NCBI GenBank assembly: GCA_015064885.1
Contig: SVRJ01000008.1
Coordinates: forward strand, 1 to 64,000
Length of the DNA stretch: 64,000 nucleotides
DNA from: Oscillospiraceae bacterium
Lineage (GTDB): Bacteria > Bacillota > Clostridia > Oscillospirales > CAG-272
Reading direction: 5' to 3'
Positions within the stretch are counted from its first letter, which is position 1, and each line of letters begins with the position of its first letter. A program made the position numbers and the translations under genes. The notes beneath the pieces were generated by a model. It did no database searches and was not told the origin of the DNA. It was given only the letters and a program-made list of their open reading frames with translations. This document shows, piece after piece, positions 1 through 64,000 of the stretch.

Positions 1-97
1 ATTATATTCGCCTCCCAAACTCGCGAAGCGAATATCACTCGGCGTAAGCCGAATATCACTGCAAAGCAATAGAACTCGCCGCAGGCGAATATAACTG
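1..97. repeat. Mini-hairpin array 1 (cut by window edge)
   Basis: A run of short perfect stems with 3-4 nt loops, each stem different (CGCgaaGCG, CGGCgtaaGCCG, TGCaaaGCA, CGCCgcaGGCG). They are joined by a near-constant linker, AATATCACT or a close variant. At the left edge the linker reads in the opposite direction (ATATTCG), so linker orientation switches once inside the array. Stems are not conserved between units and there are no unique spacers of constant length, so this is not a CRISPR. Function unknown. Confidence 0.7.
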
Positions 98-129
98 AAA
101 AAAGCACTTGCTTGCGCAAGTGCTTTTTC
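98..129 (-). terminator. Intrinsic terminator hairpin beside array 1
   Basis: Stem AGCACTTGC/GCAAGTGCT with a 4 nt loop, flanked by A and T runs, so it can work on either strand. It follows the minus-strand gene that ends at 262, after a 130 bp conserved module. The same stem occurs beside arrays 2 and 3. Confidence 0.75.
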
Positions 130-259
130 TGTGACGTGTGTCCGATTTAGATGCACGCAGATTTTGCAGAGGGTACACTACCCCCTTGGCGATGATGGGA
201 GTTAAAAGTTTCCGCGTTCTACCGGGATTTTAACGCTATGCTTGTAACGAGTCCTATGT
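126..259 (-). repeat. Conserved 3' module, copy 1
   Basis: About 134 bp between the stop of the first gene and its terminator, closely matching the module at 1614-1752. Both share blocks such as CCGATTTAGATG, TTTTGCAGAGGGTA and GTCCTATGTAA, plus an internal inverted repeat (GTTAAAA/TTTTAAC). The end next to the terminator resembles the 3' end of the tRNA-Gln gene at 2942-3017 and may be a decayed tRNA copy. Confidence 0.7.
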
Positions 260-261
260 AA

Positions 262-1230
262 TCAGTCTTCGAAAATCACATCTTCAAAAGAACTATCTAA
301 TTCCTCGTATAAATCCGATAATATTTCAAATCCTTTAGCCGATTCATAACAAAACACCCATGAAAGTGTTTTTATATCGAATCGCTCAAGCATATAAGCA
401 AATATATTTTCTTTGGGAGAGAAAACAACAATTCGATAAGTATAGTGATCAAAATATTTTTTGGTAATTACGTTTGGATATTTATCAAGGGCGTCATTTT
501 TATGTTCAACCGCATTAGCCGATAATATCTGAAATTTAGTAATGTTAAGAGCTGTAAGCTTTTTTCCACATTTGCTTGCCAATAAAAATGCGATTATTAT
601 TGTGAATATTTCTGAAAAAGCAAATGCTAAAAAAACAACGTCATCTAACTTAGAAAAATCAGTCAAGTCTTTTCCTTCGGTCAAAAAAACACACCATCCA
701 ATATGAATAAATAGGAAAGCTCCAGCGATGTTTGTTGCTATTAAATATTTGATGAAGCTTTGCTTATTTTTTTGATGTTTGAACTTTGCTTCTTCAATAT
801 TGATTGTATTTGAAGGATTTGAAATGTGTGACAAAATATATTGGCATAAATCTTTAGCATTCACTAAATGATAAATCCAAATAACACTGTCATCAATATA
901 CAATTTTAAATGCTTTCCTTGATTTTCAGCGTTTTCAATATTGTTTAGTTCTGTGTAGAGTTCTTCGCCCCACCCAAATTGCGCTTCGATTTTACCATCT
1001 TCAATTTTCAAAAAAGCCTTTCGGTTAAATTGAAAAACAAATATTGAAAGGAAACCAAACAACAAACCGAAAACGGCAAAAGTAAAACAGAAAACAGAAG
1101 ATGCCGCATGGTTTAATTGAATTTCCTCTATACCCCACAAGGAAAAACGAATAGATATAAAAGATCCCGAAAGGATAAAAAACAGACAAAATATATATTT
1201 TCTAAGGGATTGTTTAAATTCTCCGTTCAT
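262..1230 (-). CDS. Membrane protein of unknown function, cassette gene 1
   Basis: 322 aa, not recognised as a named family. Two hydrophobic segments near the N-terminus (about residues 12-30 and 43-67) and two more in the middle (about 160-185 and 198-218) suggest four membrane passes. The soluble part between the pairs (about 70-135) has the alternating strand pattern and closing helix of bacterial PH-like domains; that is inference. The ATG at 1230 follows GAGGGG. The gene is clearly more AT-rich than the chromosomal genes to its right. It lies in a repeated framework shared with the next gene: promoter module upstream, conserved module and terminator downstream. This suggests acquisition as a unit. 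Confidence 0.75.
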   Translation of the reverse strand: MNGEFKQSLRKYIFCLFFILSGSFISIRFSLWGIEEIQLNHAASSVFCFTFAVFGLLFGFLSIFVFQFNRKAFLKIEDGKIEAQFGWGEELYTELNNIENAENQGKHLKLYIDDSVIWIYHLVNAKDLCQYILSHISNPSNTINIEEAKFKHQKNKQSFIKYLIATNIAGAFLFIHIGWCVFLTEGKDLTDFSKLDDVVFLAFAFSEIFTIIIAFLLASKCGKKLTALNITKFQILSANAVEHKNDALDKYPNVITKKYFDHYTYRIVVFSPKENIFAYMLERFDIKTLSWVFCYESAKGFEILSDLYEELDSSFEDVIFED

Positions 1231-1262
1231 GGTATGTCCCCTCTCTTGTTATATTTACCAAA

Positions 1263-1291
1263 ATTATAGCATAAATTTGTGAACATTTCAA
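1263..1291 (-). promoter_or_regulatory. Promoter of cassette gene 1
   Basis: Minus-strand -35 TTGAAA and -10 TATAAT with a 17 bp spacer, about 30 bp upstream of the ATG at 1230. The -35 lies inside the repeated upstream module. Confidence 0.7.
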
Positions 1292-1353
1292 CCGTATCGC
1301 GTAAATAGGCTCCCTGAGGAAGGCTTTCGTTAGTTCGAATCTGTCTACAGACC
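1277..1353 (-). repeat. Conserved upstream module, copy A
   Basis: 77 bp nearly identical to 2651-2727, with only a few mismatches. It contains the -35 region and a GTTCGAATC motif like a tRNA T-loop, followed by CTACAGACC. I could not fold a full tRNA from it. It sits between the gene promoter and hairpin array 2. Confidence 0.75.
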
Positions 1354-1390
1354 GAATATGCCCGAAAATCTTCGCAATCTCGTATCCTAA

Positions 1391-1586
1391 TCACGCCGAA
1401 GGCGTGTATGAAATCAAGGCGAAGCCTTGCATGGAATCCGCAACTTGTTGCGGTATGGAATCATCACGAAGTGATGTATGGAATCAATCCGAAGGAAGAT
1501 ACACGCTAAGGCGTGATGCCATACGCCTGCGGCGATTTCGTACACGACTGCGTCGTGATTACATACCAATCCTTCGGATTGGATAG
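1391..1586. repeat. Mini-hairpin array 2
   Basis: Eight short hairpins in a row, with stems of 4-7 bp and loops GAA, TT, TAA, TGC or TTC; examples are CACGCCgaaGGCGTG, CGCAACttGTTGCG and CACGACtgcGTCGTG. The first four linkers read TATGGAATC or TATGAAATC. The last three read as the reverse complement of that (GATGCCATAC, GATTTCGTAC, GATTACATAC). The array is therefore two half-arrays facing each other. It ends at a terminator hairpin. No coding potential was accepted here. Confidence 0.75.
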
Positions 1587-1587
1587 A

Positions 1588-1618
1588 AAAAATCACTTGC
1601 CGAGGCAAGTGCTTTTTT
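1588..1618 (-). terminator. Intrinsic terminator hairpin beside array 2
   Basis: Stem CACTTGCC/GGCAAGTG with A-run and T-run flanks, following the 3' module of cassette gene 2. Nearly identical to the hairpin that terminates tRNA-Gln. Confidence 0.7.
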
Positions 1619-1752
1619 CTGTGTTGTGTGGCCGATTTAGATGTACGCCGGTTTTGCAGAGGGTAGACTAACCCCCAGGCGTGTATGGGAGTTAAAAGGT
1701 TCCGCGGTCTACCGGACTTTTAACTCCATGCTTGTAAACAAGTCCTATGTAA
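1614..1752 (-). repeat. Conserved 3' module, copy 2
   Basis: Second copy of the module at 126-259. It includes an 11 bp inverted repeat, GGAGTTAAAAG/CTTTTAACTCC. Next to the terminator, the minus strand reads AAATCGGCCACACAACACAG. The true tRNA-Gln end reads AAATCCGGCCACCCCAGCCA, followed by the same terminator. Confidence 0.7.
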
Positions 1753-1754
1753 AA

Positions 1755-2606
1755 TTATTCAGCAAATAACAGTTTTAATTTTGCCTCCTGCTGCTCGTCA
1801 AATCCCAAGAAGTCGGAAACTTCACCGATGTTGTTTGCTCCCTTAATAGTAATTGAGTTGGGATTAAATAGATTTTTTACTTCCAGCATCTTATCCAAAC
1901 AATTATCCTTGGCGCCCGATACACGCCAATCAAAATCTCTGTTGGAGAAAGAAAAATCCTTTCCGTCCTTCATTTCAATAGTGATTTCATATTTCCAATA
2001 GTCTGCTGTTCTATATCCAGAAACGAATTGGGTTTTGATGGTCAAGTGAGCAAAATCATCTGTGGTATATGTATCACCTGTTAGATTTACCATGTTGATC
2101 TTTTCTATGCGATTGTCTTTGTATAGTGCATTTCGACCGAACAAACTGAAAGGAATTAAGCAAGCACACACAAACAAGCCTACGCACCACAACATAGTCA
2201 TTTGACGCACAAATTTCTTTTGCGAGGGCGTTTTCTTTAGATTGTATTTCTTTTGCCGGAAAAGTGGAATACAATCTTCTCTAAAAGGATATTCACCGTA
2301 TTTGTATTTTTTGCTGCCGAAAATTGGCTTTTTTGATTCCCACCCTGAAATAAAAAGCACGAGTGCACTGATTTCAAGAAACATCATAAACGGAAGTGCA
2401 AACAAAAAACTTGCATTGCTTCTGTATGCAACAGTTCCCGGCTTATTGAACGCGATCATATTTTGAATATCATCAAAACAAAAAGCCAACAACAACGCGC
2501 CTAAAAAGGAGAAAATGATACACAAAAAATAAATACTTTTATCAAGAAAAGTTAATGGTGGGCGCAAATGCCGCTTACTATCTTTTCGCTTTGTCTTTTT
2601 GCCCAT
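1755..2606 (-). CDS. Membrane protein of unknown function, cassette gene 2
   Basis: 283 aa from the ATG at 2606, chosen because AAAGGAG lies 7 nt upstream; a longer reading from 2660 has no ribosome-binding site. The N-terminus is strongly basic. Three hydrophobic segments follow (about residues 23-43, 65-90 and 138-160), then a soluble C-terminal half of about 120 residues. I do not recognise the family, and there is no clear similarity to cassette gene 1 beyond the shared layout of membrane segments plus soluble part. AT-rich and framed by the same modules as gene 1. Confidence 0.75.
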   Translation of the reverse strand: MGKKTKRKDSKRHLRPPLTFLDKSIYFLCIIFSFLGALLLAFCFDDIQNMIAFNKPGTVAYRSNASFLFALPFMMFLEISALVLFISGWESKKPIFGSKKYKYGEYPFREDCIPLFRQKKYNLKKTPSQKKFVRQMTMLWCVGLFVCACLIPFSLFGRNALYKDNRIEKINMVNLTGDTYTTDDFAHLTIKTQFVSGYRTADYWKYEITIEMKDGKDFSFSNRDFDWRVSGAKDNCLDKMLEVKNLFNPNSITIKGANNIGEVSDFLGFDEQQEAKLKLLFAE

Positions 2607-2636
2607 AGCAATCTCCTTTCGCATTTCGTTAATAAT

Positions 2637-2665
2637 ATTATACCACAATTTTGTAAACATTTCAA
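2637..2665 (-). promoter_or_regulatory. Promoter of cassette gene 2
   Basis: Minus-strand -35 TTGAAA, 17 bp spacer, -10 TATAAT preceded by TGTGG. Same architecture as the promoter of cassette gene 1. Confidence 0.7.
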
Positions 2666-2727
2666 CCGTATCGCGTAAATAGGCTCCCGGAGGAAGGCTT
2701 TCGTTAGTTCGAATCCGGCTACAGACC
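2651..2727 (-). repeat. Conserved upstream module, copy B
   Basis: 77 bp copy of 1277-1353, with the same GTTCGAATC motif followed by CTACAGACC. It separates the promoter of cassette gene 2 from hairpin array 3. Confidence 0.75.
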
Positions 2728-2736
2728 CAAAAAGGA

Positions 2737-2906
2737 ATGAAATCGTGCGTTGCACGATGAAATCCTCACTCCGCTCGGATGAAATCTTCGGCGTTCCGCC
2801 TCAGATGAAATTAAATCCGCCTCCATCTCCTGCCGAAAGGCAGATTTCATCGCGAAGCGATTTCATCCACCAAAGGTGGATTTCTTCCGCCAACGGCGGA
2901 TTTAGT
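2737..2906. repeat. Mini-hairpin array 3
   Basis: Short hairpins such as CGTGCgttGCACG, CGCgaaGCG, CCACCaaaGGTGG and CCGCCaacGGCGG are separated by a constant linker. In the left part the linker is GATGAAATC. In the right part it is GATTTCATC, its reverse complement. This is the same mid-array switch as in arrays 1 and 2. It lies directly before the tRNA-Gln terminator. Confidence 0.75.
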
Positions 2907-2908
2907 TG

Positions 2909-2940
2909 AAAAAAGCACTTGCCGAGGCAAGTGCTTTTTT
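2909..2940 (-). terminator. Terminator of tRNA-Gln
   Basis: Perfect stem GCACTTGCC/GGCAAGTGC with A and T runs, starting 1 nt after the CCA end of the tRNA on the minus strand. Confidence 0.85.
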
Positions 2941-2941
2941 C

Positions 2942-3017
2942 TGGCTGGGGTGGCCGGATTTGAACCGACGGGATGCCAGAGTCAAAGTCTGGTGCCTTAC
3001 CGCTTGGCTACACCCCA
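2942..3017 (-). tRNA. tRNA-Gln (anticodon TTG)
   Basis: 76 nt with CCA encoded. Acceptor stem TGGGGTG/CACCCCA, discriminator G. Anticodon stem CCAGA/TCTGG with loop CTTTGAC gives anticodon TTG. T-arm GTCGG-TTCAAAT-CCGGC. It has its own promoter and terminator. Its 3' end is echoed in the two conserved 3' modules to the left, which suggests it served as an insertion or duplication site. Confidence 0.95.
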
Positions 3018-3032
3018 AAATATCACTATATT

Positions 3033-3061
3033 ATTATACCACAGAAAGTTTGTTTTGTCAA
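3033..3061 (-). promoter_or_regulatory. Promoter of tRNA-Gln
   Basis: Consensus minus-strand promoter: TTGACA, 17 bp spacer, TATAAT preceded by TGTGG, about 10 bp before the mature tRNA start. Confidence 0.85.
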
Positions 3062-3139
3062 GTACTTTTCTCTTTTATTTGTACGCCAAAGCGTCGGGGT
3101 ATTCCTCTGCTTTGGCGGTTTTTTGTGCTTTTTTTCGGT

Positions 3140-3301
3140 TTATTTGAGGAGGCTTTTTCTGAGCTTTTTTACCTTGCGGGTTATTCTTCGCATTGCCATC
3201 ATGCCCATAACGTTGTCCTTGATACGCGTCATTTTTTTCATCATCGGCTTTGCCTTCTTCTTAAGGCTTGCGCTCATACCGCCTTTTATATTTCCGGTCA
3301 T
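3140..3301 (-). CDS. Small, highly basic 53 aa protein
   Basis: An ORF of 53 codons with AAAGGAG placed 6 nt before its ATG at 3301. The product starts MTGNIKGGMSASLKKKAK and ends RKVKKLRKSLLK. It is rich in Lys, Arg and Met, has no Cys, and has no hydrophobic stretch long enough for a membrane helix. Family not recognised. It lies downstream of the ABC-transporter terminator; a TTGAAT...CATAAA pair about 45 bp before the start could be its promoter. A hairpin with a 9 bp stem (CGCCAAAGC/GCTTTGGCG) lies just after the stop, but its T-run is on the plus strand. Confidence 0.55.
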   Translation of the reverse strand: MTGNIKGGMSASLKKKAKPMMKKMTRIKDNVMGMMAMRRITRKVKKLRKSLLK

Positions 3302-3402
3302 TTCCGTCTCCTTTTATTCTTTTTGACCTTGCTTACGGCAAGGCATATTTATTTTATGACGGTTTTTATATTTATATTCAAAGTATAATTTATTATCACG
3401 GC

Positions 3403-3441
3403 AAAAAAGGGGGGCTGTGTATGCAAACACAGCCCTTTTTT
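3403..3441 (-). terminator. Terminator of the ABC transporter operon
   Basis: Hairpin GGGCTGTGT/ACACAGCCC with A and T runs on both sides, 7 nt after the stop at 3448; it can work on both strands. Confidence 0.85.
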
Positions 3442-3447
3442 ATCCGA

Positions 3448-6000
3448 TCATATATCGTATTTTGCTATTATCGCAGCGGGCGGCTTTTTTGTAAGGAGTG
3501 TAACGGGAAGGATACCGCACAGTGTGGATATCGCGTACAAGAACACTCCGAGTGCGAGAACGACGAACCACGGCAAGTACATAAGGTTTTCGACCGAGGT
3601 GCTTCCCGCCGTTGCCGCGGCGATGACGCCTACAGTTCCCACAAAGCCTATAAACTCTGTCAGGAAGAATATGAGGTTACTTTCGACAAAGTACTTGAAG
3701 ACGATATTTTTTCTGCTGACGCCTATGGCTCTGTATATTCCTATCTCCTTAACGTCTGACGTTATTGAGGAGCGCATTATAAAGAACATACAAAGCGATA
3801 TAAAGGCACTGATTATCACGAAAGTCGTGAGGTTGCCCACTATCTGAAGATCGACGTCCTCCATCTGATAGAAGCTATCGTACATATACTCGCTATCGTG
3901 GATATTATCCACAGATACGCCGTATGAGAGGAGAGCTTCCTTCATCGCCTTTACGTCGTTTGCGTATATCGCATAGCAGTTTTTCGGCTCGTAATAATAA
4001 TGAGACTTGAAGGTGGACTCGCCCATAGAGAGCGCACATTCGCAGAAGTCCTCGTCATTCATGATGACCTGGTAGCTATTCATCGGGTCGCCGCCGACAT
4101 CGACTATCACGTCGCTTGCGGTAACCTTTTCATCATAGCCTTTCGTATACACGTTCTCTTTATAGTATTCGTCCTCGGCATAGGTGCCGTTATCGAAATA
4201 CCCTTCGACTGTGAAGGTCATTCCGTTGACGAGTATCTTCGAGCCCTTGGGATACTGCTTTTCGTATGCAGAGGCTATATATACGCTTCCCTTTTCGGGG
4301 GCTTTCTCCTCCGGGGAAATAGCAGAATGCGCACCTACCGTTCCGGCGTCGAGCAGTGTGCCGCAGAATGCGAGGTCATTTAAATACACCTCTCTTTGCG
4401 TGTTTTTTACAACACCGACTATGACGGCATCCGTAAAGCCTGCGTTCGCTTCATTATTCATCATTCTAAGACCAATGACGTCCTCATACGTTTTGACGAA
4501 CGAGAGCATCGAGCTTTCGAGGATCGCATCCGCGGTAGCCGAGGAAATAACTATTTCCTTATCTCCTATATCGCTCGCGCGTCCGCATATAAGCTTACAT
4601 TCGGAGGCGAAGCGTTCGGGGAGAATAACCGCTTCCGTGTACATATTCTTTCTGTAGTTATGGTAGTAGCTCGAGCCTGAGCTGTAGCCGCCCGAGAAGG
4701 AGGCATACATCATATTCATACTCTGAAGGTACCCCGGAGACGGATAGACAATTTTACTGTTTTTCTTTATCTCGGAGAGCTGATCTGCGGTGATGCTTGA
4801 CTTGGGAATATAGATAAAGTTATCCGAATAGTTCGCTTTTACTTTATCTATGACCTTGAGCAGGGTCATGCAGTTTGCGGAAATAAGAACAAAAACTATT
4901 GAAAGCAGAAACATAGTAGCCGTCAGCACCTTGCGAAGTCTCTTCTTTTTATCGAAGTTTCTTCGCCATGCGCTCTTTATTCCGGAGGAAAGCTTATACA
5001 TTCTGCCGGTCTTCCCCTCTCTGACGGGAGGCAGTGATGTGATGCGCGAAAGCTTTTCGGCATTCTGCTCGCTTCTTTTAGCGAGCGTTTCCTCATAAGA
5101 GCCTTCATGCACGGAAAGTTCCGCGGAGGAATCGAGGACCTTTATCCTGGCTCCGGGTGTTTCGTTTCTTATATAGAAGACTCCGCCCGAGCTTATGATA
5201 CTGAAGGATATCTTTTCGTCGCTGCCCTTCGTATAAAATTCGAGCTCGACTCCGTCTCCCTCGGTACGTCTCTTCTGCATATCCCCGAGGTAGACCTCAT
5301 TCTTACCCATTGCGGAATAATTTCCCGTCTCCTCGTTTGTTTTCTCACCAACTATTTTTCCGTCCGACATTTCTATCACTCTGTCGCAGTAATAGTCAAC
5401 GAGATGGGCTTCATGTGTGACGAGGATAACGAGGGTATCCTTCGATATCTCTTTAAGGAGGTCCATTATCATGACGGTATTTGCCTCATCAAGGTTACCC
5501 GTCGGCTCGTCAGCGAGAATTATCTCGGGGCTTTTTACTATAGCTCTTGCTATTGCGACTCTCTGCTGCTGACCTCCCGAGAGGTTCTGCGGAAGTCTGC
5601 GGCGGTATTTTTCGAGTCCGACTGCACAGAGTGCTATTTCTGTCCTTTCCTCTATTACCTTCTCATCAGAAAGTCCGCAGAGGCGGAGGGAGGCGGCAAC
5701 GTTCTCCTCGACGGTGAGGCTTTCCGCGAGGTAATAATTCTGGAATATGAAGCCTATATTTCGGTTTCTCGCGTCTGTTTCATCGGGTGTTATTATTTTA
5801 TCACCGAGGCTTACCGAACCGCTGTCGGCTCTGTCAAGACCGCCTATGAGGTTGAGGAGGGTAGTCTTTCCGCAGCCGCTTCGTCCGAAGAGGGCGACCA
5901 TACCCGTCTTTGGAAGCTCGAGAGATACACCGTTTACCGCGGTGACGGCATTTCTGCTTGCTTTGTTATAGGTTTTTCTCAAAGAATTGAGTTTTATCAT
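3448..6000 (-). CDS. MacB-type ABC transporter, fused ATPase and FtsX-like permease (second subunit)
   Basis: 850 aa. The ATPase domain is at about residues 1-215, with Walker A at 39-47 (GRSGCGKTT), signature LSGGQ at 140-144 and Walker B ILADEP at 161-166. A linker follows, then a first membrane helix near 355-375. A large extracytoplasmic domain (about 380-700) is followed by three C-terminal helices of the FtsX/MacB type. ATPase and permease in one chain, with four helices each, is the type VII ABC layout used for export or mechanotransmission rather than classical import. The ATG overlaps the stop of the upstream paralogue by 4 nt, so the pair is probably made together and may form a heterodimer. 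Substrate unknown; peptides, lipoproteins or antimicrobials are all possible. Confidence 0.85.
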   Translation of the reverse strand: MIKLNSLRKTYNKASRNAVTAVNGVSLELPKTGMVALFGRSGCGKTTLLNLIGGLDRADSGSVSLGDKIITPDETDARNRNIGFIFQNYYLAESLTVEENVAASLRLCGLSDEKVIEERTEIALCAVGLEKYRRRLPQNLSGGQQQRVAIARAIVKSPEIILADEPTGNLDEANTVMIMDLLKEISKDTLVILVTHEAHLVDYYCDRVIEMSDGKIVGEKTNEETGNYSAMGKNEVYLGDMQKRRTEGDGVELEFYTKGSDEKISFSIISSGGVFYIRNETPGARIKVLDSSAELSVHEGSYEETLAKRSEQNAEKLSRITSLPPVREGKTGRMYKLSSGIKSAWRRNFDKKKRLRKVLTATMFLLSIVFVLISANCMTLLKVIDKVKANYSDNFIYIPKSSITADQLSEIKKNSKIVYPSPGYLQSMNMMYASFSGGYSSGSSYYHNYRKNMYTEAVILPERFASECKLICGRASDIGDKEIVISSATADAILESSMLSFVKTYEDVIGLRMMNNEANAGFTDAVIVGVVKNTQREVYLNDLAFCGTLLDAGTVGAHSAISPEEKAPEKGSVYIASAYEKQYPKGSKILVNGMTFTVEGYFDNGTYAEDEYYKENVYTKGYDEKVTASDVIVDVGGDPMNSYQVIMNDEDFCECALSMGESTFKSHYYYEPKNCYAIYANDVKAMKEALLSYGVSVDNIHDSEYMYDSFYQMEDVDLQIVGNLTTFVIISAFISLCMFFIMRSSITSDVKEIGIYRAIGVSRKNIVFKYFVESNLIFFLTEFIGFVGTVGVIAAATAGSTSVENLMYLPWFVVLALGVFLYAISTLCGILPVTLLTKKPPAAIIAKYDI

Positions 6001-8240
6001 TCCTCGTTACCTCCTCTCAGTGTTTTTCTTACCGACTGCTTGAATATTCTCTTGTTATTCTTTCCCGCAAGGCGCATCACTATAATAAACATTCCGAGAA
6101 CTATAAGAGCATAGTGAGGCGCGTGGATGAACGGTACCATGGGATTAAGCGTGGGCGAGGTATATACGGCAAACGCAACTACCGCAAAGAAGATCAGCGC
6201 GGGTATTGCAGAGAGTGCCATTATAGAATACATGGATACTCTTATCGCGTTGTTTTTTATACCCATAGAACGGAGAATACCAACGTCCTTTCTCAGGGTG
6301 TCCACGTTCTTTGACATGCAGAGCGAGAGGAAGAAGCAGAGGAATATTATAGCCACAAGCCAGATGCCTATAAGGAATATCGCCTCTATTATGCTCAGTA
6401 TTCTCTGTTCGATATCAAAATAGTATACGTCTGTTGTAAGTGCGAGGTATCCCTCGTCCTTGAGCCCTGCGCACGCCTGCTTTGCCTCGCTGTCGTTTTC
6501 AAAGAAAAGAGATGCCTGCGGATAGAGCTTTGATACCGAGTTTTCTATTATATCGCTCGCAAGCTCGGGAGAAATATGCACTCCCCAGATATTATAATAG
6601 AAGTACTCCTCTTTTTCGCCCTTTTGATATTCTTTGAACAGCGCATCGCTTTTTGCCTCATTATATTCACCGTCAAAGTCATAGCTCATTCTGCCCTGCA
6701 TAAACGAATAATCGTATATATCTATCGAAAAATTACTTACCGAAAGTATTTCTTCGTCAGAATATTTTCCGACCAAAAGGACCTCGTTTCCTTTCAGCTC
6801 GTTATTTATAAGGATGCGGGAATCCTGCTGCTCGATAAGGTCTCCGTTTTCATACATTACCGAGTATCTGACGGTTATATCGCCCTGTCTGTTGTTAAAG
6901 TATCCCGAAACAGACATCTCGGCAAAGTCCTCGGTCCTTATCACCATCTCGGCATATTTTCCGTTATCGTAGAAATATTCCACACCGCTGACCTTGTATT
7001 TCTGTCCCGAATCCGAGCGTATAGTGTCTATGAGGAGCGTATCGCTTCCAAAGTGAGGGCGCATCTTTATCGGCAGCTTCAGATATACCTCTCCCTCTCC
7101 GGGGAGTCTGCCGACGGTAGGCTTACATCCATCGGTGCCGTAGGTATATTTAAGGCTCATATATCCGTAATCGCTGTCCGGCCTTCTTATTCTTACGAAG
7201 GTATCGAGCGCGCCGTCAAAGCTGAGGTAGCTTTTTGCTCCGAGTCTCTCCGCGAGCTTACTTATCTCCTCCTCGGTTATCGGGCTTCCGTCTATGTGGG
7301 TTATAGCCACTCGTCCGTCAAACGGAGTAAAGACGTGATCCTTTGCGAGAAGATTCGGGTCACCTATGATAAGCGCGGTAAAGAAGAAGGTAGCGAGGAT
7401 AGCCACCGTCATTATTATGCTCATAAAGACGGCAAGCTTCGGCTTCGCGAAGAATCGGTGTGCTCCGAGCTCTACGCCCTCTCGGATAAACGAAAGCTTC
7501 TTTTTCTTATTTGTTCCTTCGGCAGCAGCTATGAGAGTCTTTGGGTCCTTCTTCTCAGCGTCGGCAAGGACGGTATCTCTCTCTACAGCTCCGTCGAATA
7601 TACGTATCTCTCTCGTTGCTACGTCCCTCACCTCGTCAAAAGAGTGTGTGACCACAACGACCAGCTTTTCTGCGGATATTTCCTTGAGAAGGTCTATTAT
7701 TTCTTTTGCGGATCTTGAATCGAGGTTGCCCGTAGGCTCGTCGGCAAGTATTATAGGGCTGTCCTTTGCGAGTGCACGTGCTATTACCGTTCTCTGCTTT
7801 TGTCCGCCCGAGAGCTTTGAGCCCTTGTGATTCTTGTGCTTTGTGAGCCCGACCTTTTCGAGAAGGAGCTCGGCGCGCTTGCGTCTTTCCTTCTTTGAGG
7901 ATATGTGAGTGAGAGCGAGCTCTACGTTCTGCAGTACCGTGAACGATTCGAGAATATTATAATCCTGAAAGATAAAGGATATATATTTCTCTCTGTACTC
8001 CTCCCAGTCGCTCTGTATATAGTGAGAGGTAGGCTCACCGCACACGAGCATCTCGCCCTCCTCGTACGTGTCCATTCCGCTGAGGACGTTGAGAAGGGTG
8101 GTCTTACCGCTTCCCGACGCTCCGGTCACGGCAATGAATTCGCCTACGTCCATTTTTGCGTTGACGCCTCTTATACCGACGGCGACGCTGTTTTCCGAGA
8201 CGTATATCTTCCCTATGTCCTTGAGTTCTATAAGTGACAT
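5997..8240 (-). CDS. MacB-type ABC transporter, fused ATPase and FtsX-like permease (first subunit)
   Basis: 747 aa from the ATG at 8240, which has AAAGGAG 6 nt upstream; an earlier ATG at 8264 lacks this. ATPase domain about 1-220: Walker A 40-48 (GASGSGKTT), LSGGQ 143-147, Walker B 164-169. One membrane helix lies near 270-295, then an extracytoplasmic domain (about 300-620) and three C-terminal helices. Same architecture as the next gene but divergent in the extracytoplasmic part, as expected for a two-subunit exporter. No two-component system, of the kind that often controls such transporters, is adjacent. Confidence 0.85.
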   Translation of the reverse strand: MSLIELKDIGKIYVSENSVAVGIRGVNAKMDVGEFIAVTGASGSGKTTLLNVLSGMDTYEEGEMLVCGEPTSHYIQSDWEEYREKYISFIFQDYNILESFTVLQNVELALTHISSKKERRKRAELLLEKVGLTKHKNHKGSKLSGGQKQRTVIARALAKDSPIILADEPTGNLDSRSAKEIIDLLKEISAEKLVVVVTHSFDEVRDVATREIRIFDGAVERDTVLADAEKKDPKTLIAAAEGTNKKKKLSFIREGVELGAHRFFAKPKLAVFMSIIMTVAILATFFFTALIIGDPNLLAKDHVFTPFDGRVAITHIDGSPITEEEISKLAERLGAKSYLSFDGALDTFVRIRRPDSDYGYMSLKYTYGTDGCKPTVGRLPGEGEVYLKLPIKMRPHFGSDTLLIDTIRSDSGQKYKVSGVEYFYDNGKYAEMVIRTEDFAEMSVSGYFNNRQGDITVRYSVMYENGDLIEQQDSRILINNELKGNEVLLVGKYSDEEILSVSNFSIDIYDYSFMQGRMSYDFDGEYNEAKSDALFKEYQKGEKEEYFYYNIWGVHISPELASDIIENSVSKLYPQASLFFENDSEAKQACAGLKDEGYLALTTDVYYFDIEQRILSIIEAIFLIGIWLVAIIFLCFFLSLCMSKNVDTLRKDVGILRSMGIKNNAIRVSMYSIMALSAIPALIFFAVVAFAVYTSPTLNPMVPFIHAPHYALIVLGMFIIVMRLAGKNNKRIFKQSVRKTLRGGNEE

Positions 8241-8375
8241 ATTATCTCCTTTCAAAAAAATCATACTTACAAGCGTTTGTCCTTATACTATTAAGTACGT
8301 TTTTTATACGTGTAAATTTCACAATATCAAAAGTATTAACCGATTGTTTACTTTTATGCCGTGAATGCTTGAAGA

Positions 8376-8415
8376 AAGCAAAAAGGGATCACCAATATAA
8401 GCTCGGCGATCCCTT
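8376..8415 (-). terminator. Terminator after mrnC
   Basis: Stem AAGGGATC/GATCCCTT extended by a few inner pairs, followed on the minus strand by TTTTTGCTTT. It separates mrnC from the ABC transporter genes. Confidence 0.8.
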
Positions 8416-8450
8416 GAAATGAATTCTTAAAAATGATATATCTCTGCCGA

Positions 8451-8837
8451 TCAAAGGTCATGGAGCTCGACTATCCTTGAAAAAAGCTCGTCTATTCTGT
8501 CCTGTCTCTGCGAGAGGTAGAGGTATCCGAAAAGGACCTCAAGCTCTGTTGCGTGCGAGTATTCCTCCTTGCTTGCGCTTTTAGGAATATTGTTATGGCT
8601 CATATTCTTTCCGCGTCTGCAGACGAGAGACTCCTCCTCGGTGAGCATCCCGCGTATTCCCTCCATATATGCCGCCTGCCTTGTAGCGGTGACGAATCCG
8701 AGGGCTTCTTTATTCAGCTTTGCGGAATGGGCTATCCCCTGTTCTACGAGGTACCGTCTCACGCAAAGCTCAAAAACGCAATCTCCTATATATGCGAGAG
8801 CTCTTCCGGTATATCTGTTTGTTACGTTATCCTGCAT
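8451..8837 (-). CDS. mrnC: Mini-ribonuclease III (Mini-III)
   Basis: 128 aa, the usual length of this dsRNA-binding-domain-free RNase III relative, which matures the ends of 23S rRNA as a dimer. The start LAYIGD-like segment (residues 14-19, catalytic Asp19) and the later PKSASKEEY and ATELEVLFGYLYL stretches match the family, including the acidic Glu of the second active-site block. Begins 3 nt after the stop of the upstream hydrolase gene, so it is probably cotranscribed. In other Firmicutes mrnC usually sits with cysS, so this partner is unusual. Confidence 0.9.
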   Translation of the reverse strand: MQDNVTNRYTGRALAYIGDCVFELCVRRYLVEQGIAHSAKLNKEALGFVTATRQAAYMEGIRGMLTEEESLVCRRGKNMSHNNIPKSASKEEYSHATELEVLFGYLYLSQRQDRIDELFSRIVELHDL

Positions 8838-8840
8838 ATA

Positions 8841-9959
8841 TCAGTTTCTTTCGGTAAGAGCGGCTTTTATTATACAAGCGATGCCGTCTGCCATCTTCGA
8901 GAAGCCCATATCGTTCGGGTGGATACTGTCCATGGTACAATCGTTTTCCTCATGTCCCATGAAGAAGCCCTCACCGTCGATATAGTAAACGTGCTTATCG
9001 CCTCTCTGAACAGCATATTTGTAGGTATCCATAATTACGCTTCTTCTTTCCGAATATACCTCGTGAGACCAGTTCTTATTGGTTACTACGTTGGGGCTCG
9101 AAACCATAATGAACGGGATATCCGGATGCACCTCGCGGAATCTCTGATATGCGCGGAGGTGTGTATTTCTGAGGTGCTCTGCGTTCGGAGCATTGTGGTC
9201 GTAGTCATAAACGAATACCGACATGGGAAGGTCACGCAGATAGGTTATTATAGCGTCCTCCGACTTCGCGTTGCCCGAGAATCCGAAATTGAGGACCTCC
9301 ATATTGAGCTTTCTTCTGAGCATATTGGTATAGGTAAGTCCGGGGCGTGTTGCGGCAGTACCGTGAACGATAGAGGAGCCGTATATAACTACCGGAAGCT
9401 CGTCCGAGTAGGGGAGCTCTTCTCCTACCTTGGCGCTTTCCTGAAGACCGACGTAAAGATTCTGTATACAAGAATGTATCGGGAAGTTTATGGTATAGTG
9501 TCTCATTCTTCTCTCTCCGCGTATCGGAATAAGAGACTCATAGGACATCTCTCCTTCTGTAGCAACAGTTTTCGGCGGGAGGAAGGCGTGAATATATCTC
9601 GACTCAAATTCAGAGTCGCAGTAGAGGTCAAAGCCCGCACTCTCTGCAAGCGGAATGTGAGAATTGAAGCCTGCTCCCGTTCTGTATTCGGCTTTTATCG
9701 CCACGTAAGCCGAGTCTGTAGAGAATCTGACGCATCCGCCGCTCGATTCCTTTTCAAGTGAGGATACCTTTGCGCTTGTCTGCTTTCCTACCTCTGTGGG
9801 GAGTCTGTGGAAATAGGGCTCGTTTATCGGGTCATAGAAGCCGTGGAGGGTGAAGGGGGGCTTTCTCACGTCGTAAAATACAACGTCCTTCTCCTTTATC
9901 GTGGTTTCTATTTTCATATTATTATCAACTTCAACGTACGCTTTTTTTGCTTCCTGCAT
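8841..9959 (-). CDS. SGNH/GDSL-family hydrolase (probable esterase)
   Basis: 372 aa from the ATG at 9959 (GGAG 7 nt upstream). The N-terminal half (about 1-185) is a beta-rich accessory domain. The catalytic SGNH domain follows: nucleophile Ser196 in YGSSIVHG, block II Gly in NFGFSGN (about 224-230), block III Asn in DHNAPN, and Asp344-x-x-His347 in DSIHPND. No signal peptide, so likely cytoplasmic. Such two-domain SGNH proteins usually remove acyl groups from carbohydrates; the actual substrate cannot be read from sequence. Own promoter at 10010-10038. Confidence 0.85.
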   Translation of the reverse strand: MQEAKKAYVEVDNNMKIETTIKEKDVVFYDVRKPPFTLHGFYDPINEPYFHRLPTEVGKQTSAKVSSLEKESSGGCVRFSTDSAYVAIKAEYRTGAGFNSHIPLAESAGFDLYCDSEFESRYIHAFLPPKTVATEGEMSYESLIPIRGERRMRHYTINFPIHSCIQNLYVGLQESAKVGEELPYSDELPVVIYGSSIVHGTAATRPGLTYTNMLRRKLNMEVLNFGFSGNAKSEDAIITYLRDLPMSVFVYDYDHNAPNAEHLRNTHLRAYQRFREVHPDIPFIMVSSPNVVTNKNWSHEVYSERRSVIMDTYKYAVQRGDKHVYYIDGEGFFMGHEENDCTMDSIHPNDMGFSKMADGIACIIKAALTERN

Positions 9960-10009
9960 AATGCTTCTCCTTTTCTGCTTTGAAAAATGTGACCGCAAGC
10001 GTTCATATT

Positions 10010-10038
10010 ATTATACCATCTATTTCTTCTGTTGTCAA
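10010..10038 (-). promoter_or_regulatory. Promoter of SGNH hydrolase-mrnC
   Basis: TTGACA, 17 bp, TATAAT preceded by TGG on the minus strand, about 50 bp before the ATG at 9959. Confidence 0.85.
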
Positions 10039-10063
10039 GTGGTTTTCGGATATTTATCAAAGC

Positions 10064-10106
10064 GCAGAAAAGGGACCTCCCGTATCTGCGTTTGAGAGCA
10101 TCCCTT
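10064..10106 (-). terminator. Terminator after rarA
   Basis: Imperfect stem GGGATGCTCTC/GGGAGGTCCC followed by TTTTCT on the minus strand, 7 nt after the rarA stop. It ends the seven-gene operon that starts at 18909. Confidence 0.7.
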
Positions 10107-10112
10107 TTTGTT

Positions 10113-11351
10113 TTATTCTTTTTCCTTTTTGCTTTCCCCTCTTTGAATCTCTCTGTAGGCGAGAGCGGCACTTTCGTGCTTGTTGTCTCCGAAGGTATAG
10201 TATCTCTTTCCTTTAAGTCTGTCAGGGAGATACTGCTGATCTACGTAATGATTCGGATAGTCGTGCGGATACTTGTAGCCTTCAAAAAGCGGGCTCTGCA
10301 GAGGCTTTGGAGGCGGATACACGTGTCCGTTTTCTATATCCTGCATTGCGCTGTCTATTGCCGCTTCGGCGGAATTCGATTTCGGCGAGGTAGCGAGAAG
10401 GATAGCCGCTTCCGCGAGAGGAATACGCGCCTCGGGAAGCCCGAGAGTGAGCGCACTCTGACAGAGCGAATAGGTAATGCTTGCAGCCATCGGGTAGGCA
10501 AGCCCTATATCCTCTGCCGCGATAACGCTGAGCCTTCTGACGGCACTTATTATATCCCCGGTAGAAAGAATGCGCGCGAGATAGTAAACTGCGGCATCCG
10601 GGTCGCTTCCGCGGATAGACTTTTGGAGGGCTGAGAGGAGATCGTAGTAGGTATCGTCGTTAAAATTGCTTATACCCGGGAGGAGCATTTTCACGCACTC
10701 CTCGTTTATCACCCCGTCCTCTGCCGCATAGAAGGCGTTTTCCACGACTGTGATCGCGCGTCTTACGTCGCCCGTGCATGCCGAGGCGATCCCAAAAAGC
10801 ACGTCATCCGAGCAGGTGACGTTTTTCCCGTGGTCCTCGTTCATTACAGAAAGCGCGTATGAAAGCCTCGGAACGCACTCTCTCGGTGTAACGGGAGAAA
10901 ACTCAAAAAGTGCAGAGCGTGAGAGCACCGCATTGTAGACGTACATATGCGGATTCTCTGTGGTGGATGCGATGAGGGTGACTCTTCCGTCCTCGATATA
11001 CTGCAGTATCGTCTGCTGCTGACGTCTGTTGAAATACTGTATCTCGTCTATATAGAGAAGTATTCCGTTTGCTCCGAAGAGGCTGTCGGTAGCCGAAATG
11101 GCATCACGGACGTCCTGTGTGCTTGACGAGGTGGCGTTGATATATTTCATCGTCATTCCCGATTCTGCGGCTATAACGTTCGCGGCGGTAGTTTTTCCCG
11201 TACCGGGAGGTCCGAAGAATATCATATTTCCGATCCTGCCCGAGGCTATCATCCTTCTGACTATTCCGTTTTTTCCAAACAGTCTTTCCTGCCCGACTAT
11301 ATCGTCAAACGTCTTCGGTCTTATCCGTTCGGCAAGAGGAATATTGTTCAT
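10113..11351 (-). CDS. rarA: Replication-associated recombination protein A (AAA+ ATPase)
   Basis: 412 aa. RarA/MgsA acts as a tetramer at stalled replication forks. PLAERIRPKTFDDIVGQ at 5-21 is the conserved start of the family. Walker A GPPGTGKTT is at 47-55 and Walker B LLYIDEI at 98-104. The C-terminal half contains the helical oligomerisation region and the conserved YKYPHDYPNHYVDQQYLPD stretch near 370. GGAG lies 5 nt before the ATG. Last gene of the operon, 12 nt after obg. Confidence 0.95.
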   Translation of the reverse strand: MNNIPLAERIRPKTFDDIVGQERLFGKNGIVRRMIASGRIGNMIFFGPPGTGKTTAANVIAAESGMTMKYINATSSSTQDVRDAISATDSLFGANGILLYIDEIQYFNRRQQQTILQYIEDGRVTLIASTTENPHMYVYNAVLSRSALFEFSPVTPRECVPRLSYALSVMNEDHGKNVTCSDDVLFGIASACTGDVRRAITVVENAFYAAEDGVINEECVKMLLPGISNFNDDTYYDLLSALQKSIRGSDPDAAVYYLARILSTGDIISAVRRLSVIAAEDIGLAYPMAASITYSLCQSALTLGLPEARIPLAEAAILLATSPKSNSAEAAIDSAMQDIENGHVYPPPKPLQSPLFEGYKYPHDYPNHYVDQQYLPDRLKGKRYYTFGDNKHESAALAYREIQRGESKKEKE

Positions 11352-11363
11352 CTCTGCTCCTTT

Positions 11364-13971
<2,608 letters not shown>

Positions 13972-13976
13972 CGAGA

Positions 13977-14516
13977 TCACTCTCCCTTGCTCAGGAAGGT
14001 TTCGTTATAGTGGTCTATAGCCTCTTTAACTATCTTTTCCGCTTCCTCACGGCCGCTGAGCATACGGACGTCGGTGTCCTTTCTCTCAAGCTGCTTATAT
14101 ACCTTGAAGAAGTGAAGCATTTCGTCAAAGATGTGGGGAGGGAGGTCGTCTATAGTTGAGATCGTATTATAGTTGGGGTCTGAGAAGGGTATCGCTATGA
14201 TCTTGTCGTCATATCTTCCGCCGTCAAGCATTCTCATAACGCCTACGGGGTACACCTGAACGAGGGTAAGCGAATTTATAGGCTCGGCGCATATTACGAG
14301 AACGTCAAGCGGGTCACCGTCATCAGCATACGTTCTCGGAATGAATCCGTAGTTAGCAGGATAGTGTGTAGAGGTGTAGAGAACACGGTCAAGTCTGAGG
14401 AGACCTGTCTTCTTGTCAAGCTCATACTTATTCTTTCCGCCCTTGGGGATCTCAATAACTGCGGTGAAATTGTTTTCCTTTACAAATTCGGGATCGATGT
14501 CATGCCAGATGTTCAT
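13977..14516 (-). CDS. ppa: Soluble inorganic pyrophosphatase, family I
   Basis: 179 aa. Hydrolyses pyrophosphate to phosphate and pulls biosynthetic reactions forward. Metal and substrate residues are in place: Glu22 and Lys25 in EIPKG, YGFIP at 56-60, the signature DGDPLD at 66-71, and acidic residues 98-104 in MLDGGRYDD. Family I in Clostridia is less common than the family II DHH enzyme, so this is a useful lineage marker. AAAGGAG upstream of the ATG. Confidence 0.95.
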   Translation of the reverse strand: MNIWHDIDPEFVKENNFTAVIEIPKGGKNKYELDKKTGLLRLDRVLYTSTHYPANYGFIPRTYADDGDPLDVLVICAEPINSLTLVQVYPVGVMRMLDGGRYDDKIIAIPFSDPNYNTISTIDDLPPHIFDEMLHFFKVYKQLERKDTDVRMLSGREEAEKIVKEAIDHYNETFLSKGE

Positions 14517-14547
14517 AGTGTTATCTCCTTTTATTATTTTTCTTTAT

Positions 14548-16983
14548 TTACTTTCTATCTTCGTTTTCATCGGAAAGCTTATCGTTTGAAGCCTCATCCG
14601 ATTCATCGGCGTCAGCCTTTGTGTCTGTGGGGTCTGTATTCTCCTCGCCCTCGAAGGCGGTATAATCGGAATCATCCTCGGACAGGAAGGAGGACAGCTC
14701 CCGCGAGAGTATTTTTCTTGCCTCGATCGCACCCTTGCGGCATATGATCGCGTTTTCCATATCATCAAACGCCTCTATCTCGGCATTATACACAAGTCTC
14801 GCGCAAAGCAATCTCGGATAGAAGTCACCGAAGTGTGTGATCTCAGAGGAGAGAAGGTCACTCGATCCCATATATACACCGTCAAAGTAGGAGTCGGTAT
14901 ATCCTCCGGGGTGTATCTCGCTGCAACGGACGATAAGCGTTGGCAGGTCTTTTTCGCCTTCGTTTATCTTCACACTCACGAGTGCAGCCCATTCGAGGCG
15001 GTCCTCACCGCAGATCTCGACGAGTGAATCTGCGATCGCCTTTTTTTCTTCGGCATCAAACGACGTGCATTCTGACACAGAAGGAAGAAGCTTATATTTT
15101 CCCGTGATGTCGTCCATGACGAATAGCTTTTCGCAGGTCGGATCGTTCTTCAGATATTTCATAAAGCCGCTGTTCATCATCCTGATACGGTCAAAGCTGT
15201 CCACCGGGTCACCGTTAACCGCAAGCAAGCGTTTTGCGGTAAACACAGCGTGCATGGCATATCTGTAATCCAGATCTATTGCTTTTTTCATCTCGGCAAG
15301 ACCGCTGATATCTCCAAGTCTGAGCTTTGCTTCACCGAGAATTATGCAAAGGCGTGCGTTTTCCAAAGCATCGGCATTATCCACGTCCTTCAGGACGTCT
15401 ATAGCCGCATCCGGCATCATAAGCTCGAGATAGTCCTCGGCAGCCGATACTTTTTCTTCAACACTCTTGATTTTTCCCGAGACGAGGTCCTTTTCAAATT
15501 CGGTGACCCGTCTTACTCTTGCCTTGTAGAGTCTTTCGCTTCGTCTTTCAAAGGACGGCTCGGCAAGGAGAGCAAAGGAGGAGTCAAAAAACCTCGTTAT
15601 TTTTTCTGTTTCTTCTGCGTAAGCACCCGAGGGCCTTACGGCAATATCCAGCCTTCCCGTCTCTATTCGCTCGGCTATTTTTTCGGGATCGCATTCAAAA
15701 GCGTATGCCTTGTTTTTTATCGCTGCCGGGAAGGAATCATACAGCATTTTCTTGTTGTTCTCTACGTAAGTAAAGAACCTATGAATAAGTCTCGTCTGGT
15801 AATCCTCCACCGGTGAATCACCCTTAAGCAAAGGGTGATAGAAGCTTTTATCATACGCAAAAGGAATATTCAGATATATTTCTTTTTTCAGTGAAGCCGA
15901 ACAGATAGCCTCAAGGGTGGCATCATCGGTATTACTGAAATACTTATCAATACTTACGGCGACAGAGCTTTTTACCGAGTCGATACACTCACCGCATTCG
16001 GTGGTAAGAAGCATTTTTATCGGGCTGTAAAGCTTGTCGATAGGATTCCACGACGAGATACAAAAATCCACCGCCAAGGACAGAGTCATAAGCTTATCGA
16101 GGTAGGTTGGCGTACCGTTACGCAGGCGCACAAAAAACGCGGTGAGATACGCTTCAAGCTCTCGTTCCGTAAAGATTCCGAGAAGGGATGCGCCTATACT
16201 GAGACTCACGGGGCCGATGCTTTCATCGGGGGAAATATTCTTCACGTCCGCTTCAAGGTTGACCTCTATTTTTTCTATCTCACATCTGAGTCTTTTTGCC
16301 GCTCTTTCGGCGCAGGCATAGATCACGGGATATTTTTCGCGCTCAAGGGTGACGGTACATACGCTTACCGCGCTTTCGCCCTCGTCTCTGTTCACCACGA
16401 GAGCCTCGCGGTTGCGTCGCTTTTTCTCACACAGCTCATGCTTTCTCATAGCTATATAGGTAGGCAGTGCAACGAGCTTTTTGGCGAGGAAGGTAAGTAT
16501 AGCGAGCGAAAGGAATATGAACATATATTCTATCGTACCGTTCTTCAGCGTGAGTGAAAAAACGACGGATGAATACAGAAACATCAGATAGACCATGAGC
16601 GAGAACGCATAATAGTTCAAGCCCGACATACGGATCCTTCGCTTTATATTATACGAGCGTATATCCTCCTCTTTTTTACCGGCTCCGAAGACCCTCAGAA
16701 GGAGGAGGGATATAGGATCAGAGAGTATTATAAGTACAAGAAGCAGGGCGGTAAATATTATCGCAAGCCAGAACAAAGGGGAGGCAAGACGTGTAAATAT
16801 TCCTCCGTAGGCGATCTCTGTTACGTATATTTTATCCGCGTGTCCGAGAAAGAAGGAGGTAAGGAGGTAGAAGGAGGAGCATGCAAGCAGGGAGGAGGCA
16901 AGGAGGAGTATCCCCTGATACATGAAGGTCAGGTTTGATATAAACTTCTGCCAGGGCATAAACTGCTTTTTACGCACTCTCAT
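14548..16983 (-). CDS. Membrane protein resembling an M48 peptidase without the HExxH motif
   Basis: 811 aa. Four hydrophobic segments in the first 180 residues (about 23-45, 68-90, 122-145 and 152-175), then a soluble part. Residues 258-290 follow the pattern of family M48 just before and over its zinc site (SIGASLLGIFTERELEAYL). Where M48 has HELGH, this protein has TAFFV at 281-285, so the zinc and catalytic residues are missing. Residues about 525-610 look like TPR-type helices, and the last 55 residues are very acidic. Family relation is inference from the motif pattern. Possible role: a non-catalytic membrane scaffold. Lies 31 nt upstream of ppa. Confidence 0.65.
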   Translation of the reverse strand: MRVRKKQFMPWQKFISNLTFMYQGILLLASSLLACSSFYLLTSFFLGHADKIYVTEIAYGGIFTRLASPLFWLAIIFTALLLVLIILSDPISLLLLRVFGAGKKEEDIRSYNIKRRIRMSGLNYYAFSLMVYLMFLYSSVVFSLTLKNGTIEYMFIFLSLAILTFLAKKLVALPTYIAMRKHELCEKKRRNREALVVNRDEGESAVSVCTVTLEREKYPVIYACAERAAKRLRCEIEKIEVNLEADVKNISPDESIGPVSLSIGASLLGIFTERELEAYLTAFFVRLRNGTPTYLDKLMTLSLAVDFCISSWNPIDKLYSPIKMLLTTECGECIDSVKSSVAVSIDKYFSNTDDATLEAICSASLKKEIYLNIPFAYDKSFYHPLLKGDSPVEDYQTRLIHRFFTYVENNKKMLYDSFPAAIKNKAYAFECDPEKIAERIETGRLDIAVRPSGAYAEETEKITRFFDSSFALLAEPSFERRSERLYKARVRRVTEFEKDLVSGKIKSVEEKVSAAEDYLELMMPDAAIDVLKDVDNADALENARLCIILGEAKLRLGDISGLAEMKKAIDLDYRYAMHAVFTAKRLLAVNGDPVDSFDRIRMMNSGFMKYLKNDPTCEKLFVMDDITGKYKLLPSVSECTSFDAEEKKAIADSLVEICGEDRLEWAALVSVKINEGEKDLPTLIVRCSEIHPGGYTDSYFDGVYMGSSDLLSSEITHFGDFYPRLLCARLVYNAEIEAFDDMENAIICRKGAIEARKILSRELSSFLSEDDSDYTAFEGEENTDPTDTKADADESDEASNDKLSDENEDRK

Positions 16984-17005
16984 TTTTACACCTCCCGTTA
17001 ATTTA

Positions 17006-17869
17006 TCAATAATCGTCTAAGAAATATTCTCTTACGCTTCCGTTTACAACGTCTACAAAGGTAACTCTGTTCTCACCGTTGTATCTGAAGTTAAAGGCAT
17101 ATCCGAGGTCGCCCTCGTCAAATCTGAATCCCGCGAAGGAGAGCGAATCGGGCTTCCAATTCAGCGTGATCTCAAGAAATTCAAAAGAAAGGGCTTTCGC
17201 TTCATCCTCGCTTATATGCGTGACGTTGTTTTTTACGTGTGAGAAATCCGAAGAAAAGAGCTCCTCTGCATCCTTTCCGATGCTTTCACCGACGTATTTT
17301 GCATAGAGCATCATTTCATACGGATCAGCCGCGTATATAAGGTAGGAATCCATATAGAGAGAAAACTCCTGTGTGACCGTATCGGCATAATGCGAGGCGT
17401 AGGTTATTTTACCTATCGTCTGGTCATAGCTTAACGCTCTTTTAAAGTCAAATCCGTTATACACACCGTACGTTCCGAGGCAGCTGACATCTATCTTTGA
17501 GCAAGCGGAATCGAGCATAGTCTTCATCTCGCTGCTATCGACCTCGGTGTCCTCGTGTATATAAGCTCCGACGTATACCGTCTCATTTTCCTCCGCAACA
17601 CCGGAGAGAAGGACTACGGCATCCGACACGTGCATACCGTCGAGCTTGAAATTAACGAGTGCCTCGTTGCTTTTATTGTCCGCGGGTATTACCTTGACGA
17701 CGGTGCCGTTATTTGATACCGACATATCGACGGAGATCTCCCTTGAGGCATAGCTGACGGTAGCGTACTCATATCTGTTGCTTGTAAGTGCAAAAAGGGT
17801 AAACGCACCGACCAATGCCAGAATAAGTGCCAGTGGGATCGGCAGATATTTAAGCACAAGCTTTTTCAT
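17006..17869 (-). CDS. Membrane-anchored protein with an RsgI-like extracytoplasmic domain
   Basis: 287 aa from the ATG at 17869 (GGAG 8 nt upstream). One N-terminal membrane helix (about 10-32). The next 70 residues fit the middle domain of anti-sigma-I factors of the RsgI type: ISVDMSVSNNGTVVKVIPA, then LDGMHVSDAVVLL. The cytoplasmic RsgI N-terminal domain that holds the sigma factor is absent, and no sigma-I gene is adjacent, so this is probably not a working anti-sigma factor. The C-terminal 180 residues are not recognised. It sits between two other membrane-protein genes and may act with them. Confidence 0.6.
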   Translation of the reverse strand: MKKLVLKYLPIPLALILALVGAFTLFALTSNRYEYATVSYASREISVDMSVSNNGTVVKVIPADNKSNEALVNFKLDGMHVSDAVVLLSGVAEENETVYVGAYIHEDTEVDSSEMKTMLDSACSKIDVSCLGTYGVYNGFDFKRALSYDQTIGKITYASHYADTVTQEFSLYMDSYLIYAADPYEMMLYAKYVGESIGKDAEELFSSDFSHVKNNVTHISEDEAKALSFEFLEITLNWKPDSLSFAGFRFDEGDLGYAFNFRYNGENRVTFVDVVNGSVREYFLDDY

Positions 17870-17916
17870 AAACACAACTCCATTCTGCCGCGTGGCGGCT
17901 AAAAATCAAAAACGGT

Positions 17917-18909
17917 TCAGCAGTCAAAATCCTGCATTTCGAGTCCGTTCTTTTCGAGCTCGTTTTTGTTCTTAAGATATTCGAGCTCATCCTCATCATC
18001 CTCGTCAACGTCCTCTTCGAGCTCCTCGGGGACATATTCGCTCTCATCCTTGAGGTATCCGGATGCGCTCACGGCGGCAATTGCCGCGGCAAGGGCAAAC
18101 ACGGAGATAAGGAATATCGGAACCGAGGCGACCTTTATATTTCCTACCGTCATTTTATAGAGGGTATAGAAGGCACCCGTTCCGGCAGAGATTGTGGCGA
18201 GTCTCGGGAAATTATGCAGAACAATCACTATAAGCGCGGCAAAGGCAAGAACAATAGCTATAGAAATATAGTCCGAGTCAACGCAGAGGTCTATCTTCTG
18301 GAGGAGAGGCTCAAAGGCACCCCAGTCCTTTTCCACGTAGTCGTCTGCGGTAACGTCGACAAGTCTGTTATATATCTCGTATTCGTATTTAAAGTCAACT
18401 ATTTTTTTGCATATAAAGGCATCTGCAAGCATGAGAAAAGCGGAAAGGGGAATCAGGGAATTCAGGTTAAAGCGTCTTCCCTTGGTATTGTATATTTTGC
18501 TTCTCATCACGGCACAGTAAAGAGACGCACCGAAGAAGCAGACCGCCATAGCGAAAAAGCCGTTGGGGAATTTGGTTATATTTCCGAGTGTCTTCTGATA
18601 TATGATGAAGAGAGACGCTGCGGACACGGCAAGAGTAGAGATATCCGCAAGGAATGCGGGCAAAAAGCAGGTAAGGCTCGCAAGCATGCTGAACGCCGCA
18701 GCTTCTATAAGAGCTTTATTTTCATATACCTTAAGGAACTGCTTCAGCTTTCCGTCTGTGATCTCCTCTCCTGTCTTAGGGTCGAATTTGAGGTACTGTG
18801 TGAGCACCATTATGAGTAAAACGGCAGCGATAACGTAGCCGATAGACGCGGCTATTCTGCGGACGGCTCTTTCACCTCGTATCTCTGCTTTCAGAACTTT
18901 GTTTTCCAT
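17917..18909 (-). CDS. Polytopic membrane protein of unknown function
   Basis: 330 aa from the ATG at 18909, with GAGGG upstream. About seven to eight hydrophobic segments. The C-terminus is a long acidic tail (about 285-312, mainly Asp and Glu). First gene of a seven-gene operon with consensus promoter 18979-19007 that continues into the RsgI-like, M48-like, ppa, lipoprotein, obg and rarA genes. I recognise no family. A similar plan (polytopic protein with acidic tail) is seen in the gene at 43765. Confidence 0.7.
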   Translation of the reverse strand: MENKVLKAEIRGERAVRRIAASIGYVIAAVLLIMVLTQYLKFDPKTGEEITDGKLKQFLKVYENKALIEAAAFSMLASLTCFLPAFLADISTLAVSAASLFIIYQKTLGNITKFPNGFFAMAVCFFGASLYCAVMRSKIYNTKGRRFNLNSLIPLSAFLMLADAFICKKIVDFKYEYEIYNRLVDVTADDYVEKDWGAFEPLLQKIDLCVDSDYISIAIVLAFAALIVIVLHNFPRLATISAGTGAFYTLYKMTVGNIKVASVPIFLISVFALAAAIAAVSASGYLKDESEYVPEELEEDVDEDDEDELEYLKNKNELEKNGLEMQDFDC

Positions 18910-18978
18910 CAAGATCCCTCTTTCGGTTTCTTTATTTATAATTTACTGTATCGTCATCAGGATAAAGTCATACATCTT

Positions 18979-19007
18979 ATTATACCACATTTTCTCGCGC
19001 TTGTCAA
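18979..19007 (-). promoter_or_regulatory. Promoter of the membrane protein-ppa-obg-rarA operon
   Basis: TTGACA, 17 bp spacer, TATAAT preceded by TGTGG, minus strand, about 70 bp before the ATG at 18909. Confidence 0.85.
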
Positions 19008-19019
19008 CATCATATATAA

Positions 19020-19050
19020 AGAAAAAGCTGTTGCACTTTCGTGCAACAGC
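19020..19050 (-). terminator. Terminator of the ribosomal super-operon
   Basis: Perfect 10 bp stem GCTGTTGCAC/GTGCAACAGC with a 4 nt loop, then TTTTTCTTT on the minus strand, about 30 nt after the rplQ stop. A second small hairpin (AAATTCC/GGAATTT) overlaps the rplQ 3' end. Confidence 0.9.
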
Positions 19051-19079
19051 AAAATTTCCAAATTCCTTTCGGAATTTAA

Positions 19080-19445
19080 TTAGTTAGCGGATGTCTCGTC
19101 TTCCTCAACGAGTGTGATGATCGCCATCTCAGCCGCGTCACCTCTACGGGGACCGAGCTTGTAGATGCGTGTGTAACCGCCGTTGCGGTTAGCATACTTG
19201 GGAGCGATCTCGTTAAAGAGCTTTGTTACAACATCTTCTTTTGTTATATAAGCAAGTGCCTGACGGCGTGTTGCCAGAGTGTTCTTCTTACCGAGTGTGA
19301 TCATCTTCTCAGCTACAGAACGAACTTCCTTTGCTCTTGTAAGAGTTGTCTCAACAGTTCCCTTTTCAAGCAACAAAGTTACCATGCCTCTGAGCATTGC
19401 TCTTCTGTGGTCACTTGTTCTGCCAAGTTTTCTTGTTCCGGGCAT
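19080..19445 (-). CDS. rplQ: 50S ribosomal protein L17
   Basis: 121 aa, normal for the short bacterial form. Starts [20 protein letters not shown], the family signature, and contains the conserved YTRI(Y)[15 protein letters not shown] end. L17 lines the peptide exit tunnel area of the 50S subunit. Last gene of the operon; AAGGAGG upstream of the ATG. Confidence 0.97.
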
Positions 19446-19511
19446 TATAAATTCCCTCCTTCTGTAGGATTATATCTTAACTTATTCTTTGTATTTTGTT
19501 CTTGCCGAACC

Positions 19512-20477
19512 TTACTCTTCTTCTTTCTTGAGTTCAAGTCCCAAAGAGTGAAGAGTATGGATAACATCCTCGAGGGACTTCTTTCCGAGATTTCTTACCT
19601 TGATCATCTCGTCTTCTGTTCGGTTTATAAGATCCTCGACTGTGTCGATTCCGGCTCTCTTAAGACAGTTAAAGCTACGCACTGACATGCTAAGCTCCTC
19701 AATGGGCATCTCAAGAACCCTATCGCGCTTGGTCTCTTCGCGTTCAACCAAAACTTCGGCTTTCTTCGCCTCGTCGCTGAGTTCTACGAACAAATTGAGA
19801 TGTTCAGTGAGAAACTTCGCTCCAAGGGATATTGCTTCCTTAGCGGAAATAGTTCCGTTGGTAAGCACGTCTATTGTAAGCTTGTCAAAGTTTGTATTGT
19901 TGCCTACGCGTGTGTTTTCAACTTCGTACTTTACGTTATATACGGGTGTGTATATAGAGTCGGTAAAGATCGTGCCGATAATGTTGTCAAAACCGCGTTC
20001 AACATATATTCTCTTGTTGACGTCTGAGCTATCGTAGCCTCTGCCCGTATCAAACTGCAATTCCATATAGAACTTTGCGTCTGCTTCGAGTGTTGCAATG
20101 TGCAGATCGGGATTGAATATCTCAAGATCGAGATCTGTCTTTATATCACCCGCAGTGATCTCGCAAGGACCTGTTACGTCAATTACAGCCTTCTTCTGGG
20201 TTACGCCATGAAGCTTTGCTACAATTCCCTTTACATTGAGTACGATTTCGGGTACGTCTTCTCTTACTCCGTCGACTGCGGAAAACTCATGGAGAACACC
20301 GTTGATCTTGATGTTCGTTACCGCACAACCGGGAAGTGAATTGAGAAGTACACGGCGGAGTGAGTTTCCGAGGGTAATGCCGTAGCCTCTTACGAGCGGC
20401 TCAACCACGAATACTCCGTGTTTGCCATCGTCTGAAATGTCTAACGTTAATATATTGGGCTTCTCTATCTCTATCAT
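19512..20477 (-). CDS. rpoA: RNA polymerase alpha subunit
   Basis: 321 aa. The N-terminal dimerisation domain (about 1-230) has the conserved [15 protein letters not shown] and GAAV-like (GCAVTNIKI) segments. A linker follows, then the C-terminal domain with [17 protein letters not shown] and [11 protein letters not shown], the helix-hairpin-helix surface that binds UP elements and activators. AGGAGG upstream. Confidence 0.97.
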
Positions 20478-20569
20478 TCCAAATAATCCTCCTATTCAAA
20501 TTTTTGATTGATCTGATCTTTTCTTATCAGACTGCCGAAAGTGCCGCTTTATTCGCGACCCTATCCGGA

Positions 20570-21193
20570 TTACTTGGAATAAAGCTCAACGATAAGCTGC
20601 TCTTCGAACGGGAATTCGATATCCTCTCTCTTAGGCATAGCAACTACCTTGCATGTGTAGCCGTCTTCGGATACTTCCATCCATACGGGAGCTTCCTGTC
20701 TCTTTACCTGAGCGAGTTCCTTGAACTTAACGCTGTCTCTGCTTGTTTCCTTAACTACGATCACATCACCGGGCTTAACAAGAAGCGAGGGAATGTTTAC
20801 GTTCTTTCCGTTAAGTGTGAAGTGTGTGTGGAGAACGAGCTGACGAGCTTCCTTTCTTGTAGAAGCCATACCCATTCTGTATACTACGTTGTCAAGGCGG
20901 CGCTCAAGGAGAATAAGGAGGTTTTCACCTGTCATTCCTTCTTTTCTTTCAGCCTCTACGAAGTAGTTTGCGAACTGCTTCTCAAGTACGCCGTAGTATC
21001 TCTTAGCCTTCTGCTTCTCACGAAGCTGCTTGCCGTATTCTTTTGCCTTCTTTGCTGCTGCACCATGCTGACCGGGAGCGCTGTTTCTGCGATCGAGAGC
21101 GCACTTGCCGGACATACATCTGTCGCCCTTAAGATAAAGCTTTACGCCTTCTCTGCGGCAGAGTCTGCAAACAGGACCTGTATAACGTGCCAT
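20570..21193 (-). CDS. rpsD: 30S ribosomal protein S4, Zn-binding form
   Basis: 207 aa. Primary 16S rRNA binder. Cys9, Cys12, Cys26 and Cys31 near the N-terminus make the zinc-containing (C+) version. The S4 RNA-binding fold lies near 98-160 ([10 protein letters not shown], then RQLVLHTHF). S4 is often a translational repressor of its own operon in other bacteria; no obvious site was identified here. Confidence 0.97.
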
Positions 21194-21217
21194 ATTAGTA
21201 TTACCTCCGTTTTAAAA

Positions 21218-21616
21218 TTAAACGCGTCTGCGCTTAGGCGGTCTGCAACCATTGTGCGGTATGGGAGTTACGTCTCTGATAAGTGTTATCTGAAGACCTA
21301 CTGTCTCAAGCGCACGGATAGCGGATTCTCTTCCCGATCCGGGGCCTTTTACGTATACTTCAACCTTCTTGAGGCCGTGCTCCATAGCGAGCTTTGCTGC
21401 TGTTTCGGAAGCACTCTGTGCTGCGAAGGGAGTAGACTTACGGGAGCCCTTGAAGCCGAGTTCGCCTGCGGACGCCCACGAAATTGCGTTTCCGTTGACA
21501 TCGGTTATTGTTATAATTGTGTTGTTAAAGCTGGACTGAATGTGAACTGCGCCTTCTTCGATGTTCTTGCGCTCGCGTCTCTTCTTAACAACCTTTTTAG
21601 CTGCGACTTTTGCCAT
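21218..21616 (-). CDS. rpsK: 30S ribosomal protein S11
   Basis: 132 aa, normal size. Contains [25 protein letters not shown] and the C-terminal [14 protein letters not shown] signature. Contributes to the platform of the 30S subunit near the mRNA exit. The very basic N-terminus ([12 protein letters not shown]) is typical. Confidence 0.97.
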
Positions 21617-21631
21617 CTTTATGCTGCTCCT

Positions 21632-22000
21632 TTACTTCTTCTTGTTAGCAATGGTTTTTGCGGGACCTTTTCTTGTTCTCGCGTTTGTCTTTGTTCTCTG
21701 TCCTCTTACGGGGAGACCTTTTCTGTGTCTGATTCCTCTGTAGCAGTTGATCTCAACGAGGCGCTTGATGTTAAGCTGTACGTCTCTTCTGAGGTCACCT
21801 TCAACAGTGTATTCGTTTTCGATTACGTCACGGAGCTTTGCAACCTCATCTTCTGTAAGGTCCTTTGCACGTGTGTCGGGGTTTATACCTGTCTTTGCGA
21901 GGATATCGTTTGCGCTCTTGCGGCCTATACCATAGATATATGTCAAGGCGATCTCTACGCGTTTCTGATTCGGAATATCAACACCAGCTATACGAGCCAT
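21632..22000 (-). CDS. rpsM: 30S ribosomal protein S13
   Basis: 122 aa. Starts [20 protein letters not shown] and has YIYGIGR and the [20 protein letters not shown] basic block. Sits at the top of the 30S head and contacts the 50S subunit and P-site tRNA. Confidence 0.97.
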
Positions 22001-22039
22001 TCTGTTATTTCCTTTCTGATTTTAAAATTTTATTGTTGC

Positions 22040-22153
22040 TCAACCCTGCTTCTGCTTATGCTTGGGGTTTTCGCAGATGACCATTACATGGCCGTGTCTT
22101 CTTATGATCTTGCACTTTTCGCAGATCTTCTTTACGGATGGTTTAACCTTCAT
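22040..22153 (-). CDS. rpmJ: 50S ribosomal protein L36, Zn form
   Basis: 37 aa, starting [15 protein letters not shown]. Zinc ligands Cys11, Cys14, Cys27 and His32 are all present (C+ type). Lies between infA and rpsM, the standard order in Firmicutes. It is one of the smallest ribosomal proteins, in the 50S core near helix 42. Confidence 0.95.
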
Positions 22154-22178
22154 TATAATTTCACCATGCCTTTCGTTA

Positions 22179-22400
22179 TTATTTGGAACGCCAGGTTATT
22201 CTGCCCTTTGTGAGGTCATATGCTGAAACCTCAACGGTTACCGTATCACCCGGCAGTATGCGTATATAGTTCATTCTGAGCTTTCCGGATATATGGGCTG
22301 TTACGATGTGCCCGTTCGGAAGCTGTACTTTAAAGTTTGCGTTGGGGAGTGTTTCCACTACCTTGCCTTCAAACTCTATTACGTTTTCGTCCTTTGCCAC
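22179..22400 (-). CDS. infA: Translation initiation factor IF-1
   Basis: 73 aa, one OB fold. Starts [20 protein letters not shown] and has [19 protein letters not shown], then [13 protein letters not shown] at the end. Blocks the A site during initiation together with IF-3. AGGAGG upstream. Confidence 0.97.
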
Positions 22401-22443
22401 AGTAATTTCCTCCTGTCATGATTTTTAAATATGATATTCAAGC

Positions 22444-23211
22444 TTAAAACGGATAATCCTTTTCGATAAGTGTCAGTATCTCGACTCCGTTATCGGTAAG
22501 CGCGACTGTGTTCTCGTAGTGAGCGGACAGAGATCTATCAAGTGTTTTGACAGTCCATCCATCAGGGAGAACGTATATTCTTCCGCTTCCCGCATTCACC
22601 ATAGGCTCTATGGCAAGAGTCATTCCGCTGCAGAGTCTTACGCCTCTTCCCGGTCTGCCGAAGTTCGGAACCTCGGGGCTTTCGTGAAGGTGCTCACCGA
22701 TACCGTGTCCGACAAAGTCGGTTACGATACCGAAGCCGTTCTTCTCTATATGCTCGCCTATTGCCGAGCAAACGTCTCCGAGTCTGTTTCCGATCTCGAG
22801 CTTCTTTATACCAACGTAAAAGCTTTCCCGTGTCACGTCGATAAGCTTCTGCGTTGCCGCATCTGTCTTTCCGACGGCGAAGGTTCTCGCGCTGTCTCCG
22901 TGGAAGCCCTTATAGTAGGCTCCGACGTCGATCTTCACGATATCTCCTTCTTTAAGTATCCTTTTTCTGTTCGGTATTCCGTGTATGACCTCGTCATTGA
23001 CGCTGACACACGCGCTGGCGGGAAAACCGCCGTAACCAAGGAACGACGGAGTCGCTCCTTGCTTTACGATGTAATCATGCACGACCTTATCTACGTCATG
23101 CGTGCTCATTCCGGGCTTCAAGGAATCTCTTGCTGCCAGAAGAGCCTCACCGGTTATCCTGCCTGCGTCTCTCATCCCGGACAGTTGAACGGGATTTTTG
23201 ATCGTTATCAT
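22444..23211 (-). CDS. map: Methionine aminopeptidase, type I
   Basis: 255 aa, about the length of the E. coli enzyme, with no N-terminal zinc finger. Removes the N-terminal Met from new proteins. Metal ligands sit in VKIDVGAYYKGFHGD (two Asp), GHGIGEHLHE (His), AIEPM (Glu) and the last Glu in HYENTVALT. Starts 2 nt after the adk stop, so the two are translated in close sequence. Confidence 0.96.
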   Translation of the reverse strand: MITIKNPVQLSGMRDAGRITGEALLAARDSLKPGMSTHDVDKVVHDYIVKQGATPSFLGYGGFPASACVSVNDEVIHGIPNRKRILKEGDIVKIDVGAYYKGFHGDSARTFAVGKTDAATQKLIDVTRESFYVGIKKLEIGNRLGDVCSAIGEHIEKNGFGIVTDFVGHGIGEHLHESPEVPNFGRPGRGVRLCSGMTLAIEPMVNAGSGRIYVLPDGWTVKTLDRSLSAHYENTVALTDNGVEILTLIEKDYPF

Positions 23212-23213
23212 AT

Positions 23214-23843
23214 TTACGCCTCTCCGAGTGCCTCGAATACAAGGGCTGTCGTATCATCGACCTTCTCGCAACCGACTACGCTTACGAGGATACCCTTCTT
23301 TTCGTAAAAGCTCTTGAGGGGCTCTGTCTGTGCGTGGTAGACGCTGAGTCTGTCTCTTACGGTAGCCTCATTGTCGTCGTCTCTGATCTTAAGAGCAGAT
23401 CCGCACGCATCACAGCAATCTCCCTTAGGAGGATTGTACTTTGTGTGGTAGGTAGCTCCGCACTTGGAGCAAACTCTTCTACCGCTCATTCTCTCAACGA
23501 TAGTTTCATCGGGAACCTCTATAGAAAGAACCTTGTCGAGGGTTATTCCCATAGCGTCGAGAGCCTCTGCCTGAGGAATGGATCTCGGGAAGCCGTCGAG
23601 GATGTAGCCTTCGTTTCCTCTTGCGGAGAGGAAGTCTGCAACCATACCGATAACGAGGTTATCGGGAACGAGCTGACCCTTGTCCATATACTCTTTAGCC
23701 TTGGCACCGAGTTCTGTTCCGTTCTTTATCTGAGTTCTGAGAATTTCGCCTGTGCTGATTGTGGGTATATTGTATTTTTTGGATATACGCTCAGCCTGCG
23801 TGCCCTTTCCGGCACCGGGAGCTCCAAGCAATATAAGCTTCAT
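23214..23843 (-). CDS. adk: Adenylate kinase, Zn-binding LID
   Basis: 209 aa from the ATG at 23843 (AGAGG 7 nt upstream). Interconverts AMP, ADP and ATP. P-loop GAPGAGKGT at 7-15; AMP-binding DGFPRS near 84. The LID domain carries four Cys (CSKC ... CDAC) that bind zinc, as in many Firmicutes enzymes. Lies between secY and map, the classical position. Confidence 0.97.
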   Translation of the reverse strand: MKLILLGAPGAGKGTQAERISKKYNIPTISTGEILRTQIKNGTELGAKAKEYMDKGQLVPDNLVIGMVADFLSARGNEGYILDGFPRSIPQAEALDAMGITLDKVLSIEVPDETIVERMSGRRVCSKCGATYHTKYNPPKGDCCDACGSALKIRDDDNEATVRDRLSVYHAQTEPLKSFYEKKGILVSVVGCEKVDDTTALVFEALGEA

Positions 23844-23865
23844 ATGCACACCTCTTTTTAATTTA

Positions 23866-25197
23866 TCAGCCGAGGAATCCCTTAGGATTATAGCCGCCGT
23901 AGTTACGGAGAGCTACCTGGCTGCCGATATCTCTTTCTGTTTCGAGAATTACACCGACTATGATCAGGAGTGAAGAGCCGGAGAATGCGAGTGTAGAGAG
24001 CGCTGTATAGTTACAGAGCGATGCTATCATATTGACCAGAAGCGGGAAGCAAGCGATAAATCCGAGGAAGAATGCGCCCATGAGGGTCACTCTGTTAAGG
24101 ATCTTCTTGATATACTGGTAGGTAGGCTTACCCGAACGGATACCCGGGATAGCGCCGCCCTGACTCTGTATATTGTTTGCCACTTCAACGGGGTCAAAGG
24201 ATATGAGAATATAGAAGTACGAGAAACCAACGATGAGAAGGAGGAATATGATGAGATACAGAACTGTATCCATACCCATTACTTCTGTTACGCCCTTCCA
24301 GAACTTGCTGTTCGGGAAGAAGGATGCGATGGTTGCGGGTACTGTTGCGATCGAGCTTGCGAAGATGATCGGCATAACTCCCGCCATATTGAGCTTGAGG
24401 GGGAGGTTGGAGTTCTGACCGCCGTACATCTTACGACCTACTACGCGCTTAGCGTACTGGATCGGAATTCTTCTCTCGGAGTTTGTAACCCAGATAGTAA
24501 GAACGACGATAGCGAGGATAACGGCGATAGTGAATATTGCCATTACGAGGCCGGGCCAGAGCTGGAAGGAATCAAAAGATCCGTTGGTGAATACCATATA
24601 GTAAATGCTGGAGAAGAGTGTAGGAAGACCTGCAATGATATTTGCGAAAAGTATCATAGAGATTCCGTTACCGATTCCCTTGTCGTTGATCTTTTCAGCG
24701 AGCCACATGATAAGAGCGGCACCTGCTGTGTAGATGAACACCATTACTATTTTAGAGAACCAATTGATATCAGAGATAAGCATGCCGTACGCTTCAAGAA
24801 TCGTTACGTATCCGAATCCTGTGAGGATCGCGAGAGCTACTGTTACTATTCTTGTGAGCGCGTTGATCTTCTTCTTTCCCTGCTCGTCCTTTGCCCAAGC
24901 TCCGATAGAGTTCGGGAAAGCGACGCCGAGAAGCTGGATCACGATAGAAGATGTGATATACGGAGAAACTGAGAGTGCGAAGAGCGTTGCCTTTCCAAAT
25001 GCATCACCGCTGAGTACGTTCATATATGCGAGTATCGAGCCGGATGTAGAAAGATTAAACGAATTGATCGCGTCTGCTGCTACATAAGGAACCGGGATGT
25101 TTGCGCCTATACGGTAAAGAACGATGACGAGCAATGTGAAGAGCATCTTGGTACGAAGATCTGTTATCTTCCAAGCGTTCTTGAATGACTGAAACAT
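23866..25197 (-). CDS. secY: Preprotein translocase subunit SecY
   Basis: 443 aa from the ATG at 25197, with AGAGGTGG upstream and only 1 nt after the rplO stop. About ten transmembrane helices. Conserved features: plug region PYITSSIVIQLL, cytosolic loop with NGISMILF, and the C5 loop R-rich segment SERRIPIQYAKR that binds SecA and ribosomes. Forms the membrane channel with SecE and SecG. Confidence 0.96.
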   Translation of the reverse strand: MFQSFKNAWKITDLRTKMLFTLLVIVLYRIGANIPVPYVAADAINSFNLSTSGSILAYMNVLSGDAFGKATLFALSVSPYITSSIVIQLLGVAFPNSIGAWAKDEQGKKKINALTRIVTVALAILTGFGYVTILEAYGMLISDINWFSKIVMVFIYTAGAALIMWLAEKINDKGIGNGISMILFANIIAGLPTLFSSIYYMVFTNGSFDSFQLWPGLVMAIFTIAVILAIVVLTIWVTNSERRIPIQYAKRVVGRKMYGGQNSNLPLKLNMAGVMPIIFASSIATVPATIASFFPNSKFWKGVTEVMGMDTVLYLIIFLLLIVGFSYFYILISFDPVEVANNIQSQGGAIPGIRSGKPTYQYIKKILNRVTLMGAFFLGFIACFPLLVNMIASLCNYTALSTLAFSGSSLLIIVGVILETERDIGSQVALRNYGGYNPKGFLG

Positions 25198-25198
25198 C

Positions 25199-25642
25199 TC
25201 ATTCCACCTCTGTCTTTCCACCTGCTGCTTCTATCTTTTCCTTAGCGGTTGCTGAAAAGACTGTCGCTTTGACAGTTATTTTTTTGGTAACTTCGCCGTT
25301 GCCGAGAACCTTGACACCGTCAAGCTCCTTGCGAACGAGCTTAGCTTCCTTGAGAGCTGCGAGATCTACTACTGCGCCGTCCTCAAATTTTGCACAGATA
25401 TCGCCTACGTTAACTACTGCGTAGTGAACTGCGAATCTGTTCTTGAAACCTCTCTTAGGGAGCTTTCTGTAAAGCGGAATCTGTCCGCCTTCAAAACCGG
25501 GTCTTACACCGCCGCCTGAACGAGCGTTCTGACCCTTATGGCCCTTACCTGCGGTCTTGCCGTTACCGGATCCGGGGCCTCTTCCTTTTCTGAAAGTATC
25601 TCTTACGGAACCTTCAGCGGGAGCAAGTTCATGAAGCTTCAT
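25199..25642 (-). CDS. rplO: 50S ribosomal protein L15
   Basis: 147 aa. Begins [14 protein letters not shown] and has the Gly-rich, basic [20 protein letters not shown] extension that threads into the 50S subunit, then the globular domain [15 protein letters not shown]. Late assembly protein. Confidence 0.97.
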
Positions 25643-25659
25643 CTGAATTCCTCCTTTAC

Positions 25660-25833
25660 TTATACGTTCTCAACCTTAAGAAGGTGAGAAAGTACTTTGA
25701 TTTTACCTGCGAGAACTGCGTCGTCTGCAAGTGTGATGCTGTCACCGATCTTCTTGAGACCGAGAGAAGCAGCTGTTGCCTTCTGATTGGGCTTTGCGCC
25801 TATAAGGCTCTTTGCAAGTGTAATCTTTTTCAT
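25660..25833 (-). CDS. rpmD: 50S ribosomal protein L30
   Basis: 57 aa, starting [20 protein letters not shown]. The [22 protein letters not shown] stretch (residues 25-46) is the L30 core of the small bacterial form. AGGAGG lies upstream of the ATG at 25833. Position between rpsE and rplO is standard. Confidence 0.93.
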
Positions 25834-25847
25834 TTTTAATTACCTCC

Positions 25848-26351
25848 TCAAGCCTTTACGTCTTCTTCGTTAAGTCCGCGGATAGAAGCTACCTCGCTTG
25901 CAGAACGGAGAGACTTAAGTCCTTCCATCGTTGCCTTAACAACGTTGGTCGGGTTGTTGGAACGAAGGCACTTTGCACGGATATTCTTGATACCTGCGCA
26001 TTCGAGAACGGCTCTTACCTTGCCGCCCGCGATAATACCTGTACCGGGTGCTGCGGGCTTAAGGAGAACCTTACCTGCTCCGAACACACCGATTATCTCG
26101 TGGGGAATAGTTGTTCCCTTGAGCGAGATCTCATACATATTCTTCTTAGCATCTTCGATGCCTTTTCTTATTGCTTCGGGTACCTCAGCAGCTTTACCAA
26201 GTCCTACGCCTACATGTCCGTTCTCATCTCCTACTACCATAAGAGCTGCAAAACGAGCGATACGGCCGCCTTTGACTGTCTTCGATACACGGTTCAGCGC
26301 TACGAGCTGCTCTTTGAGCTCAACTGCGCCGGGATTGAATTTTGTTGCCAT
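25848..26351 (-). CDS. rpsE: 30S ribosomal protein S5
   Basis: 167 aa. Double-stranded RNA-binding-like N-terminal domain with [22 protein letters not shown], then the C-terminal fold with [17 protein letters not shown]. Important for decoding accuracy, with S4. Confidence 0.97.
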
Positions 26352-26409
26352 AATAGCCTCCTAATGTTTGTTCAATTAAATCAAGTTGAACAGCGTACAA
26401 ACCGGAAAA

Positions 26410-26769
26410 TCAGAACTTAAGTCCGCCCTCACGAGCTCCTTCAGCCAGTTCCGATACGCGTCCGTGATAGATATAGCCGCCGCGGTCAAATACGACATCG
26501 GTAATACCCTTTTCAAGTGCGCGCTCTGCTACGAGCTTGCCTATCTTCTTTGCTGCTTCTTTGTTGCTGCCTACGCCTTCAAATCCTGCCTCATATGTGG
26601 AAGCGGATGCAAGTGTAACACCTGCCACATCGTCGATAACCTGCGCCTGAATGTGCGCGTTAGAACGATATACTGCAAGACGCGGACGCTCAGCTGTTCC
26701 GCTGACCTTTGCTCTGACTCTTGTATGTCTCTTGATACGAGCGAGGTTTCTATCCTTCTTTGTAACCAT
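26410..26769 (-). CDS. rplR: 50S ribosomal protein L18
   Basis: 119 aa. Binds 5S rRNA with L5. Starts [20 protein letters not shown] and ends [17 protein letters not shown], both family signatures; GYIYHGR near the end is conserved. Confidence 0.97.
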
Positions 26770-26787
26770 TTGCGTCTGCTCCCTTCA

Positions 26788-27327
26788 TTATTTACCGGTC
26801 TTTCCGGCTTTGCGGCGGATTCTTTCATCAGCGTACTTAACACCCTTGCCGTGGTACGGTTCAGGAGGTCTCTTACTTCTGATGACAGCTGCGGTAGCAC
26901 CAACGAGCTGCTTGTCGATTCCGTTTACGATTATTGTGTTCTGATCAGGGCACTCGAAAGAGATTCCTGCTTCAGGCTCTATTACTATAGAGTGAGAATG
27001 TCCGAGACCGAGTGTGAGGTTCTTGCCTGTCAAAGCAACTCTGTAACCTACGCCTACGATTTCGAGCTTCTTGGAGTAACCTGTTGTTACACCGGTTACC
27101 ATGTTTGCGATGAGTGTGCGGTAGAGACCGTGAAGGCTTCTGTGCTCCTTTTCATCGCTTGAACGAGATACTACGACCTCAGTGCCGTTTACTGCAACAC
27201 TGATTCTGGGATCTACAGCCTGTGTAAGTTCGCCTTTTGCTCCCTTTACTGTTACTACGTTATCAGCAGATACGGTAACTGTTACGCCTGCGGGAACGGT
27301 AATAGGCATTCTTCCTATTCTTGACAT
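26788..27327 (-). CDS. rplF: 50S ribosomal protein L6
   Basis: 179 aa. Starts MSRIGRMPITVPAGV; two similar folds. The C-terminal IRSKRPPEPYHGKGVKYADE signature is intact. Lies near the factor-binding site on the 50S subunit. Confidence 0.97.
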   Translation of the reverse strand: MSRIGRMPITVPAGVTVTVSADNVVTVKGAKGELTQAVDPRISVAVNGTEVVVSRSSDEKEHRSLHGLYRTLIANMVTGVTTGYSKKLEIVGVGYRVALTGKNLTLGLGHSHSIVIEPEAGISFECPDQNTIIVNGIDKQLVGATAAVIRSKRPPEPYHGKGVKYADERIRRKAGKTGK

Positions 27328-27343
27328 TACTCTTTACCTCCCC

Positions 27344-27742
27344 TTACCAGATGAAGCAAAGCACTTCGCCGCCAACGTTAGCGAGGCGAGCTGCCTTATC
27401 GGTCATAACGCCCTTAGACGTGGAAACGATAGCGATTCCGAGGCCGTTCATTACCTTGGGCATATCTTCGCAAGAAGCGTAGATACGGAGACCGGGCTTA
27501 GAAACTCTCTTAAGGCCGCGGATAACCTTCTGCTTACCCTGTGTGTACTTCAACTGGATCTTGATTACGCCCTGCTTGCCGTCTTCTACTACTTCATAGG
27601 ACTTGATATAGCCCTCATCGAGAAGAATCTGAGCGATGGACTTCTTCATTTTTGACGCCGGAACATCTACGCTCGCGTGCTTCGCATTGTTTGCGTTGCG
27701 GATTCTTGTGAGCATATCGGCAATTACATCTGACATTTGCAT
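27344..27742 (-). CDS. rpsH: 30S ribosomal protein S8
   Basis: 132 aa from the ATG at 27742, chosen because AAGGAGG lies 8 nt upstream and the product then matches the usual 130-132 aa. Starts [17 protein letters not shown] and ends [17 protein letters not shown] ... CFIW. Binds 16S helix 21. S8 is the spc-operon autoregulator in E. coli; the hairpin-rich gap just upstream of this gene is therefore of interest. Confidence 0.96.
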
Positions 27743-27977
27743 ATTTTTATCCTCCTTATGCAAGTTAAATTTTATCTTGCTGCCGGGTACCTCCCCCGGC
27801 GGCTTGTCGTCGGTTAAAGGACTGTTTTATCTCCACACCGCTTTCGCGGTATAAAAAACCTTGCGGTCTCGCGGCCGCAAAGGGGCGTTTTGAGGAGAAA
27901 CCTCAATACACCGTCCTTTCCTTACGGCAGTTTGGAGCTATTGCGCTTTCACGCTATTTGTAATCCCTTTCGGGTAA
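27743..27977 (-). promoter_or_regulatory. Hairpin-rich gap between rpsN and rpsH
   Basis: 235 bp in an otherwise tightly packed operon. On the minus strand several small hairpins follow one another: ACCCgaaaGGG, TTGAGGtttctCCTCAA, the terminator-like hairpin at 27853-27883, ACCGCgaaaGCGGT and a CCGGGGG/CCCGG pair just before the rpsH Shine-Dalgarno. No ORF with a ribosome-binding site was found. It may be an attenuator, an RNA processing site or an S8-type control region. Confidence 0.55.
27853..27883 (-). terminator. Terminator-like hairpin inside the ribosomal operon
   Basis: Minus-strand stem CCTTTGCGG/CCGCAAGG (with one bulged base) followed directly by TTTTTT. It has every mark of an intrinsic terminator but lies between rpsN and rpsH, where transcription must continue; partial termination would lower expression of everything downstream. 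Confidence 0.6.
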
Positions 27978-28163
27978 TTACCAGCTTGCCTTCTTTACAC
28001 CGGGTATTTCGCCCTTGTAAGCAAGGTTTCTGAAGCAGATACGGCAGATTCCGTACTTGCGAAGATAAGCATGGGGACGTCCGCAGATCTTGCATCTGTT
28101 ATATTCTCTTGTGGAGAACTTCTGGTCCTTCTGCTGCTTGAGAATCATCGACTTCTTTGCCAT
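27978..28163 (-). CDS. rpsN: 30S ribosomal protein S14, Zn (type Z) form
   Basis: 61 aa from the ATG at 28163 (GAGGAG upstream). Four zinc ligands, Cys24, Cys27, Cys40 and Cys43, as in the short zinc-dependent S14 of Firmicutes. Ends [12 protein letters not shown] as in the family. Confidence 0.96.
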
Positions 28164-28176
28164 AGTGTTACTCTCC

Positions 28177-28719
28177 TCAGTTCTGTGCGAACGGAGCGCC
28201 AAGGAGCTTAAGAAGCTCTCTTGCCTCTTCGTCGGTATTTGCCGTTGTTACGAAGCAGATATCCATTCCGCGGATCTTGTCGATCTTATCGTACTCGATC
28301 TCGGGGAATATGAGCTGCTCTTTAAGTCCGAGGGCATAGTTTCCTCTGCCGTCGAACGCGTTGGGGTTGATACCCTTGAAGTCACGAACTCTGGGAAGTG
28401 CGAAGTTGAAGAGTCTGTCTACGAACTCATACATCTTCTCGCCTCTGAGTGTAACCTTTGCGCCGATCTTCATACCCTCACGGAGCTTGAAGTTAGCAAC
28501 CGACTTACGAGCGTAAGTGGGAACTGCCTTCTGACCTGTGATGAGTGTGAGCTCGCCGATTATGGTGTCGATAACCTTTGTGTTTTCCTTTGCGTCGCCT
28601 GCGCCTACGTTGAGGACTACCTTGTCGAGCTTAGGAATCTGCATTGTGCTCTTGTACTCGAATTTCTTCATAAGAGCAGGAGCTACTTCATTTACATACA
28701 AATCTTTAATTCTTGCCAT
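28177..28719 (-). CDS. rplE: 50S ribosomal protein L5
   Basis: 180 aa from the ATG at 28719 (AAGGAG upstream). Contains [37 protein letters not shown] and the C-terminal [17 protein letters not shown]. Binds 5S rRNA and contacts P-site tRNA in the central protuberance. Confidence 0.97.
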
Positions 28720-28730
28720 GTTTTCACTCC

Positions 28731-29096
28731 TTAAAGTTCTTTGCCGCACTTAGCGCAGAGGCGCTTTACGACTCTTTTTGTGTTGCCGTTCTTGTCTGTT
28801 TCTTCGGAAACGGCCTTCTTAACTCTTACACCCTGCTTGCAGTTGGGGCAGTAAAGAGCTACCTTGGAAGCATAAAGAGCGCCTTCAGCCTCGATTATGC
28901 CGCCTGTTTCACCCTGTCTTCTGGGCTTTACGTGCTTCTTGATCACGTTTGCACCCTCGATAATTACCTTGCCTTCCTTGGGGGAGACAGCGATTACCTT
29001 GTGTGTCTTAACGTTGCCGTTCTCGTCCTTCTTGTACTTGTACTGACCTGTAAGGAGAACAACTTCATCACCTGTTTTAATAACTGTTTTGCTCAT
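28731..29096 (-). CDS. rplX: 50S ribosomal protein L24 with C-terminal Zn ribbon
   Basis: 121 aa from the ATG at 29096 (AGGAGG upstream). KOW motif region near residues 7-35 ([13 protein letters not shown]), then [14 protein letters not shown]. The C-terminal 45 residues hold two Cys pairs (CPNC and CAKC) that probably bind zinc, making the protein longer than the 104 aa E. coli form. Initiates 50S assembly. Confidence 0.95.
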
Positions 29097-29110
29097 TATT
29101 CTGCCTCCTA

Positions 29111-29479
29111 TCAAAGTACTTCGGGAGCGAGGGAGAGGATCTTAAGGTAGTCCTTCTCACGAAGCTCTCTTGCCACAGGGCCAAAAATACGTGTACCCTT
29201 GGGGTTCTTATCTTCTTTGATGATTACCGCTGAGTTCTCGTCGAACTTGATGTAGGATCCGTCAGCTCTCTTTACGCCTTTTTTGCTTCTAACGATAACT
29301 GCCTTTACTACTTCGCCCTTCTTAACAACTCCGCCGGGTGTTGCCTTCTTAACTGTAGCAACTACTACGTCTCCGATGTTAGCGTATCTACGGCCTGTTC
29401 CGCCGAGTACGCGAATGCACATCAGTTCCTTTGCACCGGTGTTGTCGGCAACCTTCATCATTGATTGTTGCTGTATCAC
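29111..29479 (-). CDS. rplN: 50S ribosomal protein L14
   Basis: 122 aa. Starts [20 protein letters not shown] and contains [15 protein letters not shown] and [16 protein letters not shown]. Forms an intersubunit bridge and is the binding site of the silencing factor RsfS. Confidence 0.97.
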
Positions 29480-29537
29480 TTTGCGTTCCTCCTAATTCAA
29501 TACGATCTTGACGTATTTACTGTTTCTTCCGGACAGA

Positions 29538-29795
29538 TTACTTAGCCTTTTCGATAATCTCTACAAGTCTCCATCTCTTTGTCTTGGAGAGGGGTCTTGT
29601 TTCCATTATCTCGACTGTATCACCGATTCCGCATTCGTTGTTTTCATCGTGAGCGTGTACCTTAAGTGTACGCTTGACGATCTTACCGTACGTCGGGTGC
29701 TTTACGTTGTCCTCGATAGCAACAACTATTGTCTTAGCCATCTTATCGCTTACAACCTTACCGACTCTTGTTTTTCTAAGGTTTCTTTCAGTCAT
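29538..29795 (-). CDS. rpsQ: 30S ribosomal protein S17
   Basis: 85 aa, OB fold. Starts [19 protein letters not shown] and contains the [20 protein letters not shown] signature. Early 16S rRNA binder. Confidence 0.97.
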
Positions 29796-29806
29796 CTTGT
29801 GCCTCC

Positions 29807-29995
29807 TTATGCGTTCTTCGCATGAAGAACTGTCATCACGCGGGCAATATCCTTCTTGACTTCCGTGATTCTGTGCGGGTTCTCAAGCTGGTTTATTGCG
29901 TGCTGGAAACGGAGGTTAAAAAGTTCTTCCTTCAAATCCTTGAGCTTGCCGTTGAGCTCTTCAACTGTAAGTTCTTTAAGTTCTGTTGCTTTCAC
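29807..29995 (-). CDS. rpmC: 50S ribosomal protein L29
   Basis: 62 aa, two long helices. Starts [18 protein letters not shown] and has [10 protein letters not shown] and the C-terminal [15 protein letters not shown]. Located at the tunnel exit with L23. Starts 3 nt after rplP. Confidence 0.96.
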
Positions 29996-29998
29996 TTC

Positions 29999-30421
29999 TT
30001 ATGCCTCCTCTACGTTTTCTTTGGCAATAAACTTTGTCTTTATAGGAAGCTTATGTCCTGCAAGACGCATTGCCTCTTTTGCGACTTCTACGGAGACGCC
30101 GGACATTTCAAACATTATTCTTCCGGGCTTAACTACTGCTACCCAGTATTCGGGTGAACCCTTACCGGAACCCATACGTGTTTCAGCCGGCTTCTCTGTG
30201 ATCGGCTTATCAGGGAATATCTTTATCCATACTTTACCGCCACGGCGAATGTATCTCGTCATTGCGATACGCGCTGCTTCTATCTGGTTGCTTGTGATCC
30301 AAGCGGGCTCTGTAGCTACGAGACCGTACTCACCGTATGTGAGTGTGTTGCCTCTGCTTGCCTTGCCCTTAAGTCTGCCGCGCTGTACTCTGCGGTACTT
30401 AACTCTTTTAGGCATTAACAT
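29999..30421 (-). CDS. rplP: 50S ribosomal protein L16
   Basis: 140 aa. The start at 30421 gives [20 protein letters not shown], the same layout as MLQPKR in other bacteria; its ATG overlaps the rpsC stop by 1 nt (TAATG). Contains [20 protein letters not shown], the conserved GSGKG loop and the C-terminal [13 protein letters not shown]. Organises the A-site and the L7/L12 stalk base. Confidence 0.96.
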
Positions 30422-31305
30422 TATTGCTCGCCCCCCTCTTTCGGTGCTTTATCTACAGGTCTTGCATCGGGACGGGGTCTGCGTTCTGTTCTCTGACCGT
30501 CCTTGCGTTCGCCTCTGTTGAAGCCGCCCTTACCGTTGAAGTTACCCTTGCGGTCGCCGTTGTTTCTGCGGTCACCGTTGTTTCTGCGGTCGCCGTTGTT
30601 TCTGCGGTCCTTGCGGTCGCCTCTTCCGTTTTCGTTGCGTCTTCTTCTGTTATCTTCTTCGCTGCGATTTACTACGTTGAGAACCTCGCCCTTATAGATC
30701 CAAACCTTAACACCTATCTTACCGTAGGTCGTGTTTGCTTCCCAGAAGCCGTAATCGATATCAGCTCTGAGTGTCTGGAGCGGAATTGTTCCTTCGTGGT
30801 AGTGCTCGCTTCTTGCGATCTCCGCGCCGCCGAGACGTCCGCCGCAGGATATCTTGATACCCTTAGCGCCGCTCTTCATGGTGTTGCGGATAGCCATCTT
30901 CATAGCTCTTCTGAAAGCTACACGGCCTTCGAGCTGAGATGCGATGTTTTCTGCTACGAGCTGAGCGTTGATATCAGGGTTCTTGACCTCTGCTACGTTG
31001 ATAGCAACCGTCTTACCTGTGATCTTTTCGAGCTCTGCTCTGTACTTTTCGATTTCTGCTCCGCCACGGCCGATTACGATACCCGGCTTCGCGCAGTGGA
31101 TGATCACGCGAACTCTGCCGTTGTTATCTCTTTCGATCTCAATCTTGGGAACTCCTGCTTTCTGGAGCTCTTTCTTGAGGTACTTTCTGACCTTATAGTC
31201 GGAAACAAGGGTATCACCGAATGCTTCGTCGTTTACGAACCATCTGGAATCCCAGTCTTTGATTACGCCGACACGAATGCCGTGCGGATTAACTTTCTGT
31301 CCCAT
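30421..31305 (-). CDS. rpsC: 30S ribosomal protein S3 with Arg/Asn/Gly-rich C-terminal extension
   Basis: 294 aa, about 70-80 longer than typical S3. Residues 1-212 are the normal protein: KH domain with IVIGRGG at 77-82, then the C-terminal S3 fold with [14 protein letters not shown]. From about 213 to the end is a low-complexity, strongly charged tail with three or four copies of a six-residue RRNNGD unit and further RG-type motifs. At DNA level an 18 bp unit is repeated near 30551-30609. The tail is solvent-side by position and may bind RNA. Confidence 0.95.
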
Positions 31306-31320
31306 ATTCAGCCTCCTAAG

Positions 31321-31656
31321 TTATGCTCTCTCAGAGACTACGATAGTCACGTGAGATGTTCTCTTCAGTATTCTGTCGCCGCTTCCCTTAGCTCTGGGCA
31401 TCATGCGCTTGAGCGTAGGACCGGGGCACACATAGCACTCGGAAACGTAGAGTTTCGAGGCATCCATATGGAAATTGTTTTCTGCGTTTGCCACTGCACT
31501 TCCCAGCAACTTTACAAGGTATTCGGACGCGCTTCTGGGTGTATTCTGAAGAATAGCCATTGCTACGTCTGCGTCCTTGCCTCTGATGAGGTCGAGAACG
31601 ATCTTTACCTTACGGGGGGAGATGCGTGCGTACTTAAGAATTGCTTTTGCCTGCAT
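31321..31656 (-). CDS. rplV: 50S ribosomal protein L22
   Basis: 111 aa. Contains ARISPRKVKIVLDLIRGKD, the beta-hairpin that reaches into the exit tunnel (MPRAKGSGDRILKRTSH), and HVTIVVSE at the end. Macrolide contacts map to this hairpin. Confidence 0.97.
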   Translation of the reverse strand: MQAKAILKYARISPRKVKIVLDLIRGKDADVAMAILQNTPRSASEYLVKLLGSAVANAENNFHMDASKLYVSECYVCPGPTLKRMMPRAKGSGDRILKRTSHVTIVVSERA

Positions 31657-31674
31657 TTTTTATTCCTCCCTTAA

Positions 31675-31956
31675 TTACTTACCGTTGTTGGATGTCTTCG
31701 AGCCCGCATGTCCCTTGAAGGTACGGGTCGGTGCGAATTCGCCGAGCTTGTGACCTACCATATCCTCGGTTACGTATACGGGAATGTGCTTTCTGCCGTC
31801 ATGAACAGCAACTGTGTGTCCTACGAATTCCGGGAATATTGTGGATGAACGGGACCATGTCTTAAGAACCTTCTTTTCGTTCTTCTCGTTCATAGCTACG
31901 ATTCTGTTATAAAGCTTCTCCTCGACGAAAGGCGGCTTCTTTAAGCTTCTACTCAT
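31675..31956 (-). CDS. rpsS: 30S ribosomal protein S19
   Basis: 93 aa. Starts [15 protein letters not shown]; contains [20 protein letters not shown] and [15 protein letters not shown]. Partners with S13 in the 30S head. Confidence 0.97.
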
Positions 31957-31975
31957 TTAATTTTGCCTCCTTCGC

Positions 31976-32803
31976 TTATTTCGCATTTCTGCGCTTGACA
32001 ATGAACTTATCTGTTCTTGCCTTCTTGTTTCTCGTCTTATATCCGAGAGCGGGCTTGCCCCAAGGTGTTACAGGGCCCGGACGGCCGATGGGCGAGCGTC
32101 CTTCACCACCACCGTGAGGGTGGTCGCAGGGGTTCATTACCGAACCTCTTACCGTAGGTCTGATACCCTTGTGTCTTGTCTTACCTGCTTTACCGACCTT
32201 AACTGTGTCGTGCTCGAGGTTACCTACCTGACCGATAGTTGCCTTGCACTCAAGTCTTACGATTCTTACTTCGCCGGAGGGAAGTCTTACCTGAGCGATG
32301 CCGTTCTCCTTGGAGATGAGCTGTGCAGCAGCACCTGCGGAACGAACGAGCTGGCCGCCCTTACCGGGATAAAGCTCGATATTGTGGATGAGAGTACCTG
32401 TGGGGATGTTTGCGATAGGAAGTGTGTTACCTGCCTTGATATCTGCATCCTCGCCGCTGTATACAACGTCTCCGTCGGTAAGGCCCTGAGGAGCGAGTAT
32501 ATAGCTCTTCTTGCCTTCTTCGTTCTCAAGGAGAGCGATGTAAGAGCTTCTGTTGGGGTCGTACTCAACGCCGACAACAGTTGCGCTTCCGGTAGGTCTC
32601 TTGAAATCTACGATACGGTACTTGACCTTGTTTCCGCCACCTCTGTGACGTACTGTGATGCGACCGTAGTTGTTACGGCCTGAGTTCTTTTTCTTTACTA
32701 CTACGAGGCTCTTCTCGGGGGAGAACTTTGTGAGCTCCTCAAAAGTGGGAACAGACATATGTCTTCTCGAGGGTGTCGTAGGCTTATACTTCTTTGTAGG
32801 CAT
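31976..32803 (-). CDS. rplB: 50S ribosomal protein L2
   Basis: 275 aa. Starts [18 protein letters not shown]. Contains the conserved [19 protein letters not shown] loop with the essential His, and the basic C-terminal tail. Needed for peptidyl-transferase centre structure and subunit joining. Confidence 0.97.
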
Positions 32804-32821
32804 TTCGTCTTCCTCCTACCA

Positions 32822-33115
32822 TCAGTTAAGTCCTTCGAAGAACTCGATCGTCTTGGATTCGGGCTTAAGAGTAACTATAGCCTTTTTCCATGCGGGAGTG
32901 TATCCCGAGTTCATACCGAGTCTCTTGGGCTTTCTCTTCATATTCACGGTGTTTACAGACTGTACCTGTACGCCGAACATAACCTCGACTGCGTTTGCGA
33001 TCTCGGGCTTTGTTGCGTTCTTGAGTACCTTAAAGCAGTACTTCTTATCAGCCATCATATCCATGCTCGCTTCCGTGATAAGCGGCTTTATGATGATATC
33101 CTGTACCATTTTCAT
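32822..33115 (-). CDS. rplW: 50S ribosomal protein L23
   Basis: 97 aa. Contains DIIIKPLITEAS at the start, KYCFKVLKNATKPEIANAVE, and VNTVNMKRKPKRLG. Docking site of SRP and trigger factor at the tunnel exit. Its ATG overlaps the rplD stop by 1 nt. Confidence 0.97.
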   Translation of the reverse strand: MKMVQDIIIKPLITEASMDMMADKKYCFKVLKNATKPEIANAVEVMFGVQVQSVNTVNMKRKPKRLGMNSGYTPAWKKAIVTLKPESKTIEFFEGLN

Positions 33116-33738
33116 TATGCGTAAACCTCCTCGAGTTTTTCTATAGCAGCCTTGTCCACTACAAGTGTATCTGCATTGAGGATGTCATAAACATTGAGAG
33201 TAGAGGAAAGTGTGGATTTTACCTTTGCGATGTTTGCAAGGCTCTTTACTACGCAAGGTCTTACTTCGGGGAGAACAACGAGTGTCTTTCCTTCAGCCTT
33301 AACTGCTGCGAGCATTGCAACCATGGTCTTGGTCTTGTACTCTTCGGAAACTATGCTGTCAACAACGATGAGCTTACCTTCAGCAACCTTATCGCTGAGT
33401 GCAGAGAAGAGAGCAACTCTCTTTGTTTTCTTGTTGAGGGATACTCTGTAGTCGCGGGGCTTGGGGCCGAGAGCCACACCACCGTGTGTCCACTGGGGAG
33501 CACGTGTGGAACCCTGACGAGCGCGTCCTGTACCCTTCTGTCTCCAGGGCTTCTTACCGCCGCCGCTTACCTCTGTTCTGGTAAGTGTGGACTGTGTACC
33601 CTGTCTCTGGTTGAGCAAGAATGCTCTTACTGCGGCATGGAGAACTGCTGCGTTGACCTCTGCGCCGAATATCTTTTCGGAGAGCTCGATGCTTCCTACT
33701 TCTGCGCCGGTCATGTTCAATACTTTAATACTAGGCAT
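33115..33738 (-). CDS. rplD: 50S ribosomal protein L4
   Basis: 207 aa. Contains the tunnel loop RTEVSGGGKKPWRQKGTGRA and GPKPRDYRVSLNKK. In E. coli L4 also represses its own operon by binding the S10 leader; the long leader at 34815-35099 leaves room for such control, but no E. coli-like element was recognised. Confidence 0.97.
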   Translation of the reverse strand: MPSIKVLNMTGAEVGSIELSEKIFGAEVNAAVLHAAVRAFLLNQRQGTQSTLTRTEVSGGGKKPWRQKGTGRARQGSTRAPQWTHGGVALGPKPRDYRVSLNKKTKRVALFSALSDKVAEGKLIVVDSIVSEEYKTKTMVAMLAAVKAEGKTLVVLPEVRPCVVKSLANIAKVKSTLSSTLNVYDILNADTLVVDKAAIEKLEEVYA

Positions 33739-33758
33739 TTATTTCTTCCTCCTTCCGC

Positions 33759-34388
33759 TTACGCTTTAACCGAGTCGCGAATGAAAACGATTCCGCCCTT
33801 CGCACCGGGGATAGCACCCTTAACTGCGATGAGGTTGTTTTCTGCGTCGATCTTTGCTACGCTGAGATTAAGAACAGTTACCTGTTCGTTACCGTATTGG
33901 CCTGCCATCTTCTTGTTCTTGAAGATCCTTGCGGGGTCGATTACGCCCATGGAGCCGGACTGACGGTGGATAGGACCGATACCGTGTGTCTTGCCGAGCA
34001 TGTGGAGATTCCAACGCTTGATAGCACCGGTGTAGCCGTGACCCTTTGTAATACCTGTTACGTCGACCTTGTCGCCTGCGGCGAAGGTATCGGCGGATAT
34101 TACGTCACCGACGTTGAGACCGGAAATGTCATCAAGTCTGAACTCCTTAAGATGTCTCTTAAGAGCAACTCCTGCCTTTTCGAAATGACCCTTTTCAGCT
34201 TTGGTGAGGTGCTTTTCCTTAGCGTCCTCGAAACCGAGCTGTACGGCGTTGTAGCCGTCGTTTTCGACAGTCTTCTTCTGCGCTACTACGCAGGGACCTG
34301 CCTTGATTATCGTAACCGGGATAACGTTTCCGACTTCGTCGAAAATCTGTGTCATACCGATTTTCTTACCGATAATACCCTTTTTCAT
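33759..34388 (-). CDS. rplC: 50S ribosomal protein L3
   Basis: 209 aa from the ATG at 34388, preceded by AGGAGG at 6 nt; longer readings lack a ribosome-binding site. Starts [16 protein letters not shown] and contains [17 protein letters not shown] near the peptidyl-transferase centre. The 117 nt gap to rpsJ holds a stem-loop (CAACC/GGTTG core). Confidence 0.96.
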
Positions 34389-34505
34389 AATGAACCTCCT
34401 GTGGTTATTGGTTGACGTTTTGAATTTTTCCTCTCGGAAAGCGCCAACTTGACTCACAAGCAACCATCCTGGTTGTTTGATTGTGGATTTGTTTTTTTGC
34501 CCTTA

Positions 34506-34814
34506 TCAGACCTTGAGGTCGATATCGACTCCTGCGGGCAGCTCGACGTTCTGGAGCTCGTCGATGAATTTCTTCGAAGGACGAATTACGTCGATCAGTC
34601 TCTTGTGTGTGCGACGTTCGAATTGTTCGCGGCTATCCTTATATTTATGCACCGCACGAAGGATCGTGATGATCTCCTTCTCTGTGGGGAGCGGGATAGG
34701 ACCGGAAACCTGAGCTCCGCTTCTCTTTGCTGCTTCAACAATCTTAGCTGCTGCTGCATCTACAAGCTTGCTGTCGTAGCTCTTGAGTCTGATTCTGGTC
34801 TTTTCTGTTGCCAT
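34506..34814 (-). CDS. rpsJ: 30S ribosomal protein S10 (NusE)
   Basis: 102 aa. First gene of the super-operon. Contains [32 protein letters not shown] and the loop [18 protein letters not shown]. Works in the 30S head and as NusE in transcription antitermination and transcription-translation coupling. AGGAGG upstream of the ATG. Confidence 0.97.
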
Positions 34815-35099
34815 TGCTTTAGCCTCCTGTTAGATTTTCGCTCGGCGGATCGGGTTTATCCGCAGCGTTAACCTCGGCAGTTCCTTGTACACGATTCCGT
34901 GCGTTTCGCGTTTTGTCCCTTTAAAAACCGACATTTGCCTGTCGCAACAATACAACCCTTTGCGATCACGCAAATCTCGGAAAGAGACGCGAAGCACACT
35001 TCATCGGACAAAACTCTGCCGTTCGCCCGATCGATCGGACATACTCCACGAAAATTACCTGCATAATGCAGCAACCTTTCGCTTCAACGCACATCAAGC
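34815..35099 (-). promoter_or_regulatory. Long 5' leader of the S10 operon
   Basis: About 285 nt between the predicted transcription start and rpsJ. Contains a 12 bp palindrome, CCGATCGATCGG, at 35027-35038, and a stem GCGGAT/ATCCGC just upstream of the rpsJ Shine-Dalgarno. No ORF with a convincing start was found. Leaders of this operon carry autoregulatory RNA in other bacteria; here the role is inferred from position and length only. Confidence 0.6.
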
Positions 35100-35105
35100 T
35101 TATAT

Positions 35106-35134
35106 ATTATACCATAAAACTGTTCATTATGCAA
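35106..35134 (-). promoter_or_regulatory. Promoter of the S10-spc-alpha super-operon
   Basis: Minus-strand -35 TTGCAT, 17 bp spacer ending in ATGG, -10 TATAAT. It is the only strong promoter found between the upstream terminator and rpsJ. Confidence 0.85.
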
Positions 35135-35189
35135 TATCTAAAACAGAGAACTTTTCGCCATCTTCAGAGGTTTATATGTGCAATATATA

Positions 35190-35234
35190 CAAAAATCCGC
35201 CCGTTTTTAAGGCTGAAGCAAGCCGCGGGCGGAT
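35190..35234 (-). terminator. Terminator after the D,D-carboxypeptidase gene
   Basis: 9 bp stem ATCCGCCCG/CGGGCGGAT followed by TTTTTG on the minus strand. Confidence 0.75.
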
Positions 35235-35336
35235 GTTTTTACGATATTTCGGGTGTTTTTCTTTGGGCAATATGCCGAAATGCTGTTTTTTCCTTGTATT
35301 TTCGGTCATTTTGCTGTTTTTTTGCCGGATCGGGGG

Positions 35337-36542
35337 TCAACGCACCGAGGAAGAAAGGAGATCAAACAGCTTTTTTATATCCGAGAGGCGTGAGACGCTC
35401 GAGCCTGAGAGAAAGCTTCCCACCACGTAGACTCTGCCGTTTATATTCGCGCACGCAATAAGGCACTTTCCCGCCTTGTCGTTGTTTCCCGTTTTAAGTC
35501 CGAATACCGAGGGCATAAAGTAGCTTGACGCGGGATTTACGAAAGAGTTCGTGTTCTTCAGCACGAGGCGTCTTCCCGAGGAGAGCTCGACGACCTTCTC
35601 GTAGCAGGAGGTGTACTTGTGCAGGGTCTTTTCCTTTGCACAGTATATACCGAGGAGTATCATATCCTCGGTGGTGGTTCCTCCCTCCTCTCCTTCAACG
35701 TATCCGTCGGGAGATTCAAAGAGAGTATTCTTCATTCCTATGTTTTTTGCGTATTCGTTCATGGCACGAACGAAAACGTCGGAGGCATCGGAATCCGAAA
35801 GAGTGGTATCCTTCGCAATAATGCGTCCGATATTTACCGAAAGCGTGTAGGCGGCATCTCCGCCAGACGGAAGGAGGAGCGCATAGAGAAGCTGGTCTAC
35901 AGTGAGCACGTCGCCTTTTTTCAGGCCCGCCTTTGAGGCGTCGCGTGCGACGAGGCTCATTTCACTTCCGACGGTGAATTTTTCCTCTTCGTCGGCAAAG
36001 GAAAGAGCAACGAGCGCGCAGACGAGCTTTGTTATACTTGCGGGGTATATCTTATCATCCTTGCCGCCCTGAAGGAAGAGCACGCGCATATCCTCCGCAT
36101 CCGCTATAAACGAGTACGGCGACGCGGTTTTCAGATCCGTCTGCAGAGGATCGTACGTAAGCTCCTTTGTCGGAACGTCCGGAGGGGTTGCGACCGTTGC
36201 CGAAGTTGACCCGCTTTCCGTGGTGGTTTCTATCGGGGTGGTTGCGACTGTTGCCGAAGTTGACCCGCTTTCCGAAGTGGTTTCTATCGGGGTGGTTGCG
36301 ACTATTGCCGAAGTCGACCCGCTTTCCGTAGTGGTTTCTATCGGGGTGGTTGCGACTGTTGCCGAGGTTGACCCGCTTTCCGAAGTGGTTTCTATCGGGG
36401 TGGTTGCGACTGTTGCCGAAGTTGACCCATCCGCCGTACCCGTATCTCGCCCGGGCAAATACACGCAGGAGGCGAGCGCGAGAGCTATAAGAAGCACTAT
36501 GGCTGTTATTTTGGATATTCTTTTTGTCACGTTAACCGTCAC
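35337..36542 (-). CDS. D-alanyl-D-alanine carboxypeptidase-like lipoprotein (PBP5/6 family)
   Basis: About 401 aa. Trims the terminal D-Ala from peptidoglycan side chains. Signal peptide with lipobox ALASC (Cys26), then a Thr/Ser-rich linker with 18-residue tandem repeats (about 39-119). The catalytic domain has SxxK as SITK (169-172) and KTG in GLKTGNN. The SxN motif reads SGG (226-228), so the usual Asn is missing. The C-terminal PBP5 beta domain and membrane helix are absent; the lipid anchor replaces them. Start set at GTG 36542, about 13 nt after AAAGGAGG; a TTG at 36566 would put that ribosome site inside the gene. Confidence 0.85.
   Translation of the reverse strand: MTVNVTKRISKITAIVLLIALALASCVYLPGRDTGTADGSTSATVATTPIETTSESGSTSATVATTPIETTTESGSTSAIVATTPIETTSESGSTSATVATTPIETTTESGSTSATVATPPDVPTKELTYDPLQTDLKTASPYSFIADAEDMRVLFLQGGKDDKIYPASITKLVCALVALSFADEEEKFTVGSEMSLVARDASKAGLKKGDVLTVDQLLYALLLPSGGDAAYTLSVNIGRIIAKDTTLSDSDASDVFVRAMNEYAKNIGMKNTLFESPDGYVEGEEGGTTTEDMILLGIYCAKEKTLHKYTSCYEKVVELSSGRRLVLKNTNSFVNPASSYFMPSVFGLKTGNNDKAGKCLIACANINGRVYVVGSFLSGSSVSRLSDIKKLFDLLSSSVR
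36186..36428 (-). repeat. 54 bp coding tandem repeat, four full copies and a half
   Basis: Unit of 54 bp coding for GSTSATVATTPIETT(S/T)ES. Odd and even copies alternate between Ser and Thr at one position, which suggests block duplication of pairs. Forms the linker between the lipid anchor and the enzyme domain, so copy number sets how far the enzyme reaches into the wall. Confidence 0.9.
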
Positions 36543-36576
36543 TGCAGTGTCTGCGCCTCCTTTCAAGGAATAATTC

Positions 36577-36610
36577 TACGGCACGGATACTTTTATCCTT
36601 CCGTGCCGTA
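36577..36610 (-). terminator. Hairpin after the sugar isomerase-like gene
   Basis: 11 bp stem TACGGCACGGA/TCCGTGCCGTA just past the stop at 36616; the T-run is weak, so termination may be partial and the carboxypeptidase gene may be read through. Confidence 0.6.
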
Positions 36611-36615
36611 TTACG

Positions 36616-37494
36616 TTAATTTCCGTAAGTATCAACTATATAATTTCCGACGTCGAATATAAATTTCGCCGCCGAGGGAATAAGCTCCTTCGGAAGTCTC
36701 TTGCAAACGGCAAGCTCGAAGTTAAAATCCCCCTCGTATCCTATGCTTTTGAGTGCCGTAACGGCATCCTCCCAGTTCACCGTACCAAGGTAAGGTATCG
36801 TATGGAGGTCTGTCTGACCTATATTATCATCAACGTGCGTAGCCTTGAGTCTCTTTCCGAGAGCCTCTATCTGGAGCCCTTGCGGAAGCTTCACTCTGTT
36901 TGCATGTCCGAAATCCCAGCAAGCACCCACGTATTCGGAATTATACGAGTCCACTATCTGTATAAGATCCTTAGCTACGGTTCCGTAACGGCGGTTTCCG
37001 TCGATGTCCGCCATATTTTCAAAGGCGATACCCACACCGTACTTCGATGCGAGCTCTACGTATTTATCGTATATTTCGTGGTTATAGGCGAGGTTTTTCT
37101 CGTCGTCAACAATGTATTTGTGGTCGGTGACCGGATGCACTACCGCCCACTTTACGCCGAGCATTCTGCTTATTTCGATGCTCCTTTTGGTCATTTCTAT
37201 AATAAATTCGTTCTTTTCGCAGCCTTCCGCGGCAGGATCGCTCGTTTTCCATTTATAATAGGGGAGGTGGCTCTGTCCGAACTCGACTCCGAGCCTTGCA
37301 GCCTCGTTTCCTATTCTGTCGACGAGGAACTCCCATCTGTCACCGTTGAGCTCTGTTTCATTTCTCTGCATTCCGCACATAACGAAATCCATTGTGGTAA
37401 AGCCAATTTCACGTGTTTTTCTCACAGACTCGAGATAAGCGTCGTCTCCGTTTTTAGCATCGTAAAATAAATTTACCATTGTGGAAACCTTCAT
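36616..37494 (-). CDS. Sugar phosphate isomerase/epimerase-like TIM barrel protein
   Basis: 292 aa, xylose isomerase-like fold. Likely metal ligands: Glu159 (AFENM), Asp194 and His197 (WDFGHAN), His220 (ATHVDD), Glu260 (FELA). Such proteins act on keto-sugars, inositols or hydroxypyruvate; the substrate here cannot be named. GGAGG 5 nt before the ATG overlaps a small inverted repeat GCGGAC-T-GTCCGC (37507-37519). Follows the amidase gene by 64 nt. Confidence 0.8.
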   Translation of the reverse strand: MKVSTMVNLFYDAKNGDDAYLESVRKTREIGFTTMDFVMCGMQRNETELNGDRWEFLVDRIGNEAARLGVEFGQSHLPYYKWKTSDPAAEGCEKNEFIIEMTKRSIEISRMLGVKWAVVHPVTDHKYIVDDEKNLAYNHEIYDKYVELASKYGVGIAFENMADIDGNRRYGTVAKDLIQIVDSYNSEYVGACWDFGHANRVKLPQGLQIEALGKRLKATHVDDNIGQTDLHTIPYLGTVNWEDAVTALKSIGYEGDFNFELAVCKRLPKELIPSAAKFIFDVGNYIVDTYGN

Positions 37495-37558
37495 ATTTCA
37501 CCTCCGCGGACAGTCCGCAACCTGATCTATATTATATATATTATATAAGGAAGGAAAA

Positions 37559-38155
37559 TTACATCCGGAAGACCTCGCAGATGACTCTCGCCTCTGCCTC
37601 GGCTATCCTCTCAAGCCCTTCGTCGCTCTGAAGGACCGAGCTGTCGTGCGGATTCGTATGAAAACCGTGCTCGATGAGGAATGCGTGCTTACATCCGCTC
37701 TGTGCACTGTGTCTTATAACTCCGTAATAATCCACGTCGTCTCTTTCGGGATAAAGTCTTATCTTTATGCCTCTGTCCTTTGTCTGCATCGCCTCGACGA
37801 CAGCGGCATTCAGCTTACGCGCGACGGGAACATTCCACTCCTTATCCGTAACAGAGTAGAAGACCTCCGAGCCGCAGACCTCCGAGTAGTTCGGCGCATT
37901 TGCACCCGGAGCGTTAGAATGTATCGAAATAAACATATCCGCCCCATTCTCGCCCGCGAGTCTTCCTCTTTCTTCAAGAGAGGGATCGTCCGTCACACTC
38001 TCGCGAGTGGTAAGGACGGTAAATCCCGCAGCCTCAAGCTTAGATCTGAGCTTACCTGCAAGTATAAAGTTCTGTGTTCCCTCATAGAAGCCTGCTTTTG
38101 TGGTATGCGGATTCCCTTTTTCACCGTGTCCCGGATCAAGTACTATTAAAGGCAT
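37559..38155 (-). CDS. N-acetylmuramoyl-L-alanine amidase, CwlD-like (Amidase_3)
   Basis: 198 aa, a single Amidase_3 domain. Zinc ligands His10 (DPGHG), Glu25 (YEG) and His79 (SIHSNA); catalytic Glu162 in IEHGFHTN. No signal peptide or wall-binding domain is visible, although export would be needed to reach peptidoglycan. It may be a processed or non-classically exported enzyme. CwlD-type amidases make the muramic lactam of the spore cortex; the role here is not proven. AGAGGTG 5 nt before the ATG. Confidence 0.85.
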   Translation of the reverse strand: MPLIVLDPGHGEKGNPHTTKAGFYEGTQNFILAGKLRSKLEAAGFTVLTTRESVTDDPSLEERGRLAGENGADMFISIHSNAPGANAPNYSEVCGSEVFYSVTDKEWNVPVARKLNAAVVEAMQTKDRGIKIRLYPERDDVDYYGVIRHSAQSGCKHAFLIEHGFHTNPHDSSVLQSDEGLERIAEAEARVICEVFRM

Positions 38156-38185
38156 AAGCGCACCTCTCTTTCTTTTTTCACTAAA

Positions 38186-38214
38186 ATTATAGCATAAACC
38201 CGCGCAAAAGTCAA
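38186..38214 (-). promoter_or_regulatory. Promoter of the amidase gene
   Basis: TTGACT, 17 bp, TATAAT on the minus strand, about 30 bp before the ATG. Its -35 lies 19 bp from the -35 of the divergent recG promoter. Confidence 0.8.
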
Positions 38215-38233
38215 GGCATTTTCAAGAATATGC

Positions 38234-38262
38234 TTGACAACGCAAAAAAAATCGTATATAAT
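38234..38262 (+). promoter_or_regulatory. Promoter of recG
   Basis: Perfect consensus: TTGACA, 17 bp, TATAAT on the plus strand, 28 bp before the recG ATG. Confidence 0.9.
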
Positions 38263-38290
38263 ATTATACGTAAGAAAAAAGGAGATCGAT

Positions 38291-40381
38291 ATGGAGCTTG
38301 AAAAGGTAAAAGGCATCGGAAAGGTAAGAAAAGAACTGTACGAAAAAATGGGGATCTTCAGTGCGGAGGAGCTTGTTCTCCATCTGCCGCAAAGGTACGA
38401 GGATAGAGGAACAATTGTTCTGCTATCCGACGCTCTCGACCGAGAAAAGCACTCCGCCCTCCTCACAGTTTCCTCAAATCCGCGCCTCGCAAGGATTAAA
38501 GGCGGCAGAAATATTGTAAAATTCACCGCTTTTGACGATTCTGCTACGGCGGAGCTGTCATTCTTCTGCAAGAACGTACACGCGATCCCGAAATATGAGA
38601 TCGGAGACAGAATAAGAGTCTTTGGTCGCTATCGCAGGATAGGCGGCAGAATATGCACGGACAACCCGATATGCGAGTTCGCGGATGGGAGAGTGCCGCT
38701 CGTCGGGCTTTTTCCGATATATTCGCTGACAAAGGGGCTCAGCTCTAAAATTGTGTCAAATAATGTCAGAAGTGCAATTGAAGCAGTAGAACAGAACAAT
38801 TGTTCTTTCTTTGATGAATATTTACCCGAAGAAATATGCGATAGCCGTTCTCTGCTTGGTTATGGCGACGCGCTGAGGCTTCTTCACGAGCCAAAAAGCT
38901 TTGAGGATGTCAAAAAGGCAGGCGACAGCATCTCCTACCGAGAATTCTTTATGTATTTTCTGATGCTGAAGCTGAACGGCAGACGAAGTGACGTAAAAAA
39001 AGACTATGATATGCACATAGAATATCCGAAAGAAGAGGTGGAGAGTCTTCCTTTCAAGCTGACGGACGGACAGAGTGCGGCTCTTCAAGGAATATATGAG
39101 GATCTCTCGTCCGATTTTTTGATGAAGCGCATAGTTATAGGAGACGTAGGCTGCGGAAAGACGGCTATAGCACAGTTTGCGGCACTTATGGTCCTTCGAA
39201 GCGGATATTCTGTAGCTCTTATGGCACCGACCGAGATACTTGCACGCCAGCATTACGATGGGCTGTGCGGATTCTTTGCAAAAAACGGTTTTGAGACGCT
39301 TCTTCTGATGGGTTCTACCTCTCAAAAAGCAAAAAGAGAGATAAGAGAGGCAATATCCGATAAAAACACTCCTCCAAAGCTGATAATCGGTACGCACGCT
39401 CTTATAAGCTCGAACGTTATCTTTGCCGAGGACTCGCTTAAGCTCGTAATAATAGACGAGCAGCACCGTTTTGGTGTAATGCAGCGTCAGGACCTCATCG
39501 GAAAGGATAGGAACGTAAATTCGCTCTCGCTCAGTGCAACTCCGATTCCGAGGACCTATGCAAAGATGCTTTACGGCGACTACGACACCTCTTTTATTAC
39601 CGAGCTTCCTCCGGGAAGGATCCCTGTGCGTACTATGAGGGTAGATTCAAGCTACAGAGAACGTCTCGAGGCGTTTATAATCAAAAAGTGTGCGGAAGGC
39701 CGCCAGGTGTACGTGGTTTGTCCTGCAATAGAGGCGACAGACGATGATGACGATGAAGATCGACGCATAAAGAAGGAACTTTCTGCAGAAGAACGCGCAA
39801 AACAGATGAAAAAGTCGCTTCCGACACTCAGAATAGGGCTTTTGCACGGAAAAATGAAGGCTGTCGAAAAAAGTGAAGTAATGGACGCCTTCAAATCGCA
39901 CGAGCTTGACGTTTTGGTGTCCACAACGGTCATTGAGGTGGGAGTAAACGTGCCGAACGCAACATTGATGATAATTGAAGGCGCAGACAGATTCGGCCTT
40001 GCCCAGCTTCACCAGCTGAGAGGACGTATAGCACGAAGCTCATATGAAGCTTTCTGCGTTCTCGTCTCGGATTCGAGAAGCGCGGAGGCTCTTTCAAGAC
40101 TTGACACGCTCGTAAAGTACAGAAGCGGATTCGACGTGTCAAAGAAGGATCTCGAAGTGCGCGGACCCGGCGATCTCTTCACAATGTCGGGGGCGGACCG
40201 CAATATACGGCAAAGCGGTGAGGAAAGATTCAAATTTGCACGTTTTTCAACCGATGAGGGCATAATCGAGCGCACACACGGCGATGCCGAGGCTTTTCTG
40301 AAGAAATACCCCGACATTTCTGTCTTTCCGAGGTTGAAGGAGAAATTCGACTCCTATCTTGAAATCAAGATCGAAGAATAA
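38291..40381 (+). CDS. recG: ATP-dependent DNA helicase RecG
   Basis: 696 aa from the ATG at 38291 (AAGGAG 6 nt upstream). Remodels stalled forks and Holliday junctions. The wedge/OB domain fills about 1-160. The helicase core has Walker A GDVGCGKT (284-291), DEQH box (IIDEQHRFG) and the SATPIPRT motif. It continues with TTVIEVGVNVPNA, QLRGRIARS and the TRG-like C-terminal part (ERFKFARFST). Two exact GAACAATTGTTC palindromes lie inside the gene at 38409 and 38794. The gene ends just before the parS cluster. Confidence 0.96.
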   Translation: MELEKVKGIGKVRKELYEKMGIFSAEELVLHLPQRYEDRGTIVLLSDALDREKHSALLTVSSNPRLARIKGGRNIVKFTAFDDSATAELSFFCKNVHAIPKYEIGDRIRVFGRYRRIGGRICTDNPICEFADGRVPLVGLFPIYSLTKGLSSKIVSNNVRSAIEAVEQNNCSFFDEYLPEEICDSRSLLGYGDALRLLHEPKSFEDVKKAGDSISYREFFMYFLMLKLNGRRSDVKKDYDMHIEYPKEEVESLPFKLTDGQSAALQGIYEDLSSDFLMKRIVIGDVGCGKTAIAQFAALMVLRSGYSVALMAPTEILARQHYDGLCGFFAKNGFETLLLMGSTSQKAKREIREAISDKNTPPKLIIGTHALISSNVIFAEDSLKLVIIDEQHRFGVMQRQDLIGKDRNVNSLSLSATPIPRTYAKMLYGDYDTSFITELPPGRIPVRTMRVDSSYRERLEAFIIKKCAEGRQVYVVCPAIEATDDDDDEDRRIKKELSAEERAKQMKKSLPTLRIGLLHGKMKAVEKSEVMDAFKSHELDVLVSTTVIEVGVNVPNATLMIIEGADRFGLAQLHQLRGRIARSSYEAFCVLVSDSRSAEALSRLDTLVKYRSGFDVSKKDLEVRGPGDLFTMSGADRNIRQSGEERFKFARFSTDEGIIERTHGDAEAFLKKYPDISVFPRLKEKFDSYLEIKIEE

Positions 40382-40382
40382 C

Positions 40383-40414
40383 AAAAAAGATGTTCCACGT
40401 GGAACATCTTTTTT
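40383..40414. terminator. Bidirectional terminator between recG and cca, containing parS site 1
   Basis: A 32 bp perfect palindrome: six A, GA, the 16 bp parS-like core, TC, six T. It starts 2 nt after the recG stop and can end transcription from both convergent genes. Confidence 0.75.
40391..40406. other. parS-like ParB-binding site 1
   Basis: TGTTCCACGTGGAACA, a perfect palindrome. The Bacillus consensus is TGTTNCACGTGAAACA and the Pseudomonas form has the same GTTCCACGTGGAAC core. First of three sites spaced 41 and 44 bp apart (centre to centre). Confidence 0.8.
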
Positions 40415-40431
40415 ATTTACTTATATTCAAA

Positions 40432-40447
40432 GGTTCCACGTGGAACA
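40432..40447. other. parS-like ParB-binding site 2
   Basis: GGTTCCACGTGGAACA, matching site 1 in 15 of 16 positions. Not flanked by A/T runs, so it is not explained as a terminator. Confidence 0.8.
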
Positions 40448-40475
40448 TTCTTATAATTTATGTGACAGGTTTAAA

Positions 40476-40491
40476 TGTTCCACGTGGAACA
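40476..40491. other. parS-like ParB-binding site 3
   Basis: TGTTCCACGTGGAACA, identical to site 1, 2 nt beyond the cca stop codon. Confidence 0.8.
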
Positions 40492-40493
40492 TT

Positions 40494-41717
40494 TCATTCT
40501 ATGATATTTTCTATAGCCGAAAGCAGAGCCTCGCGCTCGTTTTCGACCTTCTGATCAACGACGAGAAGAACAAGTGCTTCCGTGATCTCGCTGAGAGATC
40601 TTTTTGGTAGGTTGTAGCGAGAGATGATGTCGTTTCCGTTGATCTTCAGATCCTTGCGTGACCATATCATGCTTGTATCCGAAAGAATAGCTCTTACCTC
40701 GGGGAGTATACGTGCCGGAACGAGAAGATCGTGCTCGGCAATAAGTGCTGCATATTCCGCAAGCTTTCCGTAGCGATAGCAGAAGCGTCTGAGCGATTGG
40801 TCAGGGTCACTTACAAGGCTTCTGTATGCCTCAAGAATGCTTTTCACCTCTGTTGCTTCATTTTTGGTGAAATTTATCCGTGAGCTCGCTTCGGCAAATT
40901 TCTCGTCGGTACAGTTTTTGAAAAACGCCGCACTTCTGAGCGTGTAGATCGGCGGAAGCTTTTCGAGGTCCTTCAAATATTCGGGATCAAGCTTGAGTCC
41001 GGGAAAAATAAACGTAAAGATGCCGTACTTTTTCATTGTTACGATCGCTTTGGAACAAAAAGGCGCGGTAAGTATCTTTTTCCATTCCTCGTTTATGCGC
41101 TCGCGCGAGATATATTCAAGTCTGTATGCGCATATTGAGGTGGCCTCAAGTGTTTTTTCCTCTATCGTATAAAGAAGGGTCGCCGAAAATCTGTATGCGC
41201 GCATTATTCTGAGTGCGTCCTCGGCAAATCTGTCGAGAGGAACACCGACCGCGCATATCTCATTATTGGCGAGATCTCTCATTCCTCTGAAAGGATCCTC
41301 GAGATCCTTGTAGAGGTTAAGCGCCATTGCATTTATCGTAAAATCACGGCGTTCAAGGTCCTCATAGAGACTATCCGTAAACATAACATTCTCGGGATGG
41401 CGCGAATCCTTATATTCGCCGTCTGTTCTGAAGGTGGTTATTTCTATAAGCTCACCGTCTACGTTTACGGTGACGGTGCCGTGCTTCAGCCCGGTATCGT
41501 AAACAGGGTACTCACAGAACAATTGTTTTGTCAGCTCGGGCGGTGTTTCGGTCGCAACGTCCCAGTCGTGCACAGGGGCACCGCGCATAATATCTCTGAC
41601 CGCTCCTCCTACTATGTACGCTCTGTATCCGTGTGCGCCAAAGACCGCAAGAACAGTCTTGACGGGGGTCGGTATTTCGTAGTAGGGGAGATTACTCATA
41701 TAAAATTGCTCATTCAT
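40494..41717 (-). CDS. cca: CCA tRNA nucleotidyltransferase (poly(A) polymerase family)
   Basis: 407 aa, class II nucleotidyltransferase. Adds or repairs the 3' CCA of tRNAs. Motif A has YIVGGAVRDIMRG and DWDVAT (the two metal Asp). ERRDFTINAMALN is motif B-like, and EDALRIMRAYRFSATL is the template-binding helix. The C-terminal 180 residues are helical, and no HD domain is evident. The ATG at 41717 follows AAGGAAC, which is part of a GAACATTTGTTC palindrome. Converges on recG. Confidence 0.9.
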   Translation of the reverse strand: MNEQFYMSNLPYYEIPTPVKTVLAVFGAHGYRAYIVGGAVRDIMRGAPVHDWDVATETPPELTKQLFCEYPVYDTGLKHGTVTVNVDGELIEITTFRTDGEYKDSRHPENVMFTDSLYEDLERRDFTINAMALNLYKDLEDPFRGMRDLANNEICAVGVPLDRFAEDALRIMRAYRFSATLLYTIEEKTLEATSICAYRLEYISRERINEEWKKILTAPFCSKAIVTMKKYGIFTFIFPGLKLDPEYLKDLEKLPPIYTLRSAAFFKNCTDEKFAEASSRINFTKNEATEVKSILEAYRSLVSDPDQSLRRFCYRYGKLAEYAALIAEHDLLVPARILPEVRAILSDTSMIWSRKDLKINGNDIISRYNLPKRSLSEITEALVLLVVDQKVENEREALLSAIENIIE

Positions 41718-41718
41718 A

Positions 41719-41730
41719 GAACATTTGTTC
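41719..41730. promoter_or_regulatory. LexA-like box at the cca start
   Basis: GAACATTTGTTC fits GAAC-N4-GTTC, the core of LexA operators in Firmicutes. It overlaps the Shine-Dalgarno region of cca. Related palindromes lie in recG (38409-38420 and 38794-38805, both GAACAATTGTTC). Confidence 0.35.
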
Positions 41731-41823
41731 CTTTTTGTTTATTATCTTATCGGCTGATCTTTTTGTTTTCGGTCGTTTTAATATTCATGGTCACATTTTC
41801 GGGGAGCGCTCTCCCCTTTGGAT

Positions 41824-41907
41824 TCATTTTCGCTTTTTGCCTATGCCGAATATTTTTTTCAGTATGGACGAGAGCAGGCTGTTTGGCTTCATTACTACTA
41901 TTTTCAC
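41824..41907 (-). CDS. spoVM: SpoVM-like 27 aa amphipathic peptide
   Basis: 27 aa, GTG start at 41907 with GGAGG 8 nt upstream. Begins MKIVVMKPNSLL and ends KKIFGIGKKRK. Aligned without gaps to Bacillus SpoVM (26 aa) it shares Met1, Lys2, Lys7, Leu12, Ile15, basic residue 17, Gly21 and basic residues 24-25. A Pro is present, shifted by one position. SpoVM is a curvature-sensing amphipathic helix that marks the forespore membrane and anchors the spore coat ATPase SpoIVA. Genomic position close to recG is also seen in Bacillus. Name by similarity of a very short sequence, so moderate confidence. Confidence 0.6.
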   Translation of the reverse strand: MKIVVMKPNSLLSSILKKIFGIGKKRK

Positions 41908-41963
41908 GCAAGTTACCTCCGCATTTCAGTTTACTACAGTATATGAACGCAAGGAAAAAAGGT

Positions 41964-42009
41964 GAAAAAAAGCAGGACCGTTTCACAACAAGCCGTGAAA
42001 CAGCCCTGC
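41964..42009 (-). terminator. Terminator after fba
   Basis: Nested stem GCAGG...GTTTCAC/GTGAAAC...CCTGC followed by TTTTTTT on the minus strand, about 25 nt past the fba stop. Confidence 0.85.
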
Positions 42010-42032
42010 GAAAGCTGTTTTATTCGTTAATT

Positions 42033-42995
42033 TCAGTTAAGAGAGCCGGAAGAACCGAGAACGTTCTTGATCTTGTGCTGAACCATCTTCTTGACCTCTT
42101 CACGAGCTACCTTGAGGTATGCTCTGGGGTCGAACGCTGCGGGATCTTCATTGAATACTCTGCGGATACCTGCTGTCATAGCGAGACGGATATCAGAGTC
42201 GATGTTGATCTTACATACAGCCATCTGAGCCGCACGGCGGAGCTGCTCTTCGGGGATACCTACTGCGTCGGGAAGCTTGCCGCCGAGAGCGTTGATCTCA
42301 GCTACGTATTCCTGAGGAACAGAGGAAGCACCGTGGAGAACGATCGGGAACTCGGGGAGTCTCTTCTCGATCTCTTCGAGAATATCGAAGCGGAGCGGGG
42401 GAGGAACGAGGATACCCTTTTCGTTTCTTGTGCACTGAGCGGGTGTGAACTTATATGCACCGTGAGAAGTACCGATAGAAATTGCAAGAGAGTCAACGCC
42501 TGTACGGGAAACGAACTCTTCAACCTCTTCGGGACGTGTGTAAGAGGAATGCTCTGCTACAACGTCGTCCTCAACACCTGCGAGAACACCGAGCTCACCT
42601 TCAACAACACAGCCGTTAGCGTGTGCATATTCAACTACCTTTCTTGTGAGGGCGATATTGTCCTCGAAGGAGTGATGAGAGCCGTCGATCATAACCGAAG
42701 TAAATCCGCCGTCGATACAGGACTTGCAGATCTCGAAGGAATCGCCGTGGTCAAGGTGGAGAGCCATATCAACACCTGTGTCCTCGATAGCAGCCTTAGC
42801 GAGGCCCATGAGGTAAGCGTGCTTTGCATACTTTCTTGCGCCTGCGGAAACCTGAAGGATAACAGGGGACTTTTCTTCTGCAGCAGCCTCTGTAATAGCC
42901 TGGATGATCTCCATATTGTTGATGTTAAAAGCACCGATAGCGTATCCGCCTGCGTATGCCTTTTTGAACATTTCTTTCGTAGTTACGAGAGCCAT
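42033..42995 (-). CDS. fba: Class II fructose-bisphosphate aldolase
   Basis: 320 aa. Zn-dependent glycolytic aldolase. Catalytic Asp82 and zinc ligand His83 (HLDHGD), Glu134 (GELG), His178 (GTSHGAYKF) and VLHGASS for the second zinc His. AGGAG 8 nt before the ATG; a TATAAT at 43033-43038 about 40 bp upstream is the probable -10, with a poor -35. Monocistronic, with its own terminator. Confidence 0.95.
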   Translation of the reverse strand: MALVTTKEMFKKAYAGGYAIGAFNINNMEIIQAITEAAAEEKSPVILQVSAGARKYAKHAYLMGLAKAAIEDTGVDMALHLDHGDSFEICKSCIDGGFTSVMIDGSHHSFEDNIALTRKVVEYAHANGCVVEGELGVLAGVEDDVVAEHSSYTRPEEVEEFVSRTGVDSLAISIGTSHGAYKFTPAQCTRNEKGILVPPPLRFDILEEIEKRLPEFPIVLHGASSVPQEYVAEINALGGKLPDAVGIPEEQLRRAAQMAVCKINIDSDIRLAMTAGIRRVFNEDPAAFDPRAYLKVAREEVKKMVQHKIKNVLGSSGSLN

Positions 42996-43120
42996 AATTT
43001 ATATCTCCTATATTAAAATTTTTTACCTTATGATTATACCATTTATCTGTGAAAAATGCTACATATACGGGTTAATTTTTTGTAAAACAGAAACATTGTC
43101 TTAACATTTACCGTCTGTTA

Positions 43121-43750
43121 TCAATACGTAGGGTAGTCGAGTCTCCATCCGTCGGGAGTGAGAGCTATCGCGAGAGTGAGCTTTTCGCTCTTGCCCTTCT
43201 TTGAGGACATTATCTCAAAGGTAACGTAGTCGGCTCTGCTCGGCTTTGTTATAACGATGGTGGAGAAATCGTAGGTCCTCGTTTCATCACCGAGGATATT
43301 GTTCGGGTCCTCCTTCTCTTCGTCGACCGCAACGTCGGCTACAGGGATATGCTTTAAGAGGTATCCCTCACTGTCCATATATCTCGCCCTTATTATGCTT
43401 CCCGCAACAGAATCGTATTTACCCGTGAAGGTGACCTCGTATATAGGCTCGAGATATTCCTTTGTGTACACCTTTTCGGCAGCTTCTTTTATATCGTCTA
43501 CAGAGAAGAATCCGGTATCAAAGGCGACGCACTTATAGTTTTCAAAGGGGGATTCAAGTCTGTCGTCGGTATCGAGTCCTTTTCCGAAGAGAATAGAGTT
43601 GATATTCTGCGACTCGGCTATAAGAGTTTCTATCTCTCCTCTTATCTCACTGAGCTCGGGAGGTCTCGAGCAGGAGGAAGCTGCACATACAAAGCAGGAT
43701 ACGAGCATAAGCGCGAGGAGTATTCTCGCTATGAGTTTTGTTTTTTTCAT
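43121..43750 (-). CDS. Lipoprotein of unknown function
   Basis: 209 aa. Signal peptide of about 26 residues with an SSC lipobox-like end, then a soluble alpha/beta domain. Family not recognised. Third gene of an operon: 14 nt after the polytopic membrane protein gene, which itself follows the DUF3737 gene by 14 nt. No clear terminator is visible behind it. Confidence 0.7.
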   Translation of the reverse strand: MKKTKLIARILLALMLVSCFVCAASSCSRPPELSEIRGEIETLIAESQNINSILFGKGLDTDDRLESPFENYKCVAFDTGFFSVDDIKEAAEKVYTKEYLEPIYEVTFTGKYDSVAGSIIRARYMDSEGYLLKHIPVADVAVDEEKEDPNNILGDETRTYDFSTIVITKPSRADYVTFEIMSSKKGKSEKLTLAIALTPDGWRLDYPTY

Positions 43751-43764
43751 ACCTTTTTTTCCTT

Positions 43765-44802
43765 TCAGTCTTCTTTTGTATCGGTATTTTGTTCGTTTAT
43801 CTCGCTTAAGTCGTCGGAGAGCATTTCGTTTTCCGATTCGGCATCAAAGCTGACGCTTGCATTTATCTCCTCGGTATAGCTTTCACCGTCTTCACCGTCT
43901 TCGGCGTCCTCGCTATCATCCTTTTTCATATTGAGGGATGCGACCTCATCGTCGTACGCGCTCCATTTTGCGTCGCATATCGGCTTCGCCTGCTTACAGG
44001 GAGTATAAGAGCAGACGGCAAATCCACAGAGCGAGATATAGAGGAGAGCATCAACGAGGTAGGAGAACACGGTATTCACCTTTGAGTAGTAGCATATCAC
44101 CGTAACGAGCGCAAACGAAAGCACGAACACGGGAGCGGCAAGGAGGGTGAATATTCTCAGATGCGGTGAGGTCTCGTGTATATCAAACTCACACTTTGCT
44201 GTATAGACGAGCGCGAGCATAAGAGCTATGCTTGCTATCTGGAAGGATATCTTCACAGGGTCGTTCATCTCTATATTTCCGTCGAACTGTATCTCTATAG
44301 CACGGACGAGCACCACGCCTGCGGGGGAGGCGGCAAGGAAGGCACGCTTTGGAGAGTTCTTTTCATTCTTTCCGAAGGCATAGACAAAGAGTGCCGCTGC
44401 GGAAACAAGAGAAAGAATAACGATTATAAGAAGGAAGTTGACCTTTTTGGCGTTTGCGGCCGAAAGAGAGGTCTTCTCGGTGAGGTATTCATTCCACTTT
44501 ACGTATGCGTATACGAGCATAAGGCATCCGCTCGTAGATGAGAAGAAGCGAAAAGGGGAGGAGGAATAATTTATTACCTGTGAGATGTCTCTTTTCTTTA
44601 TCGGAAAGACGATCGCGGCAAAGAAGACGAGTGAAAGAAGCATCACTATATCAGCCGCGGTATTCATAGGTGCAGACGCAGAGAAGAATCCTATCTCGCG
44701 GTCAAATTCGACAAACATTGCCGCACATTGGAGGGCGGTTGCCGCAAGCGAAAAGACTCCGCTCATGATAAACGCCGTCTTCATCTTTTGAAATGTATTC
44801 AT
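43765..44802 (-). CDS. Polytopic membrane protein with acidic tail, unknown function
   Basis: 345 aa. About eight hydrophobic segments up to residue 260, then a soluble C-terminal tail of 80 residues rich in Glu and Asp. Family not recognised; the plan resembles the protein at 17917-18909, which is also followed by an extracytoplasmic-domain protein. CGGAG upstream of the ATG. Confidence 0.7.
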   Translation of the reverse strand: MNTFQKMKTAFIMSGVFSLAATALQCAAMFVEFDREIGFFSASAPMNTAADIVMLLSLVFFAAIVFPIKKRDISQVINYSSSPFRFFSSTSGCLMLVYAYVKWNEYLTEKTSLSAANAKKVNFLLIIVILSLVSAAALFVYAFGKNEKNSPKRAFLAASPAGVVLVRAIEIQFDGNIEMNDPVKISFQIASIALMLALVYTAKCEFDIHETSPHLRIFTLLAAPVFVLSFALVTVICYYSKVNTVFSYLVDALLYISLCGFAVCSYTPCKQAKPICDAKWSAYDDEVASLNMKKDDSEDAEDGEDGESYTEEINASVSFDAESENEMLSDDLSEINEQNTDTKED

Positions 44803-44816
44803 ATATATACTCCGTT

Positions 44817-45668
44817 TCAGTGTGCATTACGCTCTGTTACCGATGCTCTCGGCAGTATAGCGTTTTCATCAAATATTATTTCACCAATGCTCTCCGCAGA
44901 GATGCTTCCCGATCTCGGGTTCTTTACAGAAAGCACGTGTCCGTTTATGTAGGCTTCAACGTCGGAATTTTCAAAGGAAAGGTCGGCATCCGTCATCTCG
45001 CAGTTTATAAGCTTAAGATCCTTGCAGTAGCAGAGGGGCTGTGTGCCTATTATTTTGCAGTTTTCAAGAGTGAGAGATTCCGAGAACCACGCAAGATACT
45101 CTCCCTTGACGGTAGAGTTTCTCACGGTCACGTTCTTTGCGTGCCAGAAGGCGTCCTTTGTGTCGAGGTAGGAATCCTCTATAATGAGACCGTCCACGTA
45201 CTGAAACGAATACTTTCCTTTAAAGTCGAGACCTTTTATTTTTACGTTTTTAGAGTCGAGAAAGGCGTACGCACCCGAAAGGGTAGTGTTTTTTACAGAG
45301 ACGTTCTCGCATTTCCATCCGAACTCCTCTGAATTTACAGTGCAGCTTTCAAGAGAAATATCCGCACACTCACGGAGAGCCTTGACCGAATCGAGAGTCA
45401 CGTTGCTTATTCTGCCGTTTCTTGCGTACCAGACAGGAGCTCTCGACGTATCAAAAAAGGTACACGAATCGAGAGAAAAGTCCTCGGTATGCCAGAGAGG
45501 GTAGCGCAGAAAGAACTCACACTCGGATACGTCTATTCTGCGTGTCTCTTTAAGCGCACTCTCTCCGTCCTCCTCGCCTTTAAACGAGCAGTGGCGAACG
45601 AGAGAATCGCAGAGCGCATAGAGGGCGCGCTCTTCTCCGAAGTTCTTTTTTTCGACGATATTTTTCAT
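44817..45668 (-). CDS. DUF3737 family right-handed beta-helix protein
   Basis: 283 aa from the ATG at 45668 (AAAGGA upstream). Begins with the KNFGEERALYALCDSLVRHC segment that marks DUF3737. The body is a ladder of short repeats such as VTVRNSTVKGEYLAWF and LTLENCKIIGTQPLCY, as in pentapeptide-like or right-handed beta-helix proteins. No signal peptide; cytoplasmic. Function of the family is unknown. First gene of a three-gene operon. Confidence 0.85.
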   Translation of the reverse strand: MKNIVEKKNFGEERALYALCDSLVRHCSFKGEEDGESALKETRRIDVSECEFFLRYPLWHTEDFSLDSCTFFDTSRAPVWYARNGRISNVTLDSVKALRECADISLESCTVNSEEFGWKCENVSVKNTTLSGAYAFLDSKNVKIKGLDFKGKYSFQYVDGLIIEDSYLDTKDAFWHAKNVTVRNSTVKGEYLAWFSESLTLENCKIIGTQPLCYCKDLKLINCEMTDADLSFENSDVEAYINGHVLSVKNPRSGSISAESIGEIIFDENAILPRASVTERNAH

Positions 45669-45745
45669 TATATTTATCCTTTTATATATCCACATTATAA
45701 CCCTTTATATTATACAGCAAAATTATGTCCTTTTTACACGACACA

Positions 45746-45761
45746 TAACAAAATTTTGTTA
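45746..45761. promoter_or_regulatory. 16 bp perfect palindrome between divergent genes
   Basis: TAACAAAATTTTGTTA in the space between DUF3737 (minus) and the ArsR gene (plus), about 80 bp upstream of the DUF3737 start and 35 bp before the arsR -35. Could be a repressor site for either gene; no T-run terminator use is evident. Confidence 0.4.
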
Positions 45762-45796
45762 ATTTAAAATTATCCTATTTATTTTTGATTTTCCTC

Positions 45797-45825
45797 TTGA
45801 CTTTCGGGCAGATATATGATATAAT
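45797..45825 (+). promoter_or_regulatory. Promoter of the metal-efflux operon
   Basis: TTGACT, 17 bp, TATAAT, 38 bp before the arsR-type ATG. Confidence 0.85.
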
Positions 45826-45833
45826 ATTCATAT
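45814..45833. promoter_or_regulatory. ArsR/SmtB-type operator
   Basis: Inverted repeat ATATGA-N8-TCATAT, the TGA-N8-TCA arrangement known for SmtB/CzrA operators. It covers the -10 box, so repressor binding would block RNA polymerase and metal would relieve it. Confidence 0.7.
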
Positions 45834-45862
45834 GAAAATATCTTCATCGGAGGAATGAGAAA

Positions 45863-46183
45863 ATGATAAATCTTTCAAGTGATAAGTCTCTCACGCCGGA
45901 CGCGTGGGAGCTGGCGCATTTCTTTAAGGTCTTTTCGGACGAACGCAGGCTGAAGATACTGCTTGCTCTGCTCGACAAGAGTCTTTGCGTCAGCCATATA
46001 TGTGAGGCGGTAGGAATGGAGCAATCCGCGGTAAGCCATAATCTCGCCATACTGAAGCGTGCAAACCTCGTCAAGTGTGCAAGAAGCGAAAAAAAGATGG
46101 TATATTCGATAGCCGACGAGCACGTGCGCCTCATACTCGACATGGCGGTAATACACCTCTGTGAGAATTGCGGAGAGGTGTAA
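45863..46183 (+). CDS. ArsR/SmtB-family metal-sensing repressor
   Basis: 106 aa winged helix. Recognition helix region MEQSAVSHNLAILKRANLV (52-70). The alpha-5 metal site keeps three of the four SmtB/CzrA ligands at the right spacing: Asp85, His87 and His98, with Glu101 where CzrA has His. Cys42 and Cys47 lie in the alpha-3 region. This points to Zn, Cd or Co sensing rather than arsenic. GGAGG 9 nt before the ATG. Two nt separate its stop from the efflux ATPase start. Confidence 0.88.
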   Translation: MINLSSDKSLTPDAWELAHFFKVFSDERRLKILLALLDKSLCVSHICEAVGMEQSAVSHNLAILKRANLVKCARSEKKMVYSIADEHVRLILDMAVIHLCENCGEV

Positions 46184-46185
46184 AA

Positions 46186-48237
46186 ATGGCGTTCAAGAAA
46201 ACCGTATGCTCTTGCCATGAGCATGATCACAAGAAGACCTGCTCCTGCCATGAGCACGAACACAAGGAGACCTGCTCTTGCCATGAGCACGAACACAAGG
46301 AGACCTGCTCCTGCCATGAGCACAAGCATGAGCACGGCTGCTCACGTTCACACTCTCATTCGCATTCTCACTCCGGGGAAGGGCACACGTGTGCATGCGG
46401 ATGCGAGCACAGCCACAGTCTGAACACAAGGGGCACGCTGATAAAGATAGCCTGCTCGCTCCTGCTTGCGTTACTCGCCTATTTTATAATGAACAAGGTA
46501 AGCTTCGGTATCGGTGTTGCCGTTATGGCGGCAGGCTATCTCATATCGTCATACGATATAATATACGATGCCGCAAAGGGAGTTATCAAGGGGCATTTTC
46601 TCGACGAGAACTTTCTGATGACGGTGGCGTCTGTGGGGGCGTTTATTCTCGGAGAGTATTTCGAGGCACTTGCGGTGCTTATTCTGTTTAAGATCGGAGA
46701 GATGTTTGAGGAATATGCCGAGGACAGATCACGCAGATCGATCGAGGCTCTCGCTTCACTCAAGGAGGACACCGCTCGTGTTATCCGCGACGGGAAAGAG
46801 GAGTCCGTCCCTGCCGATGAAGTGCGTGCGGGTGAGACGGTATGCGTCTATCCGGGTGAAAGGATAGCCTTTGACGGCAGAGTTATCGACGGGGTTTCAA
46901 GCGTTGACACCTCGGCAATAACCGGCGAATCCGCTCCGAGAGACGTCTTCCCCGGAAGTGACGTATACAGCGGATTTATAAACGCAAGCGCAAGGATCAC
47001 GGTAGAGGTCGTTTCACCCGCATCAGTATCCACGGTGAGCAGGATACTCAAGCTCGTCGAGAGTGCGTCCGAGAAAAAATCGAAGCATGAAAGCTTTATC
47101 CGCCGCTTTGCAAAGGTGTATACTCCCACGGTGGTCATTCTTGCGATTCTTTTGGCGGTACTTCCGATATTCTTCGGTGCCAAACCGAGCGTATCCATAT
47201 ACCGCGCACTCAGCTTTCTTGTAGTTTCGTGTCCGTGCGCGCTTGTGGTATCGGTACCGCTTGCGATATTCTGCGGAATAGGAAAAGCCTCACGCTCGGG
47301 AATACTCATAAAGGGCGGAAGCGCGCTCGAGGTGCTTTCGGATGCCAAGATCGCCGTATTTGACAAGACGGGAACTCTGACCGAGGGCAGATTCTCGGTA
47401 AGCGAGATCGTAACCGACAAGGATGAAGACTATATTCTTTCTCTTGCGGCAAGCGCAGAGAGTGCATCCACTCACCCGATAGCTCTGTCTATTCTGAGCG
47501 AGGCAAAGAAAAGGGGGATCTCTCCCGAGCGCGCAGACGAAATAAGAGAGATAGCCGGAACAGGTGTCTTTGCAAGGATCGGTGATAAAGATGTCATGGT
47601 TGGCAGAGGTTCAACTGTTGTCGGAAGGTCCGAGACTCTCGTTTCCGTAACGGTAGACGGCAGGGAGGAGGGATATATTCTCCTTTCCGACACGCTAAAG
47701 GAGGGTGCTTCGGAGGCTATATCTGCGATAAAGCGAGTAGGAATAGAAAGGTGCATTATTCTTACGGGAGACAGAGAGGAGAGCGCGGCTGACGTAGGTG
47801 CGAGAGTCGGCGCAGACGAGGTAAGGCATTCGCTTCTTCCCGAGGAGAAGGCGACCGAGCTCGAGAAGCTTAAAGTAGAGCTTTCGGGTAAGGGAAAGAT
47901 AATATTCACAGGTGACGGAATCAACGACGCGCCCGTGCTTGCATGTGCCGACGTTGGAGTTTCGGTAGGTGATTTTGCATCGGATGCGGCAATAGAGGCT
48001 TCCGACGTCGTTCTGCTCGGTGCCGATCGCGGATCGTGCGATATAAGAAAGCTCGAAAAGGCAATAAAGATAGCAAAAAAGACTGTAAGCATAGTAAAGG
48101 TGAACGTTTTCGGATCTATAATCATAAAGGTCGGTGTTCTCGCGCTCTGCTCGTTCGGTCTGCTCGGCATGTGGGCGGCAATATTTGCCGACGTGGGAGT
48201 TCTCATTCTTGCGGTTCTGAATTCGCTAAGGGTTTAG
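46186..48237 (+). CDS. Zn/Cd/Pb-type P1B ATPase with His/Cys-rich N-terminus
   Basis: 683 aa from the ATG at 46186 (AGAGGTG upstream). Exports divalent soft metals with ATP. Phosphorylation Asp393 in DKTGTLT, TGES 246-249, CPC 349-351 (Zn/Cd class), HP motif His430-Pro431, GDGINDAP. The N-terminus has no GMTCxxC ferredoxin-like domain. Instead residues 8-51 are four 11-residue CSCHEHxHKxT repeats and 52-78 a His/Ser/Cys-rich stretch, probably a metal buffer or sensor. The DNA repeats are 33 bp units. Confidence 0.92.
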   Translation: MAFKKTVCSCHEHDHKKTCSCHEHEHKETCSCHEHEHKETCSCHEHKHEHGCSRSHSHSHSHSGEGHTCACGCEHSHSLNTRGTLIKIACSLLLALLAYFIMNKVSFGIGVAVMAAGYLISSYDIIYDAAKGVIKGHFLDENFLMTVASVGAFILGEYFEALAVLILFKIGEMFEEYAEDRSRRSIEALASLKEDTARVIRDGKEESVPADEVRAGETVCVYPGERIAFDGRVIDGVSSVDTSAITGESAPRDVFPGSDVYSGFINASARITVEVVSPASVSTVSRILKLVESASEKKSKHESFIRRFAKVYTPTVVILAILLAVLPIFFGAKPSVSIYRALSFLVVSCPCALVVSVPLAIFCGIGKASRSGILIKGGSALEVLSDAKIAVFDKTGTLTEGRFSVSEIVTDKDEDYILSLAASAESASTHPIALSILSEAKKRGISPERADEIREIAGTGVFARIGDKDVMVGRGSTVVGRSETLVSVTVDGREEGYILLSDTLKEGASEAISAIKRVGIERCIILTGDREESAADVGARVGADEVRHSLLPEEKATELEKLKVELSGKGKIIFTGDGINDAPVLACADVGVSVGDFASDAAIEASDVVLLGADRGSCDIRKLEKAIKIAKKTVSIVKVNVFGSIIIKVGVLALCSFGLLGMWAAIFADVGVLILAVLNSLRV

Positions 48238-48289
48238 ATCAATGATCTGCGCGTGCCTACGCACCTGCCGTTTTTTAAGCAGAATAAAA

Positions 48290-48318
48290 TGCCCGACGCA
48301 CGAAAGTGCGTCGGGCAT
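48290..48318. terminator. Shared terminator of convergent genes
   Basis: 12 bp stem TGCCCGACGCAC/GTGCGTCGGGCA with loop GAAA, between the P-ATPase (plus) and the surface protein (minus). Confidence 0.85.
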
Positions 48319-48335
48319 TATGTTTATTTAGTTAC

Positions 48336-49988
48336 TTATCTTTCCTTCTTAGCAACCTTAACGCCTGCGAGGGAGATGAGAGCTACAACTGCGAGGATGA
48401 GACCTGCATCACCTGTGCCGGGGTTGGGAGTCGGTGTGGGATCCGGAACTACGGGAGCGGGATTGAAGAGGTCGCCCTTGTAGAGGGATACGTTCTTAAC
48501 CGTCATAGAGTTCTTTGCGTTATAAACGTATGCGTAGAATGCAAGGTTTGTGCAGTTCTTGTATACGGAAGCATCAAGATCAACTGTAGAAACGAGCTTG
48601 TATTCCTTGGAAGCGTCCATTACGTATACGCTGTAGTCATATCCGTTAACAACAACGCGAACGTCTGTGAATCCGTCAGCGTCTACAAGAGGAGTTACCT
48701 TTGTAGGATATGCAACGTCATCATAAGCGAATCCTGTGTGGTTACCGCCGTTGAGACCCATCTTGAGCTGGAGATCAGCTGTTGTGTCGTTGAAGTTACC
48801 GTATACACCGCATACTGCAAGTCTGCCGCCTGTTACCCAGTGCTCGGTTGCAGGAGCATTGAAGAAGAGACCGCCGCAGTAAGAGTTTGTACACTTAACG
48901 CTATACTGGAAGGTATACGTCTTGCCTTCGCCAACTGTAAGTCCGTTGATGATACCGCCGTACCAAGCAGCGTTCTTCGTACCGTCGTTAGTGATGGTAA
49001 GAGAATCAGCTGTGAAGGATGTCTTTTCGTCATCAACGTTGAGCTTATATGTCCAACCGGGAGCAAATACACCGGATGTGGAGTTCATCTTAAGGTCGAG
49101 GAGCTTTTCGCCGTCCTTAGCAGCGTCATATGTCTTATTGAGCTGGTAAGCGGGATCTGCGGGGTTGGTGTTTTCTGTCCAGGAATCCTTAGCTGTGGGG
49201 AATGTTGTTGTGGAGAGGAGAGCTGCGCCCTTCTTTACAACTACGTTCTTAACAGTAACCTTAGCGCCCTTGTTATACTGATATACGGAGAAACCGAGGT
49301 TATCATACTCTGCGTAGGGAGGGAATGTAGCCATATCGAAGAAATAACCATCTACGTAAACGTAAATGCTATAGTCCTTGATAACAACTACGACCTTCTT
49401 AGCGGTATTCTTATAAACATCGCTCTCGGATGTTATTGTGGAATCTGTGTGATACCAGCTCTTGTAGGCAGCGCCGTCGCAGATATACTTACCGATGTGC
49501 TTATCACCTGCAAGCATGATAGAGCCTGTGAGCTTACCGTAAATACCGATCATCTTCTGGTAGGAGTATTCCTTTGTGAGGTCTGTGCCGTCAAGAGGAC
49601 CGCTGGTGAAGTAAATACCCGAGTTGTTGGATGCAAAATCAACCTCAGCCTCGATAGTGTAAGCCTTGCCTTCGCCTACAGTAAGGCCCTCGATGGGAGC
49701 GCCCCAGTATGCACGGCCTGCTACACCCTGCTCAAAGGTTACAGACTTACCGTCGTCGGCTACCGTAACCTTAAAACCGTTTGCAACGTCAGCGGAAGCT
49801 GCAGCAAAGAGCTTAGGCACGTATACGCCTTCTGTCTGGTTAAAGAGAACGTTATAGAGAACGTCTCCATCCTTCGCGTCCGCATAGCTCTTCTCGAGTC
49901 CGTTTGCTGCGGAAACTGTAATTCCGAGCATAGCTACGAGAGAAAGAACCATTGTGAGAACGAGAGAAATAGATAATATTTTTTTCAT
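48336..49988 (-). CDS. Secreted surface protein with duplicated domain and sorting-like C-terminus
   Basis: About 550 aa. Signal peptide ends VSAAN. Two homologous halves (about 35-285 and 286-510) each contain a KDG segment followed by GLTVGEGKxYT and beta strands, perhaps jelly-roll, LamG-like domains. A Pro/Thr linker leads to NPGTGDAG, a hydrophobic stretch and KVAKKER. This matches a sortase signal with Asn in place of Leu. Start uncertain between ATG 49988 and a TTG two codons earlier (49994). Well expressed by the look of its promoter. Confidence 0.75.
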   Translation of the reverse strand: MKKILSISLVLTMVLSLVAMLGITVSAANGLEKSYADAKDGDVLYNVLFNQTEGVYVPKLFAAASADVANGFKVTVADDGKSVTFEQGVAGRAYWGAPIEGLTVGEGKAYTIEAEVDFASNNSGIYFTSGPLDGTDLTKEYSYQKMIGIYGKLTGSIMLAGDKHIGKYICDGAAYKSWYHTDSTITSESDVYKNTAKKVVVVIKDYSIYVYVDGYFFDMATFPPYAEYDNLGFSVYQYNKGAKVTVKNVVVKKGAALLSTTTFPTAKDSWTENTNPADPAYQLNKTYDAAKDGEKLLDLKMNSTSGVFAPGWTYKLNVDDEKTSFTADSLTITNDGTKNAAWYGGIINGLTVGEGKTYTFQYSVKCTNSYCGGLFFNAPATEHWVTGGRLAVCGVYGNFNDTTADLQLKMGLNGGNHTGFAYDDVAYPTKVTPLVDADGFTDVRVVVNGYDYSVYVMDASKEYKLVSTVDLDASVYKNCTNLAFYAYVYNAKNSMTVKNVSLYKGDLFNPAPVVPDPTPTPNPGTGDAGLILAVVALISLAGVKVAKKER

Positions 49989-50026
49989 TTTCAAAATTTC
50001 CTTTCTGAAAATTATTTGGTATTTAT

Positions 50027-50055
50027 ATTATATCACTAAATTATTATCTTGTCAA
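50027..50055 (-). promoter_or_regulatory. Promoter of the surface protein gene
   Basis: TTGACA, 17 bp, TATAAT on the minus strand, about 40 bp before the start. Confidence 0.88.
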
Positions 50056-50143
50056 GGTCTTTGGCAATTCTAATTTTTCACTTTCGTATACATGCACAAA
50101 AATAAAGTCTGTTTTTTGTGCACAATGACATACGGAAAAGCAA

Positions 50144-50172
50144 AAGCGGTCTGCTCTGTCGCAGACCGCTTT
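50144..50172 (-). terminator. Terminator after MBL lipoprotein 2
   Basis: 11 bp stem AGCGGTCTGC/GCAGACCGCT then TTTTGCTTTT on the minus strand. Confidence 0.85.
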
Positions 50173-50175
50173 ATA

Positions 50176-51969
50176 TTATTTTTCGGGAGGAATATAGGGA
50201 AGTGAGACGACGTGGTCTGTCTTACCCGCTATCTTGATCTCCTTTACAGAGGGAAGGAGGGTAAGATACTTGTTGTACACCTTCTTACTGAGGTTTGCGT
50301 AGTGCTCGTTTCCGAGAGGCCAGAGAATGAGTGAGGGAGACATATACTTATATCCCTGCATTACGTCTGTAGACATCGAGTCGGAAACACCGGTTCCGTA
50401 GCCGTGGTGAGCTACCTGAACTATATCCGCCTTGAGCTCGTCACCGAACATTCTTATAGCTTCCTTAAAGGAGGCGTTTGCGGCATCACCGTTTATCATA
50501 GTCTTCTGTCCGCCGAGTGTTACCGAGAACATGAGCGAGCAGGTATTATAATAGGTAAAGGTCTGCGGATAGTACTGATCTATCGTATAATAGAAATCAA
50601 CTACGGCATCTCCGATATAGTATCTGTCGCCTACGTGAGGTCTTATCCACTTACAGCCGTTTATTCCCTTGGCTACGCTGATTATCAGCTCCTCACCGGT
50701 ACGCTCATTGCTTGTATTGACGTCGGAAGCACTTGAGGGGGGATTGAAGAGAAGGCTTTCTATATTGACTGCGGCTTTGTAGCTGTTGACAAATTTACTT
50801 GCGAAGGTTGCGTGGTGGTCACCGTGCGCGTGGGTTATGAACCAAGCTGCTACGGTGGGCTTCATTCCCGAGGGTGTGTATTTTACGAGGAGCTTATACA
50901 GATCGTCAGCGTCGCCCTGTCTGTTGAATCCGCCGTCAACCACGAGGAATCTTCCGTCAGAGAGTCTGAAGAGAATGCATATACCGTTCTGGTGGTTGAG
51001 TATATCAGCATCGCTCGTTCCCCAGCCGAGACCGTGCATTATGATTATGTTGTCGGTCTTCTTCTCGGTTCCCGTGTTTTCGGTCATGAGAGGGGATACG
51101 GTATTGTTCTCGTTGAGTATCGTTCTTATTCTGTTATCGTATTTTGAGTAGCTTATATTTACGAGGTGCTTTCCTATCTGATAGGTCGCAAAGTGGTTGC
51201 CCTGCACGCTTCTCTCCTGGACGGGAGCTGTGCCGGCAAACTTTTCTTTATATTTAAGAAAGTCGTTCTCTGTAGCCTTCTCGAAGATATACATCGTCTG
51301 CTCATACTGGCAATCCTGTATCGTGAGGAGGTTCAGTCTGTCCGGGCGGGGAATATCCGATAGGCTCTCGTCAACGTTGAATACCTTTTCGATATCCGAG
51401 ACCTTTGCGGCTATTTTTCCGTCCTTGAAGCTTTCCTGAAGAACGGCAGCCATATGAAGATAGCACTGCTTGAAGCCTGCGGCGGTGTAAGCCGCCATAA
51501 CTATCTTGTTTCCGATAACGAAAACGCCTGCCTCACCGAAGCAAAGAGAGTTATATGCGCTGAGTGACTGGAGGTGTCCGGTATTTCCGTAGAGTATCTC
51601 ACACGCGCCGTCGTCATAGGAAGCACCCTCCTCGAGATGGTCGCTCGCGACACCGATGCCTATTCTGGAGGCGAGTGAAAGATTATATCTTGCGGTTGCG
51701 AGAGTGTTGGATACGACCTCGTTCATAACGTCGGGTCTTATCAGCTTATAGTTCCATTTGTTATTCTCGAAGAGGACTATCTCTCTCTGCGGGTCTTCAG
51801 CGGGGAATTTAAGAGGGTCTGCGGTAGTGACCTCCTCCGTCGTGCTTACAGGCGGCTGATCGGTAATATCGGGTGCGGTGGTGACGTCGGTATTCGGGTC
51901 ACCCGGCTTACAGGAAGCGAACGCAAGAAGCATGCATAATATAAGTAAAAGCGAAGTTATTTTTTTCAA
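50176..51969 (-). CDS. Metallo-beta-lactamase-fold lipoprotein 2
   Basis: 597 aa. TTG start at 51969 with GGAGG 8 nt upstream. Lipobox FASC (Cys20), Thr-rich linker, then three parts: an N-terminal domain (about 60-200) shared with the lipoprotein at 12661, a middle domain (210-295) and a C-terminal MBL domain. Metal motifs: Asp345 in VVDGG, HxHxDH at 380-385 (THAHGDHH), Asp495 in INGDAA, and AHHGYG at 520-525. The MBL part resembles the ComEC-type extracellular hydrolases; substrate unknown (phosphodiester or similar). Paralogue of the next gene, separated from it by a terminator. Confidence 0.85.
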   Translation of the reverse strand: MKKITSLLLILCMLLAFASCKPGDPNTDVTTAPDITDQPPVSTTEEVTTADPLKFPAEDPQREIVLFENNKWNYKLIRPDVMNEVVSNTLATARYNLSLASRIGIGVASDHLEEGASYDDGACEILYGNTGHLQSLSAYNSLCFGEAGVFVIGNKIVMAAYTAAGFKQCYLHMAAVLQESFKDGKIAAKVSDIEKVFNVDESLSDIPRPDRLNLLTIQDCQYEQTMYIFEKATENDFLKYKEKFAGTAPVQERSVQGNHFATYQIGKHLVNISYSKYDNRIRTILNENNTVSPLMTENTGTEKKTDNIIIMHGLGWGTSDADILNHQNGICILFRLSDGRFLVVDGGFNRQGDADDLYKLLVKYTPSGMKPTVAAWFITHAHGDHHATFASKFVNSYKAAVNIESLLFNPPSSASDVNTSNERTGEELIISVAKGINGCKWIRPHVGDRYYIGDAVVDFYYTIDQYYPQTFTYYNTCSLMFSVTLGGQKTMINGDAANASFKEAIRMFGDELKADIVQVAHHGYGTGVSDSMSTDVMQGYKYMSPSLILWPLGNEHYANLSKKVYNKYLTLLPSVKEIKIAGKTDHVVSLPYIPPEK

Positions 51970-52016
51970 GGTCTTTTCCTCCGTATATCAGTCTATGCGG
52001 TGTTTCTTTCTTTTTT

Positions 52017-52057
52017 TAAAAAAAGCACGCCTTGCCCCCGCGGGGACAGAGGCGTGC
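52017..52057 (-). terminator. Terminator between the two MBL lipoprotein genes
   Basis: Stem GCACGCCT/AGGCGTGC with inner GC pairs, followed by seven T on the minus strand. Confidence 0.85.
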
Positions 52058-52064
52058 ATTGAGA

Positions 52065-53813
52065 TCATTCTCCTTTAAAGGGGAGATCTACGATATGGTC
52101 TGCATCTCTCGCAACGATTATCTTCTTTACAGAAGGAAGGTTTGCGAGTGTCTGGTTATAAACTCTGTTCTTTACGCTGTTATATCCGCCGTTACCTATC
52201 GGCCAGAGAACGAGCGAGGGAGACATATACTTATAAGCCTGAATAATCGAGGTTGCCGCTTCATCCGACACACCGGTTCCGTAGCCGTGGTGAGCTACCT
52301 GAACGATATCGCACTTAAGAGTATCACCGAACATCTTGACCGCCTTCTGGAAGGAAACGTTAGCGGCGTCACCCGTCATCATAAATCTCTGTCCCGCGAT
52401 CTCTATGGAGAGGATAAGCGAGCAGGTATTATAGTACGTAAAGGTCGTGGGGTACATCTGGTCTACGCTGTAGATAACGTCGATAACGGCATCACCTACG
52501 TAGTACTTATCGCCTACGTGAGCGCGTATCCATTCGCAGCCCGGGATACCCTGTGCAACGCTGACTACGCTCTTGTATCCTGAGCCCTCGTTATCGGGGT
52601 TTTTGTTGATTCCCGCAGAGGGAGGATTGAAGATAAGCGACTGAATATCGACTACAGTCTTATAGCTGTAAACGAACTTACTTGCGAATGTAGCGTGGTG
52701 GTCACCGTGAGCGTGAGTGATTATCCAAGCCGCAACCGTGGGCTTCATACCCGAGGGGGTATGCTTCTTGAGGAGGCTGTAGAGCTTATCCGCGTCAGAC
52801 TGTCTGTTAAAGCCACCGTCGATAACGATGAATCTTCCGTCAGAAAGTCGGATGAGCATACACAGACCGTTCTGGTAATCCTCGTCGCCCGAGTCAGCGA
52901 GACCGTGCATAAGGATCATGGGAGTAGCCTTCTGCTCTACGCTTGCGGGCTTTTCAAAATACTTTGTGGGAGCTGTGTTTCTGTTAACTATAACTCTGAG
53001 GTTATCGTCGCCCTTGGAATAAGAAACGTTGAAGAGGTCTGTGCCCTTCTTATAGGTCTTAAAGTAGTTGCCTGCGCTTTCTACAGACTGTACCTCTGTA
53101 AACTCGGTGAACTTCTTTATGTAATTCTTATATACGTCGGGTGTTGCGTCCTCAAATATGAGGATAGACTGATTGTACTCACAGTTTTCACTGTAGGTAA
53201 GGGCTACTCCGTCGGGGGAGGGGATCTCGTTGAGGGTAGAGTTGATAACAAGAGTATCCTCGATGTCGCTTACCTTGACAACGATCTTGCCGTCCTTATA
53301 GTTTTCAGCAAAAACTCTTGCGAACATTGCCGAGACTCTATCGTATCCGTCGTAGGAGTTGGAGTAAATGAGGATCTTATTTCCGACCACCTTAACTGCC
53401 GCCTCACCGAGTCCTACCGTAGGAATAAATTCCTTCATTTCGGGGTGAAGCGTGTTACCGTAGTAGATCTCGAGAGATTCCTTGTCGTAGGTCTCTCCTT
53501 CCTTGAGATTGTCTCTTGCAAACGTGAGCTTGGGGTTACCGTCAACCACCTTACCGATAGTGGTTCTGAAATTAATACTTGCGGATTCTTCAACCGTCGT
53601 GAGCTTGGAATGTCTTACTACCTGGAAGGTCCACTGACCGTTCTCAAACAGGGTGATCGTTCTGTCGGCATCAGCCGATCCGTCCTCTACGGTCGTTCCC
53701 GCGGGTGTAGTTACTTCTCCGCCGTCTGCAGGGTCGCATGCAACGAGAGATGAGAGTGTGCTGAGCATCATAATGATGACAAGCGCGAGTGAAAGAATTC
53801 TTTTAGCTGTCAT
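52065..53813 (-). CDS. Metallo-beta-lactamase-fold lipoprotein 1
   Basis: 582 aa from the ATG at 53813 (AAAGGAA 8 nt upstream). Lipobox LVAC, short linker, then the same three-part layout as the neighbour: N-terminal domain starting ITLFENGQW, middle domain, and MBL domain with VIDGGFNRQ, THAHGDHH, MTGDAANVS and AHHGYGTG. All metal ligands are present. Lies 27 nt after the DUF4340 gene, so it is in line with the Gld-type ABC operon and ends it at the terminator 52017-52057. It may act on material handled by that transporter. Confidence 0.85.
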   Translation of the reverse strand: MTAKRILSLALVIIMMLSTLSSLVACDPADGGEVTTPAGTTVEDGSADADRTITLFENGQWTFQVVRHSKLTTVEESASINFRTTIGKVVDGNPKLTFARDNLKEGETYDKESLEIYYGNTLHPEMKEFIPTVGLGEAAVKVVGNKILIYSNSYDGYDRVSAMFARVFAENYKDGKIVVKVSDIEDTLVINSTLNEIPSPDGVALTYSENCEYNQSILIFEDATPDVYKNYIKKFTEFTEVQSVESAGNYFKTYKKGTDLFNVSYSKGDDNLRVIVNRNTAPTKYFEKPASVEQKATPMILMHGLADSGDEDYQNGLCMLIRLSDGRFIVIDGGFNRQSDADKLYSLLKKHTPSGMKPTVAAWIITHAHGDHHATFASKFVYSYKTVVDIQSLIFNPPSAGINKNPDNEGSGYKSVVSVAQGIPGCEWIRAHVGDKYYVGDAVIDVIYSVDQMYPTTFTYYNTCSLILSIEIAGQRFMMTGDAANVSFQKAVKMFGDTLKCDIVQVAHHGYGTGVSDEAATSIIQAYKYMSPSLVLWPIGNGGYNSVKNRVYNQTLANLPSVKKIIVARDADHIVDLPFKGE

Positions 53814-53840
53814 AATCATCTTTCCTTTCAAACTTTGATC

Positions 53841-55805
53841 TTAATACTTGCTCTCGACCTCAATAGTTTCTCCGGTGAGAACCTTTTGAGTATCAGAAAT
53901 TATTTTGTCTATCTGAGTGCTTATTACGTAGCGTCCGCCGACGCCGTTGAGTGTAACGTATGCCTTTCTCTCTGAGTATCTGTAGAATTTGAACTCATAG
54001 TCTCTTCCTGCAGTGGTATATCTGAAGGAAAGAATAAGCTTGCTCGGATCCGAGATGAGCTTATCCTCTTCTTCCTTTGTAAGCTCAAGGTCGCCCTCAT
54101 AGTTTGTATAGATGAGGACCTGGAAGAGCTTTCTGAACTGGGAGACGTCGATGACCTTATTCGGGTCCTTGAGATTTACGAGAAGGTTCTTTGAGGAGAT
54201 GCCTTCCGAGGTATCTGTATTCGAGTTGTCACAGAGGAAGGTGTAGTCAAAGCTGTTTGACTTTACGTTGAGTGTTTTAAGGAATGCTATATTGAAGGGA
54301 ACTATATCTCCCGAGATCCAGTGAGCGTCCTTCCACTCGATAAATCTGAAGTGCTCTGCCGAGACCTCAACTATCATATCGTAGATACCGCTGAGCACGT
54401 AGTAGGTTCCTCTTTCGGTCTTTTCACTGAATGCGATATCGTGCATAGTGTCCCGGAAGGTGAAGAACATTCTGTACGCCGGCTTATCCAGTCCGTATTC
54501 CTTGAGCTTATCCTTGATATTGCTCTCGGTGAGGTCTATATCTACCACGTTTACTCCGCTCTCTCTTGTAGAGAGGAGGTAGAGCGTCTGAAGAAGCGTA
54601 TCTATCGTATATTCGTTTACGTTAGAGATCTTCGGGGTTACGTCTATCTTTGTTTCCTTTCCGTCATCGTCCTCGGAGAGAAGCTCGTTGAACGAATAGT
54701 AAGGGGTATACTGGTATTCGGTATTCTGTCTTACCGAAAGGTCGAGGTATTCAAAGGTAACGAGGGGCTTCGTTTTGAACGGATCGTCAAAATCGGTGAC
54801 CGTGTTCCAGACGATAAAGTTTTCCACGAAGAAGTAATTGTTCATCGACATCGGGAGGTTGAGCACGGGAGTGCAGAGGCTCTCGATATCTGCGAGGAGG
54901 CAGTTATCCATTCCCGCAGAGGAGAGGACGTAGACTGCGTTTCTGCCCGCATACTGAACGTAATATCCGGCATTTGAGGGGATGGGGTCGCCGACGATGA
55001 CCTTATGAGTATTTCCCTTTATATCGGTAAGCTTATACCACGTGGGGGAATAGTTGTACTCGTTTCCGTCCTCGTCAACTCTGACCTCGTCAACCAGTCC
55101 GTACTCAGCGAGTCCGTACTTATTAACGTCGTCGGAGGTGAATTTCATCATCGAGAGTGTGTATCCGCAGGTTACGACAAGCTGTGCGAAGAGCTCGGGG
55201 CTATAGGGAATAGCTTCATGGCCCTTGATAACGAAATCCGTAGTTCCGTCATCGAGCTTTTGTCTTTCAAAGGTGTAGCTGCCCTTCTGGTTGTGCACCT
55301 CTATCTTCTGTACGCTTGCCTTTTCGGTGTGCGGGAACATGATTATTCTGTCACCGTTTCCGATCTGCTCGTTGTCCTCGGTGTCAACGTAAGCGTAATA
55401 GCTTACCTCACCGCTCTTTGCATCGACGTCAATTACGTTTCCCGCGAGGGTGACGTAGTGCTTTTTATCTTCGGTCATATTCAGCACGTAATCGTCGGTA
55501 TCGGTGATAACGTAGCTGCCTTGTCTTTGCGTTACGTAATACTTTTGTCCGTCGCCCTTGGTATCGTACCAGATATTTCTCGAAACTATCTTATGAACTA
55601 TTACGGCAGATGCACCGAGGAGGATGGTGAAGACGAGAAGTATACAGATAAGTCTCTTCTGCGTACGGAGAAGGCTCTTTTTCTTCTTCGGCTTTACCTC
55701 TTCTTTCTTTTCCGCCTTTCTTTTTTCCGAACGGGAGATAAATATCTCACCGTCCGTATTCATCTGCGTATCTTTTCTGTTATTATCGTTAAGGTTTCCG
55801 CTCAT
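53841..55805 (-). CDS. DUF4340 domain protein of a Gld-type ABC system
   Basis: 654 aa. A very basic cytoplasmic N-terminus (about 25-47), one membrane helix (50-72), then a large extracytoplasmic region. The DUF4340 pattern is seen in segments such as RQKLDDGTTDFVIKGHEAI and KYGLAEYGL. The ATG overlaps the GldG-like stop by 4 nt. In Bacteroidetes and many Clostridia, DUF4340 proteins travel with GldA/F/G-like ABC genes as here. Molecular role unknown. Confidence 0.8.
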   Translation of the reverse strand: MSGNLNDNNRKDTQMNTDGEIFISRSEKRKAEKKEEVKPKKKKSLLRTQKRLICILLVFTILLGASAVIVHKIVSRNIWYDTKGDGQKYYVTQRQGSYVITDTDDYVLNMTEDKKHYVTLAGNVIDVDAKSGEVSYYAYVDTEDNEQIGNGDRIIMFPHTEKASVQKIEVHNQKGSYTFERQKLDDGTTDFVIKGHEAIPYSPELFAQLVVTCGYTLSMMKFTSDDVNKYGLAEYGLVDEVRVDEDGNEYNYSPTWYKLTDIKGNTHKVIVGDPIPSNAGYYVQYAGRNAVYVLSSAGMDNCLLADIESLCTPVLNLPMSMNNYFFVENFIVWNTVTDFDDPFKTKPLVTFEYLDLSVRQNTEYQYTPYYSFNELLSEDDDGKETKIDVTPKISNVNEYTIDTLLQTLYLLSTRESGVNVVDIDLTESNIKDKLKEYGLDKPAYRMFFTFRDTMHDIAFSEKTERGTYYVLSGIYDMIVEVSAEHFRFIEWKDAHWISGDIVPFNIAFLKTLNVKSNSFDYTFLCDNSNTDTSEGISSKNLLVNLKDPNKVIDVSQFRKLFQVLIYTNYEGDLELTKEEEDKLISDPSKLILSFRYTTAGRDYEFKFYRYSERKAYVTLNGVGGRYVISTQIDKIISDTQKVLTGETIEVESKY

Positions 55806-57421
55806 GAGTATTTTCTCCTGATTATTACTACGCTGCCTACGACAAAGGTTATTGCCGCGGGAAGGATAATGAGAGTCCAGGTATACTGATCGGCAGCCGC
55901 TGTTGTAAGTCCTTCGATCTTTGTATTATCGAATATCTTGAGCTCGAGGCCTACAGGAACGAACTCCTTACCCATCGTATGCATCGAATACATAAGAAGG
56001 TCTGTATTACCGTAGGTATTTGACTGGAGGAACACGTTCTTCGCAAAGTCGATAGATCCGCACGCCCATACGTAGGAGCTGTCCGCGTTGCTGTTATCTA
56101 TCATTCTTTGCTCTCTCGTTACCGTCATGAGTCTGTATTTGTCAGTCTCGTTTGCGCTTCCTATAGTTTTACCGTTAGCAACAGTTTCCGCCGTGGGGTA
56201 AGAGGTAAATACGTCGTAAATATCTCTGTTTACGCCTGCGGAGGACATATACGTTCCGTAGGTGAACTGTTCTGTTGTGCCTGAGGATTCGGGGTTATCC
56301 TCGGGGTGATAGGTAACTATCTGGTAGGTATCGGGGTAAACGATAGGCATTACGTTCTTGAAGACCACCTTTGCGGGGGTACCGTAAGCGCGCATATCCT
56401 TATGAATGGAAGCACCGAGTCCTGAGGTTGTATAGTCGCCTATGATCGTAAGTCCGTCCTGGGTGAGAGCGTTCTGAGAATCCTTTACCTTAGCGGAGTA
56501 CTCTCTTCCGTCTGCGGGATCGGTATATCTGAGGAACTTGATTCCCCATTCCTCAAGGTATTCTTCAAAGTGGGGGAGCTTGGGGTTATCGGGGGACATA
56601 AACACCATCATAGCGTTGAGGCCGTCAAGGAAGACGTCAAGCTTTGATATTTCGCTTATATCCGAGATGCCCTCCTCCTTTACGAGGAAGTCGTCCGTCG
56701 GGTTATAGACTACCATGAGTCTGCATTCCTCGGGAATTTCTTCTGTTGCGAGGTTGATGGGCTGTATTCTGTAGCCTGTTTCAACGAGAACGTCAAGGAG
56801 TGCGGACGCATCCGAGTTGAAGGTCTCACCGTGGTTCTGCGTTATGCAGGCGATAGGGGATTCTGCCTTTGTTACAGAGAGGATAGCGGAGGAGAAGGTC
56901 TTCTCACCGCTGTAAGCCCAGGGCTCTGTATCCGTAGTGGTATTGAAGGTGAAGAAGGAGCGGAGCGCGTAGGTTGCCCATTCGGTACCGCTTTCAAAGA
57001 TAACGCTTGTCGAGTAGATAGCCTCGTCGCTCGAGCGCTTGAACTTATCTACCGAGGAAGGGTTCTTCCATATATCGAGGTACTTTATGTGTACGTTCGG
57101 GAATTTGTTTGCAAGCTCGAGTGCCGTATGGTGAACGTATCTCTGAGTTGTGTTATCCTCGAGGTTATCCGGCTGGTCGCAGAAGTAGATGGTTACGTCC
57201 TCGGTAACGTTCGAGAGGAGGTCGAAGCACGCATCGCTGAGGGTATAGAGGTCGGCCTTTGTCATATCGACGTACCAGAGGTACTTATCTGCGAGCATTG
57301 AGAAAATTACGTTTACAAGTATTACTGCTGCGATAAGGAGTATGCTGAGGACCGCAGACACGCTTCCGTATCTGAGGGCTCTGCTTTTGGCTCCCGTTCT
57401 GTTAATTCTGTTTATCTTCAT
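55802..57421 (-). CDS. GldG-like ABC transporter auxiliary protein
   Basis: 539 aa. One helix near 20-45, then WYVDMTKADLYTLSD, the typical start of the GldG / ABC_transp_aux extracytoplasmic domain, with an IFT52-like fold (ITQNHGET and the later RLMVVYNPTDDF segment). A second helix is at the very C-terminus (about 513-533). It probably forms the extracytoplasmic part of the transporter with the permease encoded upstream. Confidence 0.85.
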   Translation of the reverse strand: MKINRINRTGAKSRALRYGSVSAVLSILLIAAVILVNVIFSMLADKYLWYVDMTKADLYTLSDACFDLLSNVTEDVTIYFCDQPDNLEDNTTQRYVHHTALELANKFPNVHIKYLDIWKNPSSVDKFKRSSDEAIYSTSVIFESGTEWATYALRSFFTFNTTTDTEPWAYSGEKTFSSAILSVTKAESPIACITQNHGETFNSDASALLDVLVETGYRIQPINLATEEIPEECRLMVVYNPTDDFLVKEEGISDISEISKLDVFLDGLNAMMVFMSPDNPKLPHFEEYLEEWGIKFLRYTDPADGREYSAKVKDSQNALTQDGLTIIGDYTTSGLGASIHKDMRAYGTPAKVVFKNVMPIVYPDTYQIVTYHPEDNPESSGTTEQFTYGTYMSSAGVNRDIYDVFTSYPTAETVANGKTIGSANETDKYRLMTVTREQRMIDNSNADSSYVWACGSIDFAKNVFLQSNTYGNTDLLMYSMHTMGKEFVPVGLELKIFDNTKIEGLTTAAADQYTWTLIILPAAITFVVGSVVIIRRKYS

Positions 57422-57453
57422 TATATATTATTATCCTTTCGTCTTCTGTATGA

Positions 57454-58227
57454 TTATGACCAACGGCGTTTTTCGTAAACTCTTATTGTGAGGTAGACGA
57501 ACACGCCTGCAAAGGAGATATAATACAATAATGCCGAGAAGTCAAGCATTCCGTATCCGAAGTTACTGAATCTTGAGAATATGCTGAACCAGCTGAGCAC
57601 TGTTCTTACGACGTAGGAGCTGATAACTCTCGTTCCGTCAGAATCCTCACCCATGACAACGATGAGGTTAAGAACGAGCATGGAGGCTACGGCTGCTATT
57701 GTAATTACCGCCGCGGAGAGCTGATTTTCGGTAAGGCTGGAGATGAGCATACCTACAGCTATTATTGCGGCACCGATAAGGATAACACCGAGGAGGCTTC
57801 CGAGTATCTGACCCGAGTTAACTCCTATGAATTTTATCGAGTTGGGGTCTGCATCGCTCTGGGCCGCGCCGAGAACGTAGAGGGGGAAGAAGTTGACGCA
57901 GGAGGCGAGAACGCTTCCGAGGAAGAGGGTGAAGGCTGCGAAATACTTTCCGAGGACCATACCCGTGATAGTTACGGGGGCGGTAAGGAGGAGCTGTTCT
58001 GTCTTCATCTTCTTTTCTTCCGAGAAGAGTCTCATTGTGAGGAGGGGAATAAGTATTATAAAGGAGTATATCATGAACGTGAAGTAGCTTGTAGTTGAGT
58101 AGGACGCCTGCTGAAGCGTTGTATACGAGCAGAGGGCGGCACTCAAGGCAAGAAATACTCCCACGTAGACGTATCCTATTGCGTTTGTAAAGTAGGAACG
58201 CAATTCTTTTTTATATATGGCAAACAT
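57454..58227 (-). CDS. ABC-2 type permease, GldF-like
   Basis: 257 aa, six hydrophobic segments. Starts MFAIYKKELRSYFTNAIGYV, the usual N-terminus of ABC-2 permeases that lie with GldG; MRLFSEEKKMKTEQLLLTAP is the conserved coupling segment. Forms the membrane channel with the ATPase from the upstream gene. Ribosome-binding site weak. Confidence 0.88.
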   Translation of the reverse strand: MFAIYKKELRSYFTNAIGYVYVGVFLALSAALCSYTTLQQASYSTTSYFTFMIYSFIILIPLLTMRLFSEEKKMKTEQLLLTAPVTITGMVLGKYFAAFTLFLGSVLASCVNFFPLYVLGAAQSDADPNSIKFIGVNSGQILGSLLGVILIGAAIIAVGMLISSLTENQLSAAVITIAAVASMLVLNLIVVMGEDSDGTRVISSYVVRTVLSWFSIFSRFSNFGYGMLDFSALLYYISFAGVFVYLTIRVYEKRRWS

Positions 58228-58274
58228 TTTTGATGGACCTGATTTCCTTTCATTAATATTATATAGATCGGTAA

Positions 58275-59351
58275 TTATTCTTCGTCGTCATCGAGGTTGC
58301 TGACGTAGGAGGCTTTATCCGCTTCTGTCTTACGGATAATATCGTCTGCGGCGTTTATTTCCGCGCTCTTGGAGCTTCCCTTCTGGCGCTTGCTCTTTTC
58401 ACGGCGAAGCTTACTTTCATCCGTTTTGTTTACCACGGCTATGAAGATATCCTCAAGGCTCATACCGAGAGATTCAAGGCCTATGAGTGCCCAGCGTCTT
58501 TCGGCAAGCTCATAGAAGAGCTTCTTTCTTATATCGATTCCGTATTCGCTCTCAATAGTATACGTATACGCGTCTCCGTCGCGGAGGGCGAGGGGTTCTG
58601 CGTACACTACGCCTGTCATTCCTTTAAGGAGTGCGAGGACCTCCTTCTGAGGACCGCATATTTTGACGTTGAAGCGTCTGTTGTTTTCAACCGCCTTTGT
58701 GATATTCTCGGTGAGCTCGTCTGCTACTATCTTACCCTTATTGATAATGACTATTCTGTCGCAGACAGCCTGCACCTCCTGAAGGATATGGGTGGAGAGG
58801 ATGACCGTATGGTCGCGTCCGAGGTTTCTGATGAGGTTTCTTATTTCGATTATCTGCTTCGGGTCAAGTCCGACCGTCGGTTCGTCGAAGATGATGATAG
58901 GCGGGTTATTTATAAGTGCCTGCGCGATACCTACACGCTGGCGGTAGCCCTTGGAGAGGTTTTTGATAAGGCGTTTCATAACGTCGCTTATCTTAACGAC
59001 CTCGCACACCTCCTCGAGGTGTTTTTTTCTGTTGAGGGTACAGCCCTTGAGCTCGTACACGAAGTTAAGATATTCTTCAACAGTCATATCCGGATATACG
59101 GGGGGCTGTTCGGGAAGATATCCTATAAGCTTCTTTGCCGAGAGGGGGTCTGAGAGGACGTTGACGTCTCCTACCTTTACGACACCCGAATTACTCGAGA
59201 GATAGCCGGTAAGTATATTCATACACGTGCTTTTTCCTGCGCCGTTGGGGCCGAGGAAGCCTATTATCTCTCCTTTATCGACGTGGAAGCTGATATCGTC
59301 AAGTGCCTGTATACTTCCGTAGCTCTTGACAAGATGGTCGATCGTGATCAT
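58275..59351 (-). CDS. ABC transporter ATPase, GldA-like
   Basis: 358 aa from the ATG at 59351 (AAAGGAA upstream). Walker A GPNGAGKS (34-41), signature LSKGYRQR near 137, Walker B IIIFDEPTVGLD. A C-terminal extension (about 300-358) is basic, then acidic, and longer than in typical GldA. First gene of the operon; a 5' untranslated hairpin lies at 59384-59413. Confidence 0.9.
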   Translation of the reverse strand: MITIDHLVKSYGSIQALDDISFHVDKGEIIGFLGPNGAGKSTCMNILTGYLSSNSGVVKVGDVNVLSDPLSAKKLIGYLPEQPPVYPDMTVEEYLNFVYELKGCTLNRKKHLEEVCEVVKISDVMKRLIKNLSKGYRQRVGIAQALINNPPIIIFDEPTVGLDPKQIIEIRNLIRNLGRDHTVILSTHILQEVQAVCDRIVIINKGKIVADELTENITKAVENNRRFNVKICGPQKEVLALLKGMTGVVYAEPLALRDGDAYTYTIESEYGIDIRKKLFYELAERRWALIGLESLGMSLEDIFIAVVNKTDESKLRREKSKRQKGSSKSAEINAADDIIRKTEADKASYVSNLDDDEE

Positions 59352-59383
59352 ATTTATTCGATTCCTTTCCTTAATATCTATAT

Positions 59384-59413
59384 GCGGTATTTTCACAAAA
59401 AGGAGAAAACCGC
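59384..59413 (-). promoter_or_regulatory. 5'-UTR hairpin with possible anti-Shine-Dalgarno loop
   Basis: On the mRNA, GCGGTTTTC pairs with GAAAATACCGC (one bulge). The loop contains TCCTTT, complementary to the AAAGGA of the ATPase gene ribosome site about 20 nt downstream. Pairing could lower translation of the operon; inferred from complementarity only. Confidence 0.35.
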
Positions 59414-59433
59414 AAGTGAGTATTCTTCATTAT

Positions 59434-59442
59434 ATTATAACA
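59434..59442 (-). promoter_or_regulatory. Extended -10 promoter of the Gld-type operon
   Basis: TGTTATAAT on the minus strand, an extended -10 (TGN-TATAAT) without a good -35. Distance to the ATPase start is about 80 nt. Confidence 0.55.
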
Positions 59443-59574
59443 TAAATTTTTTGACGACCTATGAACAATTATTATTATTATCAGCATTTTAGGTAAATTC
59501 TTTTCGGGAAACTGTATTTATTGACTAAAAATCTTTTTACCGAGATGTTTTCGGCGATCATCTTCAGAATACTT

Positions 59575-59605
59575 CAAAAAAACCGACGCGCCACATGGCG
59601 CGTCG
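59575..59605 (-). terminator. Terminator after solute-binding protein 2
   Basis: 10 bp stem CCGACGCGCC/GGCGCGTCGG then seven T on the minus strand. Confidence 0.88.
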
Positions 59606-59677
59606 GGGTAGGTGCTGATATTATATTCGGTTTACGGCATTCGTCTCCGAGCGGGGAGGCTCAGAGGGGAAACGGTA

Positions 59678-61207
59678 TCATTCTTCGGCTGCCGCTACCT
59701 TATCAAACGCCTGCTGGATAGCGATAGCGTTATACTTTGCTGTTGTTTTTGCACCTGCTATAACAGAAGCAAACGAGCCTGTATAGCCTTCCTTTGCCTT
59801 GCTGTACATCTGGCTTTCCACAGAGGTGACAACGAGGGGACGGTCGAGCTCGAAGGTCTTCGAATCGAAGATGAGGTCGAGCATTTCAGCGTCGTCCGCC
59901 GTCTGTCCGAGTCGGAAGTCTGCGAGTCTTTCATAGAAGGCTTCGTTATAGTTATCTGTTTCGAGGTACTTTGAGTAATAAGCCATAGCTTCGATGATGG
60001 AGGCGGTTACCGAGATATCGTCGATTCCGTCATAGGGGATAGAGAGGGGGTAATGGTTATTACCTGATACCCAGCAATAATATCTGTCGTTTGTATCGAA
60101 GAGCATGGGAACGGGGATTATACCGTAATCAGACTTCATATCGATATAGCCGTTGACAGAGCTGAGGGCAGAGGAACGGAAGAGAGCCTGATCGTTTTTA
60201 AAGAGGGTGATCGCGTCATTCCAAACGCTTGTCATTCCTGCGACCTTTCCGTTATTTACAAGGCAGACGGACGGAGCGGAGGCGAGGAGGATAGCTTTAT
60301 CGAGAGCTTCGAGGAGGAGGGGGTCCTCAAGGCAGCTTTCGAGCGAGTCGTTATGGTTCTTTACAGTACGGAGTCCGGATCCGAGGAAGAAATAATAGGG
60401 TCCGGAGAGCTCGGAGAGGAGTCCGTAGGTATCCTCCATAGACTGTCCGTTTCCGTCGGGGTCTTCATAGAGGTCCTTACTCATTTCCATCATGGTATCG
60501 AAGGTCCACTTTTTATTGCGGACGAGGTCATAGAGATTTCCGTAAGACTCATTGAGCTTATACTTTTCATAGAGGTCTTTATTTACGGTGACCTGGATAG
60601 TACGGAGGTCATCTCTTATATTTATATCGCCTTCGAGGCAATAGAGGGCTTTACCCACCTGATATTCCTTTTGGATATTCTGATCCCAATAGCTGTTCTG
60701 AAGTCTGAGCTCGGGTATTTTATAGACGTTACGGAGGGCGCCTGCTCTTGCAAGCTGGAGGGTAGAGGAGCCTGTTGTATATATAGCGTCTGCTATATGC
60801 TCACCGCTTCCCGATCCTGCATTGAGTCTTACCTTATCATCGATCTTTGAGTCTTTGACAAGTGTAATTTCGCAGTTATACATTTGTTCGAGGGTAACCT
60901 CTCGCGTATAGAGGGCATCCGAGATAGCCTCACCTGTCTGGGCACCCGTTTCATTAGCGTACATTTCGAACCAGAGCTCGTTATCCTTTGCGAGGATGAT
61001 AAAGTTATATTCATCGCAATCTACGACCTCGGGGGCGAGCTCCTTAGTTTCCTCGGGGACTGTGGTGTTTTCATCGGATGGTGTCGTTACGTCACCCGGC
61101 GGTGTTGTTTCTGCGGGTGTATTTTCACCGCTGCAGGCTGCGAGCACGGACACGAGCATTACGAATACGAGTATGAGTGACAAAATTCTTTTAATGTCTT
61201 TCTTCAT
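59678..61207 (-). CDS. Extracellular solute-binding lipoprotein 2
   Basis: 509 aa. AAGGAGG 9 nt before the ATG. Lipobox LAAC, Thr/Pro-rich linker, then a domain with the features of sugar-type ABC binding proteins (SBP_bac_1-like): WTFDTMMEMSKDL, TALF-type segments with VNNGKVAGMTS, and SVNGYIDMKSDYGIIPVPM. Closely similar along its whole length to the next gene. No importer permease or ATPase of the usual sugar type is adjacent. Ligand unknown. Confidence 0.8.
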   Translation of the reverse strand: MKKDIKRILSLILVFVMLVSVLAACSGENTPAETTPPGDVTTPSDENTTVPEETKELAPEVVDCDEYNFIILAKDNELWFEMYANETGAQTGEAISDALYTREVTLEQMYNCEITLVKDSKIDDKVRLNAGSGSGEHIADAIYTTGSSTLQLARAGALRNVYKIPELRLQNSYWDQNIQKEYQVGKALYCLEGDINIRDDLRTIQVTVNKDLYEKYKLNESYGNLYDLVRNKKWTFDTMMEMSKDLYEDPDGNGQSMEDTYGLLSELSGPYYFFLGSGLRTVKNHNDSLESCLEDPLLLEALDKAILLASAPSVCLVNNGKVAGMTSVWNDAITLFKNDQALFRSSALSSVNGYIDMKSDYGIIPVPMLFDTNDRYYCWVSGNNHYPLSIPYDGIDDISVTASIIEAMAYYSKYLETDNYNEAFYERLADFRLGQTADDAEMLDLIFDSKTFELDRPLVVTSVESQMYSKAKEGYTGSFASVIAGAKTTAKYNAIAIQQAFDKVAAAEE

Positions 61208-61240
61208 TTGGAAAGGCCTCCTTTTTTTCTTTATACTTTA

Positions 61241-61269
61241 ATTATATCACATACGCTTATAATTGTCAA
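61241..61269 (-). promoter_or_regulatory. Promoter of solute-binding protein 2
   Basis: TTGACA, 17 bp, TATAAT on the minus strand, about 35 bp upstream of the ATG. Confidence 0.88.
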
Positions 61270-61282
61270 TAGGATATTAAAC

Positions 61283-61325
61283 AAAAAAAGAAGGGGCTGT
61301 CTCACCTGTGGAGGCGAGGCAGCCC
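61283..61325 (-). terminator. Terminator after solute-binding protein 1
   Basis: Stem GGGCTGCCTC/GAGACAGCCC (one mismatch) followed by CTTCTTTTTTTG on the minus strand. Confidence 0.8.
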
Positions 61326-61335
61326 AAATGTCAAA

Positions 61336-62874
61336 TTATTCTTCGGAAGCAGCGGCCTTATCGAATGCCTGCTGGAGAGCTATAGTATTGTACTTAGCAG
61401 TTGTCTTAACACTGTTGATGAAGGAAGCGAAGGAGCCTGTGTAGCCTGCCTTTGTCTTCGAGTACATTTCGCCCTCGAGCTTTGTAGCTACGAGAGGCTG
61501 GTCAAGCTCGAAGGTCTTCGAATCGAAGATGAGGTCGAGCATTTCAGCGTCGTCAGCTGTCTGGCCGAGACGGAAGTCTGCAAGTCTTTCATAGAATGCC
61601 TGGTTATAGTTATCTGTTTCGAGGTACTTGGAGTAGTAAGCCATAGCCTCGATAATAGTAGCTGTCATAGAGATATCCTCTACGCCTTCATAGGGGATAG
61701 CGAGCGGGTAGTGGTTACCTGCAGCGGTCCAGCAGTAGTATCTGTCATTTGTTTCGAAGAGCATAGGTATCGGAACGATTCCGTAATCAGACTTCATATC
61801 GATATAGCCGTTAACAGAGCTGAGTGCGGAGGATCTGAAGAGAGCCTGGTCGTTCTTGAAGAGAGTAATAGCGTCATCCCACGTGCTTGTCATACCGATG
61901 ATCTTACCGCTGTTTACTATACATACAGACGGTGTGGAAGCGAGGACCATTGCCTTATCAACGCCTTCAAGGAGGAGAGGATCGTCAAGGCAGCTTTCGA
62001 GAGAGTCGTTATTATTCTTAACTGCGCGGAGTCCCGAGCCGAGGAAGAAGTAGTAGGGAGCTGTTCCTTCTGCGAGGAGGCCGTATGTATCTTCCATAGA
62101 ATGTCCGTTAGCATCCGGGTCTTCATAGAGGTCCTTGCTCATTTCCATCATGAGATCGAACTTCCACTTCTTATTGCGGACGAGGTCATAGAGGTCACCG
62201 TAGGTCTCATTGAGCTTATATTTCTCATAGAGGTCCTTATTTACCGTGACCTGCATTGTACGGAGGTCGTCTCTGATATTTATATCGCCTTCGAGGCAAT
62301 AGAGGGCCTTACCGATCTGGTATTCCTTCTGGATATTCTGATCCCAGTAGCTGTTCTGAAGTCTGAGCTCGGGAATTCTGAGAACATCGCGGAGGGCACC
62401 TGTTTTTGCGAGGTTAAGTGTCTTTGTACCTGTGGTATAGAGTACATCTGCTATGTGGTCGCCGCCCGACTTATTATTGATATCGATCTTCTGGTCAGCG
62501 TCGCCGTCCTTCTTGAGGGTTATCTCGCAGTTATACATCTGCTCGATGGTTACCTCTCTTGTATAAAGGGCATCCGAGATAGCCTCACCTGTCTGCGCTC
62601 CTGTTTCGTTTGCATACATTTCGAACCAGAGCTCGTTATCCTTACAAAGGATAATAAACTCATACTTATCGCAATCGATAACAGCGGGAGCTTCTTCCTT
62701 GGTTTCTCCTTCGCCTGAAGTAACGTCTCCACCGCCCGAGGGTGTAGTTGCGTCGCCTCCGCCCTGGGGTGTTGTAACAGCGGGGTCGTTCGTACCGTTA
62801 CATGCAACGAGTGCTGTAAGAAGCATCAACACGATAAGCGCCAGCGAGGTGAATTTCGTGAATTTGTTTCGCAT
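61336..62874 (-). CDS. Extracellular solute-binding lipoprotein 1
   Basis: 512 aa from the ATG at 62874 (AGGAGG 7 nt upstream). Lipobox LVAC; Gly/Thr/Pro-rich linker of about 50 residues; then the same binding-protein domain as the downstream copy, differing mainly in the signal peptide, linker and scattered surface positions. The pair is a tandem duplication in which each copy kept its own promoter and terminator. Strong signals suggest high expression. Confidence 0.8.
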   Translation of the reverse strand: MRNKFTKFTSLALIVLMLLTALVACNGTNDPAVTTPQGGGDATTPSGGGDVTSGEGETKEEAPAVIDCDKYEFIILCKDNELWFEMYANETGAQTGEAISDALYTREVTIEQMYNCEITLKKDGDADQKIDINNKSGGDHIADVLYTTGTKTLNLAKTGALRDVLRIPELRLQNSYWDQNIQKEYQIGKALYCLEGDINIRDDLRTMQVTVNKDLYEKYKLNETYGDLYDLVRNKKWKFDLMMEMSKDLYEDPDANGHSMEDTYGLLAEGTAPYYFFLGSGLRAVKNNNDSLESCLDDPLLLEGVDKAMVLASTPSVCIVNSGKIIGMTSTWDDAITLFKNDQALFRSSALSSVNGYIDMKSDYGIVPIPMLFETNDRYYCWTAAGNHYPLAIPYEGVEDISMTATIIEAMAYYSKYLETDNYNQAFYERLADFRLGQTADDAEMLDLIFDSKTFELDQPLVATKLEGEMYSKTKAGYTGSFASFINSVKTTAKYNTIALQQAFDKAAASEE

Positions 62875-62910
62875 GATATTTCCTCCTGAAAATATTTTAT
62901 AGGTAGTATT

Positions 62911-62939
62911 ATTATACCACATCAATTGTGTTTTGTCAA
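62911..62939 (-). promoter_or_regulatory. Promoter of solute-binding protein 1
   Basis: TTGACA, 17 bp, TATAAT preceded by TGTGG on the minus strand. Confidence 0.88.
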
Positions 62940-63079
62940 TAGAATGTCACGCTTTTATTTACAAAACGAGGCGGCAGATCTTATCCTTCTGTTTTTTGTT
63001 TATTTTCGGGATCCTTTTTTCCGTTCCTCTGTCGCGTCTCCTCACCTGAATTCACACGCGGGGTAACTTCTCCTGAAAA

Positions 63080-63112
63080 ATGAAAGGCGGTCCGCAAAGG
63101 AGCAGACCGCCT
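63080..63112 (-). terminator. Terminator after the hydrogenase gene
   Basis: Stem AGGCGGTC/GACCGCCT extended by GC, followed by TTTCATTTTTC on the minus strand. Confidence 0.8.
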
Positions 63113-63132
63113 GTATTTGGTATCTTTAATTA

Positions 63133-64000
63133 TTAAAGACCGCGCTTTTCGTAATGTGTATGGAGGATCTCGTGAGCCTTGTGGCTGTTGGGCTCGCCGA
63201 AGTACTCGTCATAGAGCTTCTTAACAGCGCTGTTCTCATGAGACTTACGGATATCGAGGATATTCTTGTCCGCGTTGTAGAGGACTGCAGCTCTCTTAGC
63301 CGGAAGGTCTACTGTATTTCTTACAGCTGCGCTCTGAACGGGCTGACCGCCGCCGTTTACGCAACCGCCGGGACAAGCCATGACTTCGATGAACTGAACG
63401 TCATACTCACCGCTCTTAACGCCCTCGAGGAGCTTCTTTGCGTTCTTTGTACCCGAAGCAACCGCAACGTTAACAGTAACGTCACCGAACTTATAGGAAG
63501 CGAACTTGATGCCTTCTGTGCCTCTTACAGCCTCGAAATCGAGCTTTTCAAGCTTCTTGCCTTCGATGACCTCAGCCGCGGTGCGGAGAGCAGCCTCCAT
63601 AACACCGCCGGTAGCGCCGAAGATAGCGCCTGCGCCCGAGCCGATAGCGAAGGGCTCGTCGAAGGTTTCATCGGGAAGTGCCTTGAAGTCGATACCTGCC
63701 TTAGAGATAAGTCTGCCGAGTTCTCTTGTAGTAACAGCTACGTCGACGTCGGGAACACCTGCCGCGCTCTGACCTGCTCTGCCGACCTCGAACTTCTTAG
63801 CTGTGCAGGGGATAGCGGATACGAAGAAGATGTCCTTAGGATCCCAGCCCATCTTTTCAGCGTAGTACGTCTTAACGAGAGCACCGAACATCTGCTGAGG
63901 AGACTTACATGTAGAGAGGTTCTCTGTCATTTCGGGGAAGTAGTGCTCACAGTACTTGACCCAACCGGGAGAACAAGAGGTGATCATGGGGAGAACGCCG
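63133..64000 (-). CDS. [FeFe]-hydrogenase catalytic subunit, C-terminal part (runs off the right edge)
   Basis: At least 284 codons visible; the start lies beyond the window. The three H-cluster motifs are present: TSCSPGWVK (L1), IPCTAKKFE (L2, with Ile in place of Met before Pro) and MACPGGCVNGGGQP (L3). After L3 comes the small-subunit-like tail ending in HKAHEILHTHY, typical of HydA/HndD-type enzymes. Makes or uses H2 in fermentation. N-terminal FeS domains, which decide whether it is a bifurcating NAD(P)-linked form, are outside the window. Confidence 0.93.
   Translation of the reverse strand, partial: GVLPMITSCSPGWVKYCEHYFPEMTENLSTCKSPQQMFGALVKTYYAEKMGWDPKDIFFVSAIPCTAKKFEVGRAGQSAAGVPDVDVAVTTRELGRLISKAGIDFKALPDETFDEPFAIGSGAGAIFGATGGVMEAALRTAAEVIEGKKLEKLDFEAVRGTEGIKFASYKFGDVTVNVAVASGTKNAKKLLEGVKSGEYDVQFIEVMACPGGCVNGGGQPVQSAAVRNTVDLPAKRAAVLYNADKNILDIRKSHENSAVKKLYDEYFGEPNSHKAHEILHTHYEKRGL

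Follow-up and report, generated by a model that had tools for sequence, protein, structure and literature searches.

The mini-hairpin arrays at the beginning of the window, the whole stretch of 64,000 nucleotides analysed here, are read, with a probability of roughly 0.6, as the conserved upstream module of small mobile cassettes located at the CCA ends of tRNA and tmRNA genes. This kind of cassette, which is widespread in gut bacteria and is found behind tRNA genes, is undescribed. Two complete cassettes in tandem and the start of a third lie in the window behind a tRNA-Gln gene. The first-pass annotation had correctly recorded clusters of mini-hairpins with repeated linkers at 1–97, 1391–1586 and 2737–2906; their loops measure 2–5 nt. 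It had overlooked the tRNA gene and the terminator, had not recognised the cassettes as such and did not mention that Rfam already has an entry for the motif. The features of the chain, in their order of reading, are the following:

3061–3033, minus strand: promoter of the tRNA-Gln gene, 12/12 consensus match
2942–3017, minus strand: tRNA-Gln (TTG) gene (ARAGORN; Rfam tRNA 62 bits), whose CCA 3' end anchors the cassette chain
2908–2941, minus strand: hp0, terminator-like hairpin GAAAAAAGCACTTGCCTCGGCAAGTGCTTTTTTC, beginning at the tRNA-Gln CCA
2735–2906, minus strand: array C, linker type ATGAAATC, which is the type of the S23 clade 'MSTEFAIQILKLTENIKGHYSLSN'
2812–2821, minus strand: a'', middle copy GGCGGATTTA (on the minus strand), complement of the start of array C at 2895–2904
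2637–2665, minus strand: promoter of cassette 1, TTGAAA-17-TATAAT, 11/12 match, on the gene side of array C
1755–2606, minus strand: cargo gene 1, 283 aa, membrane-protein-like, reading frame open from 2660
1651–1744, minus strand: module X copy 1, structured 3' end of the cassette (CM R1 88.9 bits; covariation)
1588–1622, minus strand: hp0 of cassette 2, near-copy of hp0 at 2908–2941
1389–1586, minus strand: array B, linker type TATGGAAT
1263–1291, minus strand: promoter of cassette 2, TTGAAA-17-TATAAT, 11/12 match
262–1230, minus strand: cargo gene 2, 322 aa, membrane-protein-like
161–253, minus strand: module X copy 2, structured 3' end of the cassette (CM R1 92.2 bits)
97–128, minus strand: hp0 of cassette 3, near-copy of hp0 at 2908–2941
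1–97, minus strand: array A, tRNA-side half only, linker type AGTTATAT/AGTGATAT, cut by the contig end

Compared with dinucleotide-shuffled sequence, z-scores of -4.6 for array A (1–97), -5.5 and -4.6 for the halves of array B and -4.6 and -2.0 for those of array C were obtained, and clusters of at least three hairpins amounted to 0.4 per shuffled window versus three inside the arrays. The linkers had been described as reversing direction in the middle of every array. This holds for array B (TATGGAATC, then GATT.CATA) and array C (GATGAAATC, then GATTTCATC), whereas array A shows a single half, as it begins at base 1 of the contig, and has all its linkers (AATATCAC / AATATAAC) in one orientation. 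Counterparts of array B are found behind tRNA-Arg (L005) and tRNA-Gln (L008), and a counterpart of array A precedes an S23 gene in L236. No family match was obtained for either cargo protein. The window's own cassettes contain no S23 gene and both cargo genes directly follow the promoter, so these cassettes look like derivatives.

About 100 arrays from many genera follow one fixed plan of 4 + 3 hairpins with a closing stem, eight linkers and a flip in the middle; a few have an extra hairpin (e.g. L071). The stems do not vary freely, as had been thought, but are position-specific and common to arrays in other genera, the first stem co-varying with a third copy in mid-array, and the number of units is fixed in the arrays compared. 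In array C the closing stem is read from the sequence as a'' paired with the array start, a rule which is general in the 100 arrays. Stems and linkers covary across about a dozen linker families; as the MAFFT alignment of the arrays misplaces some hairpins, a complement test that used swapped arrays took the place of pair counting. A "fishbone" model, in which the left linkers pair with the right linkers, is not favoured: in the mixed-linker array L127, which tells against it, the first linkers of one half match those of the other, in agreement with the closing stem, and the remaining nested pairs mostly mismatch. Since linker changes between families are concerted, pairing counts do not discriminate on this model. 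A terminator series was rejected as the identity of the arrays, and so was CRISPR, as the linkers flip and the stems are self-complementary and common to several genomes. Local decay of ordinary sequence, considered earlier for the case that the linkers were not shared elsewhere, does not agree with a Gut-1 search over 59 genomes, which with strict filters located arrays in 38 of the 59 related genera that were sampled.

In the relatives the array begins immediately behind a terminator that adjoins the CCA end of tRNA or tmRNA genes. Fifty-two of 156 arrays have an intact tRNA or tmRNA gene on the same strand no more than 90 nt upstream, 51 of these at 31–48 nt, the chance of such proximity being about 0.2% per array, and many other arrays follow decayed tRNA or tmRNA 3' ends. 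In an independent set, 51 of 74 S23 loci were positioned directly behind an intact tRNA. Copies of tmRNA and tRNA ends precede hp0 at some loci, and L063 contains a near-exact 410-bp tandem duplication with a unit that includes the 3' end of tRNA-Gly. Repeated tRNA ends as in tRNA-targeting elements are thus present, the copies internal to the window being too decayed to call.

Comparison of the loci yielded the order of a cassette: tRNA 3' end, hp0, array, promoter, usually S23, and one cargo gene. Tandem cassettes occur, and one sub-family carries the structured 3' module X, which is confined to 14 of the 59 genomes and covaries in four pairs with both sides changed. The module of terminator, array and S23 comprises about 600 bp and recurs behind different tRNAs; in 326 locus pairs its identity is 80% or higher, with a maximum of 94%, while the flanks are mostly at background identity, which amounts to 0.75 on shuffled sequence with the aligner used (one pair gave an artefactual 1.0). 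Homology stops at the stop codon of S23, which often overlaps the ATG of the cargo gene (ATGA; 35 cargoes from 33 unrelated families). The unit of hp0, array and S23 is found with different tRNAs and with different cargoes, among them acetyltransferase, immunity and unknown-function types. A defence function of the cargoes was considered and set aside, few of them having PADLOC matches. No empty site was found in a comparison within the two genera to which G034 and G014 belong, each with too few congeners. As judged from these sequence comparisons, the cassettes are quite probably mobile.

We know of no function for the four-helix-bundle S23 proteins. An array lies upstream of 72 of the 74 S23 genes of one clade from metagenome-assembled genomes of gut Clostridia, ending about 20–130 nt before the start codon, and S23 (family matches of the array-linked protein: Pfam PF05635 1.3e-25; TIGR02436 3.5e-29) is, among the first 25 Pfam families listed, the one family with a clear same-strand enrichment downstream of the arrays. 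It is present in 31 of 38 Gut-1-positive versus 4 of 21 Gut-1-negative genomes (p = 4e-6). The anatomy of the cassette and its link to S23 are very likely. Linker type tracks the S23 clade and not the genome (rho 0.40, p = 0.0005; nearest-neighbour linker score 7.4 vs 4.2 permuted), the finder of linkers upstream of S23 scoring some neighbouring control reading frames as well. For linker type TATGGAAT of array B no S23 partner was found. The first-pass annotation had suggested a search for a linked protein family, and recognition of the linkers by a dimeric protein. Such a family exists in S23, and the tracking of its clades by the linkers lends indirect support to recognition by a protein. 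S23 proteins, which are four-helix bundles, form homopentamers (PMC4990558), not dimers. The odds that S23 reads the linkers are about even; as the array is physically joined to S23, the agreement between linker and clade could reflect co-inheritance without binding. Carriage by phages was considered and set aside. S23 was seen in two "phage" records (MT835590 and MT835815), which are unverified faecal scaffolds without annotation; an array stands before S23 in both and a tRNA before the array in one. There was a single IMG/VR hit, and the plasmid hits are distant S23 homologues.

Loops of the type C(TNC)G prevail by 155 to 1 in the left half of the arrays and C(GNA)G by 75 to 1 in the right half, the loop types of the two halves being mutually complementary. 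Mini-hairpins with the sequence GCGAAGC are unusually stable as DNA (PMC4686876), and by their sequence the array loops are of this very stable type. The arrays are read as DNA-level recognition sites that serve to move the cassettes, and action at the level of DNA is more likely than not. On an exposed strand, one half of the array would fold into C(GNA)G mini-hairpins spaced by linkers, S23, either the cassette's own or one encoded elsewhere in the genome, would read these linkers, and the nucleoprotein complex of S23 and array would be used by a recombination step through which cassettes are inserted at tRNA ends or exchanged there. A wider proposal, put forward tentatively, is a class of gene capture in which S23 proteins might be structure- and linker-specific DNA-binding factors which, together with the hairpin array, allow single-gene cassettes to be inserted and exchanged at tRNA ends by a host enzyme, without a dedicated recombinase.

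The alternative which survives best, though improbable, is that the arrays act as RNA, Gut-1 being either noncoding RNA or an extension of tRNA transcripts by read-through, to which S23 binds. S23 has been known from 23S rRNA intervening sequences, which are transcribed, RNA folding of array C is strong (z -4.9), 35 right-half loops are GNRA and therefore suit RNA as well, some transcription of arrays through leaky terminators may occur, and Gut-1 is classed as a probable noncoding RNA (Rfam; Weinberg et al. 2010, PMC2864571). The window arrays sit after a terminator and before a promoter, a position which argues against their expression as noncoding RNA, and GNA triloops with their complements in the other half dominate, C(UUCG)G loops being nearly absent. 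Avd, a relative of S23, works with a reverse transcriptase and a template RNA in diversity-generating retroelements. In contrast to these, no reverse transcriptase was found in the window's own genome (G000) or in 28 of the 38 Gut-1-positive genomes, and such an enzyme was rejected as a constant partner, being absent from many carrier genomes.

Somewhat less probable is that the array is an operator by which S23 autoregulates the adjacent cassette promoter, movement occurring by other means. The promoter between the array end and the S23 start would suit this, as would the repeated oriented linkers, which resemble binding sites, and their agreement with the S23 clade. Yet an operator would need far less than eight linkers facing both ways, with stems that fold and a closing stem that covaries, and arrays are retained in cassettes without S23, such as those of the window.

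It is also unlikely, and a little more so, that the arrays are passive MITE-like repeats with a preference for tRNA 3' ends, the tandem chains and the exchange of cargo resulting from homologous recombination among the repeats. Many contigs end inside arrays, as with interspersed repeats, the tandem duplication in L063 is near-exact, and there is no recombinase nearby: among 5290 reading frames around the 156 arrays neither motif search nor phmmer gave a tyrosine recombinase, and a tyrosine integrase inside or beside the elements was rejected on these grounds. The window's genome carries an Xer-like gene and part of a second integrase, both on contigs other than that of the window. Genomes with 15–48 Gut-1 copies can have a single tyrosine recombinase (G010, G030, G058) and no reverse transcriptase, so that the enzyme is missing from the picture, which also counts against the main reading as mobile cassettes. 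A RAYT transposase was likewise rejected as a constant partner, as many carrier genomes lack it. Against passive repeats, the near-invariant linkage to S23, the covariation of stems and linkers across linker families and the precise ATGA junctions with the various cargo families point to a maintained function. Growth of the arrays from the centre by copying, suggested earlier from the mid-array flip and compatible with the occasional extra hairpin, is very improbable, as the position-specific stems and a single fixed architecture without graded lengths do not support it.

The reading as mobile cassettes joins the Gut-1 "RNA" of 2010, to which no function had been assigned, the S23 proteins and the spread of S23-coding intervening sequences. 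It would amount to a stock of accessory genes behind the tRNA genes of gut Clostridia that can be exchanged in an integron-like manner, the usual recombinase not having been found; were the gene-capture proposal true, the spread of S23-coding intervening sequences through 23S rRNA genes would be explained by the same principle.

Among the known systems, Gut-1 RNA (RF01706) was catalogued in 2010 as a noncoding RNA restricted to the human gut, with unknown function (Weinberg et al., PMC2864571). With UGAAAU linkers and three hairpins, arrays A (27–97, 53.5 bits) and C (2839–2908, the right half in plus-strand view, 51.9 bits) exceed its gathering score of 50, array B remaining below. The Rfam model spans 77 of about 170 nt and one linker type, i.e. 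half of an array, whereas in the present reading this stretch forms one half of a DNA module that is linked to S23, to cargo genes and to the ends of tRNA genes. The 23S rRNA intervening sequences (PF05635, TIGR02436; PMC4990558) share with the cassettes a protein of the S23 family, which the element family encodes and the window cassettes do not, a small element at the gene of a structured RNA and an inverted structure beside the gene. The present elements differ in lying behind tRNA or tmRNA genes (tRNA-Gln in the window), outside 23S rRNA; they also carry a hairpin array, a promoter of their own and a cargo gene that varies. Intervening sequences sit within the 23S rRNA gene and are cut out by RNase III. 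Insertion at tRNA or tmRNA 3' ends and partial repeats of tRNA ends recall tycheposons, ICEs and prophages, but the cassettes measure about 1 kb, with one or two genes and no integrase found nearby. Like the arrays, REP/BIME elements with RAYT consist of small palindromes whose conserved flanks face opposite ways; the arrays differ by their fixed seven-hairpin plan and tRNA anchoring, and a Y1 HUH transposase is absent from 20 of the 38 Gut-1-positive genomes, including the window's. Integrons (attC/IntI) resemble the chain in their tandem one-gene cassettes, varied cargo, single anchor and structured DNA sites. Their cassettes largely lack promoters of their own and end in attC, a folded site with R'/R'' boxes and extrahelical bases. 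The part compared with attC is module X, structured and covarying at the 3' end of some cassettes. In the present elements no integron integrase was found among the reading frames around the arrays, promoters with an 11/12 match precede both window cargo genes, and the structured array stands at the 5' end of a cassette that is anchored at a tRNA gene.

Rfam assigned arrays A and C to Gut-1 RNA (RF01706) on the minus strand, with scores barely over the threshold, and the arrays of the window are Gut-1. This element came from human gut metagenomes and was classed as a probable noncoding RNA whose role is unknown (Weinberg et al. 2010, PMC2864571). It was present in 38 of 59 related genomes, with up to 50 copies per genome. 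Pieces of the arrays folded as DNA gave z-scores of -2.0 to -5.5. The hairpin arrays described in the first-pass annotation are real. They are parts of a chain of cassettes.

Cassette chain of the window, read from right to left
Minus strand: tRNA-Gln, first from the right, with a perfect promoter
Minus strand, starting at the CCA end of tRNA-Gln: hp0, a terminator-like hairpin
2735-2906, minus strand: array C, followed by promoter, 283-aa gene and module X
1389-1586, minus strand: array B, preceded by hp0 and followed by promoter, 322-aa gene and module X
1-97, minus strand: half of array A, preceded by hp0 and cut by the contig end; last in the chain
161-253 and 1651-1744, minus strand: the module X copies, at cassette 3' ends

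The 283-aa and 322-aa cargo proteins had no family match. An ordinary S10-Clostridia ribosomal protein leader (RF03136, 45.9 bits) lies at 35023-35096 on the minus strand.

Thirty-two full arrays from many genera could be aligned over their whole length and keep a fixed plan, which contradicts the proposed growth from the centre. A first linker, hairpin 1 and three further linker-hairpin pairs come before a'', where the first arm is repeated, and four reverse-complement linkers with three hairpins come after it. The flip of the linker, claimed for every array, was found in two of the three window arrays and is not visible in array A because the contig itself begins where the window does, at base 1. 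Complementarity between the first arm and the a'' of the same array extends over a mean of 11.0 nt, as compared to 6.8 nt for the a'' of other arrays (100 arrays, 28 different arms), and the stems therefore co-vary rather than varying freely as had been supposed. Loop types also flip between the halves, with C(TNC)G 155 times and C(GNA)G once on the left, and C(GNA)G 75 times and C(TNC)G once on the right, while C(UUCG)G loops are nearly absent.

The fetched DNA, 1.29 Mb in all, contained 156 arrays, of which 52 had an intact tRNA or tmRNA at most 90 nt upstream on the same strand, at a distance of 31-48 nt from its 3' end in 51 cases (chance about 0.2% each), and fragments of tRNA or tmRNA 3' ends precede many others. 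Loci L063/L027 show two almost identical tandem copies of a 410-bp unit that includes a tRNA-Gly 3' end. A second array class away from tRNAs (loci L053, L056, L089, L137, L155, L161) follows the end of a protein gene, and between the two stands a long, nearly perfect palindrome that lacks a T-run, e.g. GCGTAGTGTCCTTAAGGACACTACGC.

The gene family clearly enriched downstream of the arrays on the same strand is S23 (PF05635), a four-helix-bundle protein of 23S rRNA intervening sequences which forms homopentamers and whose function is not known (PMC4990558); the structure of a relative has been solved (2rld). S23 was found in 31 of 38 Gut-1-positive versus 4 of 21 Gut-1-negative genomes (Fisher p = 4e-6). 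In a reverse survey, 80 S23 homologues were fetched from gut Clostridia genomes, and 72 of the 74 with room upstream had an array there; an intact tRNA stood just upstream in 51 of the 74, and its CCA end almost always adjoined hp0. In a contig listed in IMG/VR (L264), an S23 gene is preceded by a tandem pair of full Gut-1 arrays.

The arrays of more distant S23 clades use different linkers, among them ATGATGT, GTGAAGT, ATGATAT, AGTTATAT, TGAATTG and GCGATAT. The S23 clade, not the genome, predicts the linker type (rho 0.40, permutation p 0.0005), the linker score being 7.4 for the nearest S23 neighbour in another genome versus 4.2 when permuted, and 3.6 for same-genome pairs of different S23 clades. 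The one S23 gene of the window's own genome (L224, G000:C32:1-3000, near 415) has upstream an array with the linker ATGATGT, which differs from those of arrays A, B and C. Some S23 elements with other linker types adjoin the 3' end of a gene with an rlmD/rumA-like C-terminus, as judged by eye, which is a possible second insertion target. Its C-terminus reads HVESVV or HVETVV in L213, L219, L220, L221, L234 and L262, where the linkers are TGAATTG, GTGAAGT, GTGATAT or GCGATAT. Behind tRNA genes, other S23 clades (L240, L248, L249, L257, L214) have one long inverted repeat (CT-rich/AG-rich or an ATTATTC-repeat) upstream of S23 in place of the array.

In 326 locus pairs behind different tRNAs, hp0, array and S23 together form a unit of about 600 bp with an identity of 80% or more, up to 94%, and the flanks are mostly at background identity. 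The homology ends on the right at the S23 stop codon, which in 35 loci shares bases with the start codon ATG of the following gene (ATGA); these 35 genes belong to 33 unrelated families, and 13 further ATGA overlaps occur at other S23 genes of relatives. Cargo includes acetyltransferases, DUF4279, WapI-like immunity proteins, kinases and a pyrophosphatase. In locus L122 the chain runs from tRNA-Arg through array-S23-DUF4279 and array-S23-nucleotidyltransferase to array-cargo, and chains are also plain in L062 and L106. Module X, a structured 92-nt element without Rfam match (ATGG.GTTGCAC / GTGCAAC.CCAT plus a GGGTA/TACCC hairpin), shows compensatory changes in four pairs and was located at 35 places. 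The 14 of 59 genomes in which it closes cassettes belong mostly to the same family as the window.

Comparison shows anchoring at tRNA ends, the link to S23, a covarying structure, and a unit that returns beside different tRNAs and different cargoes. The 5290 ORFs in the neighbourhood of arrays yielded no tyrosine recombinase. Carriers such as G010, G030 and G058 (15, 37 and 48 Gut-1 copies) have a single tyrosine recombinase each and no reverse transcriptase, and G030 and G058 no Y1 transposase; this leaves as candidates Xer or another enzyme of the host, homologous recombination, or arrival from other hosts.

As far as the open-access literature was searched, no description of a cassette system containing Gut-1 arrays was found, and one may exist elsewhere. 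Recognition of the linkers by a protein, as suggested in the first pass, is plausible, and S23 can now be named as the candidate that may read them; the agreement of linker and clade alone is no proof of binding because array and S23 gene travel together. The array itself would act as DNA, as suggested by the loop types and by the position of the window arrays, behind a terminator and ahead of the next promoter. Mini-hairpins of the GCGAAGC type are known to be unusually stable as DNA (PMC4686876).
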